NCBI GenBank assembly: GCA_902595755.1
Contig: CACJRF010000005.1
Location: 30,961 to 94,960 of the forward strand
DNA length: 64,000 nucleotides
Origin: an uncultured Alphaproteobacteria bacterium
Lineage (GTDB): Bacteria > Pseudomonadota > Alphaproteobacteria > Methylaequorales > Methylaequoraceae
Reading direction: 5' to 3'
This document shows positions 1-64,000 of this stretch, piece after piece (position 1 is the stretch's first letter; each line of letters begins with the position of its first letter). A model generated the notes under the pieces. It searched no databases. It worked only from the letters and a program-made list of their open reading frames with translations, and was not told where the DNA came from. The position numbers and the translations under genes are program-made.

Positions 1-1
1 A

Positions 2-88
2 ATAAAATTTTATTTAACTAAAGCATTTAAAAAAGAAAATTATGATAAAGCAGAGATTTTTAGATTTAGTTTTGGTACAACATATTAA
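2..88 (+). CDS. bamA: Outer membrane assembly factor BamA, C-terminal end only (5' truncated by window)
   Basis: Open frame from base 2 reads IKFYLTKAFKKENYDKAEIFRFSFGTTY*, a terminal beta-strand ending in an aromatic residue; immediately upstream of ompH/lpxD as in the bamA-skp-lpxD order. Confidence 0.7.
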   Translation: MKFYLTKAFKKENYDKAEIFRFSFGTTY

Positions 89-108
89 ACAATTATGGAG
101 AAATAATA

Positions 109-666
109 ATGAAAAAATTTATATGTCTAACCTTTCTCTTTTTTGGTAGTCTTGCTATGGCTCAAGAACAGACGAAAAAAGAAATTAACCCAGAAAATTT
201 TAAGGCATCAATTGGTGTTGTTGATATGAAAAAAATTCTTGCACAATCTAAAGCATATCAAAGTCTGGTCGATCAGTTTGAGAATGTAAGAAGAAAACAA
301 AGAAATACATTCACAAAGCAAGAAGATATTATAAGAGACGAAGAAAGTGAACTGTTGAAAAAAAAAAATATTCTTTCTAAAGAAGTTTATACTGAAAAAG
401 TTAAAGCATTAAATGTTAAAATTAATGAGTTAAAAAGTAAGCAACAAACTGAAGGTAAAAAATTTGAGATTGGCTTTGATAGATCAACAAAAAAAATTCA
501 GGGTGCTCTTGTCGATGTTCTGTCTGTATTAGCGAATAATAATAATTTAAACCTTGTTCTTGCAAAAAGTCAGGTGATATTAGTTGGTAAAGATATTGAT
601 TTAACAGACAAAGCTATCTCTGAATTAAATAAAGTACTTCCGAAAGTTGATTTAAAAGTGCAGTAA
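109..666 (+). CDS. skp: OmpH/Skp family periplasmic chaperone
   Basis: Signal peptide, coiled-coil rich 185 aa, position between bamA and lpxD. Confidence 0.85.
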   Translation: MKKFICLTFLFFGSLAMAQEQTKKEINPENFKASIGVVDMKKILAQSKAYQSLVDQFENVRRKQRNTFTKQEDIIRDEESELLKKKNILSKEVYTEKVKALNVKINELKSKQQTEGKKFEIGFDRSTKKIQGALVDVLSVLANNNNLNLVLAKSQVILVGKDIDLTDKAISELNKVLPKVDLKVQ

Positions 667-687
667 TTAAAAGAAAGAGAAGTTAAG

Positions 688-1698
688 TTGGTTGATCATA
701 ATTTCTATAATAAGACTGGTCCTCATTCATTATCCAAATTAGCTGAGATGTTATCCTGTGACTACAAAGGAAATGGAGACGTTTTAATTGATGATATTTC
801 AACATTAGAAGACGCTACAATTTCTGATATAAGTTTTTTCCATAATAAGAAATATTTAGATTCTCTAAAAAAAACAAAAGCTAACGTTATTCTAGTTGAT
901 AAAAGCTTTAACTTAAATTTAGATAAAAATTTAGTTTTCTGTAATGATCCTTATTATACGATGGCAAAAGTTGCTTCAATATTTTATCCTGACTCTTCTT
1001 ATCCAAATAATGTGTTTATAGACTCTGATAAAAATACGAAAATTGATAATTCTAATAAAATTTCCGCCAATACATTTATACATAAAAATGCAAAGATAGG
1101 AAAAAATTGTAAATTTGGTTTTAATAGTTTTGTTGGGCCGAATGTAACAATAGGAGATAATTGTTTAATAGGTGATAATGTATCAATATATTTTTCCAAA
1201 GTGGGGCAAAATGTTAAAATTTACCAAGGTGTTAAAATAGGTAGCGAGGGTTTTGGTTTTATAATGCAAGAGAATTCTATCCAAAAAATACCTCAGCTTG
1301 GAAGAGTTATAATTGATGATTACGTCGAAATAGGCGCAAATACAACAATTGATAGAGGCTCTATTGGAGATACAAAGATTGGAAAGCTGAGTATGATAGA
1401 CAATTTAGTTCATATAGGTCATAACGTTTCGATAGGTAAAAATTGTATCATAGCAGCGATGACAGGAATATCAGGAAGTACAAAAATCGGAAATAATGTA
1501 TCAATTGGTGGACAGGTTGGTATAAGTGGTCATATAAATATTGGAAATAACGTTAGAATAGCTGCGAAATCTGGTATTATGAAAAATATTAAAGATAATC
1601 AAGCAGTAGGTGGATATCCAGCCGATAATATTCTGGATTGGCATAGAAACACTTTAATATTAAAAAAACTTAGAAAGAAAAAAAATGACAGGCCTTAA
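688..1698 (+). CDS. lpxD: UDP-3-O-(3-hydroxyacyl)glucosamine N-acyltransferase
   Basis: Hexapeptide repeats (left-handed beta helix), TTG start, lpx operon context. Confidence 0.93.
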   Translation: MVDHNFYNKTGPHSLSKLAEMLSCDYKGNGDVLIDDISTLEDATISDISFFHNKKYLDSLKKTKANVILVDKSFNLNLDKNLVFCNDPYYTMAKVASIFYPDSSYPNNVFIDSDKNTKIDNSNKISANTFIHKNAKIGKNCKFGFNSFVGPNVTIGDNCLIGDNVSIYFSKVGQNVKIYQGVKIGSEGFGFIMQENSIQKIPQLGRVIIDDYVEIGANTTIDRGSIGDTKIGKLSMIDNLVHIGHNVSIGKNCIIAAMTGISGSTKIGNNVSIGGQVGISGHINIGNNVRIAAKSGIMKNIKDNQAVGGYPADNILDWHRNTLILKKLRKKKNDRP

Positions 1699-2125
1699 TA
1701 TCGAGCAGATTAAATCTTTAATACCTCACAGATACCCTTTTTTGCTTATCGACAAATTAGTTGATATAGTACCCAATGAAAGTGCTACTGGTATTAAGAA
1801 TGTAACATTTAACGAAAATTTTTTTCAAGGACACTTTGATTCAAGATCAGTAATGCCTGGAGCTTTAATAATCGAGTCAATGGCTCAATCCGCAGGAACA
1901 CTTGTTATGCACAGTCTTAAGAAAAGTAATAAAAATATGTCAGTTTATTTACTAACAGTCGATAAAGCAAAATTTAGAAAGCCAGTTTGTCCAGGAGATA
2001 CTCTTCATCATAAAGTTTTAAAAAAACAAAATGTAAAAAATATTTGGAAGTTTAGTTGCAAGTCATACGTTGATGATAATTTAGTTGCTCAGGCTGAAGT
2101 CTCAGCAATTTTAAACTCAGAATAA
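1685..2125 (+). CDS. fabZ: 3-hydroxyacyl-[ACP] dehydratase FabZ
   Basis: IPHRYPFLLIDK and GHFDSRSVMPGALIIE motifs. Confidence 0.96.
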   Translation: MTGLNIEQIKSLIPHRYPFLLIDKLVDIVPNESATGIKNVTFNENFFQGHFDSRSVMPGALIIESMAQSAGTLVMHSLKKSNKNMSVYLLTVDKAKFRKPVCPGDTLHHKVLKKQNVKNIWKFSCKSYVDDNLVAQAEVSAILNSE

Positions 2126-2188
2126 TCTTGTAATAAACTGTAATTATTTGTTATTTGTCTTAATTTTTTTTCATTGTAGTTTTATAAT

Positions 2189-2968
2189 ATGATTCATTCC
2201 TCTGCAATCATACATCCAGATGCAAAAATTAGTAAGAATGTAAAAGTTGGTCCTTATTGTGTGATTGGTAAAGATGTTAAAATTGGTGAAAATTGTCATT
2301 TGAAAAGTCACGTTGTTGTGGATGGTAATGTAAATATTGGAGATAAAACACAAATTTTTTCGTTTGCATCAATAGGATCTGATCCTCAAGATTTAAAGTT
2401 TAACGGTGAGAAAACTGAAATTATTATAGGAGAAAGTTGTAAGATAAGAGAATATTGCACAATTAATCCAGGTACGACAGGTGGAGGAGGTGTCACAAAA
2501 GTTGGTAATGACTGTCTATTGATGGTTGGAACTCATGTGGCTCATGATTGCTTGATAAGTGATAATGTAATATTTGCTAACCACTCTACATTGGCGGGTC
2601 ACGTCAACATTGAAAAAAACGTTGTAGTAGGAGCATTAAGTGCTATACACCAATTTACAAGAATTGGGGAAGGCTCAATGATTGGAGGTATGTCAGGAAT
2701 TACAGGTGATGTTCCTCCTTTTTGTACAGCGATGGGAAATAGAGCAAAATTAAATGGATTAAATGTTGTAGGTTTAAAAAGAAATGAAGTAAGTAAAATT
2801 GAAATATCAGAATTACGAAAAGTATATAATTATATTTTTGGTAGTAATGAATTAACTTTTAAAGAACGATTAAAAGAGATCAAAGCAGAAAAAACTGGAT
2901 TTTATACTATAAATAAACTTTTAGATTTTATATCTGGAGAGAGTAACAGATCTTTTTGTCTACCTTAG
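2189..2968 (+). CDS. lpxA: UDP-N-acetylglucosamine acyltransferase
   Basis: Hexapeptide repeats, IHPxAKI start, C-terminal helical domain, operon context. Confidence 0.95.
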   Translation: MIHSSAIIHPDAKISKNVKVGPYCVIGKDVKIGENCHLKSHVVVDGNVNIGDKTQIFSFASIGSDPQDLKFNGEKTEIIIGESCKIREYCTINPGTTGGGGVTKVGNDCLLMVGTHVAHDCLISDNVIFANHSTLAGHVNIEKNVVVGALSAIHQFTRIGEGSMIGGMSGITGDVPPFCTAMGNRAKLNGLNVVGLKRNEVSKIEISELRKVYNYIFGSNELTFKERLKEIKAEKTGFYTINKLLDFISGESNRSFCLP

Positions 2969-2974
2969 TTTTAA

Positions 2975-3787
2975 ATGAAAAAAATAATTATATTAGCAGG
3001 AAATGGAGTGTTACCATACATTGTAGTTAAAGAATTGGAAAAAAGAAAACTAGATTTTTTTATCATTACTTTTAAAAATAATAAAGTATCAGCAAAATTA
3101 AAAAAGTATAATCCAATAGAAATTAATTTTGGAAAAATAGTCACAGAACTAAAGAAATTAAAAATTAAAAAATTTGATAGTATAATTATGATCGGTGGAT
3201 TAAAGAAGCCTAAACTTAAAGAAATAAAACCCGATATTAATTCCTTAAAACTTATTCCAATGTTTGCTAAAAAAATTATAGAGGGAGGAGATAATAATTT
3301 ACTATCTTTTTGTATAAAAAAAATTGAGGAGATTGGGTTTAAAATAACAAATATAAAAGATATTTTACCTGAATTATTTCTTGGTAAAGGCGTATTCACA
3401 AAAATATCACCAAAAAAAGATATGATTAAAGATATAAGAAAAGGACAAAAAATATTAGAACAAATCTCAAAATTTGATATTGGACAATCTATTATAGTTC
3501 AAAAAGGAAATGTTGTAGGTATTGAAGGTGTTCAAGGGACCGATTTTCTCATTAAAAATTCAAAAAACTATCTTGTAAACGACACAAATGCTATCTTATT
3601 AAAATCTACAAAAAAAAAACAGGATTTAAGAGTAGATCTTCCAACAGTTGGTATCAAAACAATGGAAAATTGTAAGAAAAGTAATATTTATGGCCTAGCT
3701 TTTTGTGCAAATAACACAATCTTTTTAGATGTTAAAAAGATAATCTCTTATTGTAATAAAAATAAACTTTTTTTAATTGGAGTTTAG
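2975..3787 (+). CDS. lpxI: UDP-2,3-diacylglucosamine diphosphatase LpxI (DUF1009)
   Basis: LAGNGVLP N-terminus, KKQDLRVDLPTVG C-terminal motif, between lpxA and lpxB. Confidence 0.9.
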   Translation: MKKIIILAGNGVLPYIVVKELEKRKLDFFIITFKNNKVSAKLKKYNPIEINFGKIVTELKKLKIKKFDSIIMIGGLKKPKLKEIKPDINSLKLIPMFAKKIIEGGDNNLLSFCIKKIEEIGFKITNIKDILPELFLGKGVFTKISPKKDMIKDIRKGQKILEQISKFDIGQSIIVQKGNVVGIEGVQGTDFLIKNSKNYLVNDTNAILLKSTKKKQDLRVDLPTVGIKTMENCKKSNIYGLAFCANNTIFLDVKKIISYCNKNKLFLIGV

Positions 3788-4882
3788 TTGAGAATAGTAA
3801 TTTTAGCAACTGAGGCATCTGGAGATTTCTTAGGATCTGAATTAATTAAAGCCATTAGAATAAAAAAAAAAAATGTTATTATTAAAGGAATAGGTGGTCC
3901 TTTGATGATAAATTCTAATTTTAAATCATGGGTAAATATATCTAAATTTAATGCTATTGGTATATATGAGGTTTTAATTAGAATATCTAAATTTATTAAA
4001 TTAATAAACTTCACTGAAAAAAAAATTAGAGAATTTCAACCAGATATTATTATTTCAATTGACTCTCCAAGCTTTAATTATAGATTACTAAAAAAATTAA
4101 GTGACCTAAAAAGGAAAAAAACTAAATTTTATCATTATGTTGCACCTACTGTTTGGGCTTGGAAATCTTATAGAGCAAAACTTTTCGCCAATCTTTATCA
4201 CAAATTATTTGTTTTATTTGAATTTGAAAAAAAATATTTTATTAAACATAAATTAAAAACTCTAGTAGTTGGACATCAGGCCTTTTATAATATAAAATCT
4301 CCTCCAAAGAAAAAAAAAAAAATAATTTTTCTTTTGGGTTCAAGAACATCGGAAATTAAAAATAATATTAATGAATTTAGCTTATTAATTGAGAATACCA
4401 TTTCTAATTTTAGTGATTTTAGCTTTTATATATTAACCTTTAAAGATCATTTAAATTTTTTTAAAGATATAAAAAGTAAGTTTAAAAATATTAAAATTGT
4501 TACTTACACAAATCAAAAGCAAAAGATAATGTCAGAATCTTTTTTTGCTGTTGCTGCTTCTGGAACGGTTACTTTAGAACTTGCAAAATTTAATACTCCT
4601 ATGATTGTAGTATATAGAACTCATTTCATTACAAAGTTAATTATTAAACTGCTGGTTAAAGTAAAGTATGCGTGCTTGATAAATATCTATTTTGATAAAC
4701 TAATTATACCAGAATTCTTATTTAATGATTTTAGTTATAAAAAAATATTACCAATATTTTCGGATTTTTTAGAAAATAAGTTGAAAAGGAATGAGCAAAT
4801 AAAAAATTTAAAAGCTTTTTCTTCAAAAATGCTTATAAAAAACAAAAACCCAGCAGAAATCATTGTTAATTCAATTTTTTAA
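3788..4882 (+). CDS. lpxB: Lipid-A-disaccharide synthase
   Basis: ATEASGDFLGSELI, APTVWAWKSYRAK; TTG start directly abutting lpxI. Confidence 0.93.
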   Translation: MRIVILATEASGDFLGSELIKAIRIKKKNVIIKGIGGPLMINSNFKSWVNISKFNAIGIYEVLIRISKFIKLINFTEKKIREFQPDIIISIDSPSFNYRLLKKLSDLKRKKTKFYHYVAPTVWAWKSYRAKLFANLYHKLFVLFEFEKKYFIKHKLKTLVVGHQAFYNIKSPPKKKKKIIFLLGSRTSEIKNNINEFSLLIENTISNFSDFSFYILTFKDHLNFFKDIKSKFKNIKIVTYTNQKQKIMSESFFAVAASGTVTLELAKFNTPMIVVYRTHFITKLIIKLLVKVKYACLINIYFDKLIIPEFLFNDFSYKKILPIFSDFLENKLKRNEQIKNLKAFSSKMLIKNKNPAEIIVNSIF

Positions 4883-4894
4883 TTATGGTTTCTA

Positions 4895-6190
4895 TTACTT
4901 CCTATCATTAATATCAATGAAGTCTCTTTTTGCTTTGCCAGTATAAAGTTGTCTTGGTCTACTGATCTTGGACTTTTCCATTCCTATCATTTCTTTCCAT
5001 TGGGAAATCCACCCAACAGTTCTAGCAACTGCAAAAATAACTGTAAACATGGATTCTGGAAGTCCAAGCGCTTTTAAAATTATACCTGAGTAAAAATCAA
5101 CATTTGGATAAAGTTTTTTTTTAATAAAATAATCATCGCTAAGTGCTATTTCTTCAAGTTTGTTAGCTAGTTTAAGTAGTGGAATATTATTATTATCTAT
5201 TTCATTTAATAATCTATGGCAATATTTTCTTAATACATTAGCTCTTGGGTCATAATTTTTATATACCCTATGTCCAAATCCCATAAGTCTAAACGAATCT
5301 TTTTTATCCTTAGCTTTTTTTATATATTTATTTATATTGTTTTCATTACCAATCAATCTTAGCATTTGAATAACAGATTCATTTGCACCACCATGAGCTG
5401 GCCCCCATAATGAAGCAACACCAGCTGCGACACAAGCAAATGGATTAGCTCCAGACGAACCTGCAATCTTTACTGTTGATGTGGATGCGTTTTGTTCGTG
5501 ATCAGCATGTAAGATAAGTAATTTGTCAAGTGCATCAATTTTTGCCTTACTTGGACTATAGTCTCCACAGGGTGTTGAAAAAAGCATATGTAAAAAATTT
5601 TCACTATATGATAACTCATTCTTTGGATAAATAAATGGTTGACCAAGTGAGTATTTATATGCCATGGCTGCCATCGTAGGTAATTTGGCTAATAATCTTG
5701 TAACTGCTACCCATTTACCTTCGTTTGATGAAAAATCATATATTTTTTCAGGATAAAAAGAGGACAAAGCACCAACAATTCCAACAACTACTGCCATTGG
5801 ATGAGAATCTCTTCTGAAACCGCTATAAAATCTAAGGATTTGCTCATGTAACATCGTATGATTTGTTAGCGTTTGAATAAATTTATCTTTTTCATTTTTA
5901 TTAGGGAGGTCACCATTTAGTAACAAATAACAAACTTCTGGATAGTCTGAATTTTCAGCTAATTCTTCAATTTCATAACCCCTATGTAATAGGATACCTT
6001 TTTCTCCATCAATATAAGTAATTTCAGATGAACAACTTGCTGTTGACGTAAATCCAGGGTCATACACAAACATTCCAGTTTTTTCATAGAAAGATGTTAG
6101 ATCAACCACATCAGGACCACATGAACCTTTAATAATATTAAAATTATATGTTTTATTATTGTCAGGATTTAATATTTTAATTTTTTTCAT
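4895..6190 (-). CDS. gltA: Citrate synthase
   Basis: [30 protein letters not shown] and [14 protein letters not shown] motifs. Confidence 0.97.
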
Positions 6191-7545
6191 AAACTTTTAA
6201 TCATTTTTATAAAATTTTGTTTACCAACAATAAAAATAAGGTCAGAAATAGACGGCCCGTTTACTTGCCCTAATATTAAGCATCTTATTGGTTGAGCAAA
6301 GTTTTTAAATCCAACACCTAGTTCAGAAATAGTCTCTTTTATCTGTTTTTCAATACTTTCCTGACTCCACTTATCAATATAATTAAAGTGGTTGAGTATT
6401 AAGTCTTTATTGTCTTTTAAGGGTAGCACTAATTCATTCTCTTCTATGTTAAGTTTTCTAGGACTAATATTAAAATTACTTATATTATTAAATATATCAT
6501 ATAAATTATTTGCACGATCTTTAAATAAATTAATTAAATGTATATTCTTTTCCTTAAATTTTTGATCTAAACTCTCAAAATCATAAACTTCTCTAATCAA
6601 GTTAAATAAAGTTTTATTATCTGTAATTTTTAAATAATAGTTATTTAAGAAGTCTAATTTTTTTTTATCATGTTTTGATGGTGACTTACCTATATTTTCA
6701 AGCGAAAATTTTTTTTTAATCTCTTCTATCGTAAAAATTTCTTTTTCACCGAAGGACCAACCTAACCTCATAAGATAATTATTTATTGCTTTAGACAAAT
6801 ATCCCTTTTTTTTATATTCTAAAATTGATGGTGCGTTATCCCTTTTTGATAACTTTTGATTATTTTCATTATGAATAAGTGATATGTGGGCAAAATTTGG
6901 TTTATATTCTAAAAAATCAAAAATGACTTTCTGACGAAAGGAATTTGTTAAATGGTCATCTCCCCTAATAATATCTGTTACCTTCATATCATAGTCATCT
7001 ACTGCTGATGAAAGAAGAAAAGTTGGGCTTCCATCGCTTCTCAATAAAATATAATCGTCAATTTCTTCATATTTAACTTCAACAATTCCCTGAATCTTAT
7101 CTTTAATTTTACAAATACCATTGATTGGTGATTTTAAACGTACTGAAAATGCTTGATCTTTTGGGTATTTATCAGCTGGAATATCCCTCCATTTACTTTG
7201 AAATTTTGTTTTTAATGATCTATTATTTTTAACATAGTTTTGATCATGAAAACATTTATAAGCTAAATTTTTTGATAAAAGTTGGTTTGCGATTTCAACA
7301 TGCCGTTTATAATTATTACTTTGAAAAGTTACTGGTTCAGAAAAATCAATACCAAGCCACCTCAAACCATTAATTATACTGTCTATAGATTCTTTAGAAG
7401 ATCTTTCTTTGTCACTATCTTCAATTCTTAAATAAAAACTTCCATCATTAGATTTAGCGTACAAATAATTAAATAGCGCTGTTCTTGCGCCACCTAAGTG
7501 TAGACTTCCAGACGGAGACGGAGCAAATCTTGTAATTGTAGGCAT
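6187..7545 (-). CDS. gltX: Glutamyl-tRNA synthetase
   Basis: [20 protein letters not shown] (HIGH-type) and KLSKRD (KMSKS-type) motifs. Confidence 0.96.
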
Positions 7546-7551
7546 TAAAAT

Positions 7552-8163
7552 TTAGAACTTTCGGATTAACCCAACTAATTTACCTTGGATTCTTACTCTT
7601 CCTTCACCAAAGATTCTAGTTTTGAAGTTCTTATTAGAAGGTTCAAGAGCAATTGAATTTTTAAATGATCTAAACTTTTTTAAAGTAACTTCATTTTCAT
7701 CTATCAATGCCACAACAATATCACCTGTAATAGCAGTATTAGTTTTTTTTATTACAACAATATCTCCATCAAATATTCCATCATCAATCATCGAGTCTCC
7801 ACATACTTCCAATGTAAAATGGTGATTCTTATTACTTACAAGATAATTTGGTACAGATATTTGCTCAAAACTATTTGTAATAGCCTCAATTGGATTGCCT
7901 GCTGCTATTCTTCCAAGAAATGGAAGAGATGTTTCGTCATTTTCTATTTTATTTTCAAAATTATTAATTGTTAGAGCTCTTGCCTTATGAGGCAACCTTT
8001 TGATATATTTTTTTTCTTCTAAACTCTTTAGTAATTTATGAATTCCAGACTTAGACTTAATATTGAGTTTATATCTCATTTCATCAAAGGTTGGGAATAC
8101 CATTTTTTCTGAATAGTAGGATTTTAGATAATCAAGTAAATCTTTTTGTTTTACAGTTAACAT
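7552..8163 (-). CDS. lexA: LexA repressor (SOS regulator); start corrected to internal Met at 8163
   Basis: HTH N-terminus MLTVKQKDLLDYL, A-G cleavage site RIAAGNPIEA, GDSMIDDGI serine and LKKFR lysine; the track start at 8199 would place the LexA box inside the CDS. Confidence 0.93.
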   Translation of the reverse strand: MLTVKQKDLLDYLKSYYSEKMVFPTFDEMRYKLNIKSKSGIHKLLKSLEEKKYIKRLPHKARALTINNFENKIENDETSLPFLGRIAAGNPIEAITNSFEQISVPNYLVSNKNHHFTLEVCGDSMIDDGIFDGDIVVIKKTNTAITGDIVVALIDENEVTLKKFRSFKNSIALEPSNKNFKTRIFGEGRVRIQGKLVGLIRKF

Positions 8164-8171
8164 ATTCAAAT

Positions 8172-8199
8172 GTTCTACATAAGTTCTACACTTTGTCAA
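8172..8199 (-). promoter_or_regulatory. lexA promoter: TTGACA -35 (8199-8194) and LexA box overlapping TAGAAC -10; plus-strand box GTTCTACATAAGTTC (8172-8186)
   Basis: Exact GTTC-N7-GTTC between the moeA stop (8201) and the corrected lexA ATG (8163). Confidence 0.82.
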
Positions 8200-8200
8200 G

Positions 8201-9415
8201 TTAAATATAATTTTCTGTTATATTATTAAATTCTAAAATCTTAACTTGTTCATTTTTTTTAATTGGATCGTCAAATGAATTTCTCATAATAATTCCATCT
8301 GATTTTGATAAAATATTCTGCATTGAACTATCTTGTGTATGAAATATTTCAAATTTATCGCCGATACGTTTTACCCGTTGAAAGGTAGTTAATCGTCCGT
8401 TTTTATTTAAAAAATTTTTACTTCTCAACATTTGATGATTGATTTTAACAATATCTGTTCCATAAAACTTATTTATATATATTGGAAAAAAGTTTAACAT
8501 TGACATAAAACAAGATACTGGATTTCCTGGTAAACCAAGAAAAAATTTTTTATTATCAAACTTTCCAAATGTTGTTGGTTTTCCTGGTTTTATCAAAACC
8601 TTATCAAAAATAACTTTAATGTTAATTTTATCTAACGAGTTTTTTACAATGTCATATTTACCTTCAGATATCCCACCAGTAGTAATCAAAATATCAAAAT
8701 TTTTTAATTTGTTAATTTTATTTATAAGTTTTTTTGGATTGTCTTTGATGATATCGACACCAACCACTTCACCACCAAATTTCTTTGATAGAAACTTTAC
8801 TACAAGATGATTAGTTGGTACGATTAAATTTTTTTTTAAAAGTTCATCACCAGTTGATACTATAAAAATTCTTGGTTTTTGAATGACTTTTATCTTGTCT
8901 ATTCTCAAGGATTTAGCCAATACTAATTTTCTTAGTGACATAACAGAGCCTGATTTAAATATAAGGTCATTTTTTTTAATATCAGACCCTTTCATTCTAA
9001 CATAATCTTGATCAGGGATTTTATTTATCTTTATTTTTTTATTCTGAGAGTATTCATAATTTTCTTTTGGAATTATAATTTTACTTCCTTTCGGTAATGG
9101 TGCACCCGTGAAAATTAACAAACATTCATTATCTTTAAAATCAGGTGCACTTTTATCCCCCGATTTTGATTCTCCTACTACTTCATATTGTTTGTTTTTT
9201 AACAAAGATTTTTTATTAACCACAATTCCATCCATTGCTGAGAGATTTGTAAATGGCATATAGTAGTTTGAACGGTAGTCCTTTGAGATTATTCGTTCAC
9301 AAGATTGTTCGATTTCTATTATCTGATTTTTCTTACTAGTTCGAATATTATTTTTTATATGATTACATGCCTCATCAAACGTTATCATTTTTAAACTCAC
9401 CAGATTTTCCACCAC
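8201..9415 (-). CDS. moeA: Molybdopterin molybdenumtransferase MoeA (start more likely Met at 9388)
   Basis: FTGAPLP, TGDEL, LITTGGISEGKYD, GLPGNPVSCF motifs. Confidence 0.93.
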   Translation of the reverse strand: MVENLVSLKMITFDEACNHIKNNIRTSKKNQIIEIEQSCERIISKDYRSNYYMPFTNLSAMDGIVVNKKSLLKNKQYEVVGESKSGDKSAPDFKDNECLLIFTGAPLPKGSKIIIPKENYEYSQNKKIKINKIPDQDYVRMKGSDIKKNDLIFKSGSVMSLRKLVLAKSLRIDKIKVIQKPRIFIVSTGDELLKKNLIVPTNHLVVKFLSKKFGGEVVGVDIIKDNPKKLINKINKLKNFDILITTGGISEGKYDIVKNSLDKINIKVIFDKVLIKPGKPTTFGKFDNKKFFLGLPGNPVSCFMSMLNFFPIYINKFYGTDIVKINHQMLRSKNFLNKNGRLTTFQRVKRIGDKFEIFHTQDSSMQNILSKSDGIIMRNSFDDPIKKNEQVKILEFNNITENYI

Positions 9416-9851
9416 TTTTGTATCGAAGCTTTAAATCATTTATAATAATTGCCTTATCAATTGCCTTACACATATCATAAATAGTAAGACTTGCAATAGC
9501 AGAGGCTATCAGTGCTTCAATTTCAACTCCAGTTTTACCATTACTTTTAACTTTGACATGAACAAGAATTATTGACTTTTTTTTATTTATCTCAAAATCG
9601 ATACTTATAGTGTTAAGATCGATATTATGACAAAGTGGAATCAATTCTGATGTTTTTTTAGCAGCAAGAATGCCAGCACATCGTGCTGTATTGAAAATTT
9701 CACCTTTTTCACTTCCAAGCTCAATGATTTTTTTAAAAGAATTTTTTTTAAACTTAATTTCATTTGTAGCCTCTGCAATTCTTGAGGTAATTTTCTTTGA
9801 AGATATATCTACCATATTTATTTTTTTATTCTTAAGGTGTGAAAATTTCAT
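9375..9851 (-). CDS. moaC: Cyclic pyranopterin monophosphate synthase MoaC
   Basis: IPLCHNIDL, GVEIEALIASAIASLTIYDMCKA motifs. Confidence 0.95.
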   Translation of the reverse strand: MKFSHLKNKKINMVDISSKKITSRIAEATNEIKFKKNSFKKIIELGSEKGEIFNTARCAGILAAKKTSELIPLCHNIDLNTISIDFEINKKKSIILVHVKVKSNGKTGVEIEALIASAIASLTIYDMCKAIDKAIIINDLKLRYKSGGKSGEFKNDNV

Positions 9852-10615
9852 TTGTTTATTAAATACTTTGTTTCTTTATATATATTCTTTGATTTCATTA
9901 AACTCTCACCAACTAAAAAAGCATCTGCACCAAAATTTGAGTACTCTTTAATTTCTTCATTGCTTGAGATTCCACTTTCACAAATTTTAATAATATTGTC
10001 TGGAATTTTTGGGGACAGTTTTTTGAAAGTCCTGAGATCAATTTTTAAAGTTTTTAAATTTCTATTATTAATACCTATACACTCAACATCAAGTTTTAAA
10101 GCTTTATGTAGTTCCTTTTCATTATGAACCTCAGTAATAACGCTCATTCCAAGTTTTTTCGCAATCATGTAAAAAGATTTTAATTTATCGTCATCCAAAG
10201 CAGCAACTATTAGAAGTACACAATCAGCTTCATTATTAAAACTTTCATATATTTGCCATTCGTCAATTATAAAATCCTTTCTGAGAATAGGAATCTTCAC
10301 AGAATTCTTTACTTTTTTTAGGATCCCCAAACTCCCGTCAAAAAAATTTTTTTCTGTTAAGACAGATATACATCTTGCACCTGCTTTTTCATACTGTTTA
10401 GCGATAAATTCAGGGTCAAAATCATCTCTAATAACACCTTTACTTGGTGAAGATTTTTTTATTTCAGTAATCAAATTAAAATTTTTATGATTTTTCTTTC
10501 TAATATCTTTAAAAAAATTTCTTACGGAGGTTTTTCTTGCCATTTTTTTATTAAGTTTTTTTAAAATATTTATTTCTTTTTGCTTTTCAAGACATATTTT
10601 TTTTAAAATATCCAT
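9848..10615 (-). CDS. trpC: Indole-3-glycerol phosphate synthase
   Basis: ITEIKKSSPSKGVIR, GINNRNLKTLKID, CESGISS motifs. Confidence 0.96.
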   Translation of the reverse strand: MDILKKICLEKQKEINILKKLNKKMARKTSVRNFFKDIRKKNHKNFNLITEIKKSSPSKGVIRDDFDPEFIAKQYEKAGARCISVLTEKNFFDGSLGILKKVKNSVKIPILRKDFIIDEWQIYESFNNEADCVLLIVAALDDDKLKSFYMIAKKLGMSVITEVHNEKELHKALKLDVECIGINNRNLKTLKIDLRTFKKLSPKIPDNIIKICESGISSNEEIKEYSNFGADAFLVGESLMKSKNIYKETKYLINK

Positions 10616-10617
10616 AG

Positions 10618-11628
10618 CTAACCTTTTATTAAGGCGTTTAATTTTTTAATAACTACTCCATTATTAATATTATAATTAACCATTTCAATTCCTTCATGAA
10701 TATTTTTTGCTTTATCAGAAATTAAGAGTCCAGCAGCTGAGTTAAGTACTACATTATCTCTTATCGGGCTTGTTTCACCTTCAAATACCTTTTTCATTAA
10801 AAATGCATTTTCATTTGCATTTCCTCCTCTAAGATCATCTTCTGAGCATTTTTTAAAACCAAATTTTAAAGGGTCAAGAATTTTAACTTTGGATATACCT
10901 TTTTTGGTTACTTCAATAAATTTATTTTTTGATAGCGTTGTCAATTCATCATATCCATTAGTATTGTAAACAACCCATGCTTTTTTTACTTTTAGATCTT
11001 TCAAACATTTTGAATGAGTTTTAAGATTCTTTTCATCACTTACACCAATTATCTGGAATGAAGGGTTTGTTGGATTTAATAAAGGACCAAGTAAGTTAAA
11101 GATTGTTCTAAAAAATAGTGATTTTCTAATTTGAGAAACTTCTGCTAAAATCGGGTGAAAAAATGGTGCAAATAAAAAACAAATGCCATGTTTTTCAAAG
11201 AAACGTTGAACTTTTAATGGATTATCAAAAAGTTTGATTCCTAATGATTCTAAAACATCAAAACTTCCTGACTTCGATGTAACAGATCTATTTCCATGTT
11301 TTACAATTTTAACATCAAACGATGAAAGAACTATTGATGTGGCTGTAGAAAAATTAAAACTATTTTTATTATCACCTCCAGTTCCACAGGTATCCATGAT
11401 ATCACCATTAATACATATTTTAGCCGCTTTGTTTTTTAAATAATAAACAAAGGATTTAATCTCCTCATACGACTCTCCTTTAACAAATAAAAGAGTAAGG
11501 ATACTTGATAAACAAATATCATCTATTTCTTTTTTAAAAATTTTTTTTACTAACAAATCACTTTCAAAGTGATTTAAATCCATTGATTTAATTAATTTTC
11601 GTAATATAGAATTGATTTTTTTTGACAT
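10618..11628 (-). CDS. trpD: Anthranilate phosphoribosyltransferase
   Basis: DTCGTGGDNKNSFNFST, VKHGNRSVTSKSGSFD, GPLLNP motifs. Confidence 0.96.
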   Translation of the reverse strand: MSKKINSILRKLIKSMDLNHFESDLLVKKIFKKEIDDICLSSILTLLFVKGESYEEIKSFVYYLKNKAAKICINGDIMDTCGTGGDNKNSFNFSTATSIVLSSFDVKIVKHGNRSVTSKSGSFDVLESLGIKLFDNPLKVQRFFEKHGICFLFAPFFHPILAEVSQIRKSLFFRTIFNLLGPLLNPTNPSFQIIGVSDEKNLKTHSKCLKDLKVKKAWVVYNTNGYDELTTLSKNKFIEVTKKGISKVKILDPLKFGFKKCSEDDLRGGNANENAFLMKKVFEGETSPIRDNVVLNSAAGLLISDKAKNIHEGIEMVNYNINNGVVIKKLNALIKG

Positions 11629-11655
11629 TCTTTATTATATTATTAGATATAAGAA

Positions 11656-12231
11656 CTATACACAATTTATGAAATTTTTTACAATTTTGTGACCATATTC
11701 AGTTGCGATACTCTCTGGATGAAATTGCACACCATAAAATGGAAGTCTAACATGTTGAATACCCATAATCACTCCATCTTCAGTTTTTGCAGTTATATTT
11801 AGATTTTTAGATATTGATTTTTTATCTATTATAAGAGAATGATACCTTGTTGCTTTAAAAGGGCTTTTAAGATCATTAAATAAACCTAAATTATTATGAT
11901 GAATTAAACTTACTTTACCATGAACAGGTTTTCCACTTTGTATTATTTTAGAATTAAAAGCTTGGGCAATTGCTTGATGACCTAAACAAACTCCAAGTGT
12001 AGGTATTGGACTTTTAAGTTCCGAGTTTTTTTTAATTAATTCAAGGCATATTCCAGCATTATTTGGACTACTTGGGCCTGGAGAAATTACAAAATATTTT
12101 GGATTCTCTCTAATTAAGAAATCTGAGTTTATTTCATCATTTCTATAAACTTTAACTTTTTCACCCATTTCTTGGAAGTAATGTACAAGATTGTAAGTAA
12201 AACTATCGTAATTATCTATTAGTATTATCAT
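11656..12231 (-). CDS. trpG: Anthranilate synthase component II (glutamine amidotransferase)
   Basis: IDNYDSFTYNLVHY, GVCLGHQAIA, GVQFHPES. Confidence 0.96.
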   Translation of the reverse strand: MIILIDNYDSFTYNLVHYFQEMGEKVKVYRNDEINSDFLIRENPKYFVISPGPSSPNNAGICLELIKKNSELKSPIPTLGVCLGHQAIAQAFNSKIIQSGKPVHGKVSLIHHNNLGLFNDLKSPFKATRYHSLIIDKKSISKNLNITAKTEDGVIMGIQHVRLPFYGVQFHPESIATEYGHKIVKNFINCV

Positions 12232-13734
12232 CTATTCAAATTTTTTTGCATATTGTGTTGCTGCTAATAATGCTAATGCTTTATTCTCAGTTTCTTTATA
12301 TTCGTTTTTAACGTTACTATCAGCAACAATACCGGCACCTGCTTGAACATAAATATTTTTTTCTTTTATTAAAGCAGTTCGTAAAGCTATACAAGTATCA
12401 ATATTTCCATTTGCAGAAATATAACCTACTGAACCTGCATATACATTTCTTCTGTTTTTCTCTAATTCTTCAATTATTTCAATTGCTCTTATCTTGGGAG
12501 CTCCTGTAACTGTCCCAGCTGGAAAACCACTAAATAAAACATCAGTACTATTTTTACCTTTCATTAATTTTCCAACTATATTAGATACTATGTGCATAAC
12601 ATGCGAAAAAAATTCAACATACATTTTGTCTGTGACTTTTACTGTCCCTGCTTGTGATACTCTACTGATATCATTTCTTCCTAAATCTAAAAGCATAAGA
12701 TGTTCTGACAACTCTTTAGGGTCATTGATTAACTCATTTTTTAATTTTTCATCTTCATTTTTATTTTTACCTCTTTTCCTTGTTCCAGCAATTGGTCGAA
12801 TTGTTACGTCCTTACCTTCAAGCTTGACTAAAATTTCAGGACTTGAGCCAACAATTGAAAAGTTTTTGAAATCCATAAAAAATAAATAAGGTGATGGATT
12901 TAGATATCTTAATGATCTATAGATAGATATTGGTGAGACATTAATTTTTTTTTTGAAAACCCGAGATAAAACAACTTGAAATATTTCTCCTTCATAAATG
13001 TATTTTTTTGCTTTATTTACCATTACCCTAAATTCTTCATAGGTAGTACAAGATTTTACATTTTCAAAAATATTTGAACTTTTATTTATTTTTTTTTCGA
13101 CGAAATATTTCTTTTTAATTGGTTGGCATATAGTTTTTTTAATATCATAAATTGCCTTTTTTACTTTTTTAAATTTATTTGATGCGTTATTTTTTTTATC
13201 TTTTGTTACAAGTTGAGAAATCATAATCTTGTCGTTTACATTATCAAAAACTAATGTTATTGATGGTCTTAAAAAGATTGAGTCAGGTAAATTTAATGAA
13301 TTTTTTTTGTTAAGTTCTACATTTTCGAAAAACTTTATCATTTCATAACCCATATACCCAAAAATACCTGATGAAATTGAGGGAAGTTGCTCTGGTAATT
13401 TAATTTTGTTATTTTTTATAAAACTTGACAAACTTTGTAGGGGTTCTTTTTTATCAATTGCTTGTTTTTTTGATCTTACCAGATTAGTGATTAAACATTT
13501 ATTATTTTTACACTCCCAAATAAGGTCTGGTCTTATTCCTATAACAGAGAATCTTCCTTTTTGGCTTCCTTTCTCAACAGACTCGAATAAAAAAACGTAC
13601 TTCTCTTTTTGAAGTTGAATAAGGATTGAAACTGGTGTGTGGATATCTGCAGAGAATGAGTGAAATAGAATTTGAGTCTTTCCTGAAAGATAGTTTTTCT
13701 CAAATAACTTTAAGTCAGGTTCTTCGATGTTCAT
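12232..13734 (-). CDS. trpE: Anthranilate synthase component I
   Basis: IRPIAGTRKRGKN, FPAGTVTGAPKIRA motifs, operon with trpG. Confidence 0.96.
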   Translation of the reverse strand: MNIEEPDLKLFEKNYLSGKTQILFHSFSADIHTPVSILIQLQKEKYVFLFESVEKGSQKGRFSVIGIRPDLIWECKNNKCLITNLVRSKKQAIDKKEPLQSLSSFIKNNKIKLPEQLPSISSGIFGYMGYEMIKFFENVELNKKNSLNLPDSIFLRPSITLVFDNVNDKIMISQLVTKDKKNNASNKFKKVKKAIYDIKKTICQPIKKKYFVEKKINKSSNIFENVKSCTTYEEFRVMVNKAKKYIYEGEIFQVVLSRVFKKKINVSPISIYRSLRYLNPSPYLFFMDFKNFSIVGSSPEILVKLEGKDVTIRPIAGTRKRGKNKNEDEKLKNELINDPKELSEHLMLLDLGRNDISRVSQAGTVKVTDKMYVEFFSHVMHIVSNIVGKLMKGKNSTDVLFSGFPAGTVTGAPKIRAIEIIEELEKNRRNVYAGSVGYISANGNIDTCIALRTALIKEKNIYVQAGAGIVADSNVKNEYKETENKALALLAATQYAKKFE

Positions 13735-13735
13735 T

Positions 13736-15622
13736 TTAATTTAATTGGTCAATTACATCATCATTAATTGTAATTTTATATTTTTTCCTTAATGCTTCGG
13801 AAAATTGGGCTAGTAAATCTATTGTCAAATCATCTTTTAGTTTTGTTTCAAACTCCTTAAGCTCTGACTTATCATTTACTAAATCATTTTTTATTTCTGC
13901 AGTTTGAGCAATAATGATTTCTGTTTGTCCCCTTTTAACGTAGTTAACATCTTTAATTTTTGATTCAAATATTTTACTTATGAGTTGAATTGGAAGAACA
14001 CTACTATCTGGCAATATCCTTGAAAAAGGTTGTACCCCTTTTATTTCTAAATTTAGCCTTTTTGCTTTATCAGTAAATGATATTTTTTTTGATTCAACTT
14101 CTTCTTTAATTTTACTGGCCTTTTTTAGCGCTTTTTCAGTTTGCTTATTTAAGCTAATTCTTTCTAAAATTTTATTTTTTGATTCCTCAAAACTCAACTG
14201 TTTGGGAGGGATAATTTCTGTAACTAAACTTATTGCTAAACCTTCGTCACCATCTGTATCTATTATATTACCCTCTTCATTAAGTTTTTGATTGAAAATT
14301 GTTCTTAATATTCTTTCATCTTTAAACTTTCCTTTTTTTTTATCTTCAAACTCACCATTTCTTTTAATTAAATTACTTTTCAATATTTTTACCTCAAGAA
14401 TTTTTGAAATTTCATCAAAAGTACTTCCTGATGCCAAGAGATCTTCAAGTTCGTCTTGAAGGTCATAAACTGCATCTTTACCTTTTTCAAAAAGAATTTC
14501 GTTTCTAAACTTATCTTTTACTTCTTCAAACTTCACTTCTTTTCTTTCTTTAATTTTAGAAACATAAATGATGTGCCATCCAAAACCACTTTGAAGAGGT
14601 GGAGAAATTTCACCTTCCTTAAGATTAAAAATATCATCAACAATTTCTTCAGGAAGTTCACTTTTAGTATTCCATCCTAAATTAATATCCTCATTAACTA
14701 AACCTAGATCTTTTTTTGCAATAGCCTCAAAATTCTTGGGATTGATCTTATTTGATATACTTTTAGCTTTCTGATCATTATCAACTAAAACTTGATATAA
14801 GAATCTTTCTTCTGGCTCTATCAGAGCTTCTTTTCTCTCTTCATATAGTAGTTCTACTTCATCACTAGTAACTGTAGATTTTTTTGCGTATTCCTTTGCA
14901 TCCAATAATAGTGTTTCTGCATTTCTCAGTTCCTCTGACATAAAATCAGCTTTATTGGCATTATAAAATTCTATTAGTTCTTGATCATCAAATTTGCTAA
15001 CTTTTTCGTCTTTTATATTAAGGACAAAATAATCAACCGATCTCTCTTGAAGGTTGTACTCTCCTAATTTATTTAACATGATTTGAGGAATTGTTAGACT
15101 TGAACGAATTGTTTCAACCATTTGCTCTCTAGCAAGATCTTGTCTAGTCCCTTCAACATATGTATCCTCTGAATAACCAGACTCAGAAATCAATTGTCTA
15201 AATTGAAGCTCACTAAATTGTCCTAGATCATCTTTGAAAGCATCATCCTTAAGGATCTTATCTCTAACATTTATATCGCTTACTGATAAACCAAGTTCTA
15301 GAGCTTCATTATTAAATAGTGCTCTATTTACCAAGGAACTTAAAGCCCTATCTACATACCCAAATTCTCTAGATTTTTGAATATCTAGTGACGAGCCTAA
15401 AAGTTTTCTTATTTCCTCAGTTTGTCTAGAATATAACGAATAAAACTCTTTAGCTGAAATATCTAATTTTCCAACTGTAGCAACTGTAGATTGTTTTTTC
15501 CCAACACCAACCAAATCTTCAGTTCCCCACATACCAAAACTGATAATAAGTATTGTTAATAGACTACCAAAAATAATTTTAAGTATTGAGTTTTTTGAAC
15601 TGTTTCTTAAAGTTGTAAGCAT
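13736..15622 (-). CDS. ppiD: Membrane-anchored SurA/PpiD-type peptidyl-prolyl isomerase
   Basis: N-terminal TM anchor, SurA-N-like domain, rotamase segment GFGWHIIYVSKIKE. Confidence 0.85.
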   Translation of the reverse strand: MLTTLRNSSKNSILKIIFGSLLTILIISFGMWGTEDLVGVGKKQSTVATVGKLDISAKEFYSLYSRQTEEIRKLLGSSLDIQKSREFGYVDRALSSLVNRALFNNEALELGLSVSDINVRDKILKDDAFKDDLGQFSELQFRQLISESGYSEDTYVEGTRQDLAREQMVETIRSSLTIPQIMLNKLGEYNLQERSVDYFVLNIKDEKVSKFDDQELIEFYNANKADFMSEELRNAETLLLDAKEYAKKSTVTSDEVELLYEERKEALIEPEERFLYQVLVDNDQKAKSISNKINPKNFEAIAKKDLGLVNEDINLGWNTKSELPEEIVDDIFNLKEGEISPPLQSGFGWHIIYVSKIKERKEVKFEEVKDKFRNEILFEKGKDAVYDLQDELEDLLASGSTFDEISKILEVKILKSNLIKRNGEFEDKKKGKFKDERILRTIFNQKLNEEGNIIDTDGDEGLAISLVTEIIPPKQLSFEESKNKILERISLNKQTEKALKKASKIKEEVESKKISFTDKAKRLNLEIKGVQPFSRILPDSSVLPIQLISKIFESKIKDVNYVKRGQTEIIIAQTAEIKNDLVNDKSELKEFETKLKDDLTIDLLAQFSEALRKKYKITINDDVIDQLN

Positions 15623-15646
15623 AATAAATTTTTATTTATAAATTTT

Positions 15647-16381
15647 ATGACACACAATACATTAATTGTTTCAAATTGGAAGATGAATTTTAACTTTATT
15701 CAAGCCAAAAATCTAGTTACTAATTTAAAAAAAATTAAATATAATAAATTAAAATTATCAAATGTTATTTGCCCTCAATTTTTATTACTTCCAACTTTAA
15801 ACGAAGTATTACATAAAAGTGATTTAATTTTAGGAGCTCAGGATTTACACTTTGATATAAATGGAGCTTATACTGGGGATACAAGTATTGAGTTGATAAA
15901 AGATTATAATTGTAAATATTCAATTGTTGGTCACTCAGAAAGAAGAGCTTTACACAATGAAAGTAACATAATGATAAAAAAAAAAGTTAAGTTATGTTTG
16001 GATAATTTTATTATTCCTATTTTATGTGTTGGGGAATCCATTGAACAAAGAAAAAAAAATACTTATAAGGATTTTATATTAAAACAATTAACAGAATGTA
16101 TTCAAAAGATTAAGTGTCCAGAATTAGTTATTGCTTATGAGCCTATTTGGTCTATTGGAACTGGAATAATTCCAAAAGTTGAAGATATTATTGAAGTATC
16201 TGAATTAATTTTTTCTTTTTTAAAAAAAGAAAAAATTGATAAATTTCAAATTCTATATGGAGGTTCTGTAAATTCATCAAATTTCAGAGAAATTAATTCG
16301 ATAGACAAAATTAATGGTGCTTTGATTGGTGGAGCAAGCTTAAAAATTGATGAAATGAAGAAAATTCTCACAAGTTGTTGA
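15647..16381 (+). CDS. tpiA: Triosephosphate isomerase
   Basis: NWKMN, SIVGHSERR, AYEPIWSIGTG, LYGGSVN motifs. Confidence 0.97.
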   Translation: MTHNTLIVSNWKMNFNFIQAKNLVTNLKKIKYNKLKLSNVICPQFLLLPTLNEVLHKSDLILGAQDLHFDINGAYTGDTSIELIKDYNCKYSIVGHSERRALHNESNIMIKKKVKLCLDNFIIPILCVGESIEQRKKNTYKDFILKQLTECIQKIKCPELVIAYEPIWSIGTGIIPKVEDIIEVSELIFSFLKKEKIDKFQILYGGSVNSSNFREINSIDKINGALIGGASLKIDEMKKILTSC

Positions 16382-16411
16382 TTTTTTAATTTTTTTTAAT
16401 ATTGTAAGTTT

Positions 16412-16765
16412 ATGTTGGCTATAGTTTTATCCATCCATGTATTGATTTGTATTTTCCTGATCGTTTTTATATTACTTCAAAAATCAGAGGGCGGGGGCTT
16501 AGGAATTGGACAATCAAACAGTGGTGGTTTAGGTGACTTTTTATCTACAAGAAGTACATCCAATATTTTAACCAAAACAACCTCATTTCTTGCTGTTTGC
16601 TTTTTTCTTACAAGTTTTTCTCTGGTTATAATAGCTAATAAGAATTATAATAAAGAATCTATAATTGACTCAGATGATGATTCTATCATTGATAGACTTG
16701 ATTTGATTCCTGAAGAGTTTGATGTTGAAAAACAAGAAGATAACATTAACGTTCCTGTTGATTAA
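16412..16765 (+). CDS. secG: Preprotein translocase subunit SecG
   Basis: Two TM helices, LLQKSEGGGLG, conserved position between tpiA and pyrG. Confidence 0.9.
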   Translation: MLAIVLSIHVLICIFLIVFILLQKSEGGGLGIGQSNSGGLGDFLSTRSTSNILTKTTSFLAVCFFLTSFSLVIIANKNYNKESIIDSDDDSIIDRLDLIPEEFDVEKQEDNINVPVD

Positions 16766-16792
16766 AAAGCCAACAGCTAGTACTTGCAAAAT

Positions 16793-18424
16793 ATGACAAA
16801 GTTTATCTTTATCACGGGTGGTGTTGTTTCATCGCTTGGAAAAGGTATAGTTTCCTCATCAATCGCTTCATTACTATCACTTTCAAATTTCAAAGTTCGT
16901 GTTAGAAAACTTGATCCATATTTAAACATTGATCCAGGAACTATGAATCCATCACAACACGGAGAAGTTTTTGTTACAGATGATGGGGCCGAAACTGATA
17001 TGGACCTTGGACATTATGAAAGATTTACTGGTATTATAGCTAAAAAAAATGACAACATAACGACAGGAAAAATATATTCAGAAGTTTTAAAAAAAGAGAG
17101 AAAAGGTGATTATCTTGGATCAACGGTACAAGTAATTCCTCATGTAACAGATGAAATAAAGAGTTTTATAAAAAGAGATCTTAAAAAAGAGGATTATGTA
17201 ATTTGTGAGATTGGAGGAACTGTTGGTGATATTGAAAGCCTTCCATTTCTTGAAGCTATAAGACAATTGAGAAATGAACTAGGAAAGAAAGCTACTTATT
17301 TCATTCATTTAACATTAGTTCCTTACCTATCTGCCTCAAATGAATTTAAAACAAAGCCAACCCAACATTCAGTGAAAGAATTGTTAGGTTTAGGTATTCA
17401 GCCAGACCTATTACTATGTAGAACAGAAAAAGCTTTTGGCGATGAAGCTAGAAAAAAAATATCACAATTTTGTAATTTATTATTTGATTCGGTGATAATG
17501 GTTGAAAATGCAAATATTATTTATGAAGTTCCAGTTAAATTGAACTCTCAAGGGATATTAAAACAACTTTATAATCACTTTGGTGTTAAAAAAATCCCCA
17601 AATTAAATCAAAAACCGTGGAAATTATTTATTAACAAATTTAATAATTTAAAAAAAGAGGTTGATGTAACAATAGTTGGTAAGTACACTAATTTATCTGA
17701 ATCATATAAATCACTAAATGAAGCACTATTTCATAGTGGTATTAAAAATAACATAAAAGTTAATGTCAAATGGTTAGATTCTAGACTTTTTGAAGATTAT
17801 AGCAAATCAAAGAAAATTCTTTCAAATACAAATGGAATTCTTGTTCCTGGTGGATTTGGTAAAGATGGAAGTATTGGTAAAGAATACGCAATAAGAGTTG
17901 CTAGAAAAATGAAAATTCCGTTCTTAGGTATCTGTTTTGGTATGCAACTAAGTATCCTAGAGTCTGTGAAATCCCTGAAAGGTTTTGAAAAAGCATCATC
18001 CACTGAGTTTGGAAATACCACTCTACCAATTATTTCTATGCTTCACGAATGGACAAAAGATAAAGAAATTTTAAAACATGATAAACAAAATCTTGGAGGA
18101 AGTATGAGGCTTGGAGCGTATGTGTCGAAATTAAAAAAAAACTCCAAAATTTTTCAAATTTATAGAAAATATGAAATCAAAGAAAGACATAGACACAGAT
18201 ATGAAGTAAATTATAATTTTATTGATATTATTGAAAAAAGTGGAATTTCGGTGACAGGTTTTTCTCCGGATGGTAAATTAGTCGAAATAGTTGAAAGAAT
18301 TGATCATCCATGGTTTATAGGTGTGCAGTTTCATCCTGAACTAAAATCTACACCTTTTAATCCACATCCAATTTTTAACTCTTTTATCGACGCTTTAATA
18401 AAGTTTAAGAATGAAAAAAATTAA
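16793..18424 (+). CDS. pyrG: CTP synthase (start at internal Met 16793)
   Basis: MTKFIFITGGVVSSLGKGI, FLGICFGMQ, GVQFHPE motifs. Confidence 0.97.
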   Translation: MTKFIFITGGVVSSLGKGIVSSSIASLLSLSNFKVRVRKLDPYLNIDPGTMNPSQHGEVFVTDDGAETDMDLGHYERFTGIIAKKNDNITTGKIYSEVLKKERKGDYLGSTVQVIPHVTDEIKSFIKRDLKKEDYVICEIGGTVGDIESLPFLEAIRQLRNELGKKATYFIHLTLVPYLSASNEFKTKPTQHSVKELLGLGIQPDLLLCRTEKAFGDEARKKISQFCNLLFDSVIMVENANIIYEVPVKLNSQGILKQLYNHFGVKKIPKLNQKPWKLFINKFNNLKKEVDVTIVGKYTNLSESYKSLNEALFHSGIKNNIKVNVKWLDSRLFEDYSKSKKILSNTNGILVPGGFGKDGSIGKEYAIRVARKMKIPFLGICFGMQLSILESVKSLKGFEKASSTEFGNTTLPIISMLHEWTKDKEILKHDKQNLGGSMRLGAYVSKLKKNSKIFQIYRKYEIKERHRHRYEVNYNFIDIIEKSGISVTGFSPDGKLVEIVERIDHPWFIGVQFHPELKSTPFNPHPIFNSFIDALIKFKNEKN

Positions 18425-19259
18425 AATTACTAAAGACTTCTCGTTTTCAAACGATTCAGATATAAAATTTATTTTAGGACCATGTCAAATAGAAAGTCTA
18501 TCTCATGCGTTTGATATATGTGAAGAAATAACAAACCTTTCAAAAAAACTAAATTTTAAATTCATTTATAAAAGTTCTTTTGATAAAGCAAATAGAAGTA
18601 GTCATAAGAGTAAGAGGGGTGTTGGAATAAAAAGGGGGCTGAAAATTTTATCAAAAGTAAAAGAAAAATATAATTGTCCTGTTATTTCAGATGTACATGA
18701 AATTAGTCAAATTAAAGAAGCTAAAAAGGTTCTTGATATTATCCAAATTCCTGCTTTTTTATCTAGACAAACCGATCTTTTAGTTGAGGCTGGTAAATCT
18801 GGGGTGCCAGTAAATGTAAAAAAGGGACAGTTTCTTGCTCCATGGGATATGAAAAATGTAATTAGAAAGGTTCATTCCTCTGGCAATAACAAAATTCTTA
18901 TTACTGAAAGAGGTACAAGTTTTGGGTATAATAATTTAGTATCTGACATGCGTTCAATAAAAATAATTAAAGAATTTGGATATCCAATTATATTTGATGC
19001 AACTCATTCCGTTCAACTTCCTGGAGGGATGGGAAATAAATCTGGTGGTCAATCCGAATTTGTAGATACTTTAGCTACTGCATCAACAACAGTAGGAATA
19101 AGTGGAATTTTCATTGAAACTCATGAAAATCCTAAAAAGGCCCCATCAGACGGACCTAATATGATTGCTCTTAAAGATTTAGGAAATTTAATTCACAAAA
19201 TTATACTTTATGATAATTTAACTAAAAGTAAGGTTTTAAAAAATGTCAGAAATTTCTAG
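18411..19259 (+). CDS. kdsA: 3-deoxy-8-phosphooctulonate synthase
   Basis: [19 protein letters not shown]-type, [11 protein letters not shown] motifs. Confidence 0.95.
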
Positions 19260-20526
19260 TATTTTCGCACGGGAAATAGTTGATAGTAGGGGTGTTCCTA
19301 CTGTTGAAGTTCAGATTAAACTTTCAACAATGGAGTCTGCTGTTGCGTCAGTTCCATCTGGAGCATCAACTGGTTCTTATGAAGCGTTTGAACTCAGAGA
19401 TAACAATAATAAAAAGTTTTTCTCTAAGGGTGTTCAGAATGCAGTAAATAATGTTAATACAGAAATAAGAGAAACCATTTTAGGTTTTGATTCGACTAAT
19501 CAAAAAGAGATTGATAATGCGCTGATTGAGCTCGATGGAACTAAAAATAAATCTAGACTAGGAGCAAATGCAATCTTAGCAACATCACTGGCCTGCGCAA
19601 GAGTATCTGCAAAATATCAAAAGTTACCTCTTTATAAATATATAGGGGGTATTCAAAATTACTTACCCACTCCTATGATGAATATAGTAAATGGTGGATG
19701 TCATGCAAATAATAGATTAGATTTCCAAGAATTTATGATTATTCCACTTGGTTTTAAAACTTTTAAAGATTCATTAAGATGCGGATGCGAGGTGTTTAAC
19801 GAACTTAAAAGTATTTTATCTAGTAAAAGTTTTTCAACTTCTGTTGGTGATGAAGGTGGTTTTGCACCAGATATAAAATCAAATAATGAATGTTTAGATT
19901 TAATATTAAAAGCAATTAATAAAGCTGGATACAAAGAGGGTAAAGATGTATATATTGGATTGGATGTTGCATCATCTGAATTTTATGAAAATAAAAAGTA
20001 TAAACTTGAAGGTGAAAATTTAGAACTAACTTCAGAAAGCCTTATTAAATATTACGAAAATTTAATAAATAATTATCCAATAATCTCTATCGAAGATGCA
20101 TTGGATGAAGGTGATTGGGAAGGATGGACAAACTTAACAAATGCTATTGGTAACAAATGTCAATTAGTTGGAGATGATTTGTTTGTGACTTCTGATAAAA
20201 GACTTCAGTTTGGAATAGATAAAAAAGCTGGGAATTCTATTCTTATTAAATTAAATCAAATCGGAACTTTATCTGAAACAATGGATACAATTAATTTGGC
20301 AAAAAAAAATAATTATAATACGATTATATCTCATAGATCTGGAGAAACAGAGGACACCTTTATTGCAGATCTATCTGTTGGAGTTTCATCAGGCCAAATT
20401 AAAGCCGGATCCTTATCAAGATCAGAAAGAATTTGTAAATATAACCAATTATTAAGAATTGAAGATTCAAATGAATATATTCCATTCTCAGGAAACGTTC
20501 CATTTTCCAAATATATAAATGCTTAA
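19243..20526 (+). CDS. eno: Enolase
   Basis: [34 protein letters not shown] motifs. Confidence 0.97.
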
Positions 20527-20806
20527 TAAAAAAAGATTTCTCCTCCCAATTTATTTAATTATTATGTGTTATTTATTTATAGAAATAATATTCAGTGAAA
20601 AGAGCATTTTTAAATTTGTTAATAATTCTGACCTAATAATAAAAAAATCAGATAATTTAAATAAAAAGAAACTTATTGAAAAAGAATTAAGTGACTTTTT
20701 GGAAAAATTTAAAAATAATAAAGAATCAAGAAAATTAATTGTTAAGGAGAAATTATTTTACAAAGAAAAAGATGAAAAAATAATAAGGTATAAAATTATT
20801 GACTGA
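20519..20806 (+). CDS. FtsB/DivIC-like septum formation initiator (divergent)
   Basis: One N-terminal TM followed by charged coiled-coil; conserved position directly after eno. Confidence 0.55.
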
Positions 20807-21281
20807 GAATTTTAACACTTTCATGAATCAATGCCTTAACTGTACTGTTAATTATGCTAGCTCTACCTTTATTTTTAAATTTTTTTTCTATTATTTTAGA
20901 TTTTGCACCGACACCCACTCCAATATATACAGTGCCGACTTCAATATTATCATTGGATAAGTTTTGACTAGCATACCCAGTACATGATAATCTCAACCTT
21001 TTTTTTGAGCAAGTGAACTTTTGTATTTTTTTTAGCATAATATTTGCCATTTCAGTGCTAACTATACCATACTTTTTTATTACCTTATCTGCATTTAAAA
21101 ACCTACACTTAGAATCATTACTATAACAAACAATTGAAAAATCAAAAATTTCTGATGCACCTTCTTTTTTAACAAATGAATAAGCGACTTTCCCTCCAGT
21201 AAGAGATTCTGCGATACAAACTTTCATTTTTTTTTTTTTAAGAATACTTATTAATTTTTCTAGTTCATCAAAATTTTTCAT
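20796..21281 (-). CDS. CinA C-terminal domain protein (nicotinamide-nucleotide amidase family)
   Basis: KVCIAESLTGGKVAYSF and SCTGYAS motifs. Confidence 0.9.
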   Translation of the reverse strand: MKNFDELEKLISILKKKKMKVCIAESLTGGKVAYSFVKKEGASEIFDFSIVCYSNDSKCRFLNADKVIKKYGIVSTEMANIMLKKIQKFTCSKKRLRLSCTGYASQNLSNDNIEVGTVYIGVGVGAKSKIIEKKFKNKGRASIINSTVKALIHESVKILSQ

Positions 21282-21720
21282 AATAAATAAAAAAAAATGT
21301 TGCTATGATTAAGCCAGCCACTAAGTCATCTAATAAAACACCATAAGAATTCTTCATGTTATCAAAATAACTTACAGGAAATGGTTTGAAAATATCTAAA
21401 ACTCTAAATCCAATAAACGCTAATATATAATCAAAAATTAGCTGATTGCAAAATACTAATGCAGTAGCTTGACCAATAAATTCATCAATAACAATAAATT
21501 TAGGATCTTTATTTTTTTCATATTTAATAATTTTTGAAATTATTATTAATGATATAAAAAAAATAATTAATATTAATAATAAAAAATAGTTTATTCCAAA
21601 ATTTTCTTTGAAAAACCAAATGGGAAATAGAATGATAAATGATGCAATTGTTCCTGGAAATAATGGGATATATCCTATCCCAAATCCTGAACATATAAAT
21701 TTATAGATTTTACGACTCAT
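21268..21720 (-). CDS. pgpA: Phosphatidylglycerophosphatase A
   Basis: GFGIGYIPLFPGTIAS, VIDEFIGQ, FRVLDIFKPFPV motifs. Confidence 0.92.
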   Translation of the reverse strand: MSRKIYKFICSGFGIGYIPLFPGTIASFIILFPIWFFKENFGINYFLLLILIIFFISLIIISKIIKYEKNKDPKFIVIDEFIGQATALVFCNQLIFDYILAFIGFRVLDIFKPFPVSYFDNMKNSYGVLLDDLVAGLIIATFFFIYYEKF

Positions 21721-22867
21721 TTCTAGAAACTGTTATAACTGCATGGCATGCGATACCTTCTTCTCTTCCTAAAAAGCCAAGTTTTTCTGTTGTTGTAGCT
21801 TTAACATTAACATCTTGAGGTTCAATATTGAGTAGTGAAGAGATATTTTTTTTAAATTTAATTTTATATTTTGAAATTTTTGGTTTTTCGCAGATTAAAG
21901 TTATATCTATATTATTAATTTTATACCCATTTTCATCCATCAATTTTTTAGAGTATAAAAGGAAAATTTCTGAACTTTTATTTTTCCATTTTAAATCAGA
22001 AGGTGGAAAGTGTTCACCTATATCACCCTTTCCAATTGCTCCAAGTATTGCATCAGTTAATGCATGTAATCCTACATCTGCATCAGAATGACCTTTAAGT
22101 TTTTTATTGAATTGCATTTTTATACCAAAAAGTTTAATTGAATCACCATCTTCAAACTCATGAACATCAAATCCACTACCTACTTTAGTGACTTGGTTAT
22201 TTTTTCCTCCATCTATCATATTTGCCAGTTGTAAGTCATCTTTAGTTGTAATTTTAAAATTAACAGATTCACCCGCTATTTGATCAATTTTTATACCATC
22301 TTTTGATAAAATTATTGAATCATCTGTAAAATTTTTATTTTTATACTTTATGTGTGCATTTAAAATTTTATCAAATTTAAATGCTTGTGGAGTTTGAATC
22401 TTCTTTATATCTTCTCTTTTTATATCCTCATAAGTATTATTTTTAATCTTTCGTAATGAGTCGTTAACGTTAATAATAGGGATTACACAATCAAGTTTCT
22501 GTATTTTTTCTACAATATTTCTTATTAAAGAAATTCTTATTAAAGGCCTTGCAGCGTCATGGATCAAAACATTTTTTATATGGTACTTTTTACCCTCAAT
22601 CAATCCATTTAATACAGAATTCTGGCGTGTTTTACCCCCAATAACTATTTTAACAGATTTATTTTTTAAAACTTCTTTTGTTAGATCTAGAAATTCTAAA
22701 CTTGTTACAACTATAATTTTTGTAAATAAATTTGATTGTATAAATTTTTCAACAGATATTTCTAAAATATATTTATCATTTATTTTAAAAAATTGCTTTG
22801 GAAGCTTTCTGTCAAATCTCTTACCTAAACCTCCACTTAGAATTATTGCCAAATTATTTTGCGACAT
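21710..22867 (-). CDS. ispDF: Bifunctional IspD/IspF (MEP pathway)
   Basis: IspD part ILSGGLGKRF..HDAARPLI; IspF part GSGFDVHEF..GHSDADVGLHALTDAILGA. Confidence 0.95.
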   Translation of the reverse strand: MSQNNLAIILSGGLGKRFDRKLPKQFFKINDKYILEISVEKFIQSNLFTKIIVVTSLEFLDLTKEVLKNKSVKIVIGGKTRQNSVLNGLIEGKKYHIKNVLIHDAARPLIRISLIRNIVEKIQKLDCVIPIINVNDSLRKIKNNTYEDIKREDIKKIQTPQAFKFDKILNAHIKYKNKNFTDDSIILSKDGIKIDQIAGESVNFKITTKDDLQLANMIDGGKNNQVTKVGSGFDVHEFEDGDSIKLFGIKMQFNKKLKGHSDADVGLHALTDAILGAIGKGDIGEHFPPSDLKWKNKSSEIFLLYSKKLMDENGYKINNIDITLICEKPKISKYKIKFKKNISSLLNIEPQDVNVKATTTEKLGFLGREEGIACHAVITVSRNES

Positions 22868-22892
22868 ATCACTTTGTAGTATAAAAAGAGTA

Positions 22893-23693
22893 ATGAATTA
22901 TTTATTTTTAGAGCTTATTACTCTTTTTTCTTTTTTATTATTTACACTAATTTCCTTTGATCATATAGAAAAAAAAGTAAATTTGAGAAAAATGACTTAT
23001 TTTTTAAGTTTTTTTCTCTTAGGAATAATAAACTTTTACCAATATTTTGTTTATCACAATTCTCAAAGTAATTATTTATCAGAAATAATTTCCTTATTAA
23101 TAATAATAATAATCTTAATATTTTTCTTTTTTTCAATATTTTCCTTTCAATTTTTAAGAGTCAGAGTGTTATTTATACCTTTTTTTTTAGTATTATTAAT
23201 ATTTAGAATTATAAGTCAAAACGTTCATTTAGACGATTCATCAAATACATTACAGCTCAATGATAATATATTAATCATTCATGTCATAAGTTCCTTAATA
23301 TCTTATTCATTTCTTACCATTAGTGCTGTGACTGCATTTTGTATATTTATACAAACCTATTATTTAAAAAAAATTAGCGTTAAGAATAGATTTATTTCTG
23401 CATTACCCTCAATAAATGAAAGTGAACTAATTACAATAATGTTGTTAAATTTAACTGTTTTACTTTTAACGATATCTTTGATCTCTGGTTTCTTTTATTT
23501 TAAATTAGATGCTTACAGCCAGAATTTTTTTTTAAATAACAAAATATTGATTAGTCTAATAGCGTTGTTATTAATTATAAGTATTCTAACCATCAAAAAA
23601 TTTGTTGGTCTGGCAGGACAAACAATTTTCAAGTTAATAATATTATCTTATTTTCTTATCAATTTTTCATACTTTGGTATAAAGTTTCTGTAA
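22893..23693 (+). CDS. Polytopic membrane protein, YpjD/CcsA-like (cytochrome c assembly-type fold), divergent
   Basis: ~8 hydrophobic segments; IIHVISSLISYSFLTISAVTAFCIFIQ and LPSINESELITIMLLNLTVLLLTISLISGFFY resemble YpjD-family segments. Confidence 0.55.
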   Translation: MNYLFLELITLFSFLLFTLISFDHIEKKVNLRKMTYFLSFFLLGIINFYQYFVYHNSQSNYLSEIISLLIIIIILIFFFFSIFSFQFLRVRVLFIPFFLVLLIFRIISQNVHLDDSSNTLQLNDNILIIHVISSLISYSFLTISAVTAFCIFIQTYYLKKISVKNRFISALPSINESELITIMLLNLTVLLLTISLISGFFYFKLDAYSQNFFLNNKILISLIALLLIISILTIKKFVGLAGQTIFKLIILSYFLINFSYFGIKFL

Positions 23694-23698
23694 TAAAA

Positions 23699-24643
23699 AT
23701 GAAAATAAGTAATTTAAAAATAAATTCGAATTTTTTCTTAGCCCCTATGTCTGGAATTAGTGATTTCCCATATAGGGAAGTTGTAAAAGAATTTAAACCT
23801 GGTCTAGTGTTTTCAGAAATGATTGCAAGCCGAGCTTTAATTGAAAAAAATAAAAAGACTCTTAAGATGATCAAAAAGGATACAAATGAAATTTCTGCGA
23901 CACAAATTGCTGGTTGTGATCCTGATATAATGGGAGAGGCAGCAAAAATATGTGAGGATAATGGCTCAGATTTAGTAGATATTAATATGGGATGTCCAGT
24001 AAAAAAAGTAGTAAATGGTTACGCAGGTTCTGCATTAATGAAAAATGAGGATTTGGCTTTAAAAATTATAAAAAAAGTAGTCAATTCTGTTAATATTCCA
24101 GTAACCTTGAAAATGAGAAAAGGTTGGGATGATGAATCACTCAATGCACCTTTTCTAGCCTTAAGGGCACAGGAATTAGGAATAAAAATGATAACTATTC
24201 ATGGTAGAACTAGATGTCAAATGTTCAAAGGTAAATCCGACTGGAAATTTGTCTCAAAGGTCAAATCTGCCACTGATATACCAGTTTTAGTTAATGGAGA
24301 TATAAAAGACTTTGATGACTATACTAAATCTATAAGTCTATCCAACGCAGATGGTGTAATGATAGGTCGTGGAACTTATGGCAAACCTTGGATTTTTGAA
24401 GAAATAAGAAATGCAATCGTTGGAAAAAAACACACCATTTCATCGAAAAAAAAAAAAGAAATTATTTTAAAACATTTAGATTTAAATCTTGATCATTATG
24501 GAATTAAAATAGGGTTAAAAAACTTTAGAAAACATTTAGGATGGTATTCAAAATCAATTCAAAACTCTAATGAGTTTAGATTTAAAGTAAATACGTGTAA
24601 TGAATTAAAGAATGTAAAAAAAATGATAAATGATTTTTTTTAG
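23699..24643 (+). CDS. dusB: tRNA-dihydrouridine synthase DusB/NifR3
   Basis: APMSGISDFPYR, DINMGCPVKKVVNGYAGSALM, TIHGRTR; upstream of ntrB. Confidence 0.94.
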   Translation: MKISNLKINSNFFLAPMSGISDFPYREVVKEFKPGLVFSEMIASRALIEKNKKTLKMIKKDTNEISATQIAGCDPDIMGEAAKICEDNGSDLVDINMGCPVKKVVNGYAGSALMKNEDLALKIIKKVVNSVNIPVTLKMRKGWDDESLNAPFLALRAQELGIKMITIHGRTRCQMFKGKSDWKFVSKVKSATDIPVLVNGDIKDFDDYTKSISLSNADGVMIGRGTYGKPWIFEEIRNAIVGKKHTISSKKKKEIILKHLDLNLDHYGIKIGLKNFRKHLGWYSKSIQNSNEFRFKVNTCNELKNVKKMINDFF

Positions 24644-24652
24644 TATCTAAAA

Positions 24653-25705
24653 ATGTCTGAAAAAATAAATGAAACATACTTTAAGAATTTATTTGAATTT
24701 TTTTCAGAACCCTTGATAATTATCAACAAATTTGACCTCAAAGTACTTTATTGTAATTCAGAATTTCAAAATTTAATAAGTATAAGTTCAAAATATATTC
24801 TTAACAATTCTTTAGAGGATATTTTCTCATTTGATATGTTTTTTTTGAGTAATATTAAAGAAATTTTAAATAAACAGAATAGTTTTATAATTAAGGACAG
24901 GATTAAATTAAAAGATTCTGAATATGAGGTTAAATGCATTTTTGATGATATACACCAAAAACTCATGACTTTATTTTTTCTTAGAGTTCCAAATGAAAAT
25001 AAAATTAATTTAGTAGATAAAAATATTACATTCTTAAATCATTCTTTAGCGATTCTAGGACATGAAATTAGTAATCCAATTACAACAATAAAAATAGCAA
25101 CAGATTTAATAAAAAAGGAAAAGAAATTAAATGACTTTGAACTTCTTGATATTATTAAAAAAGAGGCGGATAGGATTATTAATATTTTTGATAATTTTCA
25201 AGTTTTCAATAATAAAGTTGAAAACAAACAAAAAGAAAATATTCATGAAATTATAAGATATTCTCTAATAAAATTTAGTGACACAAAACGAAATTTAGAA
25301 ATCATAGAGCTTTTTGATCCTTCTTTACCTTTTTTAAATGTAAATAGAGATTCCTTAATTCAAGTTTTTGATAATATATTAAAGAATTGTTATGAATCAT
25401 CAAGTTTCACTTCCTCTTCTTTTATAAAAATAATTACTAGTTTTAAAGAAGGGGAAAGCGTCAAAATTCCAAATATCATTGAGAAAAAAAAGAATAATTA
25501 TTTGAATATTAAAATAATAGATAACGGTAAAGGAATAAATGAAGAAATTAAAGATAAACTTTTTTTCCCTTTTTATACAACCAAAAAAAAGGGTTCAGGA
25601 ATAGGATTGTTTATAGTAAAAAAAATAATTAATGACCACCAAGGAAATATAAGTATAAAATCAAAAAATGGTCTTACTGAAGTTGTAATCAATTTGCCAA
25701 TTTAA
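24653..25705 (+). CDS. ntrB: Nitrogen regulation sensor kinase NtrB
   Basis: PAS-like N-terminus, LGHEISNPIT H-box, NILKNCYESS and DNGKGI / GSGIGLFIVKK ATPase motifs, dusB-ntrBC context. Confidence 0.88.
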   Translation: MSEKINETYFKNLFEFFSEPLIIINKFDLKVLYCNSEFQNLISISSKYILNNSLEDIFSFDMFFLSNIKEILNKQNSFIIKDRIKLKDSEYEVKCIFDDIHQKLMTLFFLRVPNENKINLVDKNITFLNHSLAILGHEISNPITTIKIATDLIKKEKKLNDFELLDIIKKEADRIINIFDNFQVFNNKVENKQKENIHEIIRYSLIKFSDTKRNLEIIELFDPSLPFLNVNRDSLIQVFDNILKNCYESSSFTSSSFIKIITSFKEGESVKIPNIIEKKKNNYLNIKIIDNGKGINEEIKDKLFFPFYTTKKKGSGIGLFIVKKIINDHQGNISIKSKNGLTEVVINLPI

Positions 25706-25712
25706 GGATATA

Positions 25713-27155
25713 ATGAATAAAAAGATATTAATAGTAGATGACGACTTTTCTTTAAGAACAGTAATGTTAAAGGCTCTTAGTTCAAAATCCGTTGATGTTA
25801 AAAGTGTTTCTTCAGTTTCTGAGGCATGGGTCCTTATATTAAAAGAAACTTTTGACTTGATTATTTGTGATGTTGTTTTACCTGATGGTGACGGTCTTGA
25901 ACTTGTTAAAAAAATAAAAGAAAAAAAAGAAAGTCAAAAAATAATTATTATTTCTGCACAAAATAATATAATTACAGCTATTAAAGCTGATGAATTAAAA
26001 GTTTTTGAATATCTTCCAAAACCAATTGATTTAAATGATCTTGTTATTTCGGTAAATCAGTCGCTTAAAGACAAAAGTTTTGATAAAAAATTTGACGTTG
26101 ATTTTGATGCTAATAAAAAATTACCTATGATTGGAAGTTCCTCTGTGATGCAAAATGTGTATAAAAATATCGCAAAAACAACAAAAACAAATTTTTCTGT
26201 ACTAATAACAGGGGAGTCTGGAACAGGGAAAGAAATTGTGGCTAAAACAATTCATAGTTTTAGTGCACGTTCAGATTCTCCATTTATTGTTATAAATATG
26301 GCATCTTTACCAAAAAATTTAATAGAAAGTGAATTATTTGGATATGAAAAAGGTGCTTTTACGGGAGCAGAAAAGCGAACGCTTGGTTTTTTTGAAAAAG
26401 CCTCTGGAGGTACATTATTTTTGGATGAGATAGGTGATATGCCATTTGATATTCAAGCAAGATTACTAAGAGTTCTTCAATTTGGTGAATTTTCAAGAGT
26501 AGGTGGGAGAGAACAAATTAAAATTGATGTCAGAATTATTTCAGCAACAAATAAAAATCTTATAAATTCAATTAATCAAGGGGAATTTAGAGAGGATTTA
26601 TATTATAGGCTAAATGTAATTAATATTGATTTACCAGCTTTAAGATTAAGAGAAGATGATGTTTTATCTCTCGGCAATCATTTTCTTTCAAAATATTCAA
26701 AAAATTCTAAAAATTTTGATGAAAGTGGGATTAATGCAATTAAGAATTATGATTGGCCAGGTAACATTCGTGAGTTAGAAAATTTTATAAAAAAAGTAAG
26801 CGTTTTATCTTCAGACAACATTATAGATGGTTACACTGTAGAAAACTATTTGAGTTACAGTTCTTATGATCAAAATAATTTAAACCCAAAAAAGAAAAAT
26901 AAAAAACAAAGTCTTAAAAATTATTTAGATGATTTTTTTGAAGAGTTTTTTAATTCGTTGGGAGATAATGAAGAAAATTTAAATTTACATGAAAAATTTC
27001 TAAATGAGTTCGAAAAGCCTATTATAATTAAAACCTTAAAATATTGTAATGGAAATCAAATAAAAGCTTCAAAAATGCTTGGTCTTAACAGAAATACATT
27101 AAGATCAAAAATGGTCAAACATAAAGTTCCAAATAAATTTGGTAAAAATGACTAA
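25713..27155 (+). CDS. ntrC: Sigma54-dependent response regulator NtrC
   Basis: Receiver domain, GESGTGKE Walker [19 protein letters not shown] Walker B, Fis-type [14 protein letters not shown]. Confidence 0.94.
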
Positions 27156-29262
27156 ACAATTTTTTACTTCAATATCAAAATTTAATATTTCAAATATACT
27201 TTTTCTTTCAATTTTTACTTTATCCTTTGCAGTTAGTTTTTTAATTTTTATATCACTAATTGGAAATATTCCCAATCTTGAACAAGTTAAAAGTGTTTCC
27301 ACACTGATTCAAATTAATTATTTCTTTGTAATAATTTTAATTATTATCTCAATAAGAAATATCGTTAATATTTTTTATTCACAAAAACTTAAGTCTAAAT
27401 TTAAAATAAAAATAACTTCTCTTTTTATTTTCATAACTTTAATTCCAGCATTTTTAATTACAGTTTTTTCTTTTATCTTTTTTGATCAAGGCTTAAAAAT
27501 CTGGTTTAATGATAAAATTAAAAAGGTTGTAACTGGTTCAAAAGAAATATCAGAATCTTATTTTAATGAACACACAAGTAATATAAAAAATGACATATTA
27601 TTCATAAAAAATGAAATTAGTAATGAAAAAATAGTTTTTTTTACAGATAAAGATAGACTGACAGAATATATAGCTTATTTTGTTGAAATTAAAGGTTTAG
27701 ATGAAGCTATAGTGTTTGAGAGTTCAGGACAACTTCTTGCCAAAGTTGGAACTTTTTTAATAGAGTCTGAGTCTGCTCCACCTTTGTGGTCATTTATAAT
27801 AGCTGATGAAGGTAATATAGCAGTATTCCCTAATGAAGAAAATACAAAAGTAAGAGCCTTAATTAAACTTCAACGAGTTATTCCAACATATTTATATATT
27901 GGTAAAAATGTAGATTCTAATGTTCTATCAAGAGTTGAATCAGTTAATCTTACTGCAAAAGAATATTTTTCGCTTAATCAAAAACTTGATGATTTTCAAA
28001 AACAATTTAATGAATTATTTCTTGCAATAAATTTTTTAATGATCCTTTTATCAATCTGGTTTGGTCTTAGATTCTCAGGAAAATTAATTGAACCAATTAT
28101 GGAAATAATATCTGATTCCGAAAAAATTATTCAAAATGATTTCTCAGCTCGAATAAGAGTTTTCGAGGATAAAAATGAGTTTAATATTTTATCAAAGGTT
28201 TTAAATAAAATGCTAGACACACTAAACCATCAAAAAAATAAACTTTTTGAAGCTAATGAGACCATTAACTTGAGAAGAAAATTTACAGAAAAGATTATTA
28301 ATGAAGTAAGTACAGGTATTATTCATTTAGATACAAAAAATAGAGTGACCATTTGGAATAAGAAAAGTAAAGAAATTTTTAATTATGAAGATAAAAAAAC
28401 TTTTTTTGCTAAAAATAAAGATATAAAAAGTATAATAGAAAATTTTTATAAAGAAGAAAAACTAAATAAAGAGATTCAATTAAAGATAATAATCAAAAAC
28501 CAACTTAAAATAATAAATATAAAAATTTCAAAACTAAAGGAAAAAAATAAAACTAAAGGACTAATTTTGAGTATAGATGATGTAACTGAATTGGTCGAAG
28601 CGCAAAAACATGCAGCATGGTCAAATGTTGCAAGATACATTGCACACGAGATAAAAAATCCATTGACTCCAATTAAGTTATCAGCACAAAGGTTAGAAAA
28701 ATTTTTAATCAATAAAAACAATCAAAGTTTAAAGGACTGTACAGAAACTATAAAAAGGCAAGTTAATAATATTCAAAATTTAGTAACTGAATTCTCAAAT
28801 TTCGCTAGAATGCCGGATAGTAAATTTAAAAACCAAAGACTAAATGAGATCATTGAATCACAGATTAATTCACTTAAAATACTAGATGAAAATATTATCA
28901 TTGAGTACAATAATGATGTAAAGGATATGAAATTAAAATGTGATTATAACCAATTAAGTAGAGTTTTTTTGAATATTTTAAAGAATTCATATGAATCTCA
29001 AACGAAAAATAAAAAATTTATCTCAGTAAAAGTTACTGATGGCGTTGATTTTATAGATATTAATATAGAAGATAATGGTATCGGCTTCCCTGAAAACAGA
29101 GATAAACTATTTGAACCCTATATTACTAATAAAATTGATGGGACTGGTTTAGGTTTAGCAATTTGTAAAAAAATAATAGAGGATCATGGAGGTGAGATTT
29201 ATTTACTTAATAGTGATGATTTTGGTGGAGCAAGTGTAAGAATAAAGTTATACAAAGTGTAA
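27139..29262 (+). CDS. ntrY: Membrane sensor kinase NtrY
   Basis: N-terminal TMs, HAMP, PAS, IAHEIKNPLTPIKLSAQRL H-box, GTGLGLAICKKIIEDHGG. Confidence 0.94.
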   Translation: MVKMTKQFFTSISKFNISNILFLSIFTLSFAVSFLIFISLIGNIPNLEQVKSVSTLIQINYFFVIILIIISIRNIVNIFYSQKLKSKFKIKITSLFIFITLIPAFLITVFSFIFFDQGLKIWFNDKIKKVVTGSKEISESYFNEHTSNIKNDILFIKNEISNEKIVFFTDKDRLTEYIAYFVEIKGLDEAIVFESSGQLLAKVGTFLIESESAPPLWSFIIADEGNIAVFPNEENTKVRALIKLQRVIPTYLYIGKNVDSNVLSRVESVNLTAKEYFSLNQKLDDFQKQFNELFLAINFLMILLSIWFGLRFSGKLIEPIMEIISDSEKIIQNDFSARIRVFEDKNEFNILSKVLNKMLDTLNHQKNKLFEANETINLRRKFTEKIINEVSTGIIHLDTKNRVTIWNKKSKEIFNYEDKKTFFAKNKDIKSIIENFYKEEKLNKEIQLKIIIKNQLKIINIKISKLKEKNKTKGLILSIDDVTELVEAQKHAAWSNVARYIAHEIKNPLTPIKLSAQRLEKFLINKNNQSLKDCTETIKRQVNNIQNLVTEFSNFARMPDSKFKNQRLNEIIESQINSLKILDENIIIEYNNDVKDMKLKCDYNQLSRVFLNILKNSYESQTKNKKFISVKVTDGVDFIDINIEDNGIGFPENRDKLFEPYITNKIDGTGLGLAICKKIIEDHGGEIYLLNSDDFGGASVRIKLYKV

Positions 29263-29265
29263 AAT

Positions 29266-30642
29266 ATGGATAATTTTAATGAAATTCTAATAATTGATGA
29301 TGAGATTGATATTTGTAAACAATTATCGGGATTACTTAATGATTTAGGTTATAATTCTAGTTATAGTAACACTGCGGAAGAGGGTATAGAATTGTTTAAG
29401 GCTAAAAAATTTTCATTAGTTCTACTAGACATTTTACTTAATAATTCAAAATTTGATGGTTTCCAGACATTAGAAAAGATAAAAAATATTAATCAAGACA
29501 TACCAGTAATAATGATTAGTGGACATGGTAATATTGAAACTGCAGTAAACTCAATTAAACAAGGAGCGTATGATTTTGTCGAAAAACCTTTCGATGGTGA
29601 CATAATAGTATTTAAGATAAAAAAAGCGTTAGAAACTCTATTTTTAAAAAGAAAACTTAGTAATTTTCAAAAGTTAAAAAGTAATCTTAATTTAGTAAAA
29701 ACTTCAGAATCATCGAAAGAATTAAATAACTTTATAAATTTAAATGCTAAGAATGATAATAATATTTTACTTAAAGGTGATACTGGATGTGGAAAGCAGT
29801 TTATTGCATCAATAATTCATAATAAGTCTTATAGAGCTAATAAAAACTTTAAGATTATTGACTGTAATAAAAAAAAAGAGGATTTTGAAAATGAGTTTTT
29901 TGGTAAAGAAGAGAATAAAATTATAGAAATACCTGGTCTTCTTGAGGAGGTGAATTATGGTACTTTATATTTAAAAAATATCGATTTAATGTCAAGTTCA
30001 ACTCAAGGTAAATTATTAAGAATCCTTGAAGATAGAAAATATTACAGAATAGGTTCATTTTCTCCAATAAGTTTAAACTTAAGAATCGTTTCATCATCTC
30101 ATAAAAATTCTGATCATCTAAATGGAATCATCAGAAAAGATCTTCTAAAACAACTAAATTTTACACAAATTGATGTACCAAATTTAGAAGATAGAATAGA
30201 AGATTTCGATGATCTTTTACAGATTTTTATAAAACAATCATCAGAAAAAAGAAATTTAAAAACTCAACATTTATCTAATGATTTAATTAAGACTCTCAAA
30301 GAAGCAAAAATTTTTAGTAATTTTTCACAGCTTGAGAAATTTATTGATTGGTTGGTAGTAATGTTTGAGAAGAAGGATGTGAAAGTAATATCAAAAGAAG
30401 TTTTTGAAAAATTAATCACAAAAACCTTTAATCATAACCATAATCTTTTTGGAAAAAATAATGATAAACTTTTTAACCTTAAGATTAAAGATGCTAGGGA
30501 TAGTTTTGAAAAAAAATTTTTAATATACAATTTAAAAAAATTTAAATATAACGTATCCTTGTTGTCCTCTAAAATTGGAATGGAAAGAACTGCACTATAC
30601 AGAAAGATTAAATCAATGAATATAAAAATGGATAATGAATAA
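29266..30642 (+). CDS. ntrX: Response regulator NtrX with degenerate AAA+ domain
   Basis: Intact receiver (IIDDEIDI..VEKPFD), Fis-like C-terminus GMERTALYRKIKSMNI; no GAFTGA; follows ntrY. Confidence 0.88.
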   Translation: MDNFNEILIIDDEIDICKQLSGLLNDLGYNSSYSNTAEEGIELFKAKKFSLVLLDILLNNSKFDGFQTLEKIKNINQDIPVIMISGHGNIETAVNSIKQGAYDFVEKPFDGDIIVFKIKKALETLFLKRKLSNFQKLKSNLNLVKTSESSKELNNFINLNAKNDNNILLKGDTGCGKQFIASIIHNKSYRANKNFKIIDCNKKKEDFENEFFGKEENKIIEIPGLLEEVNYGTLYLKNIDLMSSSTQGKLLRILEDRKYYRIGSFSPISLNLRIVSSSHKNSDHLNGIIRKDLLKQLNFTQIDVPNLEDRIEDFDDLLQIFIKQSSEKRNLKTQHLSNDLIKTLKEAKIFSNFSQLEKFIDWLVVMFEKKDVKVISKEVFEKLITKTFNHNHNLFGKNNDKLFNLKIKDARDSFEKKFLIYNLKKFKYNVSLLSSKIGMERTALYRKIKSMNIKMDNE

Positions 30643-32024
30643 TGAAGATAATCGTATGTGGAGCAGGAGAAGTTGGTTCAAATATCGCAAAACAATTAGT
30701 TTATGAGGACAATGATGTAACTATTATTGATGAATCAGAACCTTTATTGAGAAAATTGAATCAAAATTTAGATTTAAAAAGTATATGTGGAAAACCATGT
30801 CATCCTGAAATTTTAGAAAATGCTGGTGCTGATGAGGCTGATATGATTATCGCAGTTACTGACAATGATGAATCTAATATAGTAACCTGTGAGTTGGCAA
30901 ATCATCTTTTTAAAATTCCCTTAAAAGTCGCAAGAATAAAAGAATCAGCATATTTAGAGCCAAAATATTTAGATAATTTATTTGTAAATGGTAAAATTGA
31001 TGTAGACGCTATCATATCTCCTGAATTAGAAGTGGCAAAAGATATCATTAGAAAACTTAATACACCTGGTGCCTTTGATTCTTTTTACTTAGGAGATAAG
31101 GTTGCTAGAGTAATTGGAATTTCTGTCGATAGTTCATGTCCAATAATTAATACTCCTTTAAGAATGTTGCCAGGGATTTTTTCAGGCTTAGATGTTAAAA
31201 TTTTGTCAATATTTAGAAATAACGAATTGATTACACCATCAGGAAAAATGGAGATTTATCCAGGAGATGATATTTATATTTGTATAAGAAATAATGATTT
31301 ATTAAGAGCCTTAAGAGTTTTTGGTATTAAATTCCAAGAAAATAGAAAAATTATTATTCTTGGTGCGGGTAATATAGGGCTAAACATAATAAAAATTCTT
31401 GAAAAAGATTACCCTGATATTAGTTGTAAGATAATTGATAATAATATCAATATAACAAAAAAGATTGCTAATAACCTTTCAAGTCAAAATACAATTTTAT
31501 GTGGTGATGCTCTTGATATTAATCTATTAAAAGAAGCTGGAGCTGATGAGGCTGAAGTAATAATTAGCGTGACTGATGATGATGAGGTTAATATTTTTGC
31601 ATCGATTTTAGCTAAAGATTTAGGTTGCAAAAGATCAATAGCTATCGTGGGAAATCAGAATTATAGGAATTTAAATAAAAAACTTAATTTAGATGTTATG
31701 ATAAATCCTGGTAATACTACAACATCAGCTATTTTACAATATGTAAGAAGAGGGAAAGTTAAAGAAATTCATGACTTTGGAGATGATAGAGGAGAGATTA
31801 TGGAAATTGAAATATTACCAACAACAAAATTTGCTGATCAGAAAATTTCTGAACTACCTATTCCTGAAGGGGTAGTACTTGGAGGAATTGTTAGGGATAA
31901 TAAATTAATATTTCCAGATGAAAATACTACTATATTTGTGAAAGATAAATTAATTTTATTTTCAGATCCAACTTCAATTAAAGAAATTGAAAAGTTTTCC
32001 GAAGTAAATATTGAATTTTTTTGA
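30642..32024 (+). CDS. trkA: Trk system potassium uptake protein TrkA
   Basis: Two Rossmann/TrkA-N domains (IIVCGAGEVGSNIA; IIILGAGNIGLNI) each followed by TrkA-C. Confidence 0.95.
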   Translation: MKIIVCGAGEVGSNIAKQLVYEDNDVTIIDESEPLLRKLNQNLDLKSICGKPCHPEILENAGADEADMIIAVTDNDESNIVTCELANHLFKIPLKVARIKESAYLEPKYLDNLFVNGKIDVDAIISPELEVAKDIIRKLNTPGAFDSFYLGDKVARVIGISVDSSCPIINTPLRMLPGIFSGLDVKILSIFRNNELITPSGKMEIYPGDDIYICIRNNDLLRALRVFGIKFQENRKIIILGAGNIGLNIIKILEKDYPDISCKIIDNNINITKKIANNLSSQNTILCGDALDINLLKEAGADEAEVIISVTDDDEVNIFASILAKDLGCKRSIAIVGNQNYRNLNKKLNLDVMINPGNTTTSAILQYVRRGKVKEIHDFGDDRGEIMEIEILPTTKFADQKISELPIPEGVVLGGIVRDNKLIFPDENTTIFVKDKLILFSDPTSIKEIEKFSEVNIEFF

Positions 32025-32863
32025 TGGAAACGTATTACGTAAATGGTTTCTACGAAACAAGAAATAATGCTAAAATTTCTGTAGAGGATAGAGGCTTCAA
32101 TTTTAGTGACGGCGTTTATGAATTGATTTCATATTTAGATGAAAATTTAATTTTTTTTGAAAAACATTATTCTAGATTAATTAAATCACTACTCTCTCTC
32201 AAAATTTCATCACCTTTATCAAATAAAAAAATCCTAAAATTAATAATTAAAAGATTGATTAAATTAAATAAAATTAAAAGTGGATATATATATATACAAA
32301 TTACAAGAGGAACGGCAAAAAGAAATCATGTTTATTCCAAAGAGACTCCACCGAATCTTGTAATCTTTTGTTTGCCTTTGAGAAAGATTGAGGAATTTAG
32401 AAGAGGGGTTAAAGTTAGAACTTCTGAAGATTTAAGATGGGGAAGGTGTGATATTAAATCTATATCACTTCTTCCAAATATATTAGATAAGCAAATAGCA
32501 TTCAATCAAGGTTACTATGAAACATGGCAAATCAAAGATAATTATATTACTGAAGGAACTACGTCCAATGCATTTATTGTTGATAAAAATGGATCCATAA
32601 GAACATATCCAAAGTCTAAGCATATATTAGGGGGTGTAACCAGAGATGTTATAATTCAAATAGCAAAAAAACAAAATATAAAAATTATTGAAAAAGCATT
32701 TACCTTAAATGATATTAAATGGTGTAAGGAAGCTTTTTTGACTTCTACCACAGTCAAAATTCTTCCAGTTATAAAAGTGAATGATATTAAAATTAATATG
32801 ATGAAAATAGGCGAGATTACTGAAATACTTACTTATAACATTAATAAAAAAATAAATGGTTAA
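32021..32863 (+). CDS. dat: D-amino acid aminotransferase (class IV PLP)
   Basis: VEDRGFNFSDGVYELI, EGTTSNAFIV, GVTRD motifs; dat position after trkA. Confidence 0.88.
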   Translation: MMETYYVNGFYETRNNAKISVEDRGFNFSDGVYELISYLDENLIFFEKHYSRLIKSLLSLKISSPLSNKKILKLIIKRLIKLNKIKSGYIYIQITRGTAKRNHVYSKETPPNLVIFCLPLRKIEEFRRGVKVRTSEDLRWGRCDIKSISLLPNILDKQIAFNQGYYETWQIKDNYITEGTTSNAFIVDKNGSIRTYPKSKHILGGVTRDVIIQIAKKQNIKIIEKAFTLNDIKWCKEAFLTSTTVKILPVIKVNDIKINMMKIGEITEILTYNINKKING

Positions 32864-33968
32864 TCAAGATGTTATTGTAATTCATCCTTATCTTAAGAAC
32901 AATAGAGTTGATAAATCTCAAAGACTTTCAGAAGCAATAAATCTTGTTGAAGCTATAAATTTAGATTGCAAATACTCAAGTTCAGTTGGATTAATAAATA
33001 TAAACCCTAATACTTTCATAAATAAAGGATATGTTAATATCTTAAAAAATAAAATTAATGATCTCAAAACTCAATTATTATATTTAAATACTAATTTATC
33101 ACCAATCCAACAAAGAAATCTAGAAAATGCTTTGAAATGTAAAGTAATAGATAGAACCGGCTTAATTTTAGAAATATTTGGTTCAAGGGCTAAATCTAAT
33201 GAAGGTAAACTAAGTGTAAAACTTGCAAGTCTTCAGTTTCAAAAGAGCAGATTAGTTAGATCTTGGACACATCTTGAGAGACAAAGAGGTGGAGCTGGAT
33301 TTATGGGTGGACCTGGAGAAAAACAAATTGAATCAGATAAAAGACAAATTACTGAACAAATTAATAGAATAAAAAAAAAAATAAAAAAAATTGATAATAT
33401 TAGAAATATTCAACGTGATAGAAGAATAAAAAATAACATACCTATAATTTCATTAGTTGGTTATACAAACTCAGGTAAATCAACTTTATTTAACCTTTTA
33501 ACTCGCTCAAATGTGCTCTCCAAAGATATGCTTTTTGCATCTTTAGATTCAACTATTAGAAAAACTAGAATAAAGAATTTTAATTTAGTTTTTGTTGATA
33601 CGGTTGGTTTTATAAGTGATCTACCAACTAATTTAATTGATGCTTTCAAATCAACTCTTGATGAAATAGTAAATTCAGATCTAATTTTACATATTAGAGA
33701 TTCCTCTGATGATGAGTATTTATTACAAAAAAAAGATGTTCTTAAGATATTATTTGAATTGGGAATTAGAGATGATGATCCAAGAATTATCGAGGTAAAT
33801 AATAAAATTGATTTATTAGAAGATAATAATAAAAATTTTAAAAGTAACGGTATAAGAATTTCAGCCATCTCAGGAGAAGGAATAAATTATTTAAAAAGCT
33901 CAATTTCTGATAAACTTGAAATATTATATAAAGATACCCTTTTACTTCAGCAGTCTTATAAGACTTGA
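32856..33968 (+). CDS. hflX: GTPase HflX
   Basis: GGAGFMGGPGEKQIESDKR, GYTNSGKSTLFN, DTVGFISDLP motifs. Confidence 0.95.
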   Translation: MVNQDVIVIHPYLKNNRVDKSQRLSEAINLVEAINLDCKYSSSVGLININPNTFINKGYVNILKNKINDLKTQLLYLNTNLSPIQQRNLENALKCKVIDRTGLILEIFGSRAKSNEGKLSVKLASLQFQKSRLVRSWTHLERQRGGAGFMGGPGEKQIESDKRQITEQINRIKKKIKKIDNIRNIQRDRRIKNNIPIISLVGYTNSGKSTLFNLLTRSNVLSKDMLFASLDSTIRKTRIKNFNLVFVDTVGFISDLPTNLIDAFKSTLDEIVNSDLILHIRDSSDDEYLLQKKDVLKILFELGIRDDDPRIIEVNNKIDLLEDNNKNFKSNGIRISAISGEGINYLKSSISDKLEILYKDTLLLQQSYKT

Positions 33969-34814
33969 TGTATCATCATTCTTGTATCCTAGTTTTACTA
34001 ACTTCTTATAGTATCTTTTAATTTGCATTGTTAATGGCAGTTTTTTAACATTAACTAAACTATCAGATACTAAGTTTAAATCCTTAAGCATTAATCTATT
34101 CATAAACCCAAAATTGAATTTATTTTTGGTCATAGTTAAACCTCTATTTTCTAATTGCCACGATTGCCCTGCACCACCTGAAGTGACTTTTAAGAGTTTT
34201 TCAATATTAAGTTTTTTATCTTTAGCAAATGTAAGACCTTCAGCTAAACCTTGAATAATACTTGCAACAAATATTTGATTAACCATTTTTGTTAACTGAC
34301 CATTTCCACTTGAGCCCATATAAATGCAGGATTTCGAGTAGTATTTTGTTATTTTTTTTAAATCATTAAATTTTTTTTGTGAGCCTCCAACCATCAAAGA
34401 AAGCTTTCCCTCTTTTGCACCAATTTCTCCACCACTCATTGGGGAGTCAAAAAAATAACAATTTTTTTTTAAACATCTCTTATAAATTTCCTTAGATATT
34501 TTTTCTGAGGATGTTGTATGGTCTATTAGTAAAGTTTTTTTTTTTAATCCACAAATAATTCCTTCTTTCCCAAGGAAAATGTTTTTCAAGTCAAAATCAT
34601 CACCAACACAAGTTATAATAATATTCGATAACTCACCAAGTTGTTTATAATTATCTAAAACAGTTAATTTATTTTTATTAATTTTTATAAAGTCTCTTGA
34701 ATTTTTAGAGTTTCTTTTAACTATATAAAAATTGTCGGAAATTTTTAATAAATAGTTAGCTATATGTTTGCCCATTATACCTAAACCTACGAAACCAATA
34801 TTAATGTTATTCAT
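33942..34814 (-). CDS. 3-hydroxyisobutyrate dehydrogenase-like NAD(P)-dependent oxidoreductase
   Basis: GFVGLGIMGKHIANYL, DSPMSGGEIGAKEGKLSLMVGG, GNGQLTKMVNQ. Confidence 0.88.
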   Translation of the reverse strand: MNNINIGFVGLGIMGKHIANYLLKISDNFYIVKRNSKNSRDFIKINKNKLTVLDNYKQLGELSNIIITCVGDDFDLKNIFLGKEGIICGLKKKTLLIDHTTSSEKISKEIYKRCLKKNCYFFDSPMSGGEIGAKEGKLSLMVGGSQKKFNDLKKITKYYSKSCIYMGSSGNGQLTKMVNQIFVASIIQGLAEGLTFAKDKKLNIEKLLKVTSGGAGQSWQLENRGLTMTKNKFNFGFMNRLMLKDLNLVSDSLVNVKKLPLTMQIKRYYKKLVKLGYKNDDTSSLIRLLK

Positions 34815-37389
34815 AATGAAACTTCAATTCGTTACTTTCTGAAGAAACTCTAATTGATTTTTCCTCTGAAATTTTGTTTGATAATATACTTGATGCTAAT
34901 TCGTCTATTACGTAGCTTTGAATTACTCTTTTTAATGGTCTTGCACCATAATCAGGTGAAAAACCCTCTGTTACAAGCCAGTCTTTAGCACTTTCTTCAA
35001 AAGAAATTTTTATTTTTTTATCGTTGAGTTTTTGTACAAGATCTTTAATTTGAATATCGACTATTTTAATCATTTCTTCCTTAGTTAGTCTATTAAATAT
35101 AATTATATCATCTAATCTGTTAAGGAATTCTGGCTTAAAGTGAATTTTTATTTGATCTTTAATTTTTTCTTGAGTAAAAACTTCAATTTCTTTATTTTGA
35201 TCTTCAGAAAAAGTAATATTTTCAGCACCAATATTTGAAGTCATTATGATTAATGTATTTCTAAAGTTTACAGTTCTGCCATGTGAATCAGTAAGTCTTC
35301 CTTCATCAAATACTTGTAATAAAATGTTATAAATGTCAGAGTGAGCCTTTTCAATTTCATCTAAAAGAACTACTTGATATGGTTTTCTTCTAACCGATTC
35401 TGTTAGAAGTCCACCTGATTCAAAACCAACATAACCCGGAGGAGGGCCAATTAATTTTGATACAGAATGTTTTTCCATTAGTTCAGACATATCTAACCTA
35501 AGAAGTGATTTATGATTATCAAATAAATAATCAGCTAAGACTTTTGTTAGTTCAGTTTTACCAACTCCTGTTGGCCCCAAGAATAAAAAAATTCCCATGG
35601 GTCTATTAGGGTCTTGAATTCCCGCACGTGATCTTAAAATACATTTTGAAATAGTACTAATAGCTTTGTGCTGACCAATTACTTTTTCTTTCAAGTCTTT
35701 TTCCATATTAAGTATCTTTTCCTTTTCACCCTCCAGCATTTTTTGTATAGGTATACCAGTGGCTTTAGAAATAACTTCTGCAATTTCTTGAGACGTAACT
35801 TCTTTACTTAGAATGGTTTTTAGTTTTTTATTAGACTCTAACTTTCTAAGGTTTTTTTCTAGTTCTGGTATCTTTGAATAAGCTAACTCTCCAGCCTCTG
35901 ACAACTTTCCATTTCTTTGCAAAATATTTAATTTATTTTTATTCTCTTCAATTTCAGTTTTTAACTTTTGAATCTCAACGATACTATTTTTCTCATTCTT
36001 CCAATTCTCATTAAATTTTTTAAAATTATTTTCTAGTTCTAGAATTTCTGTTTGAAGTTTTTCACTTCTTTCTTCTGATTTTTTATCATTTTCTTTTTTT
36101 AGACTTTCGAATTCAATCTTATTTTGAAGTAATTTCCTCTCAATTTGATCTAATTCTTCAGGTTTTGAATCAATTTGCAATCTAATCCTTGATGCTGCTT
36201 CATCCATTAAATCAATCGCTTTGTCTGGTAAAAATCTATCATTAATATATCTTTGCGATAACTCAACCGCAGATATGATTGCTGAATCAAGAATCTTGAC
36301 GCCATGATGTACTTCGTATTTTTCCTTTAGTCCTCTGAGAATAGATATCGAATTCTCATTCGTTGGCTCTTCAACTAATATTTGTTGAAATCTCCTTGCT
36401 AATGCTGCATCTTTTTCAATATTCTCTCTATATTCATTTAATGTTGTAGCACCTATACAATGTAATTCACCTCTTGCTAGCGCTGGTTTTAGAAGATTTG
36501 ATGCATCCATTGCACCTTCAGCTTTGCCAGCTCCAACTAAGTTATGAATTTCATCAATGAAGAGAATAATAGAATCTTGGTTATGACCAATTTCTAAAAG
36601 AATTGATTTTAGTCTTTCTTCAAACTCACCTCTAAATTTTGCACCTGCGACTAATGCTCCTAAATCAAGGGAAATAACTCTTTTATCTTTTAGGGAATCG
36701 GGAACATCATTATTTATTATTCGATGAGCTAATCCTTCAACAATTGCTGTTTTTCCTACTCCTGGCTCTCCAATAAGGATTGGGTTATTTTTAGTTCTTC
36801 TACATAAAACTTGAATACTTCTCCTAATTTCATCTTCTCTTCCAATAACTGGATCAAGCTTTCCTGTTTTAGCAAGATTTGTAACATCTATAGAAAATTT
36901 CTTTAGATTATTGTTTTGTATATTTGTAGTATTATTATCTATTGTTTTACCATTTCTTATTTTTAATATTATCTTCTTAAACTCTATAGCATTTAGATTA
37001 AATTCCTCAATTATATTTTGTAAGCTCAATGGGTTTAATACTATAATTGAATAAAGTAATATTTCTGGTGAAATAAATTTATCGTTAAATTCATTTTTAA
37101 TATTTTTTGATTGCTCAAGTATATTGATTAATTCATTTGAAAAAAAAATATTTAAATTTTTTCCTGTAACAGATGTTAGAATATTAAGATTACTTAGTAT
37201 TTTATTTTTGATATCATGAATGTCAATTTTTAATTCATTGAAAAGATCAAAAATTAGATCGTTTTTATCATCCAAAATACTATAAAGTAAATGTAATGGA
37301 AATATTTGTTGATGATTTAATGATATTGCTTTATTTTGAGCTTCATTAATTAATAACTTTGATTTTTCGTTAAACTGATCAAAATTCAT
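34807..37389 (-). CDS. clpB: ATP-dependent chaperone ClpB
   Basis: Two AAA+ modules ([27 protein letters not shown]), coiled-coil middle domain, [10 protein letters not shown]. Confidence 0.97.
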
Positions 37390-37443
37390 AATTTTAAGTT
37401 AGTTTTAATTGTAAAAAATCGCAAGTTTTTTGGGAATAAATTT

Positions 37444-38598
37444 GTGAAAAAAAAAGAAAAAATGCCACTTAGCGGGGTAATAGTTCTTGATATGACCAGT
37501 GTACTATCAGGACCTTTTGCAACTTCAATTTTAGGTGATCTAGGCGCAAAGATAATAAAGATAGAAAAACCAGATGGAGATGATTCAAGAAAATTTGGCC
37601 CATTTATTAATAAAAAATCCTGTTATTTTGTTTCTTTAAATAAAGGTAAAAAAAGTATCGTTCTAAATTTAAAAAATAATAAAGATAAATCAATTTTTAT
37701 TGAACTATTAGAAAAAGCTGATGTATTGATTGATAATTATAAGCCTGGGGTTCTAGAGAAATTTGGTTTTAGTTGGAAATACTTAAATAAAAATTATCCT
37801 AAATTAATTCATAGTAAGATTAGTGGGTTTGGTGAAACAGGTCCACTAAACAACGCTCCTGCTTATGATATCATTGTTCAAGCAATTGGAGGAGTAATGA
37901 GTATTACAGGCTCAGATAAGAAAAACATTGCAAGAGTAGGAACTTCAATAGGAGATATCACAGCAAGTCTATTTTGTGTGATTGGAGTTTTAAGTCAGTT
38001 AATTCTCAGAAATAGAGTAAACAGAGGATCAAAGTTAGATCTAAGTATGCTGGACTGTCAGGTTGCTATTCTAGAAAATGCAATTGCAAGGTACTCTGTT
38101 GAAAAAAAAAATCCTTTTCCACTTGGAACAGATCATCCCTCAATAACACCTTTTGGATCATTTGATACACTAAATGAAAAAATCGTAATCGCAATCGGTA
38201 ACGAAAAACTTTTTAAAAATTTTTGTGAAGCTATTAATGATGAGGAAATGCTTAGAATGAAAATTTTTAATTCTAACTTGAATCGTAATAAAAATATAAA
38301 AAAATTAAGAATTAGAATAGAAAATATCCTAAAAAAAAATAAAGCTTCTTATTGGCTTGAAAAATTTAGGGAAAAAGGTGTGCCATCAGCAAAGATAAAC
38401 AATATTAGTGACTTAGTTGAAAACCCTCAAGTAAAATATAGGAATATGATCATTGATTATGAAGATAGATTCATAAAAAAATTAAAATTACCAGGAAATC
38501 CATTAAAGTTTAACTTTTCTAAAGATAAAAAAGTAGCTGAACCTGCTCCAGATTTAAATGAAAATAAAAAAGAAATTTTAAAATTACTTAGAGATTAG
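37444..38598 (+). CDS. CaiB/BaiF (family III) CoA-transferase
   Basis: LSGPFATSILGDLGAKIIKIEKPDGDD, SLNKGKKSIVLNLK, PAYDIIVQAIGGVMSITG. Confidence 0.92.
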   Translation: MKKKEKMPLSGVIVLDMTSVLSGPFATSILGDLGAKIIKIEKPDGDDSRKFGPFINKKSCYFVSLNKGKKSIVLNLKNNKDKSIFIELLEKADVLIDNYKPGVLEKFGFSWKYLNKNYPKLIHSKISGFGETGPLNNAPAYDIIVQAIGGVMSITGSDKKNIARVGTSIGDITASLFCVIGVLSQLILRNRVNRGSKLDLSMLDCQVAILENAIARYSVEKKNPFPLGTDHPSITPFGSFDTLNEKIVIAIGNEKLFKNFCEAINDEEMLRMKIFNSNLNRNKNIKKLRIRIENILKKNKASYWLEKFREKGVPSAKINNISDLVENPQVKYRNMIIDYEDRFIKKLKLPGNPLKFNFSKDKKVAEPAPDLNENKKEILKLLRD

Positions 38599-39290
38599 TC
38601 CCAAGGTCCTTTCCTATTTTTCAAAAAAACAGATTTGCCTGTTTTTGATTCAAATTTTTTCGCTCCTGTTGTTACAACATACATTAATCCAAAAATAAAG
38701 CCTCCAATGTGCGCAATCCAAGCAACACTTGAATTTTCATCATTAATATTAATAAACTGATAAAAAAACCAAAAAAGAAGCAGAATATTTGCAGGCACTC
38801 TGATTGTAAAGAAAATTATAAAAGGTATCAATACCAAAACTTTTGCTTTTGGAAATAAATAAAAATACGCACCTAAAACACCAGCAATTGCTCCTGATGC
38901 ACCAATCATAGGAATTGGTGAATTTATATCAAAAATAAATTGTGAGAGTGATGCAAAAACTCCTGAAAATATATAGAATACAAGAAATTTTTTATGTCCT
39001 AACACATCTTCAACATTATCTGCAAAAATCCATAAATATAACATATTTCCTAAAAAATGAAGCCAGCCCCCATGCATAAACATTGATGTAAAAATTGTTA
39101 AAAAAGGACTAAATGTCTCAATTCCTGATGAATTAATCAAACTTACTGGTTTAAATCCAAAATAACCTATTAAAAAATTATTTATTCCTCCAAATGATTG
39201 GAATAAAAAAATTAAGCTACAAATAATCAAAATTATTAATCTTATATAACTTTTATTATTTGTCGGATTTTCATCTTTAAGTGGAATCAT
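38595..39290 (-). CDS. Rhomboid family intramembrane serine protease
   Basis: HGGWLHFLGNMLYLWIF, GASGAIAGVLGAY (GxSG), WIAHIGGFIFG histidine. Confidence 0.93.
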   Translation of the reverse strand: MIPLKDENPTNNKSYIRLIILIICSLIFLFQSFGGINNFLIGYFGFKPVSLINSSGIETFSPFLTIFTSMFMHGGWLHFLGNMLYLWIFADNVEDVLGHKKFLVFYIFSGVFASLSQFIFDINSPIPMIGASGAIAGVLGAYFYLFPKAKVLVLIPFIIFFTIRVPANILLLFWFFYQFININDENSSVAWIAHIGGFIFGLMYVVTTGAKKFESKTGKSVFLKNRKGPWD

Positions 39291-39969
39291 TTTTTAATTT
39301 TTTTTTTAAGATATTTCTCTTTCCTATTACTATTAAATCAATTTTTTTATTTTTTAGAACTCGTTTAAGAACTTCTGATTCTACATCTAAGCCACCGGTG
39401 TAAGTTCCGAAGGATGGAAGAATACAAAAGTTTTCTCCCAAGATAAAACATTTATAGTTATATGATGAACCATTATATCTTAATGAACACTTAGGATGAT
39501 AATGACCAGAAAATTCAAAGGTATAGTCTTTCTCTTGAGTTATTTTAATATGTCTAAATTCATACCTGTCAATTTTATAGAAAGAATGTGATTTCGCGGA
39601 GAGTAAATTTTCATCTTTCATACAATTATCATGATTCCCTGCTATCCAAAGAAAGTTATATTTTTCTGTTAATAGATTTATCTTTAATAAAGAATCCTTA
39701 TGAATTTTTTTTAAAGAATCTTTTTCATGAAAATTATCTCCTAAAGTAATAACTTTTTTCGGTGAGAAGAATTTTATGATATTTTCAAGTTTAGACAAAG
39801 TATCATCAATATCAAAAGGAGGTATATTAAAGCCATCTTTTGCCATACTTATACCTTTTCCGAAATGAAGATCCGATACAATTAATATTTCAAGTTCATC
39901 TAAATAGACTCCACCCAGTTCGTGAAAAAAAACTTTTTTTTTATCCAAAATAAATTCTAGTCTATTCAT
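39277..39969 (-). CDS. Ligase-associated DNA damage response metallophosphoesterase (PdeM-like); start trimmed to Met at 39969
   Basis: SDLHFGKG, LGDNFH, AGNHDNC, FSGHYHPK motifs; next to Lhr-like helicase. Track start at 40026 overlaps the helicase by 52 nt. Confidence 0.87.
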   Translation of the reverse strand: MNRLEFILDKKKVFFHELGGVYLDELEILIVSDLHFGKGISMAKDGFNIPPFDIDDTLSKLENIIKFFSPKKVITLGDNFHEKDSLKKIHKDSLLKINLLTEKYNFLWIAGNHDNCMKDENLLSAKSHSFYKIDRYEFRHIKITQEKDYTFEFSGHYHPKCSLRYNGSSYNYKCFILGENFCILPSFGTYTGGLDVESEVLKRVLKNKKIDLIVIGKRNILKKKLKNDST

Positions 39970-39974
39970 CTTCA

Positions 39975-42287
39975 CTATATGGGACTTTGAATTTTTAGTT
40001 TTGGTTTTTCGCTTATGAGAGTCCATGAAAACTCAGAACAAGATTTTAGTGAAATACACTTATATTCAAGTTCAAAAAAACTTTTAATTTCTCCAATTTG
40101 TGAGAAATTTTTTTTAACTTCTTCTTCTGTAATTTTTAGTAATATGTGTGATGGTTGATATTTCATTAGAGTATCAAATATATTATCACTACTAATATAG
40201 TTTTTTTCTTTTTTAATTGAATTTTTTGGAAGTAAGCCGCTAATATAAGTAACTTCTTTAAAGATTTTTTTTGCTAAATGTGTTTCCATAAGATTAAGAT
40301 TATCAAATTTAGTATTAAAAAAAATTGAAATAATTTCCCTCAAATTTCTTATCTTCGAATTAATGAATATACCTAAAGAGTAATCGTTGAGAATATAATT
40401 TAATGGTACGTAACCATTATCACTTAAAGTTCTAGTTAATAGATTTGAAATGGTTTGATTAGCTTGTCTACCTCTAAAAGTATGTATTACTAAATAACTA
40501 CCTGATTTATAGGGGAAGGATTCTATTAAAACTAAGTTTTGTTTGGGTAAAGTTGACTTATTCTCTTGATTTTTTAAAAAATTTTGTAAATTACTAGGAT
40601 AATTTTCAAATTGATTATGCTCAAAAATTTTTAAAATTTCATTTGTTAGATCTTTAGTTAAAGATAAGCTTCCACCCCAATAAACTGGAACATTCAATGT
40701 TTTCTTTTTAATTTTTTTAACTCTAACTTCATCAGCAGAAATATTAATACACTCAACAGAAATGCCAGAAAAATTAAAGCAATCACCTTTTTTAACAAAA
40801 TTTAAAAAGTTTTGGTCTACATCACCAAGTACTTTTTTACCAAGCCTCACTCTAATATTTGAGGTATCAATAATTGTTCCAATATTCATTATAATATTTT
40901 TTTTATTATCATCATCATTAACTCTATAAATATTGTGACTATCTTTTTTTAATTTTGTCCATTTATTGTAATTATTTAGAATGTAGCCACCATCAAATAC
41001 AAATGAAACAACTTCTAAAAAATAAGTATAATCTAAACTTTTGTAAGGATAAGTTTTAATGATTTCTTTAAATAAACTTTTGGATTTAAAACCATACATA
41101 CACGAAAGAATGAGTAAATGCTGACATAAAACGTCATTAGATCCTATTTTCTCGTCAATTAAATCATATTTTTTTCTTTTAATAAGATTTATGCATGCCT
41201 GACATTCAAAATATTCAAGTTTATTTGTTGGTACTATGAAAGCTTTAGGTACACTGTAGTACTTATGATTTGACCTACCAATTCTTTGGACCAATCTGTT
41301 GATACCTTTTGGTGTTCCAATATTTATTATTTGACTAATAGTATCCCAATCTATCCCCATTTCAAGCGAGGAGGTGCTTATGATAGCATCGATTTGATTG
41401 TTTTTCATATTTTCTTCAGTTTCTAATCTAATTTGTTTTGATAACGATCCGTGATGAATAGCAAATTTCAAATCTTTATATTTTTTAGTAATATTTATGA
41501 ATAGTAACTCTGCTTGTGCTCTTGTATTTACAAAAATAATTGTTCTATTTCTCTTTAAGATTTGATAAAGTTCCTCTAAAACGTGATCACAAGAATGACC
41601 AGAATTCGGCAATTTTTTTGAATATAAAAGATTAATTTCTAATTTTTTTTCAAAATTATTTTTAATGACTTTAGTTTTACCATTTATTGATATCCAATTT
41701 TCAAGATAGGAGTTATTTTTTACATGAGTAGAAGAAGATATTACTTTGATTTTATTATTTAAGTTTACTATTTTACTCAAAAGTAGAATTAATTGATCAC
41801 CTCTTTTTGTATTTATTATTTCAGATAACTCATCAATAATAACATAATCAATATGCACAAAAATTTCTTTGGATTCTTTCTTTGTAAAAAGAACAGCCAA
41901 AGACTCTGGGGTTGTAAGAATTATGTCAGGTTGTTTGATTAATTGATCTTTTTTTACCTTATAAGACACATCACCAGTTCTTTTTTGTAAATTTACATTT
42001 ATATGTAGATTTTTAATTAAACTATTTAAATTCTTATAAATATCGTTAACCAATGCCTTTAAAGGAGCAACATAAATTAAGTTTTTATTTATTTTACTAA
42101 GTCTATGAACAAAAAAAGGTAAAAAAGTTGTTATACTTTTTCCGGTACCTGTTTCAGAAAATATTAGAAACTGTTTAAATTCTTGATTATTTATATTGTT
42201 TAAAAAGTCTTTCTGATAGTCATAGAGTTCCCATTTTTGAATTGAAATTAATTTGTTAAGATTTTCTTGAAATTTATCCTCTGACAT
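39975..42287 (-). CDS. Ligase-associated DExH-box (Lhr-like) DNA helicase
   Basis: SETGTGKS Walker A, VIIDELSEIINTKRGDQL, STSSLEMGID, QRIGRSNH motif VI; adjacent exonuclease and ligase. Confidence 0.9.
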   Translation of the reverse strand: MSEDKFQENLNKLISIQKWELYDYQKDFLNNINNQEFKQFLIFSETGTGKSITTFLPFFVHRLSKINKNLIYVAPLKALVNDIYKNLNSLIKNLHINVNLQKRTGDVSYKVKKDQLIKQPDIILTTPESLAVLFTKKESKEIFVHIDYVIIDELSEIINTKRGDQLILLLSKIVNLNNKIKVISSSTHVKNNSYLENWISINGKTKVIKNNFEKKLEINLLYSKKLPNSGHSCDHVLEELYQILKRNRTIIFVNTRAQAELLFINITKKYKDLKFAIHHGSLSKQIRLETEENMKNNQIDAIISTSSLEMGIDWDTISQIINIGTPKGINRLVQRIGRSNHKYYSVPKAFIVPTNKLEYFECQACINLIKRKKYDLIDEKIGSNDVLCQHLLILSCMYGFKSKSLFKEIIKTYPYKSLDYTYFLEVVSFVFDGGYILNNYNKWTKLKKDSHNIYRVNDDDNKKNIIMNIGTIIDTSNIRVRLGKKVLGDVDQNFLNFVKKGDCFNFSGISVECINISADEVRVKKIKKKTLNVPVYWGGSLSLTKDLTNEILKIFEHNQFENYPSNLQNFLKNQENKSTLPKQNLVLIESFPYKSGSYLVIHTFRGRQANQTISNLLTRTLSDNGYVPLNYILNDYSLGIFINSKIRNLREIISIFFNTKFDNLNLMETHLAKKIFKEVTYISGLLPKNSIKKEKNYISSDNIFDTLMKYQPSHILLKITEEEVKKNFSQIGEIKSFFELEYKCISLKSCSEFSWTLISEKPKLKIQSPI

Positions 42288-42321
42288 TACAAAATTTTAA
42301 ATAGTTAATATATATTTAGTT

Positions 42322-43332
42322 ATGAAATTAAAAAATGCTAACTGGTTGATTAAGAAAAAAGAAGGACTTTATTGTATCCCTGGAGATTTTTATATTGACC
42401 CTTTGTATCCAGTTGAAAAAGCTTTAATAACTCATGCTCATACAGATCATGCTAGGCCAAACAATCATTTCATATTGGGTACAAAGGAAACAATTGAAAT
42501 AATGAAAATAAGATATGCAAAAAGCTATTGTAATAATTACCAGGTAGTTAATTATAATAGTCCATTAACAATTAATAATATTGTAATTACGTTCATACCA
42601 GCAGGTCATATTCTTGGTAGCTCACAAATTTTAATTGAATATAATGGATATAAATTTTTAATTTCTGGTGATTATAAACGAGTAGAAGACAAAACATGTA
42701 AGGGTTATCAAAATAAAAAATGTGATACATTCGTTACAGAAGCTACATTTGGTTTGCCTATTTTTTCACATCCATCTGATAAAGATGAAATAAAGAAATT
42801 ATTAGAATCAGTTAATAAAAATAGACAAAAACCACATTTAATTGGTGTTTACGCACTTGGAAAGTGTCAAAGAATCTTATCGCTTTTAAGAGATGCTGGA
42901 TATGACGACACTATTTATCTTCATGGTGCGCTTGTAAAAATTACAGATTATTATATTTCACAAGGTATAGATATAGGAAAAGTAAAAAATACAAGTGATT
43001 TGAACCTCTCAGAATTAAAAAACCAAATTATCTTATGTCCTCCTTCAGCAATTCATGATAAATGGTCAAGAAAATTTAAAAATCCAATTAAAGGTATTGT
43101 TTCAGGCTGGATGAATATAAGGCAAAGAATTAAACAGAAAAATATACAGCTGCCCTTAATTATTTCTGATCACGCAGATTGGAATGATATTCTACTAACT
43201 ACAAAAGAAAACAATCCAGATAAAGTTCTTGTCACGCATGGAAGAGAAGAAGCTTTGGTTTTTCAATTAAATAAACTAGGTTTTGAAGCAAAAGCTCTAA
43301 ACTTATTGGGATATGAAGATGAGTATGAATAA
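42322..43332 (+). CDS. Ligase-associated DNA exonuclease (metallo-beta-lactamase fold)
   Basis: THAHTDHARP, PAGHILGSSQI, SGDYKR, ISDHADW motifs, followed by ligase. Confidence 0.92.
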   Translation: MKLKNANWLIKKKEGLYCIPGDFYIDPLYPVEKALITHAHTDHARPNNHFILGTKETIEIMKIRYAKSYCNNYQVVNYNSPLTINNIVITFIPAGHILGSSQILIEYNGYKFLISGDYKRVEDKTCKGYQNKKCDTFVTEATFGLPIFSHPSDKDEIKKLLESVNKNRQKPHLIGVYALGKCQRILSLLRDAGYDDTIYLHGALVKITDYYISQGIDIGKVKNTSDLNLSELKNQIILCPPSAIHDKWSRKFKNPIKGIVSGWMNIRQRIKQKNIQLPLIISDHADWNDILLTTKENNPDKVLVTHGREEALVFQLNKLGFEAKALNLLGYEDEYE

Positions 43333-44896
43333 TCTTTCAATACTACTGGATAAATTACTACTAAATTCTTCAAAAAAAATAAAAATTAGATTATTAAATG
43401 AATATTTTGAGCAAGCTAATTCTAATGATAGAGGCTGGACATTATCAATAATAACTAATTCAATAAAAAAAAAGAATATACATTTAAATGATTTAAAAAA
43501 TTTAATTAAGAATAAAATACCATCAGAATTATTTGAGTTATCTTATGATTATGTCGGAGATATTGCCGAGACAATATCATTATTATGGCCAAAAAATAAG
43601 TCTCCTAATTTGAACTTGAAACTATCTGATTTTATGAATAATATTTTTTTTATTGATGATAAAAAAACAGTACTTGAAAAACTTGAAAATATTTTTAATT
43701 CATCAACATCATCTCAGATTTATACAATAATTAAAATTATTACTGGTGGGTTGAGAGTAGGGGTTTCAAATGGTTTAGTTCGCGAATCCTTAGTAGCTTT
43801 TGGTAATAGAAGCTCTATTGAAATAGAAGAGGTGTGGCACGGTTTTACCTATCCTTTTTTTGATTTTTTTGAATGGTTGCTCGGAGCAAGTTTACCTAAA
43901 GGTTTGAAAAAAGAAGATTTATTTCATTCATTTATGTTAGCTAAATCAATAGATAATAAGATTTTTTTAGAGGATCCACGTGATTTTGTAGCTGAGTATA
44001 AATGGGATGGTATTAGAGCTCAGATGATCGTTTCTTCAAAATTTAAATTATTTTCTAGAAATAGTGAAGATATTACTGACTCCTTTCCTGATTTAAAATT
44101 TAATTCAAATGATAATTATATTATCGATGGAGAATTAGTCATAAAAAAAGAAAATGAAATACTTCCATTTAATATTTTACAAAAAAGAATTAGAAGAAAA
44201 AAAATTACCAATAAGATTTTAAATGAACTTCCAGCTCATTTTATTGCTTACGATATTCTTTATTTCAAAGGAAAAAAATGTACAAACATGAATCTTAATA
44301 AAAGAAAAGATTTACTTAGCAAATTTATATCTAAAATTAATAAAGATAATATCACCTTTTCTCCATCAATTAACTTTTCAAAATGGAAAGAACTTGAATT
44401 TTTGATGGCTTCTACACTTAATAATCATATTGAGGGTTTAATGATAAAAAGAATAGTTACAAAGTATGAAAAAGGTAGAGTTGCTAATAGTTGGTTTAAA
44501 TGGAAAAAAGAACCATATACAATTGATTTTGTTCTTATGTATGCGCAGAGGGGGCATGGAAAAAGATCATCTTTCTACTCTGACTTTACATTTGGATGTT
44601 GGGTTGATAATGCTTTTGATAAGTTAGTCCCTATCGGTAAGGCTTACTCTGGTTTTAGTAATGAAGAATTAAATCAACTTGATAAATGGGTCAGAAATAA
44701 TACGCTCGAACGTTTTGGACCAGTTAGATCCTTGAAATCAACATTAGTTGTTGAAATCTCATTTGACAATATTAATCACTCAGATAGACATAAATCTGGA
44801 GTAGCACTTAGATTTCCTCGATTTAGCAGAATACGTTGGGATAAGCCTGTTAACGAGGTTTGTATACTAAAAGATATAAAGAGTCTTATAAATTAG
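43313..44896 (+). CDS. ATP-dependent DNA ligase (LigD-independent, bacterial ligase-associated set)
   Basis: EYKWDGIRAQ nucleotidyltransferase motif, IDGELVI, EGLMIKR, WFKWKKE. Confidence 0.94.
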   Translation: MKMSMNNLSILLDKLLLNSSKKIKIRLLNEYFEQANSNDRGWTLSIITNSIKKKNIHLNDLKNLIKNKIPSELFELSYDYVGDIAETISLLWPKNKSPNLNLKLSDFMNNIFFIDDKKTVLEKLENIFNSSTSSQIYTIIKIITGGLRVGVSNGLVRESLVAFGNRSSIEIEEVWHGFTYPFFDFFEWLLGASLPKGLKKEDLFHSFMLAKSIDNKIFLEDPRDFVAEYKWDGIRAQMIVSSKFKLFSRNSEDITDSFPDLKFNSNDNYIIDGELVIKKENEILPFNILQKRIRRKKITNKILNELPAHFIAYDILYFKGKKCTNMNLNKRKDLLSKFISKINKDNITFSPSINFSKWKELEFLMASTLNNHIEGLMIKRIVTKYEKGRVANSWFKWKKEPYTIDFVLMYAQRGHGKRSSFYSDFTFGCWVDNAFDKLVPIGKAYSGFSNEELNQLDKWVRNNTLERFGPVRSLKSTLVVEISFDNINHSDRHKSGVALRFPRFSRIRWDKPVNEVCILKDIKSLIN

Positions 44897-44897
44897 C

Positions 44898-44925
44898 TTG
44901 AAAGTTCTACATTTGTTCTTATAAT
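44898..44925 (+). promoter_or_regulatory. SOS promoter of umuDC: TTGAAA -35 / TATAAT -10 with LexA box GTTCTACATTTGTTC (44904-44918) in the spacer
   Basis: Exact GTTC-N7-GTTC; 16-nt spacer between hexamers. Confidence 0.82.
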
Positions 44926-44931
44926 CAAATA

Positions 44932-45324
44932 ATGATTAATAATGAAAATATTCTAACTGTTGCAGCTGGTTTTCCTTCTCCTGCAGAAAATTATATAGAG
45001 GAGAAGTTAAATTTAGATAAACATTTAATAAAAAATAAGGAATCTACTTTTTTTGTTAGAGTTTCTGGTGACTCAATGATAAATGTTGGAATATTTGATA
45101 ATGATATATTAGTTGTTGATAGATCGCTTGTTCCAGTTAGACAGTCAATTGTAATCGCCTCGATTGACGGTGAACTCGTAGTAAAAAAACTAGTAAAAGA
45201 TAAAATAAAAAAAGATTTTTATTTAAAATCAGAAAATAAAAACTATCCAGATATACGGTTAAACTCTAATTCAGATACAATAATTTGGGGAATAGTTACT
45301 TATACTATACATAGTTTAGTCTAA
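44932..45324 (+). CDS. umuD: UmuD-like self-cleaving polymerase V accessory protein
   Basis: AAGFPSPAENYIEEKLNL (A-G cleavage site), SGDSMINVGI serine, ELVVKKLV lysine; followed by umuC. Confidence 0.93.
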   Translation: MINNENILTVAAGFPSPAENYIEEKLNLDKHLIKNKESTFFVRVSGDSMINVGIFDNDILVVDRSLVPVRQSIVIASIDGELVVKKLVKDKIKKDFYLKSENKNYPDIRLNSNSDTIIWGIVTYTIHSLV

Positions 45325-45329
45325 GAATT

Positions 45330-46646
45330 ATGATTGCTCTTCTTGATTGTAATAACTTCTATGTATCTTGTGAAAGGTTGTTTTCTCCAAAGTTAAAAAA
45401 TAAACCTGTTGTGGTTTTATCAAATAACGATGGTTGTGTTATATCCAGGTCTAATGAAGCAAAAGAATTAGGTATCACTATGGGTGAACCGTTCTTTAAG
45501 ATAAAAAAAATTACTAAAAACCTTCAAATAGAAGTGCTGTCTTCAAATTACTCACTCTATGCAGATATATCGGATAGAATTATGAGTATATTAAAAAAAA
45601 AATTTTTAGAGGTTGAGGTTTATTCAATTGATGAAGCCTTTTTTTACTTAAATAATAAAAGTAAAAATGAAATTATTTGTTCAGAAATAGCAAAAAAAAT
45701 ACTAAAATGGGTTGGTATTCCTGTTAGTATTGGAATTGCAAAGACTAAGACTCTTGCAAAAATATCTAATAGAGTTATTAAAAAAAAAAGTAACTATAAA
45801 AACATTAAATTTAAATACTCTAATGTTTTAGAGATAAAGTCTGATGAAGATTTAGATTATGTTTTAAAAAATACAAAAGTAGCTGATGTTTGGGGAGTAG
45901 GTAATAGGTTATCAAATTTTCTTGTTAATAATAATATTAAGAGTGCTCTTAACCTGAGAGATTCAAACGAAGACTTTATAAAAAAAGAAAAAGGAATTCT
46001 TATTAAAAAAACTATTTACGAGCTTCGTAATATTAAATGTTACCAAATAGAAAAAGAACTTCCTGTAAAAAAATCTATTTGTGTTTCACGTTCGTTTGGA
46101 AGTAAAATTTATGATTATGAACATATTAATAGGGCTTTGATAGTATATGTTCATAAAGCGGTTATAAAACTTATAAAAAATAATTTGTTTTGTAGATCAA
46201 TAACAGTTTTTTTGAAAACCTCAAGATATGATGAAAAGATTTATAGTAATTCAAAAACTTACAAATTACTTGAAGCAACATGTGACATAAGACTAATTTG
46301 GAAAATATCAAAAGATATATTAAAATTTTTATATGTAAAGGCCTTTGCTTATAATAAGGTAGGTATAATATTATCTAATTTTTCTCAAAGAAAAGAAATT
46401 CAACAATCTTTAATTGGAGATAAATTAAAAAATACAACTGTAAAGAATGAAATAAAACTAATGAATGTTATTGAAAAGATAAACAAAAAGTTTGGAGAAG
46501 GTAAAATAAGGTTATTAGCTAATTCTGATCACCGATTTTTTTATACTGATGAAGAGCCAAGAGTAAGTTGGCAAATGAAATCTGCCTTTCGTTCTGCTTG
46601 CTATACTACAAATTGGTATGATATACCAAAAGTTAAAGTAAAATAG
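45330..46646 (+). CDS. umuC: Y-family DNA polymerase V catalytic subunit UmuC
   Basis: LLDCNNFYVSCERLF, VVLSNNDGCVISRSNEAK, YSIDEAFFYL motifs. Confidence 0.95.
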   Translation: MIALLDCNNFYVSCERLFSPKLKNKPVVVLSNNDGCVISRSNEAKELGITMGEPFFKIKKITKNLQIEVLSSNYSLYADISDRIMSILKKKFLEVEVYSIDEAFFYLNNKSKNEIICSEIAKKILKWVGIPVSIGIAKTKTLAKISNRVIKKKSNYKNIKFKYSNVLEIKSDEDLDYVLKNTKVADVWGVGNRLSNFLVNNNIKSALNLRDSNEDFIKKEKGILIKKTIYELRNIKCYQIEKELPVKKSICVSRSFGSKIYDYEHINRALIVYVHKAVIKLIKNNLFCRSITVFLKTSRYDEKIYSNSKTYKLLEATCDIRLIWKISKDILKFLYVKAFAYNKVGIILSNFSQRKEIQQSLIGDKLKNTTVKNEIKLMNVIEKINKKFGEGKIRLLANSDHRFFYTDEEPRVSWQMKSAFRSACYTTNWYDIPKVKVK

Positions 46647-46649
46647 AAT

Positions 46650-46865
46650 ATGAGTGAAAATAAAGAAAAGAAAATTGCATCGTTAATTGTATTAAAAGCT
46701 AGATCAGAGTGTAGGGAGAAAAAAATAAATTCTTATATAGCCATAGGAGCATTCATAGATGAGGTAATTAAAGAACTAGTTACTTTAAATTCAGATGAAA
46801 AGGTAGCAAAATTTCTTGAGAGTGTAGCAAAAAAAGTAAGAATGGGCGTATATAGAAAAAAATAA
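46650..46865 (+). CDS. Small charged helical protein, unknown function, third cistron after umuDC
   Basis: 71-aa ORF starting 4 nt after the umuC stop, same strand, no recognised motif. Confidence 0.6.
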   Translation: MSENKEKKIASLIVLKARSECREKKINSYIAIGAFIDEVIKELVTLNSDEKVAKFLESVAKKVRMGVYRKK

Positions 46866-46866
46866 T

Positions 46867-47265
46867 TTACGTTGAATACTTTTTGATTATCTTATCTATA
46901 TTTTCATAGCGAGGATAGTCATTCTCTATTTTTTTAAGCAAATCTTTAGCTTTTGGAGATAATTTTTTTTTATGAAATAGGTGATAATCGTCTTCAATAC
47001 TTTGAGATAGAACACCTTTTTTGTTTTTAGAATATTTATCAGATAATTTATAAAATGTATGCATTGACCTTTGAGAAACATTCTTAAGTACTTTTAGTCT
47101 TGTATTTTTAGGATATGCACTATCTAAAACATCAGCGTTGACCAAGCCTTTAACAACATATTGCTTAAGCAATTCATATGCTTGGAATGAAATAATATTT
47201 TTTTGCTTAAAAGAAGATTTATTAATTTGTTTTTTTGCTATATTATATAGATTGATAAAAACCAT
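46867..47265 (-). CDS. Hypothetical basic protein, unknown function
   Basis: 132-aa ORF filling an otherwise empty interval, convergent with umuDC cistron; no recognised motif. Confidence 0.55.
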   Translation of the reverse strand: MVFINLYNIAKKQINKSSFKQKNIISFQAYELLKQYVVKGLVNADVLDSAYPKNTRLKVLKNVSQRSMHTFYKLSDKYSKNKKGVLSQSIEDDYHLFHKKKLSPKAKDLLKKIENDYPRYENIDKIIKKYST

Positions 47266-47314
47266 AAAATCAATATACTGTATTAAAAAAATAAATCAAA
47301 CACTATATGTTGAT

Positions 47315-47695
47315 ATGCGCATGGAAGATAAAATAAAATATTATTTAGAAAAATTGAATCTTGAACATTTCGCTCCTCATCTGAATAGTACATTTTATCT
47401 CAGTGTTTTAGCGGGACTATTTTTTTTATGTATTTTGTTATTCTTAATATTTTTGTTTAAAACAAAAAAAAGTGATATTCCAAAACGAAATACATTAAAA
47501 CCAAATTTAGACGAAATAATTGATAGAAAAGAAATTAAGATTAATGATGATAATGAATTTGTAGATGTGTTAGTGGCTATTGAGGAAGAAATGTTAGCCA
47601 TAAGAGAACTTTATGTTGGTGGATATATAAGTAAAGGTATTTATATATCTGAAACTGATAGGCTTTATGAAAAGGCTAAAGTCTTTGGTCTATAA
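47315..47695 (+). CDS. Single-TM hypothetical protein with short C-terminal SHOCT-like helical motif (start trimmed from 47138)
   Basis: MRMEDK start avoids 128-nt antisense overlap with the 132-aa ORF; TM FYLSVLAGLFFLCILLFLIFLF; C-term EEEMLAIRELYVGGYISKGIYISETDRLYEKA. Confidence 0.6.
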   Translation: MRMEDKIKYYLEKLNLEHFAPHLNSTFYLSVLAGLFFLCILLFLIFLFKTKKSDIPKRNTLKPNLDEIIDRKEIKINDDNEFVDVLVAIEEEMLAIRELYVGGYISKGIYISETDRLYEKAKVFGL

Positions 47696-47704
47696 CAAAT
47701 AAAC

Positions 47705-50506
47705 TTATTTTTTGACACATTTGGCCGTCTCATTATCCTTTTCTTTTATTAATTCATCCACTGTACCTTCAAATAAAATATTTCCTCCTTTATCTCCTCC
47801 CTCTGGACCAAGATCAATTATCCAATCAGAATTCTTAATAACGTCCATATTATGTTCTATAACAATTACGGTATTTTTATTATCAACAAATTTATGTAAA
47901 ATCTCCAAAAGTTTTTTTACATCATGTGAATGAAGTCCTGTGGTTGGTTCATCCAAAATATAAAGGGTTTTTCCTGTAGAACGTCTGGATAATTCTTTAG
48001 CTAATTTTATTCTTTGGGCTTCTCCACCTGACAATGTAGTTGCAGATTGACCGATTTTAATGTATTCCAATCCAACTTTTTTAAGTGTTTCTAGCTTATT
48101 TGATATCGAGGGTATTGCTTTGAAAAAATCTAACCCTTCTTCAACAGTCATATTCAACACATCGTGGATACTCATATTTTTAAATTTAATCTCTAATGTT
48201 TCCCTATTAAACCTTTTACCTTTACAAAGATCACATTTTACAAATACATCAGCAAGAAAATGCATTTCAATTCTATTAACACCATCACCTTGACAGTTTT
48301 CACACCTTCCACCTTTGACATTAAATGAAAAACGACCTGGTTTATAACCTCTAGATTTTGATTCTGGTAATTGTGTATACCAATCTCTTATAAAGCTAAA
48401 ACATCCCGTGTAAGTTGCTGGATTGGATCTTGGAGTCCTACCTATTGGACTTTGATCAATTTCAATTATTTTATCGATAAATTCATATCCTTTAATTTCC
48501 TTATATTCTAGTGGTAAGTGATTTGAATTATTTACTTTTTTAGATAAAGCTTTAAAAAAAGTTTCAATTACAAGTGAAGATTTACCTCCTCCAGAAACAC
48601 CTGATACTGTAATAAAATGTTCTAACGGGAACTTTATATTAAGGTTTTTTAGATTATTTCCCTTTGCTCCTATGATTTCAATATATTTTTTTTGACAAAT
48701 ATTTTTCTTAGGAAAACTTATTTTTAAATTTTTCGATAGATATTTTCCAGTCAAACTTTTTTTATTTTTTTGAATTTCATTTGCTCGTCCTTTTGCTACT
48801 ACTACCCCTCCATTCACTCCTGCGCCAGGACCAATATCAATTATATAATCTGATTCCATCATCATTTCCTCGTCATGTTCAACTACTATTACAGAATTAC
48901 CAAGGTCTCTAAGCCTTTTTAAAGTATTTATAAGTTTTTTATTATCTCTTTGATGTAAACCTATCGAAGGTTCATCTAAAACATAAAGTACTCCAGTGAG
49001 TCCTGACCCAATCTGTGATGCTAGTCTTATACGTTGACTTTCTCCTCCTGATAGTGTTGTTGAGCTTCTAGATAATTGAAGATAATTTAGCCCTACATTA
49101 TTTAAAAATGATATTCTATCAGTTATCTCTTTAATTATTTTATCCGCAATTTCTATTTGATATTTCGTGAGGCTCTCTTTTAAACTTTCAAACCATTTGA
49201 GTGCATTTTCTATAGAAAGTTCAGTAATCTCAGAAATATTTTTTTTATTAATTTTAATTGTTAAAGCTTCTTTTTTTAATCTTGCACCTAAGCAATCTTC
49301 ACATGAAAATTTGCTAAGATATTTATTGAGTTCATCTCTTTGCCATACATCTAATTTTTTTATTTTTGTTTCAAGAAAACCAATTACACCAAAGAATCTT
49401 TTATTATAACTCCAACTTGAAAATCCTCCTTTTACAAAAATTTCTGAACCATCACCGTAAAGAATTAATTCCTTTTGTTCTTTTGATAAATCTCTCCATT
49501 GTTTGTTAGAATTAATTGAATAAATATCACAAATTTCATTTATTAACTCGGTGTAAAAAGAATTGCTTTTATTCCATGGAAGTATAACACCTTCGGACAT
49601 TGATAATTCTGGGTTACCAATAATTAAAGAAGGATCGAATTTTTCTATATAACCTAAACCATCACAATTTGGGCAGGCTCCATTGGGACTGTTAAAAGAA
49701 AATAATCTTGGTTCAATTTCTTCGATAGTGAAGCCAGATACCGGACAGGAAAATTTTGAAGAAAAAATATAATCTTTTTTTTTTTCTACATCATGAAAAT
49801 AAATAACCCCATCTGAGAGGTTTAAAGCAGTTTCAGTAGATTCAGCTATTCTATTTTTATAATTTTGGTTAGGTTGTAATCTATCTACTACAATTTTAAT
49901 ATTATGTTTATTATTTTTACTCAGGTTGGGTAAGTTATCAGATTCATAATATTCATCATCAATAATAAATCTTATAAATCCTTTTTTAATATAATCTTTC
50001 AGCTCTTTTTTAAATTCACCTTTTCTATTATTCACTACTGGAGAGATAAGATAAAACTTTGAATTTTGATCAAATTTCAGAAATTCATCAACAATCTCTT
50101 GAACACTCATTGACTTTATTTCTTTGCCTGTCGCTGGAGAATATGGAATTCCTATGCGAGCAAATAAAACCCTCATATAATCATATATTTCGGTAACAGT
50201 ACCTACAGTTGACCTTGGATTTTTTGATGTAGTTTTCTGATCTATAGAAATTGATGGTGATAGGCCTTCAATATGATCAACTTCAGGTTTTTCCATCATA
50301 TTTAAAAATTGTCGAGCATAAGAAGATAAACTTTCAACATATCTTCTTTGCCCTTCAGCATAAATTGTGTCAAATGCTAGTGATGATTTACCTGAGCCAG
50401 ATAGTCCACTGATAATTACAAATTTATTTTTTGGGATATCAATATTAATGTTTTTAAGATTATGCTGCCGAGCACCTACAATTTTAATGTAATTATTTCT
50501 TTTCAT
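47705..50506 (-). CDS. uvrA: Excinuclease ABC subunit A
   Basis: [35 protein letters not shown], two LSGGE signatures, zinc-binding cysteines. Confidence 0.98.
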
Positions 50507-50575
50507 TTCCTTAACTTTTTTTTAAGATTTATATTTTATTTAAATTAATTATGATATGATAATTTTTTATTTTTT

Positions 50576-51034
50576 ATGACAGGTACAGTTAATAAAGTTA
50601 TTTTAGTTGGAAGGTTAGGTTCTGACCCTGAGATTAGAGTCTCACAGGATGGAAACAAAATAGCTCGTTTTTCTGTTGCTACTAGTGAATCCTGGAATGA
50701 TAAGAATACCAATGAAAAAAAAGAAAAAACTGAGTGGCATAGAATTGTTGTCTTCTCTAAAGGTTTGGCCCAAGTTATTGAAAATTATGTTAAAAAAGGT
50801 TCCCAAGTATACTTAGAAGGTCAGCTGAGAACAAATAAATATACAGATCAAGCTGGAATAGAAAAGTTTTCAACAGAAGTTCATCTTACTAATTATAACT
50901 CGGAATTTAAGATGTTAGATTCTAAAAGCGATAGCCCTGCTTTAAATTCCCCAAATGTTGAAAATTCAACTAATAACAAATCAAATAATTCACCATCTGA
51001 ATCGTTTGATATTGAGGATGACGTACCCTTTTAA
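50576..51034 (+). CDS. ssb: Single-stranded DNA-binding protein
   Basis: [18 protein letters not shown] fold, acidic tail DIEDDVPF. Confidence 0.97.
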
Positions 51035-51045
51035 TAAAATTCATT

Positions 51046-53694
51046 ATGATTGACGACAGTAACCCTGAAAACCCAGAGCTTTTTAAAGAAAAAAATAGCA
51101 TATTCATAGAAAAGGAAATGGAAAACTCTTTCCTGGATTATGCTATGAGCGTAATTGTTTCTAGAGCTTTACCTGACGTCTGTGATGGCCTTAAACCTGT
51201 TCATAGAAGGATTGTGTATGCTATGAATGAGTCCGGGTATACTTCTGGAAAACCGTCGCGAAAATCTGCGAGAATTGTCGGTGATGTAATGGGTAAATAT
51301 CATCCACATGGAGACTCAGCAATTTATGATGCAATGGTTAGAATGGCCCAGAATTTTAGTATGCGTGTACCTTTAATTGAAGGTCAAGGAAATTTTGGTT
51401 CAATGGATGGTGATTCGGCTGCTGCTATGAGATATACAGAGGCTAAGCTTTCCGTAATTTCAAATTTTCTGGTTAATGATATTGATAATGAAACGGTTTC
51501 ATTTAGAGAAAATTATGATGGCTCTGCAGTGGAACCAGTTGTTTTACCTGCTGAATTTCCAAATTTATTTATAAATGGTTCTGAAGGGATTGCAGTAGGA
51601 ATGGCAACTAAAATTCCACCTCACTGCCCAAATGAAATTATTGATGCGTGCTGTGAAATAATAAATAATCCAAATATTACGGAAGAAGAACTTTTAGGTA
51701 TAGTAAAAGGTCCAGATTTTCCAACTGGAGGATTAATAATAGGGAAATCTGGTATAAGAGATGCATACCTTAAAGGTAAAGGATCAATAATGATTCGTGC
51801 AAAAACATCTATTGAAACGTCAAAAAAGGGTAAAGAATCAATAATTATAAGCGAAGTTCCTTATTCAGTAAAAAAATCATACTTAATAGAAAACATTGCA
51901 AGGGTTGCCAAGGAAAAAGTTGTTGAGGGTATTTCAGAGTTAAGAGATGAGTCTAATAGAGAGGGTGTAAGGGTTGTCATAGATCTAAAAAGAGATATAC
52001 AAGCTGATGTGGTTTTAAATCAATTATTTAAATTTACACCACTTCAGACTAGTTTTGGAATTAATTTACTTGCATTAAATAATGGAATACCTGAGCTTTT
52101 AAATTTAAGACGATATTTAAATCTTTTCACTAAATTTAGAAAAGATGTAATATTTAAAAGAACAAAATTTCATCTTAATAAGACTAGAGATAAAGCTCAT
52201 TTATTGCTTGGACTATCCATTGCAATAGAGAATATTGACAAAATAATAACAATAATTAGAAATTCAAAAGATACTCATGATGCTAAAAATAGTCTAATAA
52301 CTGAAAAATGGAAAATTCCAGATGATTCTTTCATTGTTGATTTTATTAAAGATGAAGATGAAAAATTAATAGAAAATGGATATTTTAAACTATCAGAGGC
52401 TCAGGCTAAGTCAATTTTAGAAATTAGATTAAGTAAACTTACAGGTCTGGAAAGAAACAAACTTACTGAAGATTTGAAAGAATGCGTTAGATTAATAGAA
52501 GAATATTTATCAATTTTGTCATCAAAATCAAAACTAAATGAAGTTTTGTCAAAAGAATTGCTTGAAATAAAAAGTAAAATCAATTCTGATAGAAAAACAG
52601 AAATATCAGAAAATGAAGAGACTATAGATGATGAATCTTTAATACGATCGGAAGAGGTAGTTGTTACTCTAACAAATACTGGATACATAAAAAGAGTGCC
52701 TTTAAATTCATATCGATCCCAAAAAAGAGGAGGAAAAGGTAGATCTGGGATGACTACAAAAGAAGAAGATTTTGTAAATGAAGTTTTTGTTGTTAATACC
52801 TTAACTCCTCTTTTATTCTTTTCTTCGCAAGGTTTGGTTTATAAAATCAAAACATACAAACTACCAATTGGGAGTCCAACTTCAAAAGGTAAAGCTCTCG
52901 TCAACTTGTTGCCGCTGAGATCTGGAGAAAAAATTACAACAACAATGCCTTATGATATTGATCAAAAGAATATAATTTTTGCTACTTCGAAGGGTAACAT
53001 AAGGAGAAATAAATTAACTGATTTTCATAATATTAATGTAAATGGAAAAATTGCAATGAAGTTAAATAGTGATGATATGCTTGTTAATGTTGTTACATGT
53101 TCTGAAACTGATGATATTTTTCTTTCAACTAGATTAGGAAAATGTATCAGATTTTCCTGTAAAGATTTAAGGGTTTTCTCTGGAAGGTCGTCAGTAGGCG
53201 TAAGAGGTATAAAACTATCTGAAAAAGATACTGTCATTTCTCTTGCTATTTTAAATGGTATTAATTTTAATGTTAATGAAAGAGATGAGTATTTAAAGAT
53301 TTCTTCTGCACAAAGAAGGAATGAACAAATTGATGAAATAAATGTTAGTAAGGATAAGATTAATGACTTTAAAGATAATGAAGAATTCCTTTTAAGTGTC
53401 ACTGATAAGGGTTTTGGTAAAAGAAGTTCTGCATACGAGTATAGAAAAAGTAATAGAGGAGGGCTTGGAATAGCAAATATGCAATTAACTCAACGAAATG
53501 GTAACGAGATTATAGCATCATTTCCTATTAAAGAAAATGATCAATTAATGTTAGTAACAAATAATGGTCAATTAATTAGGTGTCCTGTGAATGATGTTAG
53601 AATAGCTGGAAGACAAACACAAGGCGTAACACTATTTAATGTCTCTGAAAAAGAGAGAGTTGTATCTGTGGCAAAACTAGAAGAAAATGAATAA
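51046..53694 (+). CDS. gyrA: DNA gyrase subunit A
   Basis: [30 protein letters not shown] active Tyr, QKRGGKG GyrA-box. Confidence 0.97.
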
Positions 53695-54184
53695 AAAATA
53701 TATAACAGGAATCTATCCTGGAACATTTGATCCAATTACCTTTGGTCATCTTGATATTATTATTAGAGCTTCTCATATTGTAAATAAATTAATCATAAGT
53801 GTGGCGGAAAATATTCACAAAAAACCATACTTTAAAATTAATGAGAGAATTGAGATGATTGAAGAGTGTCTAAAGAAAGAAAAGTTAAATTGTGCTATTA
53901 AAGTTGTTGGTTTTGACAATTTATTAGTAGAACATGCTAAAAAGTTTGATGCTCAAGTAATAATCAGAGGTTTAAGAGCCGTAGCAGATTTTGAGTATGA
54001 ATTTCAAATGGCAGGAATGAATGCTAAACTTGAACCTAATATTGAAACTATTTTTTTAATGGCATCAGAAAGTTTACAATTAACTTCAGCTAGATTTGTG
54101 AAGGAAGTAGCTTATCATAATGGCGAAATAAGAAATTTCGTTCCAAAAAATGTATTAAAAATGTTCAAGAAAAAAAGGAGTTAA
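53687..54184 (+). CDS. coaD: Phosphopantetheine adenylyltransferase
   Basis: [37 protein letters not shown]. Confidence 0.97.
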
Positions 54185-54185
54185 G

Positions 54186-54713
54186 ATGAAATTTTTTTTT
54201 AATGTATTTATTTATTGTTTTTTCATTCTATTTTGTACAAAATTAAGTGCTAACTCTTCTCCAACTCTTCATATGGTTTTGGACAAAGGAGTTGTAGTTA
54301 TAGAGACTTTTCCCGATAAAGCTCCCAAAACAGTACAAAGAATTGTAGAGCTTGCAGAAAGTGGTTTTTATGACGGACTTACATTTCATAGAGTAATTGC
54401 AGGTTTTATGGCACAAGGGGGTGACCCTGATGGTAATGGAACAGGTGGAAGTGGAAAAAATTTAAAAGCTGAATTTAATGACATTAAGCATGAAAGGGGT
54501 ATTGTTTCTATGGCTAGAGCAAATGATCCCGACTCTGCAGATAGCCAATTTTTTATTTGTTATGATGAACTTCCTTTTTTAGATGGAAAATATACAGTAT
54601 GGGGTAAAGTTACTAGTGGAATGAATTATATAGATAGAATACCTGAAGGTAGAGGTCAAAATGGACAGGTTTTGAGTAACCCAACAAAAATATTAACTAT
54701 AAGAGTTAAATAA
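54186..54713 (+). CDS. Cyclophilin-type peptidyl-prolyl cis-trans isomerase, exported
   Basis: Signal peptide; FHRVIAGFMAQGGDPDGNGTGGSG, DSADSQFFIC. Confidence 0.94.
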   Translation: MKFFFNVFIYCFFILFCTKLSANSSPTLHMVLDKGVVVIETFPDKAPKTVQRIVELAESGFYDGLTFHRVIAGFMAQGGDPDGNGTGGSGKNLKAEFNDIKHERGIVSMARANDPDSADSQFFICYDELPFLDGKYTVWGKVTSGMNYIDRIPEGRGQNGQVLSNPTKILTIRVK

Positions 54714-54772
54714 AATTATTTTGTTGTTAAATCATTTGAATTTTATTATATGCTAATTAATAAATTAATTGT

Positions 54773-54848
54773 GCGCCCGTAGCTCAGCTGGTAGAGCACT
54801 CCCCTTTTAAGGGAGTTGTCATGAGTTCGAACCTCATCGGGCGTACCA
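54773..54848 (+). tRNA. tRNA-Lys (anticodon TTT), CCA encoded
   Basis: Cloverleaf read by eye: acceptor GCGCCCG/CGGGCGT (terminal G-U), D-stem GCTC/GAGC, anticodon stem CTCCC-CTTTTAA-GGGAG, T arm ATGAG-TTCGAAC-CTCAT, ACCA. Confidence 0.93.
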
Positions 54849-54856
54849 TATTATAA

Positions 54857-55480
54857 ATGATTGCCAGATTAAAAAACTATCTATTTACCGGTATACTTGT
54901 CGCAGGTCCTGTGGCACTTACATTTTGGATTGTTTTTTCTTTAGTTAAACTTTTTGATCAATTAGTTACCCCTCTTATTCCAATTTATTTGAACCCAAAT
55001 ACTTACCTACCACGAGATATTCCAGGTTTAGGACTTATTGTTTTGATAGTTTTTTTAGTTTTTGTAGGTGCAATTACTGCAAACTTTTTTGGTTCATGGA
55101 TATTGAAACAGACAGACGCATTTATATCAAAGATCCCTTTGATAAAAACTTTTTATAAAACTATAAAACAGATTCTTGAAACAATCTTAAAAACAAACTC
55201 TCAAGCCTTTAGAGATGCTGTTTTAGTTGAATATCCTAGAAAAGATGCATGGGTTATTGGCTTTACTACTGGAGAGGTAAAAGGGGAGGTTAAAAAAAAA
55301 CTAAGAACAAATTTGATTAATGTTTTTATTCCAACAACTCCTAACCCAACTTCAGGTTTTCTTTTGATGATACCTAAAAAAGATCTTAAATATCTTGATG
55401 TAAGCGTTGATGAAGCAATTAAGACAATTGTTTCTGCAGGTATTATAGAGCTAAATACTAAACAGAAAAATAATTCATAA
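54857..55480 (+). CDS. DUF502 family membrane protein
   Basis: FTGILVAGPVALTFWIV, PGLGLIVLIVFLVFVGAITANFFG, TTPNPTSGFLLMIPK. Confidence 0.9.
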   Translation: MIARLKNYLFTGILVAGPVALTFWIVFSLVKLFDQLVTPLIPIYLNPNTYLPRDIPGLGLIVLIVFLVFVGAITANFFGSWILKQTDAFISKIPLIKTFYKTIKQILETILKTNSQAFRDAVLVEYPRKDAWVIGFTTGEVKGEVKKKLRTNLINVFIPTTPNPTSGFLLMIPKKDLKYLDVSVDEAIKTIVSAGIIELNTKQKNNS

Positions 55481-57530
55481 AATTTTCATTTCTATAAAAA
55501 ACTTCTCTTAAGAAATCAATCTTTTCCTTGTTTATATCATAATCTTTTACTAATTTCTCTGATGCTTCTTTTGATTCAATAATTAATTTTCTATCAATAC
55601 TTGGTTTAAAAAATCTCCATATTGGAATACCAGATTGATTGGTTCCAAAAAAATCTCCTGCACCTCTAATTTCAAGATCTTTTTCAGCTATTTCAAAACC
55701 ATTTTCCGAACTTTTTAGTATTGATAACCTTGTTAAAGTTGATTCAGATAGATTGTCACTATAAATTAGAACGCAATTTCCTTGTAAGTTTCCTCTAACT
55801 ATCCTACCCCTCAACTGATGTAACTGAGCCAAACCAAACATTTCGGCTCTTTCAATTACTATTAGTGTTGCTGTGGGGATATTCACTCCAACTTCAATTA
55901 ATGTTGTTGAAACAAGAATTGAGATAGTTTTATTCCTAAAATCATCCATAGTTTTATTTAATTCATTTTTTTTCATCTTTCCGTGAATCATAGAAACTTT
56001 ATTTTTAAAAACTTTTTTTAAATAGTTAAATCTACTAGTAACTGTTTCATTAGAATTGCTATCATCATTATTAATTGTTGGTAAAATCCAAAAAATTTGT
56101 TCATTCATTTGAATTTTTCTTTTGATACCATCTATTAAGTTTTCAATTTTTTTAATATTTATAATAGAAGTAATAACCTTTTTCCTTCCTGCTGGTTTTG
56201 TTTTTACATCAGAGATAGAAATTTCTCCATAAATTACAAAGGATAAACTTCTAGGGATGGGTGTGGCTGACATAATAAGTGTATGACAAAATTTTGATTT
56301 ATCAAGAAGCTTTATCCTTTGCTTTACACCAAATTTATGTTGTTCATCAATAATAATTAAACCAAGATTTTGAAATCTTACATCATTATTATAAACTGAA
56401 TGAGTTCCAATTAATATTTTAGTTTTATTACTTGAGATTGATTTGTAAATATCTTTCTTTGATTTTGTTTTACCTGTAAGTAAAGATATATGATGTGAAA
56501 ATTCTGGAAGATAATCGCAAAAATATTCATAATGTTGTCTTGCTAAAATCTCTGTAGGTGCCATTAACACTACTTGGAATCCGTTGTTAATAACATCTAT
56601 TGTAGCTAATAAAGCAATAATAGTTTTACCTGATCCAACATCTCCTTGAATAAGTCTATACATTCTAAATTTTTGTTTAAGGTCACATTCTATTTCATTT
56701 AAAGCTTTGATTTGATCTTTAGTTAATGAGAATTCAAGTTTTTTTATAACTTCTTTTGATCTTGAAAAATTATTTATAGATATATCATTCTTATAGAAAT
56801 TAAATTTTTTTTTTAACTCATAGAAAGTTAGATAACTAGACAATAATTCATCAAAAGCTATTCTTCTCCTAAATGTATTCATTTCATTATTATCAAATAC
56901 TTTATTAGGCTTGTGAATATTCATTAATGAATCTTTGAATGAATGCCATTTATATTTATCTATAATGCTTTCTGGGATCCATTCCTGAGGAATTGTGTCG
57001 TCGATTAGTAGGTTAATATTCTTATTAATTACACTTCTAAAAATTTTTTTATTAATTTTTTTTCTAGATAGATCGTATTCTGGGTAAATATATTCATAAT
57101 TATTTATACTATTTTTATTGATTATATTTAATGGATGAATAATTTGAAAAGAACTTTTAGATACCTCTAACTTGCCTGATACTCTGTAAATATTATCCTT
57201 TTTTAAAAAATTTTTTATTTGATTTTCATATAAATTAAAATAAAGAAGATTAATTCTTTGTTTTTCCATATCTTCACAAATAATTATAAGTGGAGATCTC
57301 TTATTATATTTTTTCGTATAATCAATTACTTTTATATCTAAGGTGACTAAACTGTCTAAATACTTTAAATCTATTTGTTTAATAAAATTTTCTTTAATGA
57401 TGCTTAAAGGAAATGTTGTTAAAACATCAATAACTCTAGTGCCAAATTTATTAATAATATTGCTAATACTTAAGTTTTTTCTTTCATATGAAAAACTGCT
57501 AAAAATATTTTTACTTTTTAAATCTTTCAT
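55458..57530 (-). CDS. recG: ATP-dependent DNA helicase RecG
   Basis: RLIQGDVGSGKTIIALLA, IIIDEQHKFGVKQR, MSATPIPRSL, QLRGRIVRG. Confidence 0.96.
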   Translation of the reverse strand: MKDLKSKNIFSSFSYERKNLSISNIINKFGTRVIDVLTTFPLSIIKENFIKQIDLKYLDSLVTLDIKVIDYTKKYNKRSPLIIICEDMEKQRINLLYFNLYENQIKNFLKKDNIYRVSGKLEVSKSSFQIIHPLNIINKNSINNYEYIYPEYDLSRKKINKKIFRSVINKNINLLIDDTIPQEWIPESIIDKYKWHSFKDSLMNIHKPNKVFDNNEMNTFRRRIAFDELLSSYLTFYELKKKFNFYKNDISINNFSRSKEVIKKLEFSLTKDQIKALNEIECDLKQKFRMYRLIQGDVGSGKTIIALLATIDVINNGFQVVLMAPTEILARQHYEYFCDYLPEFSHHISLLTGKTKSKKDIYKSISSNKTKILIGTHSVYNNDVRFQNLGLIIIDEQHKFGVKQRIKLLDKSKFCHTLIMSATPIPRSLSFVIYGEISISDVKTKPAGRKKVITSIINIKKIENLIDGIKRKIQMNEQIFWILPTINNDDSNSNETVTSRFNYLKKVFKNKVSMIHGKMKKNELNKTMDDFRNKTISILVSTTLIEVGVNIPTATLIVIERAEMFGLAQLHQLRGRIVRGNLQGNCVLIYSDNLSESTLTRLSILKSSENGFEIAEKDLEIRGAGDFFGTNQSGIPIWRFFKPSIDRKLIIESKEASEKLVKDYDINKEKIDFLREVFYRNENFMNYFSV

Positions 57531-57557
57531 TTACTATCTTTTTAAATAATAAAACAT

Positions 57558-57815
57558 ATGACTGATCTTTTTAAGAAAAAAATATTACACAGAGCAAAAT
57601 ATAGAGGAATTAAAGAGTTAGATATAATTTTTGATAGATTTATAAAAAAATATAGTGAGAGTCTTTTAGATGATGAATTTTATGAATTAGAGAGAATTTT
57701 AAATCTTCCAGATCAATTATTATTAAATATTATTTTAGGTAAAGAAGAAATTCCTGCTAATTTACGTTCTGAAACATTAAAAAATTTGATTTCTATAAGT
57801 TATGAATGGTCTTGA
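57558..57815 (+). CDS. sdhE: FAD assembly factor SdhE (DUF339)
   Basis: RAKYRGIKELDIIFDRFIKKY (RGxxE motif), recG/mfd context. Confidence 0.9.
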   Translation: MTDLFKKKILHRAKYRGIKELDIIFDRFIKKYSESLLDDEFYELERILNLPDQLLLNIILGKEEIPANLRSETLKNLISISYEWS

Positions 57816-60800
57816 AGACTTTGTCTTTAAAAATGAATTCAATAGATTTAAAGTTGACAGCTCATCACTTTTTCTATTTTTAATCTTAAAGTATTTTAAA
57901 TCTAAAAAAAAAAAAATAGCTTTTTTCACGAAAAGTAACTCAGATATAGAAAAAATTCAGGAATCAATTAAATCATTGAATAGTAATATTTTAACTTGTT
58001 CTTTTCCATCTTTTGATTGTAGTTTTTTTTCGAATCTATCTCCAACCATTGAAAATAAAAGTCAAAGAATTAAAACCTTATATAACCTTAGCCAAAATAA
58101 AGATATGATTTTAATTTCTTCCTTAGATTCTTTGGTGGAAAAAACAATTTCGAAAAACTCATTTTTTAATTCAAGATTAGTGTTAAGTATTTACACAAAT
58201 ATTAATTATAATAATATGATTGATTTTTTAAAAAAAAATAATTTTGAACATGTTGACTTTGTAAATAATGTTGGAGAATATTCTAAGAGAGGGGAAATCA
58301 TTGATATTTTTTCACCATTACATAATTTTCCTGTTAGAATTTTTTTCAACTTTGAGAATATTGAAAAAATAAAAAAAATATCAATAAATACTCAAGAAAC
58401 TACAATTGAAATAGATAAATATGAAATTTGCCCACCATCTGAGTTTATATATAGCGATGAAAATATAACACACTTCAGAAAAGAATTTAGAGAGCTAAAT
58501 ATATCTGATAAAAATGATTATTATCATTCAATATCTGAAAAGAATATTATTGAGGGTTCAGAACAATTTTTTCCTATATTAAATAAATCACTATCTTCAT
58601 TAACTGATTATTTAGAAGAGTTTGAACTATTTTTTTACGATGATTATAAAACTAATTTTGAAAAAGCTTATGATACTAAATTAAATGAGTTTGGAGTTAA
58701 TAAAGAATATTTCCTTAATAATTCAAATTATTTACTAAATTTTGAAAGATTCAATAAATCTCTTAAAAATTTTAATTTAAATTTTATTTCAGATTTTAAT
58801 ATTTATTCAAGTAAAATTTTTAATTTTTCTGACCAAATTCTTCTTCCAAAAAAGATAGATGACCTTTCAAAATTAATTAATAGAAAACAACAAGTAATTA
58901 TTTTCTGTTTTGATAGCATTATTAATAAAATTAAATTTAAAAACTTTACAAGCTCAATAGGAAAATCTTTGAAGAAAATAAATGATCTTTTTAAAGATAA
59001 AATTTCATTTGAGTATATTTATTATTTAAATTTAAAAATAGATCAAAGTTTTAATATCAAATTACTAAATTTTGATATTAATTTTATATCAGATAAAGAT
59101 ATATTTGAAAAAGTTACTAAGAAGAAAACTCATAACCCAACAGATAATTCTTTAATAATTAGAGATTTTTCAAAACTTAAAATAGGAGATCTTATTGTTC
59201 ATATTGACCATGGAATAGGTCAGTATAATGGTTTAAAAATAAGAAAAATAAATGCAATAGAATATGAATTTATTGAAATAATTTATCATTCTAATGATAA
59301 ATTATTTATTCCTATTCAAAACCTAGAATTAATATCTAAATACGGAGAGTCAGATGATAAAGTATCTTTAGACAAACTAGGCTTAAGCAATTGGCAAAAG
59401 AAAAAAGCTAAAATTAAAAATAAAATTAAGGATATTGCAAACGATTTAATAAAAGTTGCAGCAAAAAGATCTTTAGATAGAGGAGAAATAATTGATTTCA
59501 ATACATTAGAATACGAAAAATTTGCTTCACATTTTGAATTTACAGAAACCTCTGATCAGATAAAAACAATCAATCAAATTAGCAACGATCTGTGTTCAGG
59601 CAAACCTATGGATAGGTTGGTATGTGGAGATGTTGGGTTTGGAAAAACTGAGATAGCTATGAGAGCAGCATTTATGTGTTTATCAGCTGGGTATCAAGTT
59701 GTGATGATTTGTCCAAAAGTTTTACTAGTAAATCAACATTTTAAGACATTTAGTAATAGATTTAAAAAATTTAATTATCGAATATCTAAAATTTCAAGGT
59801 TTGAAAGTAATAATGAAAAAAAAAAAATAAAAGAAGACTTAATTAATGGTAAAATTAATTTATTAATTTCAACTCATGCAATTTTTGCTAATGATGTTTC
59901 ATTTCAAAAGCTTGGCTTGATTATTATTGATGAAGAACAAAGTTTTGGTGTTGAGCAAAAAGAAAAACTTAAAAAATTTAAACCGAATTGTCATGTTTTA
60001 ACATTAACTGCAACTCCAATACCAAGAACTCTTCAATCCTCAATATTTAAAATTAAAGATATTTCTTTAATACAAACTCCACCAATAAATAGATTAAATA
60101 TTAAAACTTATCTTATGATTGAGGATTTGTTGCAGATAAAAAAAATAATTACTCATGAAACTAATAGAAATGGACAAGTTTTTTATGTTGCACCAAGAAT
60201 AAATGATTTAGATGATATAAAAAAAAAAATTCTCAATATCATTCCAGACATAAAATTAGGATGTATTCATGGTAAATTAAATAGCTCACAAATAGAAAAA
60301 GCTTACAGTGATTTTTTTGATAAGAAAATAGATATATTATTATCAACTGCAATGATTGAGTCCGGTTTAGATCTTTCAAATGTGAATACTATAATTATTG
60401 AAAAACCACAATTATTTGGCTTATCACAACTCTATCAACTTAGAGGAAGAGTTGGGCGCTCTTCAGTTCAAGCTTTTGCATACCTAATTATAAAAAATAT
60501 ACGTAATTTAAGTGATGATGCTGTTAAAAAACTAAAAATTATTTCAAAAATAGACAAATTAGGAGCTGGATTAAGTATTGCATCAAACGACTTAAGCATT
60601 AGAGGAGCTGGAAATATTATCGGGTCAGAACAATCAGGACATATCAAAGAGATTGGAGTTGAATTATATTATAAAATGGTACAAGAAACAGTAAATGAGT
60701 TACAAAATAAATCACCTGATCCTGATAATTGGTCACCGCATATTAATCTTGGATTTCCAATCAATATTTCTGATAACTATATAAATGACACTAATCAAAG

Positions 60801-61173
60801 ATTATCTCTTTATAGAGAAATATCAAATATTAAGAGCTTTGATGAACTTGAAAAAATGAAAAAATCTCTTAAAGATAAATATGGTATTTTATCAAATAAT
60901 CTAGAAAATCTACTAATGGTTATTGAGATAAAAATTATGGCAAAAGAGTTGTTAATAAAAAAAATTGATGATACAAGTACTGGATTTGTTTTAGAGTTTA
61001 AAATTAATGCGAATTTGGATGTTACAAAGGTTTTAAATCATGCAAGGTTAAATCCATCTAAATTAGAATTAAAACCAAAATCAAAAATTATTTTTAAATC
61101 AAGTTATGGTAAAGTAAAAAAAGTAGATGAACTTAAAAAATTTATAACTTTTATGAAGAGCAATTTTTATTAA
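57802..61173 (+). CDS. mfd: Transcription-repair coupling factor
   Basis: GDLIVHIDHGIGQYNGL RID, VCGDVGFGKTEIAMRAAF, IIDEEQSFGVEQKE, QLRGRVGRS. Confidence 0.97.
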   Translation: MNGLEDFVFKNEFNRFKVDSSSLFLFLILKYFKSKKKKIAFFTKSNSDIEKIQESIKSLNSNILTCSFPSFDCSFFSNLSPTIENKSQRIKTLYNLSQNKDMILISSLDSLVEKTISKNSFFNSRLVLSIYTNINYNNMIDFLKKNNFEHVDFVNNVGEYSKRGEIIDIFSPLHNFPVRIFFNFENIEKIKKISINTQETTIEIDKYEICPPSEFIYSDENITHFRKEFRELNISDKNDYYHSISEKNIIEGSEQFFPILNKSLSSLTDYLEEFELFFYDDYKTNFEKAYDTKLNEFGVNKEYFLNNSNYLLNFERFNKSLKNFNLNFISDFNIYSSKIFNFSDQILLPKKIDDLSKLINRKQQVIIFCFDSIINKIKFKNFTSSIGKSLKKINDLFKDKISFEYIYYLNLKIDQSFNIKLLNFDINFISDKDIFEKVTKKKTHNPTDNSLIIRDFSKLKIGDLIVHIDHGIGQYNGLKIRKINAIEYEFIEIIYHSNDKLFIPIQNLELISKYGESDDKVSLDKLGLSNWQKKKAKIKNKIKDIANDLIKVAAKRSLDRGEIIDFNTLEYEKFASHFEFTETSDQIKTINQISNDLCSGKPMDRLVCGDVGFGKTEIAMRAAFMCLSAGYQVVMICPKVLLVNQHFKTFSNRFKKFNYRISKISRFESNNEKKKIKEDLINGKINLLISTHAIFANDVSFQKLGLIIIDEEQSFGVEQKEKLKKFKPNCHVLTLTATPIPRTLQSSIFKIKDISLIQTPPINRLNIKTYLMIEDLLQIKKIITHETNRNGQVFYVAPRINDLDDIKKKILNIIPDIKLGCIHGKLNSSQIEKAYSDFFDKKIDILLSTAMIESGLDLSNVNTIIIEKPQLFGLSQLYQLRGRVGRSSVQAFAYLIIKNIRNLSDDAVKKLKIISKIDKLGAGLSIASNDLSIRGAGNIIGSEQSGHIKEIGVELYYKMVQETVNELQNKSPDPDNWSPHINLGFPINISDNYINDTNQRLSLYREISNIKSFDELEKMKKSLKDKYGILSNNLENLLMVIEIKIMAKELLIKKIDDTSTGFVLEFKINANLDVTKVLNHARLNPSKLELKPKSKIIFKSSYGKVKKVDELKKFITFMKSNFY

Positions 61174-61176
61174 AAA

Positions 61177-62349
61177 ATGAACACAACTATAAAAAAAAAA
61201 GATAATTTTACTAAAAGTGATATTTATCCTTTGATAGAAGGCTTTGATTTATTTGTTAATTTATCCTTAGTTACTTACCTTTGTTCGTATTTTTTACCTG
61301 AAGTTGAATTAAGAAAATCGATATTAATAATTACATTTTTTGCACTATTTTCATATTTTTCAAAATTTTTTATATTAAGATTATGTTCAATTTTATCAAA
61401 AAAAATTAAAAAAATTAATGTATGTCTCCATTTGTTCTTTGGGTATCTATTAGTAATCATAGCACCATCTGGAGAATTAAGTATTTTATCAATAATTTTA
61501 TTCCTTTTATCAAGGTTTATAATAGGTAATTGTTTTGCCTTAACTTATTTGTCCCAAAGTTCATATGAATTTAGTGTGCAAAAACTAAAATATTGGATAA
61601 TTTTCCTTCTTGGGCTAATTATAGGATCCATTATTTTATTTTTGATTAACGAAATTTTTTCTAACAGTGAATTAAATAGTTGGGCATGGAAAGTCATTTA
61701 CTCATTCAATTTACTACTAGTATTCCTTTTATATATATTTTTTTTCAAAAATGAAGATTATAAATTAGATGAAATTAATCAGTTGGTAATCAATTATGTA
61801 AAAAAATCAAAAACAGCAAGATTACTTGAACTCCTTCATCTTATAATTCCATTTATTTCATTTGTATTATTTGCAACATCTGAATGGTTGCCTAAATTTT
61901 CAAATCCTAATAATATGCAATTTCTTCAATATGATTTCCTTTATTTATCTTTAACTATAATGCTTACTCTCTTCATAATTCCTTTATCTAATCTTATCGG
62001 AAAAAAACAATCAGCAAATTTCTTTTTTATAACACCAATTGTTATATCATTCTGTTGCATTTTTTTTGAACATACCTCCTCATACAGTATAGATTTAGTA
62101 AAATTATTCTTATCTCTATTTTCAAGCTTTTCAATTTGTTTGTTAGTAATAAGGTTTGATAATAAAAATCTTAAAGATGAATTATTTAAATTTGATTTAT
62201 TTAATATAATTAATGTAACTTTAATCCTAATTATTCCAATGATATTTTATGCTTTTCTTAACTTCAGTATTAGTTATAATATTATATACATTTTATTTAC
62301 TACTTTAATGGGAACCAGTTACTTATTTCATATTTATGGCAAAAGATAA
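61177..62349 (+). CDS. Divergent 12-TM MFS-type transporter, weakly resembling the metabolite:H+ symporter subfamily
   Basis: Polytopic; GFDLFVNLSLVTYLCSYFLPE near N-terminus and NSWAWKVIYSFNLLLVFLLYIFFF resemble MHS-family segments. Confidence 0.5.
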   Translation: MNTTIKKKDNFTKSDIYPLIEGFDLFVNLSLVTYLCSYFLPEVELRKSILIITFFALFSYFSKFFILRLCSILSKKIKKINVCLHLFFGYLLVIIAPSGELSILSIILFLLSRFIIGNCFALTYLSQSSYEFSVQKLKYWIIFLLGLIIGSIILFLINEIFSNSELNSWAWKVIYSFNLLLVFLLYIFFFKNEDYKLDEINQLVINYVKKSKTARLLELLHLIIPFISFVLFATSEWLPKFSNPNNMQFLQYDFLYLSLTIMLTLFIIPLSNLIGKKQSANFFFITPIVISFCCIFFEHTSSYSIDLVKLFLSLFSSFSICLLVIRFDNKNLKDELFKFDLFNIINVTLILIIPMIFYAFLNFSISYNIIYILFTTLMGTSYLFHIYGKR

Positions 62350-62665
62350 TAAAATATCAGCGTCTCATATATTGATTATGCACAATGAATCCAAAAATAG
62401 TGAATCAGAACTTTCAAAGGATGATGCTCTTAAACTTGCTAGTGATTTACATAAAAAATTAATAAAAGATCTTAATATTTTTAAGGATCTTGCAATAAAA
62501 CATTCAAGTTGTTCTTCAGCACAATATGGTGGAAGTTTAGGCGAGTTTGGTAAAGGGGTAATGGTTAAACAATTTGAAGAAGTAGCCTTTTCTTTAAAAG
62601 TAAATGAGTTAAGTGAACCAGTAGAAACAGAATTTGGATATCATTTGATTAAAAGAGATAGTTAA
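62336..62665 (+). CDS. Stand-alone parvulin (PpiC-type) peptidyl-prolyl isomerase
   Basis: SASHILI, HSSCSSAQYGGSLGEFGKGVMVKQFEEVAF, TEFGYHLIK. Confidence 0.93.
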   Translation: MAKDNKISASHILIMHNESKNSESELSKDDALKLASDLHKKLIKDLNIFKDLAIKHSSCSSAQYGGSLGEFGKGVMVKQFEEVAFSLKVNELSEPVETEFGYHLIKRDS

Positions 62666-62735
62666 TTATTTTAATCATCAATTAAGTAATATTTCCTCAC
62701 AAAACCTATAAATTTTTGATTCATCAAAAGTCTAC

Positions 62736-62768
62736 TTTAATAATATAAAAGAAGATTATTAAATTTTT
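62736..62768 (+). terminator. Possible weak rho-independent terminator downstream of the mfd-MFS-ppiC cluster
   Basis: TTTAATAAT / ATTATTAAA perfect 9-bp inverted repeat, 10-nt loop, followed by T5; stem is all A/T so low confidence. Confidence 0.25.
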
Positions 62769-62858
62769 ACTATTAAGATTTATATAAAGTTTAGAATTAG
62801 CTTGCTTATTTAGTTCTAATGTGAGCTTATTCAGTAAATAAAAACTAATCTATTATAT

Positions 62859-64000
62859 ATGTCAAATTTTAACACACTCGGTATTTCTAGGGAAATACTA
62901 TTTAATATTAATAATCTAAAATTAACCAATCCAACTCCCATCCAACAAAAAGCCATTATTCCTGCTTTAGAGGGAAAAGATATTTTAGCTAATGCTAAGA
63001 CAGGAACAGGAAAAACAGCTGCTTTTGGAATTCCATTAATTCAAAAACTAAATGAAAACAAACACATGTCTGCAATTATTCTTACTCCCACAAGAGAGTT
63101 AGCTATACAAGTTGATAAACATATTAAAGATTTAATGGGAAATAATATCAAAATTAAGTCAATTGTAATTATTGGTGGAGAATCAATACAAAAACAAATT
63201 AAATTGATCAAAAATCAACCTCGACTAATTATTGGTACACCAGGAAGAATTTGTGATCATTTAAATAAGGGTACCTTAAAACTTAATGAAATTAGTTATT
63301 TAGTCTTGGACGAGACCGATAGAATGCTTGATTTAGGCTTTTCAGTACAAATTAAAAAAATTATTAAATTTATTCCCAAAAAAAGACAAACACTTCTTTT
63401 CTCAGCTACGATACCAAAAAATATTGAGAAAATCTCTCACGAATATCTTCAAAACCCAATAAGAATATCGATACCAGATGACAAACAAATTTTAACAAAT
63501 ATTAAGCACAATGTAGTGAATTTGAACTCAAATGAAAAATATGAAAAGTTACTTGAGGAAATAGACTCAAGAGTAGGAAGCATTATAGTCTTTATGAAAA
63601 CGAAACATAGTTCAAAAAAAATGTGTTTAAAGTTACAAAAATATGGATTATCGGTTAATGCTATTCATGGAAATGTAAGACAAAGTAAAAGAATAAGTAT
63701 TTTAAATAACTTCAGAAAAAAAAAATATAGAATTCTAGTAGCAACAGATGTTGCTGCTAGAGGATTAGATATCCCACATATCAAACATGTAATAAATTAT
63801 GATCTTCCACAGAATTCAGAGGATTACATTCATAGAATTGGAAGAACAGCAAGAGCAGGTGCAACAGGTGCTGCAATCTGCTTCGTAACGGAAAAAGATA
63901 AAAAACTATGGAATGTTATAAGTAAAAAAATTGATCCAGAAAAAGAAATAAATAATAAAGGTTTGAATGTAAAAAAAGAAATTAATACAAAAAATAATTT
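62859..64000 (+). CDS. DEAD-box ATP-dependent RNA helicase, RhlE-like (3' truncated by window; absent from ORF track)
   Basis: Frame from ATG 62859: MSNFNTLGISREILFNINNLKLTNPTPIQQKAI, AKTGTGKTAAFG, PTRELAIQ, LDETDRMLDLGF, SATIPK, HRIGRTARAG. Confidence 0.93.
   Translation, partial: MSNFNTLGISREILFNINNLKLTNPTPIQQKAIIPALEGKDILANAKTGTGKTAAFGIPLIQKLNENKHMSAIILTPTRELAIQVDKHIKDLMGNNIKIKSIVIIGGESIQKQIKLIKNQPRLIIGTPGRICDHLNKGTLKLNEISYLVLDETDRMLDLGFSVQIKKIIKFIPKKRQTLLFSATIPKNIEKISHEYLQNPIRISIPDDKQILTNIKHNVVNLNSNEKYEKLLEEIDSRVGSIIVFMKTKHSSKKMCLKLQKYGLSVNAIHGNVRQSKRISILNNFRKKKYRILVATDVAARGLDIPHIKHVINYDLPQNSEDYIHRIGRTARAGATGAAICFVTEKDKKLWNVISKKIDPEKEINNKGLNVKKEINTKNN

Follow-up and report, generated by a model that had tools for sequence, protein, structure and literature searches.

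Predicted leaderless lexA and umuD messages from LexA-boxed promoters in a family of uncultured marine Alphaproteobacteria

Promoters and start codons of umuD and lexA

The window (the whole 64,000-nt stretch of DNA analysed here) carries umuDC on its plus strand and lexA on its minus strand. The umuD gene (44932..45324) encodes a 130-aa Peptidase_S24 protein (Pfam PF00717, E 2.4e-29) with an Ala-Gly cleavage motif (A12-G13, in AAGFPSP), and is followed after 5 nt by umuC (45330..46646, plus strand), an IMS family Y-family polymerase with the Pfam domains IMS, IMS_C and DUF4113; the S24 domain, the cleavage motif and the adjoining umuC together identify the product as UmuD. The arm ahead of the cleavage Ala-Gly is only 12 residues long in the window (44932-45324), and its length in the family ranges from ~11 to 20, varying with the start codon used. 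A gene for an ATP-dependent DNA ligase (43313-44896) lies on the same strand, 35 nt upstream of umuDC. The lexA gene (7552..8163) encodes 203 aa with a LexA DNA-binding domain (PF01726, E 2.6e-12) and a Peptidase_S24 domain (PF00717, E 1.6e-29), and the gene upstream of it on the same strand is moeA.

The umuD promoter, on the plus strand, reads TTGAAA-N16-TATAAT, with the -35 element at 44898..44903 and the -10 element at 44920..44925, and its 16-nt spacer is occupied by a perfect GTTC-N7-GTTC LexA box, GTTCTACATTTGTTC (44904..44918). Six nucleotides separate TATAAT from the start codon ATG (44932..44934), so a predicted transcription start site (TSS) 7 nt past the -10 would fall on the A of the ATG. 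The umuD frame is closed upstream by a TGA (44899-44901), with no ATG, GTG or TTG from there to 44932; because no other in-frame start occurs until ~48 codons into the gene, within the S24 domain, 44932 is the only usual start. Sequence inspection found no AGGA, GGAG or GAGG before this ATG.

The lexA promoter reads TTGACA-N16-TAGAAC on the minus strand, with the -35 element at 8194..8199 and the -10 element at 8172..8177. The latter matches TATAAT at only four of six positions, and it is at the same time the second half of a perfect LexA box, GAACTTATGTAGAAC (8172..8186), so that operator and promoter core coincide. The ATG (8161..8163) would then follow a predicted leader of 2 nt, and no Shine-Dalgarno (SD) sequence was seen upstream of it on inspection. 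Both layouts had been proposed in an earlier note, which placed the umuD TATAAT and ATG, the upstream stop and the lack of an intervening start or SD where we find them, and which gave lexA a -10 ending at 8172, an ATG at 8163 and a predicted leader of about 0-3 nt; the coordinates were all borne out. The perfect boxes in both promoters, absent from that note, fix the two predicted promoters. A GTTC-N7-GTTC box in promoter position and a LexA with both DNA-binding and S24 domains are as found in alphaproteobacterial LexA regulons.

Conservation of the promoters and loss of the lexA leader

The lexA locus was compared in 26 genomes from 12 genera of the window's family and in 12 other alphaproteobacterial families. 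TTGAC-N16/17-TAGAAC is kept across the family and in other families: both elements are present in all 26 family genomes, with a spacer of 17 nt in 24 of them and of 16 nt in the two genomes of the window's genus. The LexA N-terminus aligned from residue 1 in all 26, starting with ATG in 25 and with GTG in G002. In 22 of the 26 genomes, representing nine of the 12 genera, 6-8 nt separate the -10 from the start codon, which gives predicted leaders of 0-2 nt. The remaining four (G005, G006, G010 and G017, from three genera) have gaps of 17-22 nt and leaders of 11-16 nt, with AGG or AGGA in the leader of three of them. The 12 other families share this -10 and box, preceded by TTGAC at a distance of 17 or 18 nt, but in them leaders of 38-89 nt follow; in ten of these families the leader has an SD-like motif. 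In a further family with small genomes (G053) the promoter is TTGAAT-N17-TATAAT, its box is a variant one and the gap is 7 nt. Because the same lexA promoter precedes 38-89 nt leaders in 12 other families, the leader appears to have been lost in this lineage, and the promoter itself is probably ancestral. Under the simplest reading of this loss, a few genera would carry lexA in a short led state.

Much of the family retains the umuD promoter, TTGAAAGTTCTACNTTTGTTCTTATAAT: TTGAAA and TATAAT are found in most of its members, and the LexA box in all 18 umuD loci compared. Of 19 family loci, 15 have an in-frame start 5-7 nt past the -10; this distance is 6-7 nt, with no nearby alternative start, for the window's genus and for members of genera g4, g7 and g10. 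The gaps are 9 nt in G009, where the start codon is GTG, and 11 nt in G012, and the geometry of G002 does not fit a leaderless layout. Most genomes of genus g8 have an in-frame ATG at a gap of 5 nt and also a GTG at a gap of 20 nt behind AGGA, and starting at this GTG gives a 12-residue arm before the cleavage Gly, the same as from the window's ATG, against 17 residues from the g8 ATG. The g8 sequence past TATAAT (L101, L102-L108; ATGAGGAA...GTG) allows two readings, a leaderless ATG and an SD-led GTG, and a dual start in this genus is possible. A TAG closes the frame of the ATG in G024, which must therefore start at the GTG behind the AGGA leader. Predicted leaderless umuD messages are therefore found in several genera, not uniformly. 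At both genes the boxes, the promoter elements and the spacing are conserved in the family, and the lexA leader seen in other families is missing.

The -10/start spacing genome-wide and the other SOS genes

A different TSS would undo the leaderless prediction: transcription could begin from another -10, or at least 10 nt from the assigned one, with the short spacing arising by chance in A+T-rich sequence. In the window, bare TATAAT within 4-9 nt of an ATG was counted 11 times, where shuffles lead one to expect 16.6. A count at or below chance agrees with a chance origin, and the bare pattern was dropped as evidence. It is the -35 element, the LexA box and the conservation that raise the predicted leaderless layout above chance. 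The conservation of the lexA spacing in nine of 12 genera and the genome-wide distribution described below, with a peak at 5-8 nt flanked by dips, speak against chance, and we consider a TSS elsewhere quite unlikely.

The genome-wide count that the earlier note had proposed as a check, of short spacings between -10 and start, was run on 863 kb with 867 called genes, scanning upstream of the 385 genes with an upstream gap of at least 25 nt. Promoter-like sites were defined by TTG and at least 4/6 of the -35, a spacer of 16-18 nt and at least 5/6 of the -10, a rule that leaves lexA outside the count since its -10 fails it. With gene starts called by simple rules, such sites numbered 0 at gaps of 0-4 nt (1.2 expected), 8 at 5-8 nt (1.27 expected), 2 at 9-14 nt (1.35 expected), 12 at 15-24 nt (2.5 expected) and 9 at 25-34 nt (2.2 expected; 21 against 4.7 for 15-34 nt combined). 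The Poisson probability of the excess at 5-8 nt is ~6e-5, and ~4e-4 when umuD is set aside (7 against 1.27). Operon-internal genes of the same genome showed no excess of promoter sites at 5-8 nt. A second family genome (G015, 400 kb) gave 3 sites against 0.3 at 5-8 nt; when the -10 rule was relaxed, the figures were 8 against 1.23. Leaderless genes thus appear to be a general minority class in this genome, perhaps a quarter of the recognisable promoters.

SD use is low in the same genome. AGGA, GGAG or GAGG precedes 58 of the 385 genes with a gap of at least 25 nt (22 expected) and 72 of the 402 operon-internal genes (40 expected), and the 16S tail is a normal CCTCC. Because only ~15-18% of genes have an SD-like motif, a missing SD is weak evidence for a leaderless message. 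The same figures imply that SD-less internal initiation must be common, which lends something to another possibility, namely that most LexA and UmuD is made from led transcripts reading through from moeA and the ATP-dependent ligase gene, by A/T-rich SD-less initiation, while each gene's own promoter has a short leader or none. Same-strand genes do end ~35-38 nt before lexA and before umuD, and read-through from them could yield led transcripts. If read-through dominated, however, a dedicated LexA-boxed promoter with fixed spacing, conserved at both genes, would serve no purpose in SOS control, and this makes a predominance of led transcripts unlikely. The 5′ ends of lexA and umuD showed no special structure, both being weakly folded, like shuffles.

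GTTC-N7-GTTC has 19 exact matches genome-wide; inspection showed that only those at umuD, lexA and recA occupy promoter position directly ahead of a start codon, and that one more, the fourth, is in a long non-coding stretch. A search for one-mismatch boxes as extra regulon members gave 27 matches (4 exact), the rest mostly intragenic; because the reversed-pattern control was higher, at 57, no further regulon genes are claimed. The fourth, orphan box, GTTCTACTATTGTTC, opens a ~200-nt block (L003:1501-1700, G000 C2:112480 on; L246:1503-1700). A counterpart with 90% identity occurs in another genus (G015), and a search of other relatives gave no match over the full length of the block. The block contained no open reading frame, tRNA or Rfam match; an RNA gene was considered and rejected, as the block belongs to no Rfam family and folds no better than shuffles. 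It is possibly a mobile or SOS-linked element.

At recA (L005; relatives L160-L186) only 3-4 nt separate the end of a conserved box, GAACATTWATAGAAC, from the ATG in most genomes, which places the operator in a short leader and not in the promoter core. We had considered recA as a third leaderless SOS gene and rejected it: conserved TTG and TGnTA upstream of the box indicate a leader of ~14 nt or more. On this likelier reading recA probably has a leader, and the SOS genes are then not uniformly leaderless.

This bears on the wider proposal of the earlier note, that leaderless translation of SOS genes may matter under stress; in its strongest form, the layout would have been selected as a means of making SOS proteins while stress alters initiation factors or ribosomes. 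That two of the three genes with a promoter-position LexA box share the layout is in keeping with such selection. Against it, recA is probably led, unrelated genes share the geometry, and lexA and umuD themselves have leaders in some relatives; in Caulobacter, leaderless mRNAs are reported to match led ones in translation (PMC4117421), which makes a special stress role unnecessary, and the MazF model of stress ribosomes has been contested (PMC9031893). Selection of this kind is highly improbable, and nothing points to an SOS-specific mode of translation. Of the earlier proposal, the leaderless prediction has gained from promoter anatomy, conservation and the genome-wide peak at the same spacing, and the stress role has found no support.

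A leaderless reading and its relation to known systems

The reading we prefer, with a probability of roughly 0.77, is that LexA-boxed sigma-70-type promoters yield leaderless lexA and umuD mRNAs, and that the leader was lost in a streamlined lineage while the promoter stayed. LexA would bind the GTTC-N7-GTTC box lying across the promoter and so block both genes; upon RecA-stimulated cleavage of LexA, RNA polymerase would start at the AUG, or within ~2 nt of it, and ribosomes would probably engage the 5′-terminal AUG. The exact TSS, repression by LexA and leaderless initiation are what we infer from these sequences. Leader loss may fit genome streamlining, since the ~35-38 nt of intergenic space would just hold a promoter. 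A further-reaching version, in which a streamlined marine lineage removed the leader from the autoregulated lexA, and in part from umuD, on an ancestral promoter and thereby tied SOS output to the state of ribosomes and initiation factors, is very doubtful.

Leaderless mRNAs as a class, and leaderless lexA, are already known; what these loci add is an evolutionary contrast between led and predicted leaderless lexA. Sister groups share one promoter, with the same LexA box and nearly equal spacing, and differ in whether a leader follows it, so that it becomes testable whether losing an SD leader is costly or beneficial. The counts also point to leaderless genes being common in this family, whose members are uncultured marine bacteria with very small genomes. 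In the literature searched, with most subscription journals outside its scope, no report was found of leaderless umuD or of leaderless genes in this lineage.

In Mycobacterium tuberculosis, tagging and frameshift mutants placed the translation start of lexA at its transcription start (PMC2897130). The start codon at the TSS, here only predicted, is common to both cases; promoter and lineage differ, M. tuberculosis being an Actinobacterium. Closer relatives, within the same bacterial class, are Caulobacter and Sinorhizobium, in which 375 (PMC4117421) and 171 (PMC3616915) leaderless mRNAs have been reported, likewise with the AUG at the 5′ end and no SD; lexA is unmentioned in the main texts of both studies, and in the other alphaproteobacterial families sampled here it is led by 38-89 nt, unlike in the window's family. 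70S ribosomes are able to bind leaderless AUGs, a step on which initiation-factor levels have an influence (PMC9031893). The close approach of the -10 to the start codon recalls the TA-led genes of Zheng et al. 2011, in which TAnnnT ~12 bp before the start codon was read as a leaderless signal, and which that survey detected in only two of 117 alphaproteobacterial genomes (PMC3160421); a -10 at about this distance from the start is accepted as a computational sign of leaderless genes. With the alphaproteobacterial LexA regulon, whose operator is GTTC-N7-GTTC as cited in PMC8565304, the genome shares the direct repeat at lexA, umuD and recA; it differs in that the predicted lexA leader is cut to 0-2 nt in most of the window's family.
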